A stretch of DNA of 33,742 nt, from positions 1-33,742 of the forward strand of contig JAUSPN010000061.1 of NCBI GenBank assembly GCA_030656555.1. Direction: 5' to 3'. This DNA is from Candidatus Desulfaltia sp. GTDB taxonomy: Bacteria; Desulfobacterota; Desulfobacteria; Desulfobacterales; ETH-SRB1. The notes beneath the pieces were generated by a model that searched no databases, was not told the DNA's origin, and saw nothing but the letters and a program-made list of their open reading frames with translations. Shown here piece after piece: positions 1 through 33,742 of this stretch. Made by a program: the position numbers and the translations under genes. The stretch's first letter is position 1. The number at the start of each line of letters is the position of its first letter.

Positions 1-354
1 CTTATCGCCTTCCTTAAACTCACCCATCAGGCGAACTACCTCGGCGGCTCGCTCCTTATCGCCTTCCTTAAACTCACCCATCAGACGACTTACCTCAACT
101 GCTCGGTCCGTATCGCCTTCTTTAAACTCACCCATCAGGCGAACTACCTCGGCGGCTCGCTCCTTATCGCCTTCCTTAAACTCACCCATCAGACGACTTA
201 CCTCAACTGCTCGGTCCGTATCGCCTTCCTTAAACTCACCCATCAGGCGACTTACATCATCTGCTCGCTCCTGACCTTCCTTTTGAAAACCTGATTTCAT
301 ATCTGATACTTCTTTTACTCGCTCCTGACCCGATGCCTTGCATTCTGATAACAG
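1..354 (-). repeat. 54-bp tandem coding repeat with 108-bp higher-order period
   Basis: Six full 54-bp units (31-84, 85-138, 139-192, 193-246, 247-300, 301-354) and a partial unit at 1-30. Units alternate between two near-identical types, B and A, giving a 108-bp superrepeat. The two A copies differ by a single visible base (cttt versus cctt near 119-122 and 227-230). The two units nearest the start codon are diverged. The array lies wholly inside the reading frame and keeps it open. Confidence 0.95.
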
Positions 355-435
355 GTTTTGCACATAATCCTTCCTGTCCCTATAGGCGCTGGCCATTTCA
401 TCTGCCAATCTTCTCAAATCGTCTGCATTTGCCAT
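1..435 (-). CDS. Partial repeat protein, GvpC-like candidate in gas-vesicle locus
   Basis: The ORF starts at an ATG at 435-433 behind a strong Shine-Dalgarno (AAGGAGG) and stays open to the window edge, so the C-terminus is missing. The N-terminal ~30 residues (MANADDLRRLADEMASAYRD...) resemble those of the 211-residue protein encoded at 654-1289: both have DL-x2-LA, an aromatic near position 18 and a basic stretch. The rest is a run of 18-residue units such as LMGEFKEGDTDRAVEVSR alternating with LMGEFKEGDKERAAEVVR. Eighteen residues make five alpha-helical turns, so the M/F/V positions would form one straight hydrophobic stripe on a very charged helix. GvpC proteins are also helical repeat proteins that bind the GvpA shell, but their repeats are about 33 residues, so GvpC-like is inference from position and architecture. 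It is the last visible gene of the minus-strand gas-vesicle run. Confidence 0.75.
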   Translation of the reverse strand, partial: MANADDLRRLADEMASAYRDRKDYVQNLLSECKASGQERVKEVSDMKSGFQKEGQERADDVSRLMGEFKEGDTDRAVEVSRLMGEFKEGDKERAAEVVRLMGEFKEGDTDRAVEVSRLMGEFKEGDKERAAEVVRLMGEFKEGDK

Positions 436-499
436 GTCGTTTTCCTCCTTAAAATTAATAATTTCTTATTAAAGACATGCCCGGGAATGCACACCTGCC

Positions 500-527
500 T
501 ATAGAGGGGTGACCTTACACCTCTATA
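500..527. terminator. Hairpin between the two repeat-protein genes
   Basis: TATAGAGGGGTG (500-511) pairs with CACCTCTATA (518-527) around a 6-base loop. No T-run follows on the minus strand, so it may be an intercistronic processing or stability hairpin and not a full terminator. The rest of 436-653 holds only this hairpin and the short-repeat array at its right end. Confidence 0.4.
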
Positions 528-602
528 CCCTCAAGGATGCCTTGAAAGTTTATGATGGCGAATCTGACATGAATACAGCTTACTCACGTAGATTGGCAAA
601 AT

Positions 603-664
603 TTGTCATTTGTCATTTGTCACTGGTTTCGTCCAATGACTAATGACCAGTGACTACTGACTGG
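603..664. repeat. Inverted pair of 7-bp repeat arrays (empty cassette)
   Basis: The left array repeats TTGTCAT/TTGTCAC with a 7-bp period. The right array (CCAATGACTAATGACCAGTG...) is its imperfect reverse complement. Only about 6 bp separate them. The right array supplies the last codons and stop of the gene at 654-1289 (Ala-Ser-Gln-stop). It has the same layout as the ORF-bearing cassettes elsewhere in the window but carries no ORF. Confidence 0.75.
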
Positions 665-1289
665 CTCTGGATACCGCCTGCCACTGGGTTTGTACTCTGT
701 CCCTGACCACTTCAAAGTCATCCAGCACCCTGGCCAGCTCGACATCACGATCGCTCTGCTGTGCTCTCATTGAATTAAGCATGACCTTGAAGTCTTTAAC
801 TTTAACCTCCTCTCCTTTTGATAGAAGTTTTTTAAGCCCGGCCCTGAATTCCTCCAGCTCGATCTGGAAGCATTTGAGTGTTTTAATTACTCTTTTCTCC
901 CGCTCTTTTTGTCGTATTGAAATATCCTCTTTGATGGCCTCAATATCTTCCAGACCGGAACGGCTTCCGCCTAAAACAATCTTCCTCAACCGGCTGACCA
1001 TTTCCTCTTCCTGCTCCTGGAAAAGCTTGAGGCTGTGTTCCGCCTCCTGCTCCCTCTGGCTGCGGCATTCGATGACATCACTAATCATGCGCTCAAAATC
1101 CTTTTTTCTCAGGCTTCCAGCCTTAGCAAGATTATCCCTCAGCCGGACAATCATATCCTCAAGCTCCGTCTGAAAGCTTTTAAGAAAATAATATGCCTGA
1201 CCCATCAAGGTGTTTACCGTCTTTACACGCATTTCATAGGAATCTATAATACTGTTGGCCAATGCCTTTAAGTCCTCTCCAGATCCCAT
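654..1289 (-). CDS. Three-repeat helical protein of gas-vesicle locus (GvpC-like candidate)
   Basis: A 211-residue, strongly charged, helical protein with no recognised catalytic motif. Residues 1-30 match the N-terminal motif of the partial protein at 1-435. Residues 36-86, 87-137 and 138-188 are three repeats of exactly 51 residues. They start LKSFQTELEDM, LKLFQEQEEEM and LKCFQIELEEF, and each has a basic central part and a charged end (RSQREQEAE, RQKEREKR, QQSDRDVEL). A partial fourth repeat begins at 189 (LDDFEVVRDR). The start follows AGAGGTG with good spacing. It lies downstream of gvpA on the same strand. By position and repeat design I propose a shell-binding or accessory gas-vesicle protein; sequence alone does not prove this. 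The C-terminal codons and stop come from a short-repeat array. Confidence 0.8.
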   Translation of the reverse strand: MGSGEDLKALANSIIDSYEMRVKTVNTLMGQAYYFLKSFQTELEDMIVRLRDNLAKAGSLRKKDFERMISDVIECRSQREQEAEHSLKLFQEQEEEMVSRLRKIVLGGSRSGLEDIEAIKEDISIRQKEREKRVIKTLKCFQIELEEFRAGLKKLLSKGEEVKVKDFKVMLNSMRAQQSDRDVELARVLDDFEVVRDRVQTQWQAVSRASQ

Positions 1290-1368
1290 CTTTTCACCTC
1301 TTTAAAGAAAAAAACCGTAAACAAATCGGACAATTATTTTATCAATTCCCTTTATAGTGCCTAACCAA

Positions 1369-1494
1369 ATTGAAGATTGAATATTGTCGATTGACTATTG
1401 AATGAAGTCGCTCCTGCCCGCCATTTTGAATAATAAAATAAAAAATTGGCAGAATTCCTTCATTCTTCATTCTTCATTCTTCATTCTTCAATTG
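1369..1494. repeat. Inverted pair of 7-bp repeat arrays (empty cassette)
   Basis: The left array (1369-1407) reads ATTGAAG-ATTGAAT-ATTGTCG-ATTGACT-ATTGAAT-GAAG. The right array (1458-1494) repeats CATTCTT with a 7-bp period and ends CAATTG, so its reverse complement is a GAATGAA array like the left one. About 50 bp without a gene lie between them. This is the main content of the gap between gvpA and the 211-residue gene; an AT-rich stretch fills the rest. Confidence 0.75.
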
Positions 1495-1604
1495 TCACTA
1501 TTTTTTGAAGGGAGTATTGTCAGATTTATTTACGGCTTTTAAAAAAATACTATCGGAGATTTCAGATATGCTTAAGATTAACATTTATATATCCTATTGC
1601 CTGC

Positions 1605-1629
1605 TGAGGGGTTTTTATAAAACGCCTCA
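1605..1629. terminator. Hairpin downstream of gvpA
   Basis: TGAGGGGTTTTTATAAAACGCCTCA can fold into a stem of TGAGG/CCTCA plus TTTT/AAAA with a small internal mismatch. It lies 41 bp beyond the gvpA stop. It could attenuate transcription, leaving gvpA expressed above the downstream repeat proteins. There is no clear T-tract, so a stability hairpin is also possible. Confidence 0.4.
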
Positions 1630-1669
1630 ACAATCCCAAGGATATCTGCCAATCCCCCTTCTTACTTAA

Positions 1670-1876
1670 TTAAGCGGCCTCGGGTAACAGGCCAACAGCC
1701 TCAGCGTATTTCAAGAAAGTCTCAACGCCTGCGACCACAACTCTGGCCTCAATAGCGAGAAGCTCAATGCCGACCAGGGAAACCCTGACCCATGCATCGA
1801 CTACAACGCCCTTGTCGAGAATTCTATCGACAACCTCTACCAAACTTGAAGATGCTATTGCTTTTTCTACTGCCAT
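1670..1876 (-). CDS. gvpA: Gas vesicle structural protein GvpA
   Basis: Sixty-eight residues matching the very conserved GvpA fold: [20 protein letters not shown], then [20 protein letters not shown], then [20 protein letters not shown]. GvpA forms the ribbed protein wall of gas vesicles, which exclude water and give buoyancy. The length is normal for the family. The start has a near-perfect Shine-Dalgarno (AAAGGAGGTG), fitting a highly expressed structural protein. The gene is 27 bp downstream of a receiver-domain gene on the same strand and probably cotranscribed with it from the sigma-54 promoter near 2503. Other gas-vesicle genes (gvpN, gvpF/L, gvpK, gvpJ) are not in this window and may lie beyond the left edge. 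Confidence 0.97.
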
Positions 1877-1903
1877 GTAAATCCACCTCCTTTCCTTATG
1901 ATT

Positions 1904-2302
1904 TTACGAAGGAATGCCTTCTGCGGCATCCATTTTGCTCAGGGCTATTTTGCACAAATGTACAAGTTCCCTGATATCAAACGGTTTATCTAAAAACGCA
2001 AAAGCTCCGGCTTTCAAGAAAACTTCCCGCTTATCTATTAATGCAGAAATACCGATTGCCTCAGCCTTGCATCCATTTGATCTCATTTGATTAATAACTG
2101 AAATACCATTCATATCGGGAAGAATGTAGTTGATAATGGCCAACTTTGTTTGATGACATTTATTATCAAGCATGCTTATGGCTTCTTTGCCGGTCGTAAC
2201 TGCGTCAACTGAAAAACCTGCTTTTTCCAGAACATTTGCAATAGACCAAAGCATTTCTTCCGAATCCTCTACAATGAGTACTTGTGAACCACTTTTTTCC
2301 AT
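1904..2302 (-). CDS. Stand-alone receiver protein with Asn replacing phospho-Asp
   Basis: A 132-residue CheY-like domain with no output domain. The N-terminus (VLIVEDSEE) keeps the acidic pair (Glu12, Asp13), and FLDKPF keeps the conserved lysine and proline. At the phospho-acceptor position, however, AIINYILPDMNG has Asn58 (codon AAC) where Asp is expected, one base from GAC. Such receivers usually cannot be phosphorylated normally and act by protein contact or as fixed-state decoys. The gene is the first after the sigma-54 promoter and immediately precedes gvpA, so a role in controlling vesicle production is a fair inference. A weak Shine-Dalgarno precedes the ATG. Confidence 0.85.
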   Translation of the reverse strand: MEKSGSQVLIVEDSEEMLWSIANVLEKAGFSVDAVTTGKEAISMLDNKCHQTKLAIINYILPDMNGISVINQMRSNGCKAEAIGISALIDKREVFLKAGAFAFLDKPFDIRELVHLCKIALSKMDAAEGIPS

Positions 2303-2371
2303 TTAAATCGATTCTTTACTATTAACAGAAATTTGAAAACTCATAATTTGTAAAGAGACCTTACGGGAACT

Positions 2372-2458
2372 ACACACCCCGTCCGCTTCGCGTCCACCCC
2401 TCTCAAGAGGGGAATTTTTAAAGTCCCCTATAATAAGAGAGGATTTAGGGGTGTGTGT
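2372..2458. repeat. Palindromic MITE-like element in the gvp leader
   Basis: The ends ACACACCCC (2372-2380) and GGGGTGTGTGT (2448-2458) are inverted repeats. Internal pieces (CCCCTCTCAAGAGGGG) also fold back. There is no convincing ORF; a short reading frame across it encodes nothing recognisable. It lies between the predicted sigma-54 promoter and the receiver gene, so it would be part of the 5' leader of the gas-vesicle transcript. Confidence 0.65.
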
Positions 2459-2494
2459 TTTACGTTCAATATGTTTGTCTGCTATACAATGCAA

Positions 2495-2511
2495 AGCACT
2501 TCTCGTGCCAA
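2495..2511 (-). promoter_or_regulatory. Sigma-54 (-24/-12) promoter for receiver-gvpA genes
   Basis: On the minus strand the sequence reads TTGGCACGAGAAGTGCT. The -24 block TTGGCACG is consensus. The essential GG and GC dinucleotides are separated by exactly 10 bp, as the family needs. The -12 block is GTGCT in place of TTGCW. Transcription would start near 2484 and run into the receiver gene and gvpA. The NtrC-type activator gene is directly upstream (2625-4055), which makes a functional pairing likely. No activator-binding sites were identified. Confidence 0.7.
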
Positions 2512-2624
2512 TAATGGATTTTTTTTGACATCTATCTGAATTTATAACTAAATTTAACAAAAAGGCATGTAATAATGTGACAAATAAAGATTGGAATTAT
2601 GACAGGTGGTATGGCGTTGCCACC

Positions 2625-4055
2625 CTAACTGAGGAAAGGGTGGGATAGTATTTGACAGGTCTTAATCTTTCTAAGCAAAGTCTTATAATCGATGCCGAGT
2701 TTGCGGGCTGCCTCGCTTTTATTCCCTTTTGTTTCGGTTAACATCTGAGTTATTATCTTTTTTTCCACAGTCTGGGAGATAGACTTAACTATATCCGAAA
2801 GGGTTTTTCCCTTATCATCGTCAGAAACAGAGGCTTTTATTTCTGAAGTGCAATGTATGATATTAGAATCAAATACAAAGTGCATTGGTTTAATTGAAAC
2901 ATTTTCCTCGCTTATAAGCACGGCCTGGCGTATAACATTTCGCAATTCACGAACATTTCCGGGCCATGTATATGAGGCCAGCAATTGAAGAGCTTCCTTA
3001 GAAATCCCCTGAGATTTTTTTTTGAGTTCCTGCTGAACTTCATTCATAAATCTATAAGCAAGATATGGGATATCCTCTTTTCTTTCTCTGAGCGCTGGAA
3101 CTTTAATGGAAAATTCCTTTAAGCGGAAATATAGGTCGGAACGGAACTTCCCGGACTCTATATCTTTTTCCAGAGGCTGATTTGTAGCTGCAATAATTCG
3201 AACCTGAACAAATTTAGCTTTTCTTGATCCCAATCTTTGAATGCAACGCTCCTGCATTACTCGAAGAATTTTTTGCTGCGCCTGATATGGTAGATTGCCG
3301 ATTTCATCTAAAAACAGAGTGCCTTTGTCAGCCAGTTCAAACTGCCCTGGTTTGTCGGTGTAAGCTCCGGTAAAGGCTCCCTTCATATAACCGAACAGTT
3401 CGCTTTCAATAAGACTATCAGGAATTGCGCCACAGTCCACTGCTACAAAAGGCCCTTTCTTTACCTCACTCAGTTCGTGAATCGAGCGAGCTACAAGCTC
3501 CTTGCCGGTACCACTTTCTCCTTCTATCAAAACAGTAAATATTGTTGGGGCAACCTTCTCTACAAGCTTAAAAAGTTCACTGATTCGCTTGCTACTACCC
3601 ATAAGCTTGCAAAGTGATGTCCGTTCATTCAAGACATTTCTTAAACGCTCAACCTCATAAACAAGTTCCTGCTTTTCCAGAGCGCGTTTAATTGTAAACA
3701 GGAGGTCATTGTTATCTATCGGTTTTGTAACATAATCATATACACCAATCCTCATAGCATCTACGGCAAACTTTATCTCAGCATAGGCTGTGATCATAAT
3801 AATCGGTAAAACCGGAATAATTTTCTTTATATCTGCAGAAACAGAAATACCATCACGTCCAGGCATCCGGTAATCTAATAAAATTAAATCAGGAACATAT
3901 TTCTCCAGCAACTTCAGCGCTTCTTCACCATCCTGCGCTTGAGTCACTTTATATCCATCTGCCTGAAGGATATTTCCAATTGCCCAGCGAAAATCCTGAT
4001 CGTCATCAACCACCAGTATATTTTTTTGTAATGAGGCTCGATTTTCAACAGACAT
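2625..4055 (-). CDS. NtrC-family sigma-54 response regulator
   Basis: A transcriptional activator with three domains. The receiver (~1-120) has acidic pocket VVDDDQD and phospho-acceptor Asp61 in DLILLDYRMPGRDG. The AAA+ sigma-54 interaction domain (~140-375) has Walker A GESGTGKE, the sigma-54 contact loop GAFTGA at 226-231, and Walker B GTLFLDEIG. The C-terminal Fis-type helix-turn-helix is NKSEAARKLGIDYKTLLRKI. I start at the ATG at 4055 (476 residues) because GGGAG lies 8 bases upstream; an in-frame ATG at 4073 has no ribosome site. It is probably the cognate regulator of the kinase at 4497-6425, from which a four-helix-bundle cassette now separates it. The likely target is the sigma-54 promoter at 2495-2511. 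Confidence 0.93.
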   Translation of the reverse strand: MSVENRASLQKNILVVDDDQDFRWAIGNILQADGYKVTQAQDGEEALKLLEKYVPDLILLDYRMPGRDGISVSADIKKIIPVLPIIMITAYAEIKFAVDAMRIGVYDYVTKPIDNNDLLFTIKRALEKQELVYEVERLRNVLNERTSLCKLMGSSKRISELFKLVEKVAPTIFTVLIEGESGTGKELVARSIHELSEVKKGPFVAVDCGAIPDSLIESELFGYMKGAFTGAYTDKPGQFELADKGTLFLDEIGNLPYQAQQKILRVMQERCIQRLGSRKAKFVQVRIIAATNQPLEKDIESGKFRSDLYFRLKEFSIKVPALRERKEDIPYLAYRFMNEVQQELKKKSQGISKEALQLLASYTWPGNVRELRNVIRQAVLISEENVSIKPMHFVFDSNIIHCTSEIKASVSDDDKGKTLSDIVKSISQTVEKKIITQMLTETKGNKSEAARKLGIDYKTLLRKIKTCQILSHPFLS

Positions 4056-4080
4056 TTTTCTTACTCCCTTCATCTTGCGT

Positions 4081-4551
4081 AACTACTCAGGTTGTCTGGT
4101 TCACGGTTCACGGTTCACGGTTGGCTACTTTGCACTTTTCATATTTTTTGAGATAGTTGATAAATCCACGAACAGCAGCACGTGTTCGTCTGGCCTGCTC
4201 GTAAACATCTTTGAATTCGTTGGGCGATATGTACTCTTCATCCAAAGCGACATAGAGTTCGCTCTGAACTTCCGTGCAAGACCGCTTGGCGTATCGCAAG
4301 AACCGGACAAACTCCGCATTCGTCTCGGAATCAAAACCTTCCGCAATATTATGCATCGATGATCCAGCAGCATCTTGTATTTGTCTCTTCAGCCCGTAGT
4401 CCTTCGCAAATTCCGGCTTCTTTGTCAGACGGTACACTTTTCGAGCCAATTCACGTGCCAGTTGCCATGCCTCAATATCTTCAAACCGTTCAATCTTCAT
4501 CGCTCTCTAACCTTGAACCGTGAACCATTGAACCGTGAACCTGAGCAGTTA
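4081..4551 (-). mobile_element. Four-helix-bundle cassette 1 with inverted GGTTCAC arrays
   Basis: The ends are imperfect inverted repeats: AACTACTCAGGTT at 4081-4093, and AACCTGAGCAGTT at 4539-4551. Inside these are arrays of GGTTCAC (4098-4122) and the opposing TGAACCG/TGAACCA type (4509-4541). The single ORF (4108-4500) begins just inside one array and stops inside the other. The cassette splits the kinase and regulator genes and its right arm is translated as the tail of the kinase. No transposase is encoded. The mobile label is inferred from the duplicate at 13987-14497 with the same layout in an unrelated context. Confidence 0.6.
4108..4500 (-). CDS. Four-helix bundle protein (S23 / 23S intervening-sequence type), copy 1
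   Basis: A 130-residue protein of the four-helix-bundle family first known from ORFs in 23S rRNA intervening sequences (TIGR02436-type). The hallmarks are ERFEDIEAWQLARELARKVY at the start, a central LKRQIQDAAGSSMHNIAEGF, and a charged helical C-terminus with FRY/FLRYAKRSCTE. The Avd accessory proteins of diversity-generating retroelements share this fold, but no reverse transcriptase is nearby. The function is unknown; nucleic-acid binding is plausible from the basic surface. About ten residues differ from the copy at 14029-14430. The start overlaps the kinase stop by 4 bp. The stop TGA lies within a TGAACC repeat unit. Confidence 0.9.
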   Translation of the reverse strand: MKIERFEDIEAWQLARELARKVYRLTKKPEFAKDYGLKRQIQDAAGSSMHNIAEGFDSETNAEFVRFLRYAKRSCTEVQSELYVALDEEYISPNEFKDVYEQARRTRAAVRGFINYLKKYEKCKVANREP

Positions 4552-6425
4552 CCATCTTGTATGACAGGCAGTCTCACCGTAATCTTGGCCCCCAGCCCTT
4601 CAGCATTATCAGCTATGATACTACCTTTGTGCTGCTCAATAATTGAATGGCAAATACTAAGTCCAAGGCCGGTGCCCGCGTCCTTGGTAGTAAAAAAAGG
4701 ATTAAAAATAAATTTGCGGTAGTCATCCGGGATACCGGGTCCATCATCAATAATATTTACCTCGACCTGGTTTTCACGAGCAAGAATATTCGTTTGGAGA
4801 ATAACTGTTCCTTTTCTGGGAACAGCTTGAATCGCATTCATTATAAGATTAAGGAAAACCTGCCCAAGCTTCTCTTTATCTCCCATAATCTTCGGCAGCC
4901 CTTTTTTTAATTTGCGTTTAAAGTCGATATAATAAGGAGTGGTCTCAAGCTTGGCCATGTTCAACATGTTTGTGATGACCTCATTAACGTCCACCTCTTT
5001 CCATTCTAAGAGAGATGGCTTGGCAAATGCCAGCAGATCGTTTATAAGCTTACTCGCTCTATTACTATTCCGGAAAATCACATGAAGGTTTTCATCCAAA
5101 GAGGGGTCAAGTACCATATTCTCCATACAGAATTGAGCGCATGAACTTATTACTGCCAGAGGGTTTTTCAGTTCATGGGCAAGACCTGCTGAAAGTTGTC
5201 CAAGCGAGGAAAGCTTATCCGACCGCATCATACCTTCAACAAACTTCTTCCCGTCGGTAATGTCAATAAATGAAGCCATCATACAGACAGGATTGCCATT
5301 CACATCTTTTACCATGCTTGCAGAAACCTGGATATCAAACAATGAGCTGTTTTTTTTAATGCCGATCATTTCGCCTATCCATCCCCCATCTTCACGCAAA
5401 GCCTTAAATAACTCCGCCACATCTTTCTCCTTTTGCATGAATGCTACAGCCGGTTTGCCCAGAGTTTCATTAGTATTTTCATACCCCCAGATTTTGAGAA
5501 AAGAATTATTTGCTTTGGTCAGTCTCCCTTTAAGATCAAAAAAAGCACAGCCGTTAATTGACGATGCTATAGCGGCTTCCGCAATCCTTAATTCTTCAAC
5601 TGCCTGTTTTCGTTCGGATATATCTCTAACAATATTGAGTGTAGCCGCAGTTCCTTCCCATTCTGTCCATACAGAGTTTGATTCCACCCATAAAGCTTCT
5701 CCATCTTTTTTCAATACTCTGAAGGTATAAATGCGGGAAGTTTCCTTATCCTTTCGTAGCCATCTCCCGTACTTGTCCATCACGTGGGTACGATCATCGG
5801 GATGAATCATGTCGATAAATTTTGAGCCTAAAAGTTCATCGCTGGTATAGCCGGTCAGTTCCATTACCTTTGGGTTTATAAATTTTATTTTTCCACCTTG
5901 AAGGATAACAACCATATCAACGGAGTCTTTAATGATATTCTTGTATTTGAGTTGTGACCCCCTTAACTGAATGGTCTTTTGCTTGAAATCGCTCTCCATT
6001 TCGCAAATTCGATGTTTCAGGTCCTCAATTGCAAAATTTTTCTTTAAATTTAATTCCTTTCTTTGAAGAGCTCTCTTAATGCAATGCTTGATATCGCTGA
6101 GGGCAAATGGTTTGATTAAATAATCAAAAACTCCTTCCTGCTCAATGACTTCCCTTAAACTCTGTAAATCTCCGTAACCGGTAATAACCAAGATTTCTAT
6201 GTTCCCATTGATCTCTTTGATCTGTTTAAGTGCAGTTATACCATCCATTTCCGGCATTTTCAGGTCGAGGATGGCTAAATCCAGGGGGTTGTTTTTTGCA
6301 ATCTCAACCGCCTCTTTTCCATTGGACGCAAGAAAAACCTTATAACCTTCTTTTTCAATTACTTCTGTAAGAAGGTCACGAATTTGATAATCGTCGTCTG
6401 CAACCAAAATATTTTTTACAGACAT
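4497..6425 (-). CDS. Receiver-PAS-PAS sensor histidine kinase
   Basis: A 642-residue, soluble-looking kinase with no membrane segments. The N-terminal receiver (1-120) carries ADDD at 9-12, Asp54 in LAILDLKMPEMDG and LIKPF. A coiled linker leads to PAS domains at ~160-280 and ~285-400, with PAC-type ends (NIVRDISERK, FIDITDGKK). HisKA carries the phospho-His417 in GLAHELKNPLAV. The HATPase domain shows the N box (LNLIMNAIQA), DDGPGIP and GTGLGLSI. It probably phosphorylates the adjacent NtrC-type regulator and, through its own receiver, takes part in relay. The last ~17 residues (from NCSGSRFNGSRF) are encoded by the short-repeat arm of a cassette, so the original C-terminus probably lay near LPVIQDG. 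Confidence 0.93.
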   Translation of the reverse strand: MSVKNILVADDDYQIRDLLTEVIEKEGYKVFLASNGKEAVEIAKNNPLDLAILDLKMPEMDGITALKQIKEINGNIEILVITGYGDLQSLREVIEQEGVFDYLIKPFALSDIKHCIKRALQRKELNLKKNFAIEDLKHRICEMESDFKQKTIQLRGSQLKYKNIIKDSVDMVVILQGGKIKFINPKVMELTGYTSDELLGSKFIDMIHPDDRTHVMDKYGRWLRKDKETSRIYTFRVLKKDGEALWVESNSVWTEWEGTAATLNIVRDISERKQAVEELRIAEAAIASSINGCAFFDLKGRLTKANNSFLKIWGYENTNETLGKPAVAFMQKEKDVAELFKALREDGGWIGEMIGIKKNSSLFDIQVSASMVKDVNGNPVCMMASFIDITDGKKFVEGMMRSDKLSSLGQLSAGLAHELKNPLAVISSCAQFCMENMVLDPSLDENLHVIFRNSNRASKLINDLLAFAKPSLLEWKEVDVNEVITNMLNMAKLETTPYYIDFKRKLKKGLPKIMGDKEKLGQVFLNLIMNAIQAVPRKGTVILQTNILARENQVEVNIIDDGPGIPDDYRKFIFNPFFTTKDAGTGLGLSICHSIIEQHKGSIIADNAEGLGAKITVRLPVIQDGNCSGSRFNGSRFKVRER

Positions 6426-6441
6426 TTTTTATCTCCAAAGA

Positions 6442-6568
6442 TGATGAACTCGTAAAAAGTCGGATTCATCGAATGTGTCATTTCGACCACAGGGAGAAAT
6501 CTTATCTTTTCAATAGAAAAGATTTCTCGTTTCACTCGAAATGACAGGCTAAAGGGACTTTTTACGAG
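6442..6568. repeat. Palindromic MITE-like repeat, copy 1
   Basis: Terminal inverted repeats CTCGTAAAAAGTC (6449-6461) and GACTTTTTACGAG (6556-6568), with an inner pair TGTCATTTCGA / TCGAAATGACA and GAGAAATCTT / AAGATTTCTC. The whole ~125 bp folds into one long hairpin. A second copy lies at 11534-11669. It fills the gap between the divergent kinase and rfbD genes. No ORF. Confidence 0.85.
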
Positions 6569-6620
6569 GCCGTCATTTTTTGACTATAAAAAAATAAAAC
6601 TTAGCATCCGGCGGTGAGAT

Positions 6621-7520
6621 ATGAAGGAGAAAAATATTAAAATTTTAGTAATTGGATCAGAGGGGCAGCTTGGATGGGAGCTTCAAAGACAGGGCCGACT
6701 CTTTGGTTTTGAGATAATCGGCCTTGATCTTCCCCAGGTAGATATAACAAACATAATACAGGTGGAAAATGCTTTGTCCGCTTATCAGCCGGCTCTTATA
6801 GTTAATGCCGCTGCTTACACGAATGTTGACAAGGCGGAATCTGAAGCGGATCTCGCTTTTGCGGTAAACAGGGACGGGCCTGAAAATCTTGCCGTAGCTT
6901 GCGCAAATGCAAAGCTGCCGTTTATTCATATATCTACCGATTATGTCTTTGACGGTCAAAAAAAGAGCCCTTATATTGAGACGGACCAGGTCTCTCCCCT
7001 TGGTGTCTATGGCAAAAGTAAGGAACAGGGGGAAAAAATGGTTCGCCTCCAAACAAAGGAGCATATTATTTTGCGCACCTCATGGCTGTACGGTGTGCAT
7101 GGGAATAATTTTGTAAAAACCATGCTGAGGCTCGGCAGGGAAAAAAAGGCCATAAAGGTTGTGAGTGATCAATACGGCTGTCCAACCAGCGCCGCGGATC
7201 TGGCGGCAACTGTTTTGACAATTGCCGGTCTGACAATAAGCGTCCCAAAAATTATTTGGGGAACTTATCATTATTGCGGGCAGGGTATAACAACATGGCA
7301 TGAGTTTGCGAAAAGAATATTTGAAATTGCCTGCAGGCATGATGCAATGAAAATAGAAAAAATAGAACCCATCAAAACCATTGACTATCCGACTTTGGCG
7401 AAAAGACCTCTTTTCTCTGCCCTTGACTGCTCCCTGATAGAAAAGAGCTTTGGAATCAAACCCAAACCATGGGAGGAGAGCCTGGAGCTTATCATTGATC
7501 GCATCTTTGCTCAGAATTAA
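6621..7520 (+). CDS. rfbD: dTDP-4-dehydrorhamnose reductase
   Basis: A 299-residue short-chain dehydrogenase of the RmlD/RfbD family, which reduces dTDP-4-dehydro-L-rhamnose to dTDP-L-rhamnose with NAD(P)H. It shows the Rossmann motif GSEGQLGWEL near residue 13, VNAAAYTNVDKAE, HISTDYVFDG, the catalytic YGKSKEQGE (Tyr-x3-Lys), RTSWLYG and DQYGCPT. The length is normal. The start follows GGTGAG. It is the first plus-strand gene and is divergent from the kinase. The other rhamnose genes (rfbA, rfbB, rfbC) are not in the window, so this one is detached from its usual operon. Confidence 0.95.
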   Translation: MKEKNIKILVIGSEGQLGWELQRQGRLFGFEIIGLDLPQVDITNIIQVENALSAYQPALIVNAAAYTNVDKAESEADLAFAVNRDGPENLAVACANAKLPFIHISTDYVFDGQKKSPYIETDQVSPLGVYGKSKEQGEKMVRLQTKEHIILRTSWLYGVHGNNFVKTMLRLGREKKAIKVVSDQYGCPTSAADLAATVLTIAGLTISVPKIIWGTYHYCGQGITTWHEFAKRIFEIACRHDAMKIEKIEPIKTIDYPTLAKRPLFSALDCSLIEKSFGIKPKPWEESLELIIDRIFAQN

Positions 7521-7528
7521 AAACTCTT

Positions 7529-7988
7529 ACCACAGAGGCCACCGAGACCACTGAGATTTTTGGGTGCAATACAAAAAAGTGATGAGACATTAAACCGGGC
7601 AATTTTTTTTGAACCGCAAAAGCGAGCGCATTCCCCGCTGCTTGCGGCGGGGTTAGCGAGCGAATCCAAAAATGGCAAACTTCCTTACGGTCGAAGATTC
7701 CCCGCTGCTTGCGGCGGGGAGCTTCAATGTCGAATGTCGAACAGGGAATTATGAATGTCGAAGTGCGGATGTTTCTATTAGATTGTTTTGGAGCAAATAA
7801 TGCCCACAAGTGGAATTCGAATAGATTTTCCTTCCTTCATTATTCGACATTCCCTGTTCGACATTCGACATTCAATCAGTATGTTCAATGGCTAAACTGT
7901 ATTATCTTCATGGTGTCACTTTTCTGTATTGCACCCAGATTTTTTATAAAAAAATGTGTTTCTCTGTGATCTCTGTGTGCTCAGTGGT
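7529..7988. repeat. Nested inverted-repeat region between rfbD and U32 gene
   Basis: The outer arms are 7529-7592 (CCACAGAGGCCACCGAGACC..., then TTTTGGGTGCAATAC) and the reverse complement at 7911-7988 (GTATTGCACCC... CTCTGTGATCTCTGTGTGC). Nested inside are arrays of TGTCGAA at 7724-7762 and the opposing array of TTCGACATT at 7836-7876. Between the outer arm and the left inner array sit two direct copies of TTCCCCGCTGCTTGCGGCGG (7631 and 7698). No ORF inside is convincing. It looks like one empty cassette inserted in another. Confidence 0.8.
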
Positions 7989-7992
7989 GAAA

Positions 7993-9231
7993 ATGACAAA
8001 AATGACAAAAAAAATAAAAAAAAACAAGGTTGAGCTTCTTGCGCCGGCAGGCAATTTTGAAAAGTTTGAAATTGCGATGCATTATGGAGCTGATGCTGTC
8101 TATCTTGCGGGCAAGGATTTCAGTCTCAGGAACATGTCTGAGAATTTTACCTTTGATGAAATTCAAAAAGCCGTGAAGATTGCGCACAGCAGAAAAGTTA
8201 AAATATATGTGGCATGCAACATATACTCCAGAAATTACGAACAGCAGGCGATTAGCGATTATCTTCATAAAATCGGTGCAATCCGTCCTGATGCCGTCAT
8301 AATTTCAGATCCAGGGATATTCCTTGAGGCGCGGCGCATCATGCATCAAGTACCGGTACATCTCAGCACACAGGCAAACACAACAAACTATAAAACCGTT
8401 TTGTTCTGGCGAAATCTTGGCGTGAAAAGGGTAAATGTGGCAAGAGAGCTCTCCTTAAAAGAGATAAAGGAGATCGCCATGAGCGGTTTGGCGGAAGTTG
8501 AGGCTTTTGTGCACGGGGCCATGTGTATTTCCTATTCAGGAAGATGTCTTCTCAGCAGTTTCATGACTAACAGGGACAGCAACCGAGGGCTTTGTTCCCA
8601 CCCGTGCAGATGGAAGTATTCGGTTGTTGAAGAGTTAAGGCCCGGCAAATATATGCCTGTATTTGAGGATGACCGTGGTTCATATATCTTCAACTCAAGA
8701 GATTTGTGTATGATAGAACATATTCCTGAAATGATCGAATCAGGAATAGACTCCTTAAAAATAGAAGGGCGGATGAAAGGGATCAACTACATTGCCTCTG
8801 CCGTAAAGGTGTACAGGGAGGCGATCGATTCATATTATGATGATCCAATGGGTTACAAAGTAAAAGATGAGTGGATAAAAGAGCTTGCCGGCATTAATAA
8901 CCGGGGCTATTGCACAGGCTTTTATTTTGGCGATCCGGAACAGGCATCTCCGAATTATCAAAATCTCAACCTGTCAAACGGACGCCTGTTTCTCGGCAAG
9001 GTATGTGAAAGCAATGGCGGCAGCAGCGTGAACATTGAGGTGCGGAATAAATTTTACAAAGGTGATAATATCGAAATTTTAAGCAAATCAGGGCCGGTTA
9101 AACAGGATAAGATAAATGATATCTTTGATAAAAACAGCCTGCCTTTATCACACGCTCAGCCCGGAAGCAGCGTAACCATCAACATCACCACCAAATGCCT
9201 TCCAAACGATCTGATAAGAAAATTGGAATAA
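7993..9231 (+). CDS. Peptidase U32 family protein (TrhP/YegQ-like)
   Basis: A 412-residue protein from the ATG at 7993. It begins with ELLAPAGNFEKFEIAMHYGA and contains the family signature EAFVHGAMCISYSGRC followed by the cysteine cluster NRGLCSHPCRWKY, then LKIEGRMKG. U32 proteins of this class (TrhP/YegQ) support tRNA 5-hydroxyuridine synthesis, while relatives act in 23S rRNA hydroxylation or as collagenase-like peptidases. The length and the C-terminal barrel region fit the TrhP type. The frame is open upstream to 7888, but that part is a translated short-repeat array and not real protein. Of the two close ATGs (7993, 8002) neither has a strong ribosome site. Confidence 0.88.
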   Translation: MTKMTKKIKKNKVELLAPAGNFEKFEIAMHYGADAVYLAGKDFSLRNMSENFTFDEIQKAVKIAHSRKVKIYVACNIYSRNYEQQAISDYLHKIGAIRPDAVIISDPGIFLEARRIMHQVPVHLSTQANTTNYKTVLFWRNLGVKRVNVARELSLKEIKEIAMSGLAEVEAFVHGAMCISYSGRCLLSSFMTNRDSNRGLCSHPCRWKYSVVEELRPGKYMPVFEDDRGSYIFNSRDLCMIEHIPEMIESGIDSLKIEGRMKGINYIASAVKVYREAIDSYYDDPMGYKVKDEWIKELAGINNRGYCTGFYFGDPEQASPNYQNLNLSNGRLFLGKVCESNGGSSVNIEVRNKFYKGDNIEILSKSGPVKQDKINDIFDKNSLPLSHAQPGSSVTINITTKCLPNDLIRKLE

Positions 9232-9279
9232 GGAGACCGTAATTATTCAGGGGGTATATTGCTAACTCAAAGAATTTAT

Positions 9280-9426
9280 TCACCGCAAAGCCGCAAAGAA
9301 TGCAAAGAGAATTTTATTTTTCTGTTTACCGTTGAGAGGACGGTAAACAGAAACCCTCAGAAGCTTCGCTTCAGATGAAACCCTCTGCGTGTTCTGCGCC
9401 TCTAATGAGCGGAGCGAATGGGCGGT
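9280..9426. repeat. Inverted 9-bp repeat arrays (CACCGCAAAGCC type), empty cassette
   Basis: The left arm CACCGCAAAGCCGCAAAGAA (from 9281) has a degenerate inverse at 9383-9426 (CTCTGCGTGTTCTGCGCCTC ... GGGCGGT), interrupted by a short insert. In the centre CTGTTTACCGT and ACGGTAAACAG form a perfect hairpin at about 9323-9351. No gene. It fills the gap between the U32 gene and the penicillin-binding protein. Confidence 0.7.
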
Positions 9427-9460
9427 AATATAATATCCTCTGAATAGATACAGGAGACCT

Positions 9461-11467
9461 TTGGAAACGAAAAACAGAAAAAAAGTCTTTATCTTTTTAT
9501 TTATACTGATTGCAGGGGTTGTATTCGGAGGTATTGCAGGGGCGATTTTCGCAGTAACCAGCGATTTTCCCCAGATACGAGCCCTTGAAACATACAGGCC
9601 ACCCGCTGTAACGCGTATATATTCAGCTGATAAAAAGGTTCTTGCAGAACTTTTTGTTGAAAAAAGGGATCCTGTGCTGCTGAAAGATATTCCCTGTTTC
9701 CTTAAAGAGGCCATAGTTGTAACGGAAGACAGGAGCTTTTACAAACACAGCGGTGTTGATCTAAAAGGAATCCTGAGGGCGGCAACAAAGGATATTCTGG
9801 CCGGAGAGTTTGTTGAAGGGGCCAGCACAATCACCCAGCAGCTTGCTAAAACACTTTTTTTAACGTCAAAAAAGACCCTTTTGCGGAAAATCAAGGAAGC
9901 TGTTTTGGCCTTTCAGCTTGAGCGACGCTATACAAAGGATGAAATACTTCAGATGTATTTAAATCAGGTATACTTTGGAAGCGGAGCATACGGCGTGGAA
10001 TCTGCCGCAAGAATATTTTTTGGAAAGCCCGCAAAAGATCTGAGTTTATCCGAATGTGCGTTGATAGCCGCCATGCCCAAGGCTCCTTCGAGGTATTCCC
10101 CTTTAATTAATAAGGAGCTTGCATTAAAACGCAGAAACATCGTTCTTAAACAGATGAAGGATACAGGGATAATTACCGCATCAGCCTGTGACGAAGCTCT
10201 AAAAGAACCGGTTGTTGCCGGGGAACAAAGCAAAAAAGAATCAGGGGCAGGTTACTTTGTTGAGTATGTTAAAGGTTTTCTCGAAGAGGTTATTGGCTCG
10301 GCAAGACTCTATAAAGGCGGGCTCACAGTTTATACAACCCTTTCTTTTAAGCTTCAGAAGGCGGCTGAAGACGCAGTCGCAAACGGTTTAATTGCTCTTG
10401 AAGCAAGGATGAAAAGCCGCGGGGTAAAAGATCCTTATCCTCAGGGGGCTCTTATAGCACTGGATGTGCGGACTGGAGGCATTCTTGCAATGGTCGGCGG
10501 CAGGGACTTTTCTAAAAGCCCTTTTAACAGGGCTGTAAGCGCCGGAAGACAGTCCGGATCGGCGTTTAAACCTGTTGTTTATGCTTATGCAATTGAGCAG
10601 GGCTTTCCGCAAAACATGATGATGCTCGATGCTCCTATAGCCTTTAAAGGGGCAAAAAACGGAAAAGACTGGACTCCTGAAAACTTTTCCGGAAAATATA
10701 TGGGAGAAATAACCTTAAGAACAGCTCTTGCTGTTTCAGAAAACATACCCGCGGTCAGACTCATAGAGATGCTGGGCTCTGATTCCGTGGCGCGTTTTAG
10801 CCGCAATCTCGGCATTGAATCTCCACTTTCCACGGATCTGTCCCTGGCTCTTGGCACATCGGAAACAACCCTTATCGAGTTGACTTCCGCCTATGCTGTT
10901 TTCCCGAACAGCGGAGAAAGAATAGAGCCGTTTGGCGCAACTGAAGTGCATGACGGCAACGGACGGATAGTCTGGCAGGTAAAACCTCAAAAAAGAGCGG
11001 TCATGTCACGTGCCGGCGCAGCCATAATGACGGATATGCTGAGTACTGTTATTCAGGAGGGCACGGGAAGGAAAGCACGTGTTATCGAACGTCCTGTCGC
11101 TGGGAAAACAGGCACTACAAATCAGTACAAAGACGCTCTTTTTATCGGCTTTTCTCCCTCAATTGCAACAGGGGTGTGGGTGGGCAGGGATGTAAATAAA
11201 ACTCTTGGAGATCTGGAAACAGGATCCATGGCAGCTCTTCCGATATGGATTGAGTTCATGACACAGTCTCTTGCAGACAGCCCTTTTCAATATTTTGATA
11301 TTCCGGATGATGTAATAAAGGTGCGCATCGATCCTGTAACCGGCCTGCGCGCATCCGATAATTCGACACACACGGCAACAGCCCTTTTTAAAAAAGGAAC
11401 AGAGCCAACTCAATCCAAAATACCTTTTTTCAACATTCAAAACTCAAAATTAATTCCTGCTCCCTGA
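9461..11467 (+). CDS. mrcA: Class A penicillin-binding protein (PBP1A-type)
   Basis: A 668-residue bifunctional peptidoglycan synthase. A single N-terminal membrane anchor (VFIFLFILIAGVVFGGIAGA, ~9-28) leads to a GT51 glycosyltransferase domain with EDRSFYKHSGVD, GASTITQQLAK and RKIKEAVLAFQLE. The transpeptidase domain has SAFK (active Ser367, Lys370), the SEN motif in AVSENIPAVRL, and KTGTTN. It polymerises lipid II and cross-links the peptides on the periplasmic side. The start is TTG at 9461, preceded by CAGGAG; I see no better ATG upstream. It is shorter than E. coli PBP1A (about 850 residues), lacking some C-terminal and inter-domain additions. mrcA is used as the family-level symbol. 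Confidence 0.93.
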   Translation: METKNRKKVFIFLFILIAGVVFGGIAGAIFAVTSDFPQIRALETYRPPAVTRIYSADKKVLAELFVEKRDPVLLKDIPCFLKEAIVVTEDRSFYKHSGVDLKGILRAATKDILAGEFVEGASTITQQLAKTLFLTSKKTLLRKIKEAVLAFQLERRYTKDEILQMYLNQVYFGSGAYGVESAARIFFGKPAKDLSLSECALIAAMPKAPSRYSPLINKELALKRRNIVLKQMKDTGIITASACDEALKEPVVAGEQSKKESGAGYFVEYVKGFLEEVIGSARLYKGGLTVYTTLSFKLQKAAEDAVANGLIALEARMKSRGVKDPYPQGALIALDVRTGGILAMVGGRDFSKSPFNRAVSAGRQSGSAFKPVVYAYAIEQGFPQNMMMLDAPIAFKGAKNGKDWTPENFSGKYMGEITLRTALAVSENIPAVRLIEMLGSDSVARFSRNLGIESPLSTDLSLALGTSETTLIELTSAYAVFPNSGERIEPFGATEVHDGNGRIVWQVKPQKRAVMSRAGAAIMTDMLSTVIQEGTGRKARVIERPVAGKTGTTNQYKDALFIGFSPSIATGVWVGRDVNKTLGDLETGSMAALPIWIEFMTQSLADSPFQYFDIPDDVIKVRIDPVTGLRASDNSTHTATALFKKGTEPTQSKIPFFNIQNSKLIPAP

Positions 11468-11533
11468 TCCTTAATTCTAACTTATTGATCTTGACTTTAA
11501 ATCATAAATTATAATAAAAATTACAAGCAAAGT

Positions 11534-11669
11534 TGATGAACTCGTAAAAAGTCGGATTCATCGAATGTGTCATTTCGACCACGGGGAGAAATCTTATCTT
11601 TTCAATAGGTTGCAGAATAAAGATTTCTCGTTTCACTCGAAATGACAGGCTAAAGGGACTTTTTACGAG
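11534..11669. repeat. Palindromic MITE-like repeat, copy 2
   Basis: Near-identical to 6442-6568, with the same 13-bp termini (CTCGTAAAAAGTC at 11541-11553, GACTTTTTACGAG at 11657-11669) and internal inverted repeats. The main difference is a ~9-bp insertion at the hairpin tip (GGTTGCAGAATAA). It sits in the 3' gap after the penicillin-binding protein gene and could act as a bidirectional hairpin. Confidence 0.85.
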
Positions 11670-11716
11670 CTTGTCAAAGTTGAGGTATCTTGTCAATTTT
11701 ATATAAAAAAATGGAG

Positions 11717-11860
11717 CGAGACCTTTGAAAAATGCTCAATTTTGTTCAATTTCAAGGAAGGCGAAAACTTTAACCGCAGGAATACATTGAGTATTTTGAG
11801 GATTAAAATTTGAGCCTGACGCCGCAATTGGGCAAAAGGGGGCGTTTTGCAATGGTCTCG
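11717..11860. repeat. Non-coding element with GAGACC/GGTCTC ends
   Basis: CGAGACCTTTG at the left and CAATGGTCTCG at the right are inverted ends about 140 bp apart. Part of the left end (GAGCATTTTTCAAAGGTCTC in reverse) recurs near 25395-25412 before another gene, so this is a dispersed repeat. No ORF is present. It may be a MITE. Confidence 0.5.
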
Positions 11861-11880
11861 GAGCGTAGCGACTCATTAAC

Positions 11881-11937
11881 TTTAGCTCACTTTAGGCACT
11901 TTAGCTCACTTTAGGCACTTTAGTTCACTTTAGGCAC
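11881..11937. repeat. Three tandem 19-bp repeats
   Basis: TTTAGCTCACTTTAGGCAC is repeated three times head to tail (11881, 11900, 11919), the third with one change (GTTCAC). A degenerate fourth (TCGTAACTTTAGTCAC) follows. Non-coding. Confidence 0.85.
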
Positions 11938-11959
11938 TCGTAACTTTAGTCACTTAAAT

Positions 11960-11994
11960 AACCGTGAACTGTGAACCGTGAACTGTGAACCGTG
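11960..11994. repeat. Orphan array of 7-bp GTGAAC[CT] repeats
   Basis: Five 7-bp units (AACCGTG, AACTGTG, AACCGTG, AACTGTG, AACCGTG) lie just upstream of the secreted helix-hairpin-helix gene. They are the same repeat as the arms of the four-helix-bundle cassettes at 4.1 and 14.0 kb, but there is no ORF and no opposing arm. Probably a solo remnant. Confidence 0.75.
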
Positions 11995-12035
11995 TTTTTT
12001 TCTTAACACCTAACACCCCAATTACAGGAGTTATT

Positions 12036-12563
12036 ATGAAGCGAAATCACTGCATCTTACTGTTCAGTTTTTTTATTTTATTTTTGTTTGGCGAAAGTTT
12101 CGCCATTTGTCAGGGATGGACAGATCTCACTATACGCCTTCTTTCTGACTCAAGCTTTGCAGTTGTTGAAGCAAAGGCCGGTGAGAAAATCAGGCATTGC
12201 CCACATCATGATTCAAACGGCAAGCTCGATGAGGAACAACTGATATATGTGCTGGGGACCCTTGACCGTGAGACATGGCTTGATCCTGAAAATGAAGAGG
12301 TTGCCGAAAAGCATTTGGAAAATCACTACGATAAATTTATTGCAAAGGTGATGGAAAAAGGGTTGCAGGGCACTGTAAACATCAACAGGGCAAGCCTTAC
12401 AGACCTGGTAACTCTCCCTGATGTAGGACCTGTATTGGCTGTGAAGATTGTGGAATACAGAAATATGTACGGCCTGTTTGAAAAAATCGAGGATATCAGG
12501 AAAGTGCAGGGGATCGGCTCAAGTACATTTAATGCCATTAAACATTATATTACAGTTAATTAG
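12036..12563 (+). CDS. Secreted helix-hairpin-helix protein (ComEA-like)
   Basis: A 175-residue protein from the ATG at 12036, which follows ACAGGAG; an upstream frame to 11985 reads through repeat DNA and is rejected. A signal peptide (KRNHCILLFSFFILFLFGES, ~2-21) precedes a domain of ~80 residues with a possible metal-binding-like cluster CPHHD and no recognised name. The C-terminal ~65 residues are a helix-hairpin-helix pair (NINRASLTDLVTLPDVGPVL, then KVQGIGSSTFNAI) as in ComEA DNA-binding proteins. The export signal plus HhH suggests DNA binding outside the cytoplasm, but no competence genes are nearby. A second ComEA-like gene is at 20236-20517. Confidence 0.8.
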   Translation: MKRNHCILLFSFFILFLFGESFAICQGWTDLTIRLLSDSSFAVVEAKAGEKIRHCPHHDSNGKLDEEQLIYVLGTLDRETWLDPENEEVAEKHLENHYDKFIAKVMEKGLQGTVNINRASLTDLVTLPDVGPVLAVKIVEYRNMYGLFEKIEDIRKVQGIGSSTFNAIKHYITVN

Positions 12564-12579
12564 GTCCTCTGTTTTTTTA

Positions 12580-12800
12580 TTCACCGCAGAGCCGCAGAGG
12601 ACGCAAAGGGAAGATAGCTTTTTCTTTCATAACCTTTTAAAACATGCTAACTGACTGAATGTCCCTTGTGTGGCATAGTAAGAATAGTGAACGAATTAGA
12701 CGAGTAATCCAATTTTCAGATAACTCTTATTGTTTTCCGTCCTCTCAACGGAAAACAATAAAAAACTTAATCTCAGCGTTCTCTGCGGCTCTGCGGTGAA
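12580..12800. repeat. Inverted 9-bp arrays (GCCGCAGAG), empty cassette
   Basis: The left arm TTCACCGCAGAGCCGCAGAG (12580-12611) and the right arm (12769-12800, reading CTCTGCGGCTCTGCGGTGAA) are nearly perfect inverse copies. Between them ~155 bp contain a hairpin GTTTTCCGT/ACGGAAAAC at about 12731-12755 but no ORF. The right arm ends 25 bp before the gmd start, so any gmd leader lies in or next to it. Confidence 0.85.
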
Positions 12801-12825
12801 CTATTAGTCTTATCATTGAGGAAAA

Positions 12826-13980
12826 ATGAAAAAAGCATTAATTACTGGAATTACCGGTCAGGACGGCGCTTATCTTGCGGAATTGCTTTTAAGCAAGGGA
12901 TACGAGGTTCATGGAATAAAACGGCGTTCTTCTATTTTTAATACTCAAAGGATAGATCATCTTTACCAGGATCCTCATGAAAAAGGCCGTAGATTTATCC
13001 TTCACTATGGCGATCTTACCGACGCCGGCAACCTTATCCGCATCATCCAGGAAGTCCGGCCAGATGAAATCTATAATCTGGGCGCGCAGAGTCATGTCCA
13101 GGTTTCCTTTGAAACCCCTGAATATACCGCAAACACAGACGCTCTTGGGGCATTGCGCATTCTGGAAGCCATTCGGATGCTCAAGCTTGAGAAAAAAGCC
13201 AGATTCTACCAGGCATCCACATCCGAACTTTACGGCAAGGTTCAGGAAATTCCGCAAACCGAGCTTACCCCTTTTTATCCCCGCTCTCCTTACGCCTGCG
13301 CCAAGCTCTATGCTTTCTGGTGCACGGTGAACTACAGGGAGGCTTACGGCATTTATGCCTGCAACGGCATCCTCTTTAATCACGAATCGCCTGTACGGGG
13401 AGAAACCTTTGTAACACGCAAGATAACCAGAGCTGTTGCGCGCACAGCCCTTGGCCTTAATGATTGCCTGTATCTTGGGAATCTTGATGCAAAGCGCGAT
13501 TGGGGACATGCTAAAGATTTTGTTCGAGTTCAATGGCTTATGTTGCAGCAGGATGAACCAGAGGATTTTGTTATTGCAACAGGAGAGCAGCATACGGTAA
13601 GAGAGTTCTGTGAAATGGCCTTCGTGAAAATCGGCATTAAACTTGTATGGAGCGGTCAGGGGGTTGATGAAAAAGGCATCCTGGCTGAAATAGTTCCTTC
13701 GCAGAGCATGGAAAAATATAAGGCATACAGCAAGCTCCAAAAACTGAAAAAGGGACAGATTGTGGTTTCAATTGATCCACGCTACTTTCGTCCTACTGAG
13801 GTTGAAGCACTGCTTGGAGATCCATCAAAGGCGCGTGAAAAACTCGGTTGGAAGCCAGAAATTTCTTTTGAAGAAATGATTCATGAAATGGTTGAACACG
13901 ATCTTGACGAAGCAGCGCGGGAAGCCATCTGCCATAAAAACGGTTTTCCATTCCCGTCAAGTTGCGAAGCAAATATGTAA
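12826..13980 (+). CDS. gmd: GDP-mannose 4,6-dehydratase
   Basis: A 384-residue extended short-chain dehydrogenase that converts GDP-D-mannose to GDP-4-dehydro-6-deoxy-D-mannose, the first step to GDP-L-fucose. It shows [19 protein letters not shown] (NAD(P) motif), [47 protein letters not shown], the catalytic PYACAKLYA (Tyr-x3-Lys) and [28 protein letters not shown] lies just before the ATG. The next step enzyme is encoded downstream at 14490-15515; a four-helix-bundle cassette now separates the two. Confidence 0.97.
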
Positions 13981-13986
13981 TTTGAT

Positions 13987-14497
13987 GGTTCAACGGTTCA
14001 CGGTTCACGGGTTCAAGGTTGGAGAGCGATGAAAATTGAACGTTTTGAAGATATTGAGGCTTGGCAGCTGGCACGTGAATTAGCTCGAAAAGTGTACCGT
14101 TTAACAAAGAAACCGAGATTTGCGAAGGACTACGGGTTGAAGAGACAGATACAGGATGCAGCCGGATCATCGATGCATAATATCGCCGAAGGTTTCGATT
14201 CCGAGACGAATGCGGAGTTCATAAGGTTTTTACGATACGCTAAGCGGTCTTGCACAGAAGTTCAGAGCGAACTCTATCTCGCTTTGGATGAAGGGTACAT
14301 ATTGCCCGATGAATTTAAAGATGTTTACGAACATGCCAGACGAACGCGTACTACTGTTCGTGCATTTATCAACTATCTCAAAAAATATGAAAAGAATAAG
14401 TCAACCAACCCTGAACCATTGAACCATTGAACCATTGAACCATTGAACCATTGAACCATTGAACCATTGAACCTTGAACCATTGAACCATTGAACCC
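13987..14497 (+). mobile_element. Four-helix-bundle cassette 2 with inverted GGTTCA arrays
   Basis: The left array (13987-14020) repeats GGTTCAACGGTTCACGGTTC; the right array (14412-14497) is about ten 7-8 bp TGAACCAT units. The arms are inverse in sense. The ORF starts 9 bp after the left array and ends in the right one. The right array also supplies the TTG that opens the next gene. The cassette separates gmd from the fucose synthase gene, normally close partners, which argues that it is an insertion. Confidence 0.65.
14029..14430 (+). CDS. Four-helix bundle protein (S23 / 23S intervening-sequence type), copy 2
   Basis: A 133-residue paralogue of the protein at 4108-4500. The first 28 residues are identical and ~90% match over 122, with the same LKRQIQDAAGSSMHNIAEGF core. 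The ribosome site GGAG is the last part of the left array. The C-terminus (NPEPLNH-stop) is translated from the right array, so the two copies differ only in how far each reads into repeat DNA. The function is unknown. High identity in two unrelated operons points to recent duplication or transfer within the genome. Confidence 0.9.
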   Translation: MKIERFEDIEAWQLARELARKVYRLTKKPRFAKDYGLKRQIQDAAGSSMHNIAEGFDSETNAEFIRFLRYAKRSCTEVQSELYLALDEGYILPDEFKDVYEHARRTRTTVRAFINYLKKYEKNKSTNPEPLNH

Positions 14498-15515
14498 AAA
14501 TTCCTTAATATATATAGCCGGCCACACCGGCATGGTGGGTTCTGCGCTTTTGCGTAAACTCAAAGCCGAAGGTTTTTTAAATCTTATTACACGCAGTCAT
14601 ACGGAGCTGGATCTTACACGGCAATCAGAGGTGGAAGCCTTTATGCAGGCGGAAAAGCCTGAATACGTGTTCTTAGCTGCCGCAAAGGTCGGCGGCATAC
14701 TTGCCAATAATACCTATCCTGCCGAGTTCATATATAACAACCTTGCAATTCAGACCAATATTATTCACGCAGCATGGAAAGCAGGGGTAAAGCGTCTGTT
14801 ATTTTTAGGCTCTTCATGCATTTATCCAAGGGACTGTTATCAGCCGATGAAAGAAGAATTTCTGCTTACAGGCCCTCTTGAACCCACCAATGAACCTTAT
14901 GCAGTAGCCAAGATTGCCGGTATCAAGATGTGTCAATCATATAATCGTCAGTACGGCACAAACTATATTGCAGTTATGCCCACCAATCTTTACGGGCCAA
15001 ACGACAACTTTGATCTGGAAACCAGCCATGTTCTTCCGGCCATGATCCGCAAGTTTCATCTTGCCAAGCTTGCTGTTAATGGCGACCAGGAAGAAATAAA
15101 AAAGGATCAGGATCGTTTTGGCTCTATTCCGGAAGATATCATGGCCGATACTGCCGTCGCAAACCTCTGGGGCAGCGGAATTCCCTTCAGGGAGTTTCTC
15201 CACGTGGATGATGTTGCTGATGCGTGCGTGTTTATAATGGATCTAAATGAGGAAAATTTTGCGTTTCTGCTTGCCTCCAATCCTCCTGCGCTGATAAATA
15301 TAGGTTCGGGCAGGGAGATTAGTATAAAGGACCTGGCATTGCTTATAAAAGATATAGTTGGATTTGAGGGGGACGTAGTATTTGATAAAACCAGGCCTGA
15401 CGGCACTTTGCAAAAACTGCTGGATGTTTCCAGGCTAACCGCTCTTGGATGGAAACCAAAGATTTCACTTAAAACCGGAATCCGCGCTACTTATGACAGT
15501 TTTAAAAAAATCTGA
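14490..15515 (+). CDS. fcl: GDP-L-fucose synthase
   Basis: A 341-residue GDP-4-keto-6-deoxy-D-mannose 3,5-epimerase/4-reductase that makes GDP-L-fucose from the Gmd product. It shows IYIAGHTGMVGSALLRKL, VFLAAAKVGGILANNTYPAE, LFLGSSCIYPRD, the catalytic NEPYAVAKIAGIK (Tyr-x3-Lys), PTNLYGPNDNFD and FREFLHVDDVADAC. The likely start is TTG at 14490, within the repeat array of the upstream cassette. No Shine-Dalgarno precedes it and the first in-frame ATG (in GMVGSA) would cut the Rossmann motif. The cassette therefore appears to have replaced the native start region. The stop TGA lies in the first base triplet of the next inverted repeat. Confidence 0.94.
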   Translation: MNPNSLIYIAGHTGMVGSALLRKLKAEGFLNLITRSHTELDLTRQSEVEAFMQAEKPEYVFLAAAKVGGILANNTYPAEFIYNNLAIQTNIIHAAWKAGVKRLLFLGSSCIYPRDCYQPMKEEFLLTGPLEPTNEPYAVAKIAGIKMCQSYNRQYGTNYIAVMPTNLYGPNDNFDLETSHVLPAMIRKFHLAKLAVNGDQEEIKKDQDRFGSIPEDIMADTAVANLWGSGIPFREFLHVDDVADACVFIMDLNEENFAFLLASNPPALINIGSGREISIKDLALLIKDIVGFEGDVVFDKTRPDGTLQKLLDVSRLTALGWKPKISLKTGIRATYDSFKKI

Positions 15516-15666
15516 CAGGATTTACAGGATGAACAAGATGTTATTTTAAATAAGACATGACCTGCCCTTTAATGGGTGACCCCTGATAACTATCAATTGA
15601 GCTTTTTACTCAATTAAGGGAAGGGATTTTGATCTTTTAATCGTGAACATCCTGTTAATCCTGTCA
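15513..15666. repeat. Inverted 9-bp ACAGGAT arrays, empty cassette
   Basis: The left arm TGACAGGATTTACAGGATGA (15513-15532) is opposed by CATCCTGTTAATCCTGTCA (15648-15666). Between them is a smaller hairpin AATTGAG/CTCAATT at 15595-15615. No ORF. The left arm overlaps the fucose synthase stop codon and the right arm lies 24 bp before the ugd start. The same unit (AATCCTGTA/AATCCTGTC) recurs next to the GxxExxY genes at 29 and 30 kb. Confidence 0.8.
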
Positions 15667-15690
15667 AAAAATTTCTTTAACAGGCTTAAT

Positions 15691-17073
15691 ATGAAAACAA
15701 AATTTAAAAAAAACATCCTTTGCATAGGCGCAGGCTACGTGGGCGGGCCGACCATGGCTATGATTGCTTATAAATGTCCGCAATACAAGGTCACGGTTGT
15801 GGATATCAATCCAATACGCATTGATGAATGGAACTCAAATGACCTGCCGGTTTATGAACCTGGCCTTGATGAGATTGTAAAAAAAACGCGCGGAAGAAAT
15901 CTTTTCTTCACCAGCAACATAGAGCAGGGCATAATAGAGTCCGACATCATTTTTGTCAGCGTAAATACTCCGACAAAGAGCTTTGGAGCGGGGGCCGGCA
16001 TGGCCGCAGACCTTCAGTATTGGGAAAAAACCGCCAGACAGATACTTCAGCATTCCAGGTTTTCAAAAATCATTGTTGAAAAAAGCACGCTTCCGGTTAA
16101 AACAGCACAGGCAATGGAGAGGATACTTGCTACAAATAATAAAAAGATAAAATTTGAGGTTCTTTCCAATCCTGAATTTCTGGCTGAAGGCACTGCAATA
16201 AAGGATCTGGAATATCCGGATCGGGTACTTATCGGTTCCCGTCAAACACAAGGCGGTTTAAAAGCAAGAGATGAGCTGGTTGAAATATATGCCAACTGGG
16301 TGGATAAAAAGCGGATAATTACCACCGATATCTGGAGCAGTGAACTCTCCAAACTCGTGGCCAACGCGTTTTTAGCCCAGAGAATATCATCAATAAATGC
16401 CATATCCGCTTTGTGTGAGAAGACCGATGCAGATATTGTCAATGTGGCCAGGGCAGTCGGGTTTGACAGCAGGATCGGCGATAAATTCTTGAATGCAAGC
16501 ATCGGGTTTGGTGGATCATGCTTTAAAAAGGATATTTTGAATCTTGTCTATCTTTGCCGGCATCAGGGCCTTAACGAAGTAGCCGATTACTGGGACCATG
16601 TTCTCAGGATAAATGATTTTCAAAAGGATCGTTTTGTGATCAACATGCTTACAGTCATGTTTAATACATTAGCGGGCAAGAAAATATGCCTTTTTGGTTT
16701 TGCTTTCAAGGCTAATACAGGAGACACAAGGGAGAGCCCGGCCATTTACATTGCAAAAAGATTGATCGAGGAAAGAGCGCACCTGGCGATTACCGATCCA
16801 AAGGCATTAAAGAACGCAGGAATTGATCTAAAAGGAATTGACGAAAACGTAAGCTATATTGATGATCCTTATGAAGCAGCCTCCGGAAGCCATGCAATTG
16901 CAATAATGACGGAATGGGATTTATACAGGGATCTTGACTATGAGAAAATATTCAAGTCAATGATAAAACCGGCCTTTATCTTTGACGGCCGCAATATCGT
17001 CGACCGGAATAAACTTTTTGAGATTGGATTCAATGTTTACTCAATCGGCAAACCAGCGTTAACTCACTTTTAA
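15691..17073 (+). CDS. ugd: UDP-glucose 6-dehydrogenase (eukaryote-like type)
   Basis: A 460-residue enzyme that oxidises UDP-glucose to UDP-glucuronate using two NAD+. It shows NILCIGAGYVGGPTMAMIAY, VDINPIRIDEWNS, VYEPGLDEIV, FVSVNTPTKSFG, VEKSTLPVKTA, LSNPEFLAEGTAI and the catalytic Cys277 in GFGGSCFKKDILN. The P-x-Y-x-V motif YKVTVVDINPIRI and the overall length resemble animal and plant UGDH more than the short bacterial form. The ATG at 15691 is preferred over an in-frame start at 15643 that lies in repeat DNA. The product feeds the decarboxylase at 17558-18532. Confidence 0.95.
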   Translation: MKTKFKKNILCIGAGYVGGPTMAMIAYKCPQYKVTVVDINPIRIDEWNSNDLPVYEPGLDEIVKKTRGRNLFFTSNIEQGIIESDIIFVSVNTPTKSFGAGAGMAADLQYWEKTARQILQHSRFSKIIVEKSTLPVKTAQAMERILATNNKKIKFEVLSNPEFLAEGTAIKDLEYPDRVLIGSRQTQGGLKARDELVEIYANWVDKKRIITTDIWSSELSKLVANAFLAQRISSINAISALCEKTDADIVNVARAVGFDSRIGDKFLNASIGFGGSCFKKDILNLVYLCRHQGLNEVADYWDHVLRINDFQKDRFVINMLTVMFNTLAGKKICLFGFAFKANTGDTRESPAIYIAKRLIEERAHLAITDPKALKNAGIDLKGIDENVSYIDDPYEAASGSHAIAIMTEWDLYRDLDYEKIFKSMIKPAFIFDGRNIVDRNKLFEIGFNVYSIGKPALTHF

Positions 17074-17089
17074 TGAAATTTTAAATAAA

Positions 17090-17540
17090 TTAGCCACAGA
17101 CACACACAGACGGACACAGACTTTTGTCCAGCGGACTTCGCCGGGCGTAACTATTCAGCCACAGATTCACACAGATGAACGCAGATAATTTTAAATACAA
17201 AGAAATCACAGATATTATTCTTAGAAGTTTTTATGAAGTTTATAATGAGCTTGGTGATGGGTTTGAAGCTCAATTAATCAATTACTTGAAAGCAACAAAT
17301 ATTGAAGTTGGCCTATTATTAAATTTTGGCAAAAGACCAGAATTCAAAAGATTTATATATGATAATAAAAGAAAAAATATCAGTGATGATCAGTGTAAAT
17401 CTGTGGCTGAATAATTACGTAAATTTCACATTCCCAAAAGCAGTGATTAAACGTTTTGTAATGTAATTGAGGATTAAAAAGCTTGTAGTTATTTGCCCAA
17501 GAAAAAATATCTGTGTGTGTCTGTGTGTGTCTGTGGCTAA
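17090..17540. mobile_element. GxxExxY cassette with inverted CACAGAC arrays
   Basis: TTAGCCACAGACACACACAG at 17090 is matched by its inverse at 17511-17540 (CTGTGTGTGTCTGTGTGTGT, then CTGTGGCTAA). Inside lie a second partial array (AGCCACAGATTCACACAGAT, 17158-17177) and a deleted GxxExxY ORF. The right arm ends 17 bp before the next start codon. It separates ugd from its pathway partner. The design parallels the four-helix-bundle cassettes but with a different protein family. Confidence 0.6.
17175..17414 (+). pseudogene. GxxExxY protein with internal in-frame deletion
   Basis: The 79-residue frame opens with NFKYKEITDIILRSFYEVYN, ELGDGFE, then jumps directly to AQLINYLKATNIEVGLLLNF and a normal C-terminus. 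In full-length relatives in this window (127 residues at 28944 and 30173) about 50-60 residues separate these parts, including the rest of the GxxExxY motif and the D...E-x-K core. The deletion keeps the frame but removes the nuclease-like core, so the product should be inactive. The upstream DNA, including its start codon, is part of the CACAGATGAA repeat array. Confidence 0.8.
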
Positions 17541-17557
17541 TAAAAAAAAGGATTCTT

Positions 17558-18532
17558 ATGAAAATTCAAAATTCAAAATTCAAAATTCAAAATTTTAATA
17601 CGCCTCGCGTATTAATCACCGGCGGCGCCGGCTTTTTAGGCTCTCATCTCTGCGAACGGCTTGTTGCCGAGGGTTTTGAGGTATTATGTGTGGACAACTG
17701 TTTTACCGGTACAAGGCAAAATATCTTCCACCTTTTAAATAAGCCGAACTTCGAGTTTATCCGCCATGACATTACATTCCCTCTGTATATTGAGGCGGAT
17801 GAAATTTACAATCTTGCATGTCCTGCATCGCCTGTCCATTATCAGTTTGATCCTGTCCAGACTACAAAAACAAGCGTGCATGGCGCCATCAACATGTTAG
17901 GGCTTGCCAAGCGGATTAAGGCTAAAATTCTGCAGGCATCCACAAGCGAGGTTTACGGAGACCCGGATGTCCACCCTCAGCCGGAAACCTATTGGGGCAG
18001 GGTAAACCCTATCGGGCCGAGATCTTGTTATGATGAAGGAAAAAGGTGCGCTGAAACCCTTTTTTTTGACTATTATCGCCAGCACAGTCTGAAAATAAAA
18101 GTCGTCAGAATATTCAACACATACGGCCCGCGGATGCACCCGAATGACGGCCGCGTTGTTTCCAATTTTATTGTTCAGGCATTGAAAAACAGTGATATCA
18201 CGGTGTTTGGCGATGGAACCCAAACCCGTTCCTTTTGTTATGTGGATGATCTGATAGAAGGCATGATCCGCATGATGAGCGGGCCGGATGATTTTACAGG
18301 ACCGGTAAACTTAGGGAATCCGGATGAATTCACTATCCTTGAGCTGGCTCAAAAAATCATAAAAATTACAGGTTCAAAATCAAAAATTGTGTTTAAGTCC
18401 CTGCCGCAGGATGATCCCATGCAGCGAAAACCAGACATCAGCCTTGCCAGAAAAAAACTAAAATGGCAGCCTGTGGTAAAACTGGATGAAGGTCTGAAAA
18501 AAACCATAAAATATTTTGAGACAATACTATAA
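17558..18532 (+). CDS. uxs: UDP-glucuronate decarboxylase (UDP-xylose synthase)
   Basis: A 324-residue enzyme that converts UDP-glucuronate to UDP-xylose. It shows [18 protein letters not shown] (NAD motif), [47 protein letters not shown], the catalytic [14 protein letters not shown] (Tyr-x3-Lys), [20 protein letters not shown] and [15 protein letters not shown]. These are typical of the bacterial Uxs family. I chose the ATG at 17558; the frame above it lies in the CTGTGT array. The first ~12 residues ([12 protein letters not shown]) are encoded by tandem AAAATTC repeats, so the true N-terminus may have been altered. It acts after ugd. Confidence 0.95.
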
Positions 18533-18553
18533 TAAGAAATAAAAAAGAGTTAA

Positions 18554-18683
18554 TTAGCCACAGATTCACACAGACATACACAGATAAAATAGCATTAGTT
18601 TTTTCCGCGAAGCGATGACTATTTTTGTCCAGCGATGTCCGCTGGACAAAAGTCTGTGTCCGTCTGTGTATGTCTGTGGCTAA
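18554..18683. repeat. Inverted CACAGA arrays, empty cassette
   Basis: The left arm TTAGCCACAGATTCACACAG (18554) faces TGTGTATGTCTGTGGCTAA (to 18683). The centre has a perfect TTGTCCAGCG/CGCTGGACAA hairpin at about 18627-18651 that also occurs in part at 17123-17135. It carries no ORF. The structure is the same family as 17090-17540 without the gene. Confidence 0.85.
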
Positions 18684-18725
18684 TAAAAAAAGAATTCCTT
18701 AATCCTTAATTCTCCGGAGAAAAAA

Positions 18726-20159
18726 ATGACTAACCAAGAATCCAATCAGCAACAATATCCCCAGAACCACCCGTCTTACGAAGACGAGATCAACCTTATC
18801 GACTACCTGAAAGTTCTGTGGAAGTGGAAGGTTTTTATACTCCTTATAGTTATTCTGTGCGCAGGAGCAGCCATGGGGATAACGGTTGTGAAATATCCTG
18901 CAAAGCAGATAACAGACTGCATTATTTCTCTGAATTTTCCAGGAATAGAAAAACACAAAAATCCGGATGATACGCTATTCAACAAGGAGCAGGTTATTAC
19001 TCCTGCTATTTTAACGAAAGCGACCGCCTTCCTTCAAAAAGACAAGAGTTTCGAAGATATAAGAGGGTTAATAGACATAAAAGCGGAAATACCACTTGAG
19101 ATTCAGGAACAGATGAAAAAAGCTGATAAAGCAAAAACATCATATCCCTTTTTCCCCAATAAGTTCAATTTAACCCTTACCATGGAACGAGACGAAATTT
19201 TTTCGATAAAAGAAAAAAATCAGATCTTACTGTCAATAGTAAATGAATACAGAAAAAACTTTGAGAAAAAATACGGGGAAGAACCGTTGGTGGTGATTGA
19301 ATTTCCCGACGATTTTCTTGCAAATACAGACTATCTTGATACGATCAACACCTTTAAAGCCAGAGTAGATAGTTTTATTAATTTTTTGGATGCCAAGATA
19401 GCAAAAGCCGGGTTTTTAAGATCGCAGAAAACAGGCGATTCATTCATAGATATAAAAAATGATCTCGAATTGCTTAATAATATTAACATTTCCAAAACAG
19501 AAGCAACCATTAAAACATTAAAACTTACTAAGAATAAAGACAATCTTATTAATTTATACAGATATAAAATAAGAACAATTGAGGTTGAGAGAAAGAAGAA
19601 AGAAAAAGAGGCATTGGTTGCTACTTTGCTGTTGAAGGATATGAGACAATCGGAAAGGTACGAGCCATCAAAGGGTGCAGTTGGCAAAAAAGGAGAGACA
19701 AATCTGGTTCTTGATACTTCCTTTATCAAGGACTTGATCAAGGAAGATTCTTCTTCACTTCTTTTAAAGACCGCTCTGCAGGCAGAGGTAATTGCAAAAA
19801 ACCTGGAAGTTGATAAAAAATTCCTGGAGGAAGAAATCGCTCTTTTAAAGGAAAAGGAAAAGGAAAAGGAAAAGGAAAATATTGCCTTTGTGGTAACAGA
19901 TTTAAAGGATATAGAGGGCAAAATTGTTGCCTTGTCAAAAAGGGCAAATGAGTTGAACATGGAATATCTTGGCATGTTAGTAAGTAATGCTGTCCAGGTT
20001 GTAAGGGATACTGAAACCAGCTCACTGCGGTCAAAAAGTGCGAAAAAGATTGTTCTCCTTGCCACTGTGGTTGCATTATTCATGGCTGTTTTTCTTGCAT
20101 TCTTCATAGAATACATAAAAAATGCGTCAAAAGCATCTTCTGCAAACAAAATAGCATAG
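18726..20159 (+). CDS. Wzz/chain-length determinant-like inner-membrane protein
   Basis: A 477-residue protein with the Wzz layout: a cytoplasmic N-terminus, DYLKVLWKWKVFILLIVILC with the first membrane helix (~35-54), a long periplasmic coiled-coil-rich part, and a second helix near the C-terminus (KIVLLATVVALFMAVFLAFF, ~445-464). Such polysaccharide co-polymerases set chain length in Wzy-dependent O-antigen or capsule assembly. No kinase domain follows. The tract EKEKEKEKE (~379-387) is coded by a repeating AAGGAA tract that may be length-variable. CCGGAGAA precedes the ATG. It is the only export or assembly gene here, so flippase, polymerase and glycosyltransferases must lie elsewhere. Confidence 0.85.
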   Translation: MTNQESNQQQYPQNHPSYEDEINLIDYLKVLWKWKVFILLIVILCAGAAMGITVVKYPAKQITDCIISLNFPGIEKHKNPDDTLFNKEQVITPAILTKATAFLQKDKSFEDIRGLIDIKAEIPLEIQEQMKKADKAKTSYPFFPNKFNLTLTMERDEIFSIKEKNQILLSIVNEYRKNFEKKYGEEPLVVIEFPDDFLANTDYLDTINTFKARVDSFINFLDAKIAKAGFLRSQKTGDSFIDIKNDLELLNNINISKTEATIKTLKLTKNKDNLINLYRYKIRTIEVERKKKEKEALVATLLLKDMRQSERYEPSKGAVGKKGETNLVLDTSFIKDLIKEDSSSLLLKTALQAEVIAKNLEVDKKFLEEEIALLKEKEKEKEKENIAFVVTDLKDIEGKIVALSKRANELNMEYLGMLVSNAVQVVRDTETSSLRSKSAKKIVLLATVVALFMAVFLAFFIEYIKNASKASSANKIA

Positions 20160-20167
20160 CTTTGCCG

Positions 20168-20196
20168 TTGACATAATCATACAACCATAGTATTTA
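20168..20196 (+). promoter_or_regulatory. Sigma-70-type promoter before ComEA-like gene
   Basis: TTGACA (20168-20173) and TATTTA (20191-20196) with a 17-bp spacer, 40 bp before the ATG at 20236, which also has AAAGGAGG. This is one of the cleanest housekeeping promoters in the window. Confidence 0.6.
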
Positions 20197-20235
20197 GATA
20201 AAACCTAAATGAAAACCCAAAAAGGAGGAATTACG

Positions 20236-20517
20236 ATGAAAAGAGTAAAAAGTATTGCCGCAGTTCTGATGGCTGTTGCAATGATACTGGCCGTGAGTTC
20301 TTTTGTATGTGCCGAAGACGTGGAAAAGATTAACATCAACACGGCGCCATTGGAAGAGCTGATAAAGCTTGACAGGATCGGGCCCAAATACGCCCAGCGG
20401 ATTATTGACTACCGTGAGAACGTGGAACCTTTCAAAACACCGGAAGATATTATGAAGGTTAAGGGGATCGGTCCAAAAACCCTGGAGGCAAATAAAGACC
20501 GCATCATCGTCGAATAA
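20236..20517 (+). CDS. Small secreted ComEA-like helix-hairpin-helix protein
   Basis: A 93-residue protein: signal peptide (KRVKSIAAVLMAVAMILAVS, cleavage probably after VCA), then two HhH motifs, ININTAPLEELIKLDRIGPK and KVKGIGPKTLEANKDRI. This is the helix-hairpin-helix part of ComEA, which binds double-stranded DNA without sequence specificity during uptake. There is no membrane anchor beyond the signal, so it is probably periplasmic and soluble. The ATG at 20236 follows AAAGGAGG; a start at 20209 is rejected. A 78-bp exact fragment of the gene recurs at 21338-21415. Confidence 0.9.
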   Translation: MKRVKSIAAVLMAVAMILAVSSFVCAEDVEKININTAPLEELIKLDRIGPKYAQRIIDYRENVEPFKTPEDIMKVKGIGPKTLEANKDRIIVE

Positions 20518-20529
20518 GCACCTTAAATT

Positions 20530-20570
20530 TTACCAGTAGAGTAGAACTTTTTCTTTTGCTCTACTGGTAA
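20530..20570. terminator. Hairpin after ComEA-like gene
   Basis: TTACCAGTAGAG (20530-20541) and CTCTACTGGTAA (20559-20570) form a 12-bp perfect stem. The loop contains the T-run (CTTTTTCTTTT) and no T-run follows. A plausible transcription end for the polysaccharide side of the window. From here to 20748 I see no gene. Confidence 0.55.
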
Positions 20571-20748
20571 CAAAACTGACCTTTGCAAAATGTCCCCTGT
20601 CTTTCGGCCCCTATCTTTTTCATGGGTGTTCTCCTGGACAGAGGCGGATCTTCGACAACCCAACCTACGGACTTAAATACCAAGTACAACAAATTCAATC
20701 TATAACGTTGGGTACAAAAAATAAGATATTAAACAATTGCAAATTTGT

Positions 20749-20982
20749 ATGTTTTTTAAGATAATAAGTGAAATCGAGAATATCGAAACAATAGCAGTCG
20801 GTGGAAAAATCCGAGATATCATGCGGCTTAGAAAGCAGTATGGCCCTGGTCATTGGCGTAAAATGAAAGGGGTTGCCGATGTTCGGCTTCAGAGCGGTAG
20901 TATTCGTAAGGCTGAATTGCATTGGTATGAAGCCCACGGCGTTGGCATAAAGAAAATGAAAATTAAACGTTTATTGGATTAA
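20749..20982 (+). CDS. Conserved small hypothetical protein
   Basis: Seventy-seven residues from the ATG at 20749: FFKIISEIENIETIAVGGKI, RDIMRLRKQYGPGHWRKMKG and a C-terminal WYEAHGVGIKKMKIKRLL. I recognise the pattern as a recurrent uncharacterised family in bacterial accessory regions but cannot name a function. It is basic with no membrane segment. It is 4 bp from the next gene, so the two form a pair, a layout common for toxin-antitoxin or defence-linked partners; that role is only a guess. Confidence 0.65.
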   Translation: MFFKIISEIENIETIAVGGKIRDIMRLRKQYGPGHWRKMKGVADVRLQSGSIRKAELHWYEAHGVGIKKMKIKRLLD

Positions 20983-20986
20983 TACT

Positions 20987-21217
20987 ATGTTACAAAATAA
21001 CACAAAACGGATATTTATGCTTTGCATAGACAACAAGGATTGTGAGGATTTGGAAAGGCGGAAGGTATATCAAGTCTTGCCGGACGATGAGGCTTCAAAA
21101 GAAGGGTACCTGAGGGTTATTGACGAATCGGGTGAAGATTATCTCTATCCTGAACCCTATTTTACGCTTATCCAATTACCCCTCAAGGCGCAAGAAGCCT
21201 TGCAAGTAGCAAGATAA
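20987..21217 (+). CDS. Small hypothetical protein paired with upstream gene
   Basis: Seventy-six residues with an acidic middle (DNKDCEDLERRKVYQVLPDD) and SGEDYLYPEPYFTLIQLP near the end. No family recognised by name. The compact beta-rich look and the sentence-like run of YLRVIDESGEDYLYP resemble small SH3-like or uncharacterised immunity or regulatory proteins, but this is not evidence of function. It starts 4 bp after the preceding stop, which suggests translational coupling. Confidence 0.6.
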   Translation: MLQNNTKRIFMLCIDNKDCEDLERRKVYQVLPDDEASKEGYLRVIDESGEDYLYPEPYFTLIQLPLKAQEALQVAR

Positions 21218-21337
21218 TCAATATATTTCACCCAACAAGTTGCTTGATCGAAATAATCCTTTCACGGGAGAGCGATAGGGAACGTTCGTTCCGAGCGTTC
21301 TTGACGAGCTGGTTGATTTATGATAAGGGTTGTGGCA

Positions 21338-21415
21338 TGACAGGATCGGGCCCAAATACGCCCAGCGGATTATTGACTACCGTGAGAACGTGGAACCTTT
21401 CAAAACACCGGAAGA
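21338..21415 (+). pseudogene. 78-bp exact fragment of the ComEA-like gene
   Basis: Identical over 78 bp to 20370-20447, the part of the ComEA-like gene from DRIGPK to FKTPE. It is out of context: the DNA on both sides differs, and the reading frame is not kept with a start. The copy lies 968 bp downstream of its source. A 231-bp open frame that spans it (21244-21474) is not considered real. Confidence 0.85.
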
Positions 21416-21475
21416 GATTGTGTCTGTCATTCCTACGAATCCAGCGGAACGCGGGATTCGACCCGATGAACTAAA

Positions 21476-21898
21476 ATGAAACAAGCTAAAATAAAAAAGA
21501 ATATTTTAAAAATTGCCACAGATGTTTTTAGAGATACCCAAGTTCTTTTTGCATATTTGTACGGCAGTTACGCAGTCAATCAGGCTCACCAATTCAGCGA
21601 TTTGGATATTGGCATATATGTGCCACGGTTGTCTCGGAGAGAAAAACTGAATTTAGAAATGGCCCTGGCATTGAAAATAGACAAAAAGCTTAAGCAAGGG
21701 CCGGCGAGTGATGTCCGCATAATAAATTCACTTCCTTTGGCTGTTGCAGGTAAGATTATCACGGAAGGAGTTCTACTTTATTGCCGTGACGATAAAGCCC
21801 GGATCGATTACGAAACAGCCATCAGAAGTGCATATTTTGATTTTTTACCATTTATTCACAATTATCAAAGGACATATTTGGAACAGATAGTATTATAA
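21476..21898 (+). CDS. mntA: MntA-type nucleotidyltransferase antitoxin
   Basis: A 140-residue minimal nucleotidyltransferase. The active site is LYGSYAVNQAHQFSDLDIGI, that is GS-x10-D-x-D. In the HepT/MntA systems the MntA enzyme AMPylates the HepT toxin and silences it. The length fits the family. There is no strong ribosome site before the ATG. It is followed after 21 bp by the HepT gene in the usual order. Confidence 0.88.
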   Translation: MKQAKIKKNILKIATDVFRDTQVLFAYLYGSYAVNQAHQFSDLDIGIYVPRLSRREKLNLEMALALKIDKKLKQGPASDVRIINSLPLAVAGKIITEGVLLYCRDDKARIDYETAIRSAYFDFLPFIHNYQRTYLEQIVL

Positions 21899-21919
21899 TC
21901 GAATACAAAGGATTGAAAA

Positions 21920-22381
21920 ATGGTTTCAATTGAAAAAATATCACAAAAATTTATTCAAATGGATGAATATATGGGACTTTTAGACGAGATTGCTAAAGTA
22001 TCTGAAAAAGCCTTTTTAGAAGACAAAATTCTCATCGGCAGCGCAAAATATTATTTGCAGACCAGTATAGAGTGCTGCCTGGACGTGGCGAATCATATCA
22101 TTGCTTCGGAGCGATACAGGTCGCCAAAGGATTATGCAGATTCTTTTGCCGTGCTTGAGGAAAAAGGTATTTTTCAGCAGCAGCTTGGACAAAATCTGAG
22201 GCAGATGACAAAATTCAGGAATCGGCTCGTCCATTTATATGGAGAGATTGACGATCAATTTGTATACGAGTTTCTAAAAACCGATGTAGAGGATATTCGA
22301 AAGTTTAGAAAAATCATAATTCAACAATATGGTCTGATTTCAAACAACATCAAAGAATTTTCGAGAATCTCAACAGACTAA
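21920..22381 (+). CDS. hepT: HepT-like ribonuclease toxin (DUF86)
   Basis: A 153-residue all-helical HEPN protein. The RNase motif R-x4-H-x-Y is present as RNRLVHLY near residue 98. The tyrosine is the site modified by MntA partners. The N-terminal helices (EKISQKFIQMDEYMGLLDEI) and SAKYYLQTSIECCLDVANHI fit DUF86. It probably cleaves RNA when not AMPylated. It forms a toxin-antitoxin or abortive-infection pair with the gene just upstream; all key residues are intact. Confidence 0.9.
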   Translation: MVSIEKISQKFIQMDEYMGLLDEIAKVSEKAFLEDKILIGSAKYYLQTSIECCLDVANHIIASERYRSPKDYADSFAVLEEKGIFQQQLGQNLRQMTKFRNRLVHLYGEIDDQFVYEFLKTDVEDIRKFRKIIIQQYGLISNNIKEFSRISTD

Positions 22382-22424
22382 TCTATCAAATTGTCTGTCC
22401 GGTGCAGATCCAGTTTGCAGTAAC

Positions 22425-22580
22425 CATTCAGCCACAGATTCACACAGATGAACACAGATTGCCAGAGCGCGCTTTATCTATCCGGTTTTTTAAGTTTGAA
22501 GCTCTCCGCCGCAAGCAGCGGGGAATGTTCTGCCTGGCGGCAGTGCTTCGAAGCGACTGTAAGGAAGTTTGCCATTTTTG
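22425..22580. repeat. Composite of dispersed repeats
   Basis: Contains AGCCACAGATTCACACAGAT followed by GAACACAGATT (an orphan arm of the CACAGA arrays) and, at 22506-22580, CCGCCGCAAGCAGCGGGGAA ... AAGGAAGTTTGCCATTTTTG. This second part is the reverse complement of DNA at 7671-7719. No gene. Confidence 0.75.
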
Positions 22581-22640
22581 TTGACAAAAAACATCATTTA
22601 TATAATAGGTGTTGACTAAATTTAGTCAATCTCTATTATA
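22581..22640 (+). promoter_or_regulatory. Promoter with perfect 18-bp palindromic operator
   Basis: TTGACTAAATTTAGTCAA (22612-22629) is a perfect 18-bp palindrome. Its first half doubles as a -35 (TTGACT, 22612) with TATTAT at 22634 after 16 bp. A second -35 (TTGACA, 22581) and TATAAT (22601) lie just upstream with a short 14-bp gap. A dimeric repressor binding here would block transcription of the gene that followed, now a pseudogene. Confidence 0.55.
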
Positions 22641-22668
22641 TATAAATAATCAACAGAATGGGCTAAAC

Positions 22669-23299
22669 ATGGACATCCGCTTTTTGCCACACAATATTCA
22701 CCTTGAAGATCCTGGCTTATTCTCCAGCAGGGATCCCCATCTGCAACATCTTCAGAAACAATCATTAATCCATCGTTCTGAATTGCTTGATCTCCTTCCA
22801 TGTCATAACCCGGGGATTTATACAATAAGCGGGGGCCGTCAGAGCGGTATTTATCCAGCCGGCTCTTTTGGAAGATAAGCTTGCAGCCGCCCCCAAAAAG
22901 GCAAGAAAACTAATCTTCTCTGATCCTTTTATTTTCCATGCTGTCAGAGCATGGTTAAATCCATGTCATGACCCTTTTGATCAACAGGCTATGCCTGTCT
23001 TAAACGATTCTGACTGGGCCGCCAGATTAACGGAGGCCTGTGTTGTTACACATTATCGGAGAAAATTTCCTACATACTATATAAAGGCTGAAGGAGAAGT
23101 CGATATCGCCTATATTGATAAAAACAGGTTCTGGCCGGTTGAAATAAAGTGGACAAAACAATTACGCCCCAAGGAACTTAAACAGATTTCAAAATATACG
23201 AATAGTCTTATATTAACCAGGTCAAAACAAATTGGGGAGATCAGAAATATACCAACCATGCCTTTGCCTCTTGCACTGTTGCGTCTTTGCTCAAGCTAA
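22669..23299 (+). pseudogene. AAA ATPase with DUF4143, internally deleted and frameshifted
   Basis: The start (MDIRFLPHNIHLEDPGLFSS) and the P-loop lead-in PGIYTISGGRQSG match the AAA/DUF4143 ATPase family, where the P-loop usually continues GKTT. Here the frame passes straight from GGRQSG into unrelated residues and stops at about 22876. In another frame, from about 22850, the family C-terminus resumes (ALLEDKLAAAPKKARKLIFS ... ILTRSKQIGEI). A few hundred residues, including Walker A end, Walker B and the sensor motifs, are missing. The product cannot be an active ATPase. The C-terminal part may still be translated from an ATG-like start at 22868. Confidence 0.85.
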
Positions 23300-23428
23300 G
23301 GGGGAAAAGTCCGCAGGCTAAAAAAAATAAATTGACAGGCGGTCAAGCATGATGGTTTCATAAAAAGTCGAAAATACCGTTTGCGAAGCTATCAAAACTT
23401 ACATAAAACTAAAAAAGGAGGTAACCCC

Positions 23429-24508
23429 ATGACTGATCAAAAAGAAATACCCGGTGTCTCCATGAGCAACACCAAAAAGGAAATGATAGAAGCTTATAAA
23501 GCTACGAAGCAGCAATTAGAGGCCACGGAGAAACAGTTGCTTGATGCTGAAAAGGTTCGCAAGCAGATGGAAAAAAAGGCTGCAGAGGCAGTCGCAGAGG
23601 CTCAGACCTCGCAGGATCCGCTGCAGCGGCTGCATGATCTTAAGGGCGCTTTCAGCCGTGAATTAACCGGCCTTGCAGAACAGTTTGAAGCGGAAATCGA
23701 AACTTATAAAAAGATTCAGACCGCAGTCAAAGCCAAACAGGAGGAGCTTCAGAATATTTACGAAGTGGAGACTGCTGCATCTGATCTTGTTGCTTTGATT
23801 GCTTCCCAGCAGGTCCGCAAGGAAGAATTCAAAACCGAGATGGAAAAACGCAGAACGGAATTTGAAGAAGAAATGCAAGAAGCCCGCTCAAACTGGGACA
23901 GGGAAAAGTCTGAGCAGGATCAGGAAATAGAGGAGCAGGCAGCGTTTCTCAAAAAACAGAGGCAGCGGGAAAAAGAAGATTACGAATACACGTTTGCACG
24001 GGAAAAAGATCAGCGTAAAAACGAACTTGAAGATCAACTAAAAGCCCTTGAAAAGGAAATTATCACAAAACGCGAGGCTTTTGGACAAGAACTCCAGCAG
24101 CGCAGAAACGAACTGGATAACCGTGAAAAGGTTATTTCCGAACATGAGCAGGTTTTTTCAGAGTTGCAAAAGCAGGTGGAAACCTTCCCGCAGACACTGG
24201 AAAAGCAGGTTCGAGCGGCAAAAGAGAGCGTCAGTGAAAGACTTGCCAGCGATTTTGAAAATAACCGACTACTTATGGAATCAAAATTTGAAGGTGAAAA
24301 GAACGTGTTTAAAGGCAGGATTGAGTCGCTCGAAACAATGGTGAAACTTCAGACAACTCAGATTGAAGATCTGTCCAGAAAGCATGAACAGGCATATGAA
24401 AAGGTTCAGGATATAGCCAACCGAGCCGTAGCTGCCGCAAAACGGGAGATCGTTTCAATGCCTTACAGACCTGGTTTTACAGGTAAAGACGAAGAACACG
24501 GCAACTGA
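23429..24508 (+). CDS. Long coiled-coil protein
   Basis: A 359-residue, highly charged protein that is almost wholly alpha-helical coiled coil from ~15 to ~340 (for example KQQLEATEKQLLDAEKVRKQ). It has no signal peptide or membrane segment and a short non-helical tail (MPYRPGFTGKDEEHGN). It is similar in style to hypothetical coiled-coil proteins found in Desulfobacterota; no function is known. The ATG at 23429 follows AAAGGAGGT; a start at 23381 is rejected. It lies between the ATPase pseudogene and the EPS regulator gene. It could be cytoskeletal or scaffold-like; that is speculation. Confidence 0.85.
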   Translation: MTDQKEIPGVSMSNTKKEMIEAYKATKQQLEATEKQLLDAEKVRKQMEKKAAEAVAEAQTSQDPLQRLHDLKGAFSRELTGLAEQFEAEIETYKKIQTAVKAKQEELQNIYEVETAASDLVALIASQQVRKEEFKTEMEKRRTEFEEEMQEARSNWDREKSEQDQEIEEQAAFLKKQRQREKEDYEYTFAREKDQRKNELEDQLKALEKEIITKREAFGQELQQRRNELDNREKVISEHEQVFSELQKQVETFPQTLEKQVRAAKESVSERLASDFENNRLLMESKFEGEKNVFKGRIESLETMVKLQTTQIEDLSRKHEQAYEKVQDIANRAVAAAKREIVSMPYRPGFTGKDEEHGN

Positions 24509-24575
24509 TCGTGCATCGTACCCGTTAAGGCTATTTAACCGTTTTGCCCCTTCTTCCAGTCCAAAATTATTTTTC

Positions 24576-24637
24576 TTGACTAAACAGCCTGTTCAATATA
24601 AGAAGTCTGTTCAAAACCGAACAGACTTTTTTATAAT
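24576..24637 (+). promoter_or_regulatory. Promoter and operator of the MarR-type gene
   Basis: GTCTGTTC (24605-24612) and GAACAGAC (24619-24626) form an 8-bp inverted repeat with a 6-bp gap. A third CCTGTTCAA half-site lies 17 bp upstream at 24589-24596. They overlap TTGACT (24576) - 15 bp - TATAAG (24597) and a second TATAAT (24632). The layout fits negative autoregulation by the MarR-type regulator encoded directly after it. Confidence 0.55.
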
Positions 24638-24653
24638 AATTACAGCAATCATC

Positions 24654-25208
24654 ATGCTCCTTTCAGAAAAGCACTTTCAAATATTAGAGACCCTGGGCGG
24701 GCAGGAGATTTCAACTCAGCGCCAATTAGCGGATTCTACGGGAATAAGCCTGGGCCAGATCAATTATGTCCTTAAGCATCTTTTAGCAAAAGGCTTTGTC
24801 AAAATCGGCAACTTCCATAAAAATCCTCACAAGATAGGTTATGTCTATCTTTTAACCCCAAAAGGTATTGAGGCAAAATCGAAGCTGGCTGCACATTTTA
24901 TAGTATACAAACTAAAAGAGTACAATAACATCCGAGGCAAACTGGAGGAAAGATTAATTGCCATTGCAAAAAACGGCCGTAACCGCATTATTTTTATTGG
25001 CCCTGAAATAGTAAAAGAGTTTATTGATTCCATAATATATGAAAAAACTTTAACATTGGTTCTTGTGGCTCACTGCGAAGACCGGCAGGCTATCAAACAA
25101 TATGATGATAATTCCTTTGATTTTATTGTTGAGTTTAACGCAAACCAAAATACAAAGACAGCAAAACTCAATGGAATTTCTTCTGACAGAGTAATTTCTC
25201 TCTGGTAA
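24654..25208 (+). CDS. MarR-family EPS-associated transcriptional regulator
   Basis: A 184-residue winged-helix protein. I start at the ATG at 24654 (MLLSEKHFQILETLGGQ); upstream codons lie in the promoter. The DNA-binding domain (~1-75) includes ISTQRQLADSTGISLGQINY (helix-turn-helix) and a wing KNPHKIGYVYLLTPKGIEAK. This resembles the MarR-type regulators that accompany exopolysaccharide loci with exosortase. The C-terminal ~85 residues (after about 100) have an uncharacterised domain starting FIGPEIVKEFIDS. It is likely to control polysaccharide genes and itself. Confidence 0.82.
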   Translation: MLLSEKHFQILETLGGQEISTQRQLADSTGISLGQINYVLKHLLAKGFVKIGNFHKNPHKIGYVYLLTPKGIEAKSKLAAHFIVYKLKEYNNIRGKLEERLIAIAKNGRNRIIFIGPEIVKEFIDSIIYEKTLTLVLVAHCEDRQAIKQYDDNSFDFIVEFNANQNTKTAKLNGISSDRVISLW

Positions 25209-25226
25209 TTTTTGACATACAGCCTG

Positions 25227-25293
25227 TCATGTCATTGCGAGGAGCCAAAGCCCCCATATTGTCATTGCGAGGAGCAGCGCGACGCGGCAATCT
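25227..25293. repeat. Dispersed repeat GTCATTGCGAGGAG, two copies
   Basis: GTCATTGCGAGGAG occurs at 25231 and 25261; the second continues CAGCGCGACGCGGCAATCTT. This is a repeat family common in environmental Proteobacteria genomes. It lies in the gap 25209-25413; the right part of that gap contains the GAGCATTTTTCAAAGGTCTC-like end seen near 11.7 kb. No gene. Confidence 0.65.
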
Positions 25294-25413
25294 TATCGCA
25301 ATATTTGCAACATATTTATAATAAAATTAATTAGTTATACAATCTTTCTTAATGTAATCCAAGAAGCGGAGCTGCCTCAAAAGAGATCCCGTAAGCATTT
25401 TTCAAAGGTCTCT

Positions 25414-25710
25414 ATGAAACAATTGACACCGGAAGATAAAAAAAAATTATTATCAGATGCTTTTTGGGATAAAAACGTTGATGAAAATCAATTATACGAT
25501 CTCATAACTGGTAAAATTGAAACTTTGCCGTTTCTTGATAAAAAAATAATCTTTTGTAGACTGTTGTCTACCTACGATTGGTATACATTGATCAAACTTA
25601 TTCCAAATAAAATATTGAAAGAAGCCTTAACTGATGATGTCCTTGGCAGATTGTATCCAAAGGAATTAAAGGAAAAATATAAGTATGCCAGAGGAATATT
25701 ATTTAAATAA
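25414..25710 (+). CDS. Small protein, likely antitoxin-type partner of AbiEii-like gene
   Basis: Ninety-eight residues beginning KQLTPEDKKKLLSDAFWDKN with CRLLSTYDWYTLIKLIPNK in the middle. No helix-turn-helix or known name. It overlaps the following nucleotidyltransferase gene by 26 bp, the arrangement usual for an antitoxin gene in front of an AbiEii/GII-type gene. The partner role is inferred from position. AbiEi antitoxins are larger and have a winged-helix, so this is another type. Confidence 0.65.
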   Translation: MKQLTPEDKKKLLSDAFWDKNVDENQLYDLITGKIETLPFLDKKIIFCRLLSTYDWYTLIKLIPNKILKEALTDDVLGRLYPKELKEKYKYARGILFK

Positions 25711-26380
25711 GCTTTATCCGTTTCAGGATGAAATTTTAAGGGAAATTCAGGGTCTGGATGTTGATTTTTACCTGTCTGGCGGAACTGTGTTAAGCAGGTG
25801 TTTTCTTGATCACAGATATTCCGATGATTTGGATTTATTTCTGAACAATCATCCGAAATTCAAACAGCAATGTGAGATAGTCGTAACTTATTTAAAAAAA
25901 ACATTTTCTCAGTGTATGGTCTCAATAACCAGTGAATCCTTTTTGCGTATTTTTATAAACAAGGATCAACTGGTTCTAAAGATAGATTTTATAAATGATG
26001 TTCCTTTTCATTTTGGTGGTTTTGAACGATTTGATTTTTTTGCAAATATTGATAACTGGAGAAATATTCTTTCAAATAAAATATGTGCCTTAAGTCGAAT
26101 GGAACCTAAAGATTATGCGGACATACTCTTTATTGCGAAAAAATTTCCATTTATTTGGGAAAATATTATCGAAGAAGCAAAAAATAAAGATTTATGGGTC
26201 GAACCGATTGCGGTCAGCAAAATAATAAAAGAGTTTCCGGTAGAACTCCTGACCCCAATAAAATGGGTAACTCAACCGGATCTGAAACAGGCGCAAGGCT
26301 CTTTAGCCTTGATTTCTGAAGATGTTCTTAAAGGGGGACAAAATTCCCTTTATAAAGAATGGCAACAATCAAATCCATAG
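25685..26380 (+). CDS. Nucleotidyltransferase of the AbiEii/AbiGii toxin family
   Basis: A 231-residue protein. The N-terminal nucleotidyltransferase core is VDFYLSGGTVLSRCFLDHRY followed by SDDLDLFL, matching G-G-T...D-D-x-D. Further family features are LKIDFINDVP and the KDYADILFIAK segment. Such enzymes act in type IV or phage-abortive systems where the toxin uses a nucleotide. The ATG at 25685 is preceded by AAGGA. It overlaps the metallophosphoesterase start by 22 bp. All catalytic residues are present. Confidence 0.85.
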   Translation: MPEEYYLNKLYPFQDEILREIQGLDVDFYLSGGTVLSRCFLDHRYSDDLDLFLNNHPKFKQQCEIVVTYLKKTFSQCMVSITSESFLRIFINKDQLVLKIDFINDVPFHFGGFERFDFFANIDNWRNILSNKICALSRMEPKDYADILFIAKKFPFIWENIIEEAKNKDLWVEPIAVSKIIKEFPVELLTPIKWVTQPDLKQAQGSLALISEDVLKGGQNSLYKEWQQSNP

Positions 26381-27249
26381 CCCTGGAGCACGACACAAAA
26401 CTTATCATTATGTCCGACATGCATCGTGGTGACGGGACCGGCTCCGACGACTTCGCCCACAACTCCCTCATCTACAAATGCGCGCTCGATTACTATCTCA
26501 AAGAGGGATTTACCTACATAGAACTTGGCGACGCCGAAGAACTCTGGGAAAACAAAACCTTTGAGCAGATATACATCACCCACACCTCTGTCTATGACAA
26601 AATCAAAGAATTCCATGATCCTGATCAGAAAAATACCCGTTATATCAAGATCTGGGGCAATCACGACATCCAGTGGAAAGACAACGCAAATATCCTGCGC
26701 GATATCTTTCCCGGCATCAGAATCTACGAGGCCGCGATACTCCACAGCCCAACCCGGCAGGGAAAACGTATTCTCCTCTGGCACGGCCACCAGGCAGACC
26801 CCAAATGTAGCGGCCACGGGGCAGCTTTCAGCAAATTCTTCGTGCAAAACTTCTGGCCATGCCTTCAGAGATACGGCATAAAAGACCCCACAAGGGCAGC
26901 CGCCAATCCGGGTCTATCCGACGAAATAGACGAAAAGTTCTATCAACTGGCCATGAACAACGACAAAAATATTGACACAATCATAGCAGGCCACACCCAT
27001 CGCCCAGTGTACGAAAACCTCTCCCTTACCGAGCGCAGAGCCATTGAAAGAGGAAAAAAGCTCAAACCCGAGCCGGTTTACTACAACACAGGTTCCTGCG
27101 TGCATCCAAGATGCATCACAGGCATTGAAATAACAATGGAAGATAGCACCCCCAGCCTCAAGCTCATAAAATGGGGCCACGATGCAACTCCTTGCTCAGA
27201 GGCAAAAACATACACCTTAACCATAAAACGCACAGTCCTTGAACCCTGA
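26359..27249 (+). CDS. Calcineurin-like metallophosphoesterase
   Basis: A 296-residue enzyme with the complete metal-binding set: SDMHRGD (D-x-H), ELGDAEELWE (G-D), WGNHDIQW (GNHD), LWHGHQAD and AGHTHRPVY (GHTH). These bind two metal ions. There is a bulky insert with YYNTGSCVHPRCITG. The substrate is unknown; UDP-diacylglucosamine hydrolases and phosphodiesterases share the fold. It overlaps the AbiEii-like gene by 22 bp, so the two may form one operon. Its DNA looks noticeably more GC- and C-rich than the flanking genes, suggesting a different origin. Confidence 0.88.
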   Translation: MATIKSIALEHDTKLIIMSDMHRGDGTGSDDFAHNSLIYKCALDYYLKEGFTYIELGDAEELWENKTFEQIYITHTSVYDKIKEFHDPDQKNTRYIKIWGNHDIQWKDNANILRDIFPGIRIYEAAILHSPTRQGKRILLWHGHQADPKCSGHGAAFSKFFVQNFWPCLQRYGIKDPTRAAANPGLSDEIDEKFYQLAMNNDKNIDTIIAGHTHRPVYENLSLTERRAIERGKKLKPEPVYYNTGSCVHPRCITGIEITMEDSTPSLKLIKWGHDATPCSEAKTYTLTIKRTVLEP

Positions 27250-27251
27250 AA

Positions 27252-27822
27252 ACCTTAGCGCCTTAGCTGTTCAACAGTTTTACCCCTTCGCGCGGTTCAA
27301 AGACGAAATAAATGAAAGACATCGAAGAAATCGGAAGAAATATCGTACATTCCGCCATTAAAGTACACAAAGTGCTCGGCCCAGGCCTTCTCGAATCCGT
27401 ATATCAGAAATGCCTGGCATACGAACTGGAAAAAACAGGATTAACAGTGGCATGTGAAGTCCCGCTCCCAGTCAAGTATGAATCCGTTACAATAGATGCG
27501 GGCTTTCGAATCGATATGATAATCCAACAGACTGTAATCATAGAAAACAAGACTGTTGATAAAATAGCTCCGATACACGAAGCCCAGCTCTTAACTTATC
27601 TTAAACTTACCAATCTTAAACTTGGCTTTCTTCTCAACTGGAATGTACCATTGATGAAGGACGGCATAAAACGAATGGTAAACAACCTGGGAAGATGACA
27701 GCTTTTTCTGCCCAGTTTATCCCGCCCAGCGGGGTAGGGCATGTTACTTTTTCAGATCGTTCGTCCCGATCTGGAAAAAACAAAAAAAACCTTAGCGCCT
27801 TAGCGACTTAGCGGTTCAAAAG
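27252..27822. repeat. CTTAGCG arrays flanking a GxxExxY gene
   Basis: CCTTAGCGCCTTAGCTGTTC at 27252 and CCTTAGCGCCTTAGCGACTT at 27788 lie on either side of the GxxExxY gene at 27312. Both are in the same sense (direct repeats, 8-9 bp units), unlike the inverted arrays of other cassettes. Between the gene end and 27788 is GC-rich repeat DNA (CCCGCCCAGCGGGG). Non-coding outside the gene. Confidence 0.7.
27312..27698 (+). CDS. GxxExxY protein (PD-(D/E)XK-like), divergent copy
   Basis: A 128-residue protein with GPGLLESVYQ (the G-x-x-E-x-x-Y motif), FRIDMIIQQTVIIENKTVDK (Asp, then E-N-K, as in PD-(D/E)XK nuclease cores) and EAQLLTYLKLTNLKLGFLLN. The family is uncharacterised; it is usually placed in the PD-(D/E)XK nuclease superfamily. 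It differs strongly from the copies at 28.9 and 30.2 kb. There is no strong ribosome site (AAATAAATG). Function unknown. Confidence 0.85.
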   Translation: MKDIEEIGRNIVHSAIKVHKVLGPGLLESVYQKCLAYELEKTGLTVACEVPLPVKYESVTIDAGFRIDMIIQQTVIIENKTVDKIAPIHEAQLLTYLKLTNLKLGFLLNWNVPLMKDGIKRMVNNLGR

Positions 27823-27906
27823 CCTTTTCCATTCAAAATTAAAAATTAAAAACTTATAATTTGAAGAATGTCCCGTTTGATAGCAATTTCCTTGGAGGAA
27901 TATAAG

Positions 27907-28206
27907 ATGTATCCCAATATTAAAGATAAAATTGATAAAGTATCCCGACTTTCTGTACCGATTCTTAAACGAAACGGCGTGACATATGCTGCGCTATTTG
28001 GCTCTTTTGTAAGATCTGAAGAAACCTTGGAAAGCGATCTTGATTTTTTAGTTGAATACAGTGAAGGAATAAGTTTATTCGATGTTGTTGTATTGAAGCG
28101 GAAGCTCGAGGAGAAATTAGGCAGAAAGGTGGACCTCGTTTCACTTAAGTACTTGAATAAGCGTATTCGGCAAAGAGTAATACATGAGCAGGTTCGTATA
28201 TTATGA
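27907..28206 (+). CDS. mntA: MntA-type nucleotidyltransferase antitoxin, second pair
   Basis: Ninety-nine residues from the ATG at 27907, chosen because GGAGG lies 8 bases upstream; an in-frame start at 27868 overlaps that ribosome site. The active site is YAALFGSFVRSEETLESDLD (GS-F ... D-x-D). It is short, as for the minimal MntA type. The gene overlaps the HepT partner by 4 bp (ATGA). It is not close in sequence to the pair at 21.5 kb, so the two systems are separate acquisitions. Confidence 0.88.
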   Translation: MYPNIKDKIDKVSRLSVPILKRNGVTYAALFGSFVRSEETLESDLDFLVEYSEGISLFDVVVLKRKLEEKLGRKVDLVSLKYLNKRIRQRVIHEQVRIL

Positions 28207-28529
28207 AAAAAGATCCCTACGTCTTTATCGACCATATTCGAGAATCGATTGAAGCAATTGAGGCCTACACCCAGAATGTTTCCCGGGAGCAATTTTTAAA
28301 TAATTCTCAAATTCAGGATGCAGTCTGTCGGCGCCTGGAAATTATTGGAGAGGCCGCCAATAAATTGGAATCCGAATTTACTGAGAAATTTCCAAATATC
28401 CCTTGGTATGAAATCATCGCTATGAGAAATATCCTCATTCATGAATATTTTGGCGTCGATCCTGATCAGGTCTGGAATACTGTGCAGAAAGACATCCCTG
28501 AATTAAAACGACAACTTGAAAAAATTTAG
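28203..28529 (+). CDS. hepT: HepT-like toxin (DUF86), second pair
   Basis: A 108-residue HEPN-family protein. The R-x4-H-x-Y motif is RNILIHEYFGVD near residue 78. VCRRLEIIGEAANKL is the conserved central helix. It starts in the ATGA overlap with the nucleotidyltransferase gene. It probably acts as an RNase toxin silenced by AMPylation from its partner. Confidence 0.9.
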   Translation: MKKDPYVFIDHIRESIEAIEAYTQNVSREQFLNNSQIQDAVCRRLEIIGEAANKLESEFTEKFPNIPWYEIIAMRNILIHEYFGVDPDQVWNTVQKDIPELKRQLEKI

Positions 28530-28539
28530 CTTAAGTGCC

Positions 28540-28930
28540 TACCCTGCCTGCCCCGCTTGCCCTGTGGAATGCGAAGGCCATTCCTCTGGGGTTTACCCCG
28601 TTAAATTCCGAAGGACAGCGAAGTTTACCCCGCAGGTCCGGAAGATCGTACTGGAGCGTATTTAACCGGGGTAGGTCCGGCAGATAGTACTGGGGCGCCT
28701 TGGCCTGCCCCGCTTGCCCTGTGGAATGCGAAGCCTATTCATCCGGGGTAGGTTCGGAAAATCGTACTGGGGCGGTTCAAAAGCCTTTTCCATTCAAAAT
28801 TAAAAACTCAAAATTATACTGAATCCTGCCTGCCCCGCCTGTCGAAGATGCCGCCGTGCGGTGCCCTGTTAAATCCCGCAGGGCTATTTATCCGGGGTTA
28901 AATCTGAAGACCATTTAACTGGAGTCAAAC
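28540..28930. repeat. GC-rich composite repeat DNA
   Basis: Mosaic of repeated phrases such as CTGCCTGCCCCGC, CGCTTGCCCTGTGGAATGCG (twice, near 28550 and 28718), TTTATCCGGGGTTAAATCTG, GGTAGGTCCGG and ATTTAACCGGGG. The last 100 bp recur at 29431-29515. It resembles assembled remnants of one element with length variants. There is no ORF that I would support. Confidence 0.7.
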
Positions 28931-28931
28931 T

Positions 28932-29429
28932 AATAAATAAAAAATGGAAAAAGAAGATATCACTCACAAGATTATCGGATGTGCCTATACAGTCTTTAAT
29001 GCACTGGGATTTGGCTTCTTGGAAAGCGTCTATAAAAAAGCCATGGTTATAGAATTGCGTAATCAAAACCTGGCTGCGGTAGAAGAAGAGCCTTTAAAAG
29101 TTTACTACGAGGGAGCTGTTGTCGGCGAGTTTTTTATTGATCTGTTTGTGGAAAATGAGATTATCCTTGAACTGAAATCCGTTGAAAATCTAAGCAAAGC
29201 CCACGAGGTCCAATTGGTGAACTACCTGAATGGTATGAAGAAAGATATCGGACTTCTCATCAATTTCGGACCGTCGGGTGTCGATGTTAAGCGCAAATAT
29301 TGTGCGCCAAAGATGAAAACCGAATAGCCTCCGCCGAAGGCAGATTGTCTTTTTGCCTGCCGTCCGGGCAGGGAAAAAATATCCAAAAAATCCTGTAAAT
29401 CCTGTCAAAATAAAAAATATTCAGTTAAT
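28932..29429 (+). repeat. 498-bp direct repeat, copy 1 (GxxExxY unit)
   Basis: Begins AATAAATAAAAAATGG and ends CAGTTAAT, and contains the GxxExxY gene and its downstream repeats (GCCTGCCGTCCGGGCAGG hairpin, AATCCTGTAAATCCTGTC). The second copy, 30161-30658, has the same length. Between the copies sits hicBA, so homologous recombination would remove it. Confidence 0.9.
28944..29327 (+). CDS. GxxExxY protein (PD-(D/E)XK-like), copy 1
   Basis: A 127-residue protein with GFGFLESVYKKA (G-x-x-E-x-x-Y), FFIDLFVENEIILELKSVEN (Asp ... E-L-K, a PD-(D/E)XK-like core) and EVQLVNYLNGMKKDIGLLIN. All conserved parts are present. It is nearly identical to the protein at 30173-30556 except in a block around residues 35-48. 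No good Shine-Dalgarno precedes the ATG. Function unknown. Confidence 0.87.
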   Translation: MEKEDITHKIIGCAYTVFNALGFGFLESVYKKAMVIELRNQNLAAVEEEPLKVYYEGAVVGEFFIDLFVENEIILELKSVENLSKAHEVQLVNYLNGMKKDIGLLINFGPSGVDVKRKYCAPKMKTE

Positions 29430-29535
29430 TCTGCCTGCCCCGCTTGCCCTGTTAAATCCCGCAGGGCTATTTATCCGGGGTTAAATCTGAAGACCATTTA
29501 ACTGGGGTCAAAATAAAAAATAAGTTTAAAAAAGG
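29328..29535. repeat. Repeat gap between GxxExxY copy 1 and hicB
   Basis: Holds a hairpin CTGCCGTCCGGGCAG (29357-29371), AATCCTGTAAATCCTGTC, and the block GCCCTGTTAAATCCCGCAGG ... TTTATCCGGGGTTAAATCTG that also stands before copy 1 at 28870-28925. No gene. The hicB ribosome site AAAGGA is at its right end. Confidence 0.7.
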
Positions 29536-29544
29536 ATGCCTACT

Positions 29545-29799
29545 ATGAAAACAATGATGAAAATTCCCCTGGTTCTTGAACCACAAAAGGAAGGCGGTTG
29601 GACAATAACCAGTCCTTTGGTTCCTGAATTGGTGACAGAGATCGATGAACTCGATGACCTGAATTCATGTGTTCACGATGCCCTTGCCGCTGTCATCGAA
29701 CTATACCAGGATATGGGAAAACAATTTCCTGCGAATTTACGAGCCGATAACGCTGAGGCTCCTGTATGGTTTGAGTCTTTGGTTATGGCTGAAGGATGA
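29545..29799 (+). CDS. hicB: HicB-family antitoxin
   Basis: Eighty-four residues from the ATG at 29545 (an ATG at 29536 lies in the ribosome site). The N-terminal half IPLVLEPQKEGGWTITSPLV is the degenerate RNase-H-like fold typical of HicB. The C-terminal DNA-binding domain is absent or replaced by the tail LRADNAEAPVWFESL, so this is a minimal HicB. It overlaps hicA by 4 bp. The order hicB-hicA is the reverse of E. coli but common elsewhere. Confidence 0.88.
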   Translation: MKTMMKIPLVLEPQKEGGWTITSPLVPELVTEIDELDDLNSCVHDALAAVIELYQDMGKQFPANLRADNAEAPVWFESLVMAEG

Positions 29800-29999
29800 A
29801 TTACAGAGAGTTCACAAAAAAGCTGCGGGCATTTGGATGTCATGAAATAAATCGTCGTGGCAGCGGATCGCATCGAAAATGGTTTAACCCAGCTACAGGA
29901 AGAGGAACAACCATTCCGGATTGGGGCCAAAAGGATTTGAAAACAGGCACGATCACAGCAGTTTGCAGACAGCTTGGGATTAACAAAAATTCCCTGTAA
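29796..29999 (+). CDS. hicA: HicA-family mRNA interferase toxin
   Basis: A 67-residue dsRBD-like toxin with KLRAFGCHEINRRGSGSHRK and the catalytic histidine in GSHRKWFNP. The end AVCRQLGINKNSL is normal for the family. It begins in ATGA overlap with hicB, which signals translational coupling. It would cleave mRNA unless bound by HicB. All conserved residues are intact. Confidence 0.92.
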   Translation: MNYREFTKKLRAFGCHEINRRGSGSHRKWFNPATGRGTTIPDWGQKDLKTGTITAVCRQLGINKNSL

Positions 30000-30172
30000 T
30001 AAATGGAATAAATTTTGATGAGCTTCTTTTTTTCGGCATAGCCGATTGTTCATTTAAAATTTCTTCCGGAAATTTCAAATACAAAAAAATAATCTTTACC
30101 CAGTTAAATCCAGCAAGCTGGCCATTTAACCGGGGCTGTAAAATCCAGTAAATCCTGTCCAATAAATAAAAA
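30000..30172. repeat. Dispersed repeat between hicA and GxxExxY copy 2
   Basis: GCCGATTGTTCATTTAAAATTTC..., GGAAATTTCAAATACAAAAA and TTTACCCAGTTAAATCCAGC form a module seen again at 33562-33681. There it is interrupted by ~40 bp of GC-rich sequence (CCGTCCGCCTCACCTGAGCGG...). AAATCCAGTAAATCCTGTCC precedes the GxxExxY start. No gene. Confidence 0.75.
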
Positions 30173-30658
30173 ATGGAAAAAGAAGATATCACTCACAAGA
30201 TTATCGGATGTGCCTATACAGTCTTTAATGCACTGGGATTTGGCTTCTTGGAAAGCGTCTATAAAAAAGCCATGGCACTTGAATTAAGAAAACAGAATAT
30301 GGTGGTAAAAGAAGAGCAGCCTTTAAAAGTTTACTACGAGGGAGCTGTTGTCGGCGAGTTTTTTGTTGATCTGTTTGTGGAAAACGAGATTATCGTTGAA
30401 CTGAAATCTGTTGAAAATCTAAGCAAAGCCCACGAGGTCCAATTGGTGAACTACCTGAATGGTATGAAGAAAGATATCGGACTTCTCATCAATTTCGGAC
30501 CGTCGTGTGTCGATGTTAAGCGCAAATATTGTGCGCCAAAGATGAAAACTGAATAGCCTCCGCCGAAGGCAGATTGTCTTTTTGCCTGCCGTCCGGGCAG
30601 GGAAAAAATATCCAAAAAATCCTGTAAATCCTGTCAAAATAAAAAACATTCAGTTAAT
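30161..30658 (+). repeat. 498-bp direct repeat, copy 2 (GxxExxY unit)
   Basis: Same length as 28932-29429 and offset by 1,229 bp. It starts AATAAATAAAAAATGG and ends CAGTTAAT. Changes are concentrated in a ~45-bp block at about 30274-30321. Confidence 0.9.
30173..30556 (+). CDS. GxxExxY protein (PD-(D/E)XK-like), copy 2
   Basis: A 127-residue near-duplicate of the protein at 28944-29327, with intact GFGFLESVYKKA and FFVDLFVENEIIVELKS. It differs in the block MALELRKQNMVVKEEQP, where copy 1 has MVIELRNQNLAAVEEEP, and at three other residues (Ile/Val twice, Gly/Cys). Such clustering is the mark of gene conversion from a third copy. Function unknown. Confidence 0.87.
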   Translation: MEKEDITHKIIGCAYTVFNALGFGFLESVYKKAMALELRKQNMVVKEEQPLKVYYEGAVVGEFFVDLFVENEIIVELKSVENLSKAHEVQLVNYLNGMKKDIGLLINFGPSCVDVKRKYCAPKMKTE

Positions 30659-30780
30659 AGGGAAAATAAAATTATAAAGAAATTGAGAGCTTTGCAAAGC
30701 TCTCAACATAACTAAACTGACAACATAACGTCCCCCTGGACACACAAAAAGGGTGCGAAACTTGAGTAAGGAGGCTAATT

Positions 30781-30999
30781 ATGGCTACAAAACCAATGAG
30801 ATATGAGGAACAATTAGATTGTGAAATAAAAAAGTTGCCTGGAGAGTATTTGCCTAACCTTCTTCAGATTGTCCGTCTATTCCGCGAGAGTGTAACATTA
30901 AAGCCTGCTGAAGATAGCTTTCGCCAAGGATGGAAAGAATCAATGTCAGGTGAAACTCGGCCTGTGTCAGAATTATGGAATGGTATTAATGCCGACTGA
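30781..30999 (+). CDS. Small antitoxin upstream of RelE-like toxin
   Basis: Seventy-two residues with a strong ribosome site (AAGGAGG). The sequence ends FRQGWKESMSGETRPVSELW, a flexible tail of the kind that wraps RelE-type toxins. There is no clear ribbon-helix-helix. It overlaps the toxin gene by 20 bp. The role is inferred from pairing. Confidence 0.75.
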   Translation: MATKPMRYEEQLDCEIKKLPGEYLPNLLQIVRLFRESVTLKPAEDSFRQGWKESMSGETRPVSELWNGINAD

Positions 31000-31345
31000 T
31001 TTGCCACAATCTATTTATGTTGAGTACACTCCGGAATTCAAGCGCAGCTTGCGAAAGCTGGCCAGAAAATATCGCGGTATTCGAACCGATGTTAAACCTA
31101 TCATTAAGCGACTACAGGCAGGTGATCTTATTGGAGATCAGATTGCGGGAACAGGCAATACCCTTTTCAAGGCTAGAGTGAAAAATAGTGACATTCAAAA
31201 AGGCAAGAGTTCGGGTTATCGACTGATTTACTGGTTCAGGACTTCGAAAGATATTATTCTTGTGACCATCTATTCTAAACTCGATCAGGGAGACATCTCG
31301 ACGAAAGAAATACGCCGAATTATAAAACAGTTTCAGAATTTGTGA
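30980..31345 (+). CDS. RelE/ParE-like toxin
   Basis: A 121-residue protein from ATG 30980 (or 118 residues from ATG 30989), both within the antitoxin gene; the frame further upstream is not needed. VEYTPEFKRSLRKLARKYRG is the basic N-terminal helical region of RelE-type toxins, and SGYRLIYWFRTSKDIILVTI is the central beta-sheet. KLDQGDISTKEIRRIIKQFQ ends the protein. Probable ribosome-dependent mRNA interferase or gyrase poison. Confidence 0.85.
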   Translation: MVLMPTDLPQSIYVEYTPEFKRSLRKLARKYRGIRTDVKPIIKRLQAGDLIGDQIAGTGNTLFKARVKNSDIQKGKSSGYRLIYWFRTSKDIILVTIYSKLDQGDISTKEIRRIIKQFQNL

Positions 31346-31440
31346 AAAACTGTCTGTTTGTATACGTACAACATTAAGTCAGCCTATAAGATTAAAATTT
31401 GTTGATTTTTAGGAAGGACAGATAAAAGGAGGTTAAGCAG

Positions 31441-31641
31441 ATGCTTGCTCAACAAAACATTACTCTTGAAAACATTTATAAAATGGTAGTTGATTTAAAG
31501 CGCGACGTGGCTCTGATAAAGAAAAGTTTTATGGAAGAGCCTGAGTTGCGCGATGAATTTATCTTACGGATGAGAGATATTGATATCGAAAAAGAAGTCA
31601 TGGTCGAAGACTTCAGCAAAAGATATGGATTAAATGTATAA
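31441..31641 (+). CDS. Small antitoxin, second RelE-like pair
   Basis: Sixty-six residues with AAAGGAGG upstream. ITLENIYKMVVDLKRDVALI is a helical N-terminus found in short RelE-type antitoxins. It overlaps the toxin gene by 8 bp. I infer antitoxin from pairing, as there is no diagnostic motif. Confidence 0.75.
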   Translation: MLAQQNITLENIYKMVVDLKRDVALIKKSFMEEPELRDEFILRMRDIDIEKEVMVEDFSKRYGLNV

Positions 31642-31900
31642 ACTTGCAATCAAGGAAAATCTTGACAGGAAATTTAAGAAGCTCAAGAAAAAAGACAGAG
31701 AATTACTTGTGCTGATAGATAGAAAAGTGCAGGAGATACTTGATAATCCTTACCGTTTCAAGCCCTTAAGAAAGCCTTTGCAAAACAAGCGAAGGGTGCA
31801 CGTAGGTGGGTCTTTTGTGTTGATTTATGAAATCAACAAAGATGAAAAAATAGTAACGCTACTTGATCTTGATCACCATGACAATATTTATAAAACATAA
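31634..31900 (+). CDS. RelE/StbE-like toxin, second pair
   Basis: An 88-residue basic toxin: ENLDRKFKKLKKKDRELLVL, NPYRFKPLRKPLQNKRRVHV and FVLIYEINKDEKIVTLLDLD, ending DHHDNIYK. The strand order and the histidines at the end (H-x-x-x-Y) fit RelE-fold mRNA interferases of the YafQ/RelE type. The start lies inside the antitoxin gene. Confidence 0.87.
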   Translation: MYKLAIKENLDRKFKKLKKKDRELLVLIDRKVQEILDNPYRFKPLRKPLQNKRRVHVGGSFVLIYEINKDEKIVTLLDLDHHDNIYKT

Positions 31901-32007
31901 TTGTGATATAGGATGTCCCCGACAACGCGAAAAGTGACAAAGTGCCAACATCCCGGAGTTACAGTATATCCTGACAATCCAGTAAATCCTGTCCAATAAA
32001 AAAACCT

Positions 32008-32106
32008 ATGCCACGCCAAGCCAGACTTGATGCTCCCGGTGTCCTTCAACATGTAATGGCCCGAGGAATCGAACGCCGAAAAATATTTTGGGATGATAAA
32101 GATCGT
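32008..32106 (+). pseudogene. REP-associated tyrosine transposase, 5' fragment
   Basis: Thirty-three codons read MPRQARLDAPGVLQHVMARG, IERRKIFWDDKDR, the start of Y1-type REP-associated transposases (RAYT). The match stops within ~8 bp of the short-repeat array of the four-helix-bundle cassette, and no continuation is seen. A 5-codon fragment of another copy (MPRQP) is at 33538. REP-type palindromes from this family may be among the repeats in the window. Confidence 0.85.
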
Positions 32107-32113
32107 AAAGTGC

Positions 32114-32562
32114 CAGAAGTCGGAGGTCAGAGGTCAGAAGTCGGAGCTCAGTGATGGGTCTATGATAATAAACTCTGCGAAAGATCTCAAAGTATATAAA
32201 GAAGCTTACGCTCTGGCCATGGAGATATTTGAAATCAGCAAAACATGGCCTCCTGAAGAAAGATATTCTCTCACAGATCAAATTAGGAGATCATCACGGT
32301 CAGTATGCAGCAACCTCAGAGAAGTGTGGGCAAAGCGTAGATATGAGGCTCACTTTGTAAGCAAATTAACAGATGTAGATGGTGAAAACAGCGAAACAGA
32401 TACCTGGCTCGACTTTGCAAAAGATTGTGGTTACCTGGAAGGCAAACATTATGAGCCGTTAAAGGAAAAATGCAGATCTGTGGGCAAAATGCTCGGCTCC
32501 ATGCTCAAAAATCCCGAATCATTCATTCTGAGGCTCTGATCTCCGACCTCTGATCTCTGTCG
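32114..32562 (+). mobile_element. Four-helix-bundle cassette 3 with inverted GGTCAGA arrays
   Basis: The left array (32114-32148) repeats CAGAAGTCGGAGGTCAGAGG. The right array (32534-32562) is CTCTGATCTCCGACCTCTGA..., the reverse sense. The repeat unit is different from those of cassettes 1 and 2, but the layout is the same. It abuts the truncated RAYT fragment. Confidence 0.6.
32162..32539 (+). CDS. Four-helix bundle protein (S23 / 23S intervening-sequence type), distant copy
   Basis: A 125-residue protein from the ATG at 32162 (the longer frame from 32093 reads through array DNA). Family signature: INSAKDLKVYKEAYALAMEI, SLTDQIRRSSRSVCSNLREV and a charged C-terminus. It is only distantly related to the proteins at 4.1 and 14.0 kb. 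The stop TGA lies in the first CTCTGA unit of the right array. Function unknown. Confidence 0.88.
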   Translation: MIINSAKDLKVYKEAYALAMEIFEISKTWPPEERYSLTDQIRRSSRSVCSNLREVWAKRRYEAHFVSKLTDVDGENSETDTWLDFAKDCGYLEGKHYEPLKEKCRSVGKMLGSMLKNPESFILRL

Positions 32563-32574
32563 TCGGGTCATAGC

Positions 32575-32790
32575 GTTCTGATAGGCAAATTACAAAACCC
32601 ACTCATCCCAAAATTGGAAAAGGAAGTTCCTTCTGCCGAAGGCGGATTGTCCTTTTCCCTTTTTCTGGAAAGGGAAAAAAACAACAACAAAATCCTATAA
32701 ATCCTGTTGATCCTGCCTGCCCCGTAGCTCCGGCAGATGGTACTGATATTTCCTTCCTTGAGCCGATAAGAAACGCATAATTGGAACATG
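32575..32790. repeat. Dispersed repeat gap before PIN genes
   Basis: TTCTGCCGAAGGCGGATTGTCC, a TTTCTGGAAA hairpin and AATCCTATAAATCCTGTTGATCC followed by TGCCTGCCCCG. These are variants of the downstream tail of the GxxExxY units (29335-29407). No gene. Confidence 0.65.
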
Positions 32791-32861
32791 TTCAGCTTTC
32801 AGCTTCTATGTTTTGATAACTCTCATATTGTTAAAAAATATAGTAAATGGTAAAGACAATT

Positions 32862-33308
32862 ATGACACAAAAAATTTATCTTGATGTGTGTGCTTTATGT
32901 CGTTCATATGATGATCAGTCTTATATGCGCATCAATTTGGAGACAATTGCTGTTCAATTGATATTTTCTGCAATAGACCAAAATATGTATGATCTGGTTT
33001 ATTCGCCGGTTCATATAAAGGAGATTTCAGCCATATCAGATCAAATTGAACGATTTGAACTTTATCACCTGCTTCAGGAGACAGGCAAGTTCATTAACGT
33101 TGATAAAATGCAGGCAAGAAAGCGAGCTGAAAAATTAGTTTCTGTAGGCTTGGGCGTTGCAGATGCTGCACACTTGGTCTTTGCAGAAGCTGTTGAAGCT
33201 GATTTTATTACATGCGATGACAAGTTATGCAAAAAATGTCGCACATTAGATTTGGCTATTTGGGCAGGTAATCCTGTAGCTTTTTGCGACAAGGAGGGTT
33301 TAAGATGA
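32862..33308 (+). CDS. PIN-domain ribonuclease toxin
   Basis: A 148-residue protein from the ATG at 32862 (MTQKIYLDVCALCRSYDDQS). The PIN core is YLDVCALCR (first Asp), later GVADAAHLVFAE (Asp and surrounding helix) and DFITCDDKLCKK (acidic pair). PIN toxins are Mg2+-dependent RNases. The partner gene follows in ATGA overlap, in toxin-first order, which is the less usual one. All four acidic positions seem present. Confidence 0.87.
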   Translation: MTQKIYLDVCALCRSYDDQSYMRINLETIAVQLIFSAIDQNMYDLVYSPVHIKEISAISDQIERFELYHLLQETGKFINVDKMQARKRAEKLVSVGLGVADAAHLVFAEAVEADFITCDDKLCKKCRTLDLAIWAGNPVAFCDKEGLR

Positions 33309-33523
33309 AGTTAACAAAGACAGTTCCTGATAACGACCTTTTGAAAAAGGGGATAGAAATACTCTTCAGGGAACTTGGAAAGGTAGATGCCATTCGGTTT
33401 CTAACTATACCGCGAGAGAAGCGTGTCGAAAGCGTAAAACGGCATAGAGACTGGCAGCAGACCTTGGACAAGGATACCTTTTTTGATGAAATATTTGGAG
33501 ACCATAAACAGGAAATTTCTTAA
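33305..33523 (+). CDS. Antitoxin partner of PIN toxin
   Basis: Seventy-two residues from the ATG at 33305, preceded by AAGGAGG and overlapping the toxin stop by 4 bp. It contains LLKKGIEILFRELGKVDAIR and a C-terminal segment rich in acidic and aromatic residues (TFFDEIFGD). No known DNA-binding motif; assignment rests on position. Confidence 0.75.
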   Translation: MKLTKTVPDNDLLKKGIEILFRELGKVDAIRFLTIPREKRVESVKRHRDWQQTLDKDTFFDEIFGDHKQEIS

Positions 33524-33537
33524 AACTGTTATCCTAT

Positions 33538-33742
33538 GCCACGCCAACCAAACTTTCTCTTTTCGGCGTAGCCGATTGTTCATTTAAAATTTCTTCCCCG
33601 TCCGCCTCACCTGAGCGGCTCGCGATGGCGGGCAGGCGGAAATTTCAAATACAAAAAAATAATCTTTACCCCGTTAAATCCAACGAATGTTGTCCCCATT
33701 CAAAATTAAAAATTAAAAACTCAAAATTATACTGAATCCTGT
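33538..33742. repeat. Repeat composite at right edge
   Basis: Begins with a second RAYT N-terminal fragment (MPRQP, 33538), then the GCCGATTGTTCATTTAAAAT module of 30.03 kb with a GC-rich ~40-bp insert (33585-33639; CGTCCGCCTCACCTGAGCGG ... GGCGGGCAGGCGG). It ends with TTCAAAATTAAAAATTAAAA and ACTGAATCCTGT, also seen at 28.79 kb. No gene. Confidence 0.75.

Follow-up and report, generated by a model that had tools for sequence, protein, structure and literature searches.

A putative GvpC-like protein of 18-residue repeats in a gas-vesicle locus of Candidatus Desulfaltia

The stretch of DNA analysed here (the window) comprises 33,742 nucleotides of Candidatus Desulfaltia sp. (contig JAUSPN010000061.1 of assembly GCA_030656555.1). 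At its beginning, on the minus strand, a sigma-54 response regulator, a receiver protein, gvpA, a 211-aa helical protein and an array protein follow each other in this order, with the array gene being the second gene after gvpA. An earlier note, made from the sequence alone, had placed the array in a gas-vesicle locus, which GvpA at 1670-1876 confirms. The features are as follows.

1..435, minus strand: putative GvpC-like repeat protein, residues 1-145 seen (ATG at 435, open at 1, contig end; complete at 355 aa in the relative L060)
328..435, minus strand: conserved N-terminal segment, residues 1-36, starting MANADDLRRLADEMASAYRDRK (near-identical in L060, recognisable in L061 and L069)
4..327, minus strand: six 18-residue units, residues 37-144 (unit table, DNA identities, Tandem Repeats Finder)
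219..4, minus strand: A-B-A-B alternating units, the last four visible (unit DNA identities)
654..1289, minus strand: 211-aa helical protein directly after gvpA, paralogous to the array protein and weakly repetitive, with a unit of 51 residues (period 51, score 121 vs. shuffle 41; orthologues recognised by the profile of the array family; alignment A1)
1670..1876, minus strand: gvpA, rib protein (PF00741, E 2.9e-16)
1904..2302, minus strand: receiver-domain protein adjoining gvpA (PF00072, E 1.2e-18)
2625..4073, minus strand: sigma-54 response regulator (PF00158, PF00072, PF02954)

The array gene is a reading frame of 145 aa (435..1) with no stop, and since the window starts at the first base of contig C32, in an assembly of 107 contigs, the gene is cut by the assembly. 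Tandem Repeats Finder reported two periods, one of 54 bp with 5.0 copies (score 411, window 1-272) and one of 108 bp with 2.5 copies (95% matches, score 491, window 3-272). Compared with itself at a shift of 18, the array scored 335, the 95% level of the shuffles being 39. The earlier reading of the 54-bp repeats as 18-residue units of near-identical copies is thus borne out, with the DNA of like units being 98-100% identical (unit 3 vs. 5 100%, unit 4 vs. 6 98%) and A vs. B 83-85%, where unit A is TDRAVEVSRLMGEFKEGD and unit B is KERAAEVVRLMGEFKEGD in the last four units. The alternation of two unit types with a 36-residue superperiod, also proposed then, holds for the last four visible units only, because units 1 and 2 lie outside the pattern (identity is 85-88% between unit 2 and units 3-6, but no more than 48-53% between unit 1 and the rest). 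Every near-identical unit of the window has Gly-Asp at its boundary, and in L060 this is Gly-Pro. Plus-strand ORFs across the array stretch were taken as shadows of the repeat.

The sigma-54 response regulator (2625..4073) is likely, judging by sequence, the regulator of the gvp cluster; reading of ORFs found a similar one preceding gvpA in L040, L060 and L062. Before gvpA a receiver protein is paired with a sigma-54 regulator (1904-4073), as it is in some of the relatives (e.g., L062), which suggests that buoyancy is governed by a two-component system. Contig C65 of the same genome begins with further gvp genes, read from the ORFs as GvpK-like, GvpF/L-like, GvpA-domain (with a PF00741 match), DnaK-like and ArsA-like. 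Queries from L060 recovered neither gvpN nor the 3' end of the array gene in the source assembly, which is rated 100% complete, so the window array gene cannot be completed; the missing piece with gvpN and the array C-terminus probably sits between the contig ends of C32 and C65. No family match was found in the two congeners searched (G333, G351), and a GvpA-domain match is present in 14 of 198 genomes of the phylum. A search for a second genome of the same species found none, the nearest loci being approx. 83-91% identical over long DNA blocks.

Several other features of the neighborhood were also recorded. Two ORFs of approx. 130 aa in the window (4108-4500, minus strand, and 14029-14430, plus strand) have near-identical starts and lie close to minisatellites of 7-15 bp; similar-looking ORFs occur near other gvp genes (L006:1539-1910, L062:4236-4601), and we take all of them to belong to the S23/intervening-sequence family of four-helix-bundle proteins. 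Intergenic minisatellites are found at window 1458-1490, 11879-11994 and 14412-14496 (CTTCATT; ACTTTAGCTCACTTTAGGC; AACCGTGAACTGTG; TGAACCAT), and similarity to window 1439-1494 is found again on C65 (L006). At L006:1925-3043 and L051:4639-5757, approx. 300 extra residues are joined to a GvpA/GvpJ domain, an unusual addition to a gas-vesicle protein, and the extension in L006 ends in CxxC...CxxC.

A complete relative is in L060, a Desulfobacteraceae MAG whose 211-aa protein is 85% identical to that of the window. Its array protein (355 aa) begins with the near-identical N-terminus, continues with 10-11 18-residue units of the ERAKEVADLISEFKAEGP type and a segment whose last residues are AWKELLATMQS, and closes with an acidic linker followed by a winged-helix domain at the C-terminus (residues approx. 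297-355); it is 57% identical to the visible array protein of the window. Window 320-597, covering the N-terminal end and the upstream region, has 89.6% DNA identity to L060, while the units, homogeneous inside each genome, reach at best 59% DNA identity between the two; copies alike within a genome and diverged between genomes are what concerted evolution would give. One could also suppose that the visible array is mostly neutral slippage or an assembly artefact and that the unit length has no meaning, given that identical 54-bp copies are located at a contig end and that adjoining window copies differ by 10 synonymous and 28 non-synonymous codon changes, which shows no constraint. We consider this very improbable: the other genome carries the same 18-residue unit 10-11 times within a contig of 48 kb, its adjoining copies differ by 30 synonymous and 29 non-synonymous codon changes, and throughout the family the repeat lengths fall close to whole numbers of helical turns (see below).

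The family is closely tied to gas-vesicle loci. One scan of 84,980 genomes with the 211-aa family alignment (A1) gave 29 loci (L060-L088, each counted once), whose record labels include Desulfobacteraceae, Nitrospira, Elusimicrobia, Planctomycetes, Patescibacteria and others; gvpA is present in 28, gvpN in 25 and at least one of them in 29 of 29. With the array-family profile (A3), 58 of the 771 mechanical ORFs (at least 70 aa) of these loci score at least 15 bits, a line drawn after the scores were known, and the best ORF elsewhere scores 10.8. All 58 lie on the same strand between gvpA and gvpN (with the contig end as a limit where one gene is missing); 9 of them match by construction, being in the alignment (L060, L061, L063, L064, L065, L066, L067, L069 and L070, the sequence of the last being that of L056), and some of the 58 are overlapping ORFs or fragments of a single gene (L064, L084, L086). 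In every one of the 24 loci with both gvpA and gvpN there are one to three family ORFs between them, and at least two in 23. The same loci were apparently reached twice in the cases of L056/L070, L052/L069, L054/L068, L064/L111 and L074/L116. The window locus itself shows only the gvpA side of this slot, and in relatives the array gene lies between the paralogue and gvpN.

Because the 29 loci were found through the 211-aa paralogue, an independent set was needed. Among 13 loci reached via PF00741 and a gvpA motif, a profile match lies beside gvpA in 12, and after removal of the five that contributed to the profiles, in 7 of 8, the weakest best match having E 1.1e-4 (L050). The exception, L047, has no profile match, although the ORF after gvpA is similar by eye; L042, with two matches after a gvpA that the motif missed, was left out of the 13. 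Homologues regularly found away from gvp genes, which the earlier note had named as refuting its reading, were not seen in the 29 loci, and the outcome is in favour of that reading. The array-protein searches also gave weak matches in G000 C13 (E 0.011), G076 (E 4.6e-7) and G022 (E 7.7e-4), the last two genomes not being among the 14 with a GvpA match; these were rejected as unrelated, reading as chemoreceptor-like, TLTNSGTL-type repeat and ATP-synthase-b-like proteins. The match in a third genome of that search, G182, adjoins gvpA and belongs to the 211-aa family. Matches to nebulin, VASP tetramer, SseD, apolipoprotein and other Pfam/NCBIfam repeat models were inconsistent across relatives and were taken as composition-driven.

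As regards known proteins of the shell, the GvpC repeat model PF01304 has no match in the source genome at E up to 10, nor in eight scanned family proteins (the array protein, the 211-aa protein and six relatives), while the positive control, Anabaena GvpC, gave five matching stretches. No Pfam/NCBIfam gas-vesicle model matches the array protein or the 211-aa protein, in agreement with the earlier remark that neither belongs to a family that could be named. The A3 profile scores 19.2 bits against Nostoc GvpC, 12.8 bits against Anabaena GvpC and 26.8 bits against the Methylocella slot protein, with none of 200 block-shuffles as good in each case; it does not find Halobacterium GvpC (1.3 bits, 8 of 200 shuffles as good) or the proteins of Spartinivicinus (3.2 bits, 3 of 200) and Octadecabacter (-3.2 bits, 37 of 200). 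That no shuffle is as good is alone not proof, because the control at window 23381-24508 (-14.4 bits) also beats all its shuffles; nine control rows of charged ORFs (one ORF being included twice, as L009 and L058, together with two near-copies) reach at most 6.1 bits with A3, and 197 ORFs from seven non-gvp loci of the rejected weak matches at most 4.0 bits with A3 and 7.2 bits with A1. An hhalign comparison of A3 with Anabaena GvpC was not significant (probability 0.6%), a PDB sequence search with Anabaena GvpC found nothing, and the conserved GvpC residues F11, L12, R19 and Q26 are, by eye, out of register in the 33-mer of L069. The gene between gvpA and gvpN is annotated gvpC in the Nostoc and Halobacterium plasmid records and as a hypothetical protein in those of Octadecabacter (where there is also an opposite-strand ORF), Methylocella and Spartinivicinus; on the Thiodictyon plasmid no gvpN was found within 4 kb.

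Taken together, the position in the gvpC slot, the architecture and the weak profile signal lead us to conclude that the array protein is probably part of the outer shell of these gas vesicles, a GvpC-like protein though a divergent one. Kinship of the array family to cyanobacterial GvpC is suggested, not proven, by these comparisons; our claim is that the array protein would work like GvpC, and membership of PF01304 is not claimed. The idea of a new type of shell protein, raised in the earlier note, is supported only in part, as position, architecture and profile signal point to GvpC.

The 211-aa protein is, on sequence grounds, a paralogue of the array protein, since it has the 51-residue period (121 vs. 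41) and the profile of the array family picks up its orthologues. It could itself be the true equivalent of GvpC, with the array protein having another job, e.g., linking or tethering vesicles: its gene lies directly after gvpA and is less variable (85% identity between window and L060, against 57% for the array protein), the array is homogenised per genome (the 59% above), and the lone slot gene of L078 scores 139.0 with the 211-aa profile and 82.7 with the array profile. The lone slot gene of L055, on the other hand, scores 83.4 with the array profile and 22.6 with the 211-aa profile, L041, L044, L045 and L046 are matched by the array profile only, and cyanobacterial GvpC is found by A3 and not by A1 (-1.3 bits for Nostoc GvpC). 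This exchange of roles appears to us quite unlikely.

The winged helix is an unusual feature for a strap on the shell and counts against a GvpC-like role. In the AlphaFold2 model of the L060 protein (14-sequence alignment, mean pLDDT 65.7) helices extend through residue 251, with block pLDDT 46-77 in the array, and the winged helix is confident, with block pLDDT 92-96 from residue 301 to the end. Foldseek agrees on its fold class, with a best E of 0.013 (no match at E 0.001) and target-normalised TM of 0.85-0.89 for several Z-alpha/Z-beta chains. One may accordingly see the array protein as an assembly factor or local regulator, in which the winged helix is the working part (binding DNA or GvpN) and the array a spacer; the most confident part of the model resembles the DNA-binding domains of MarR and Z-alpha, and the long acidic linker of L060 fits as well. 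We regard this as unlikely, given how weak the Foldseek E-values are and given that the short orthologues L055, L056 and L113, which by reading have no winged helix, keep the helical part and the gvpA-gvpN slot. C-termini similar to the winged helix of L060 were read in L061, L063, L065, L069, L110, L112, L081, L082, L084 and L086. For a GvpC-like protein, the winged helix may bind GvpN or other assembly factors, by analogy with the C-terminus of haloarchaeal GvpC, which binds GvpN and GvpO according to passages of PMC9372576.

The 18-residue unit is one of several in the family. The top repeat period is 51 in L061, 65 in L063, L064 and L065, 44 in L110 (a contig of the genome with L062 that carries only the C-terminal part of the gene), and 33, by self-comparison, in L069 (score 239 vs. 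shuffle 43), L074, L079, L082, L085, L113, L044, L045 and L048. The earlier note had likened the 36-residue superperiod to the 33-residue GvpC repeat; the real link lies elsewhere, as orthologues have true 33-mers and one 51-mer aligns as 33 + 18. One gap suffices to align the 33-mer of L069 to the 51-mer of L061 (score 53, against 9 for the best of 1000 shuffles), and its size of 18 is dictated by the two lengths. The inserted 18 residues of L061 (ERGTYIENLLAEFDKVHQ) score 21-22 against units of the window and L060 (0 of 2000 shuffles each as good), 23 against L067 (1 of 2000) and 2 against a segment of L063 (106 of 2000), results which are weakened, though still standing, by the register having been picked by eye from 18 possible ones. 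The 51-mer thus has the look of a 33-mer extended by a single module of 18 residues.

With a turn taken as 3.64 residues, nine repeat lengths (18, 33, 44, 51, 58, 65, 66, 69, 73) lie close to whole helical turns, the worst being off by 0.143 turn, and none of 5000 random sets was as good (34 of 5000 for a five-length subset); these counts are not probabilities, because the lengths are interdependent (51 = 33 + 18; 66 = 2 x 33) and any amphipathic helix, when compared with itself, scores better at shifts of whole turns. The nine were also hand-picked, from ORFs that had passed a self-comparison filter for charge (above 0.33) and for score (more than 1.3 times the shuffle level), by which other ORFs were dropped. 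The top periods 14, 25, 26, 40 and 49 were omitted, of which 40 (L076, 105 vs. 34) and 25 (L078, 112 vs. 46) are not weak, and 14 belongs to small ORFs after gvpN; 25, 26 and 40 fit 3.64 within 0.143 turn, while 49 (L068, 47 vs. 34) does not. Against the GvpA spacing the nine lengths fit more poorly: the worst is off by 0.268 subunit, which 172 of 5000 random sets could equal, and 65 residues make 7.68 GvpA subunits at 12.7 A, i.e., off-lattice. With these caveats, the earlier proposal that helical turns set the unit length agrees with the repeat lengths of the relatives.

The unbroken straight helix with a continuous hydrophobic stripe, which had been expected from exactly five turns, is not supported. 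The strongest hydrophobic harmonic of the window array is at 3.0 residues (14.5), followed by 3.6 (10.7), the units have Gly-Asp boundaries, and the array helix in the L060 model is broken at 7 of 9 Gly-Pro boundaries. The AlphaFold2 model of the window fragment has helices at 2-69 and 73-143 with a single break at 70-72, at low confidence (mean pLDDT 70). In L060 the strongest harmonic is at 3.6 residues (27.4), and the peaks of L063 and L061 are at 3.62 and 3.64, with L069 having none above shuffles.

In Anabaena, cryo-ET places the GvpC helix along the GvpA ribs (passages of PMC10185304), and the contact between GvpC and the ribs is known from docking and density at approx. 8 A, according to passages of PMC9994262 and PMC10185304. 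In the same passages, Huber et al. reason that perfectly helical 33-residue repeats would sit rotated by 60 degrees to each other; the figures in the former are a GvpA spacing of approx. 12.7 A at the GvpC site, 49.5 A for 33 residues and the 60 degree rotation. We propose that the array would likewise form an amphipathic helix, on which A5, V8, M12 and F15 of each unit share one face, and that it would run along the GvpA ribs on the outside with this face down, stiffening the shell. Computed with those figures (PMC9994262), an 18-residue unit measures 27 A or 2.13 GvpA subunits with zero rotation, so each unit would span about two subunits (2 x 12.7 A) and, because 18 residues make exactly five turns, the face would stay down from unit to unit, whereas the 33-residue unit of GvpC rotates by 60 degrees. 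The Gly-Asp or Gly-Pro boundary could take up the 6% excess length. Since the repeat number of GvpC in Microcystis goes with vesicle width (passages of PMC9501494), array length may also tune vesicle shape.

More tentatively, as a possibility that we hold for somewhat doubtful, GvpC would belong to a wide family of outer-shell straps, for the most part unannotated, in which the length of the repeat changes by whole turns (the nine lengths above), where selection keeps the shell-facing face and not the register with the GvpA lattice, the 18-mer is the minimal drift-free unit, and the 33-mer and 51-mer differ by one such module. A natural strap of 18-residue units, with no rotation and a 6% length mismatch, would make lattice register vs. 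helix phase directly testable. The hypothetical proteins between gvpA and gvpN in three plasmid records point to an annotation gap. For vesicles that serve as ultrasound reporters, the stiffness of the shell could be adjusted through straps of a different unit length.

Among other known systems, apolipoproteins A1/A4/E have amphipathic helices of 11/22 residues as belts round a curved hydrophobic surface. The sub-threshold Pfam matches of L041, L069 and L063 to this domain (PF01442, 13.7-37.2 bits against a cut-off of 90) are a likeness of design, not kinship. In the sulfate reducers, the gvp cluster of Desulfobacterium vacuolatum was expressed in E. coli, and the passages of PMC10344784 seen describe no GvpC of that cluster; among the matches listed from open-licence PMC literature (on GvpC repeats, D. 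vacuolatum, gvp clusters of these phyla and sulfate reducers), no title or abstract opening describes the array family or an 18-residue unit. Haloarchaeal GvpC (Halobacterium pNRC100, WP_010890518.1) shares the order gvpA-gvpC-gvpN and the layout, with an acidic region and then a globular domain at the C-terminus following the helical repeats (passages of PMC9372576), but it differs in its repeats of 32-40 aa (passages of PMC9501494; top period 38 in Halobacterium GvpC), in having a zinc-finger motif at the C-terminus and no winged helix there, and in a profile match that is not significant. Unlike cyanobacterial GvpC (PF01304; Anabaena P09413, Nostoc sphaeroides WP_118171794.1), the array protein has an 18-residue unit in the window, as also in L060, and no PF01304 match, its complete close relatives carry a winged helix and an acidic linker, and there are mostly two or three paralogous slot genes (23 of 24 loci). 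With cyanobacterial GvpC it shares the slot between gvpA and gvpN, charged helical tandem repeats and a weak but specific profile match, and some of the array orthologues have 33-residue repeats, as in Nostoc GvpC.
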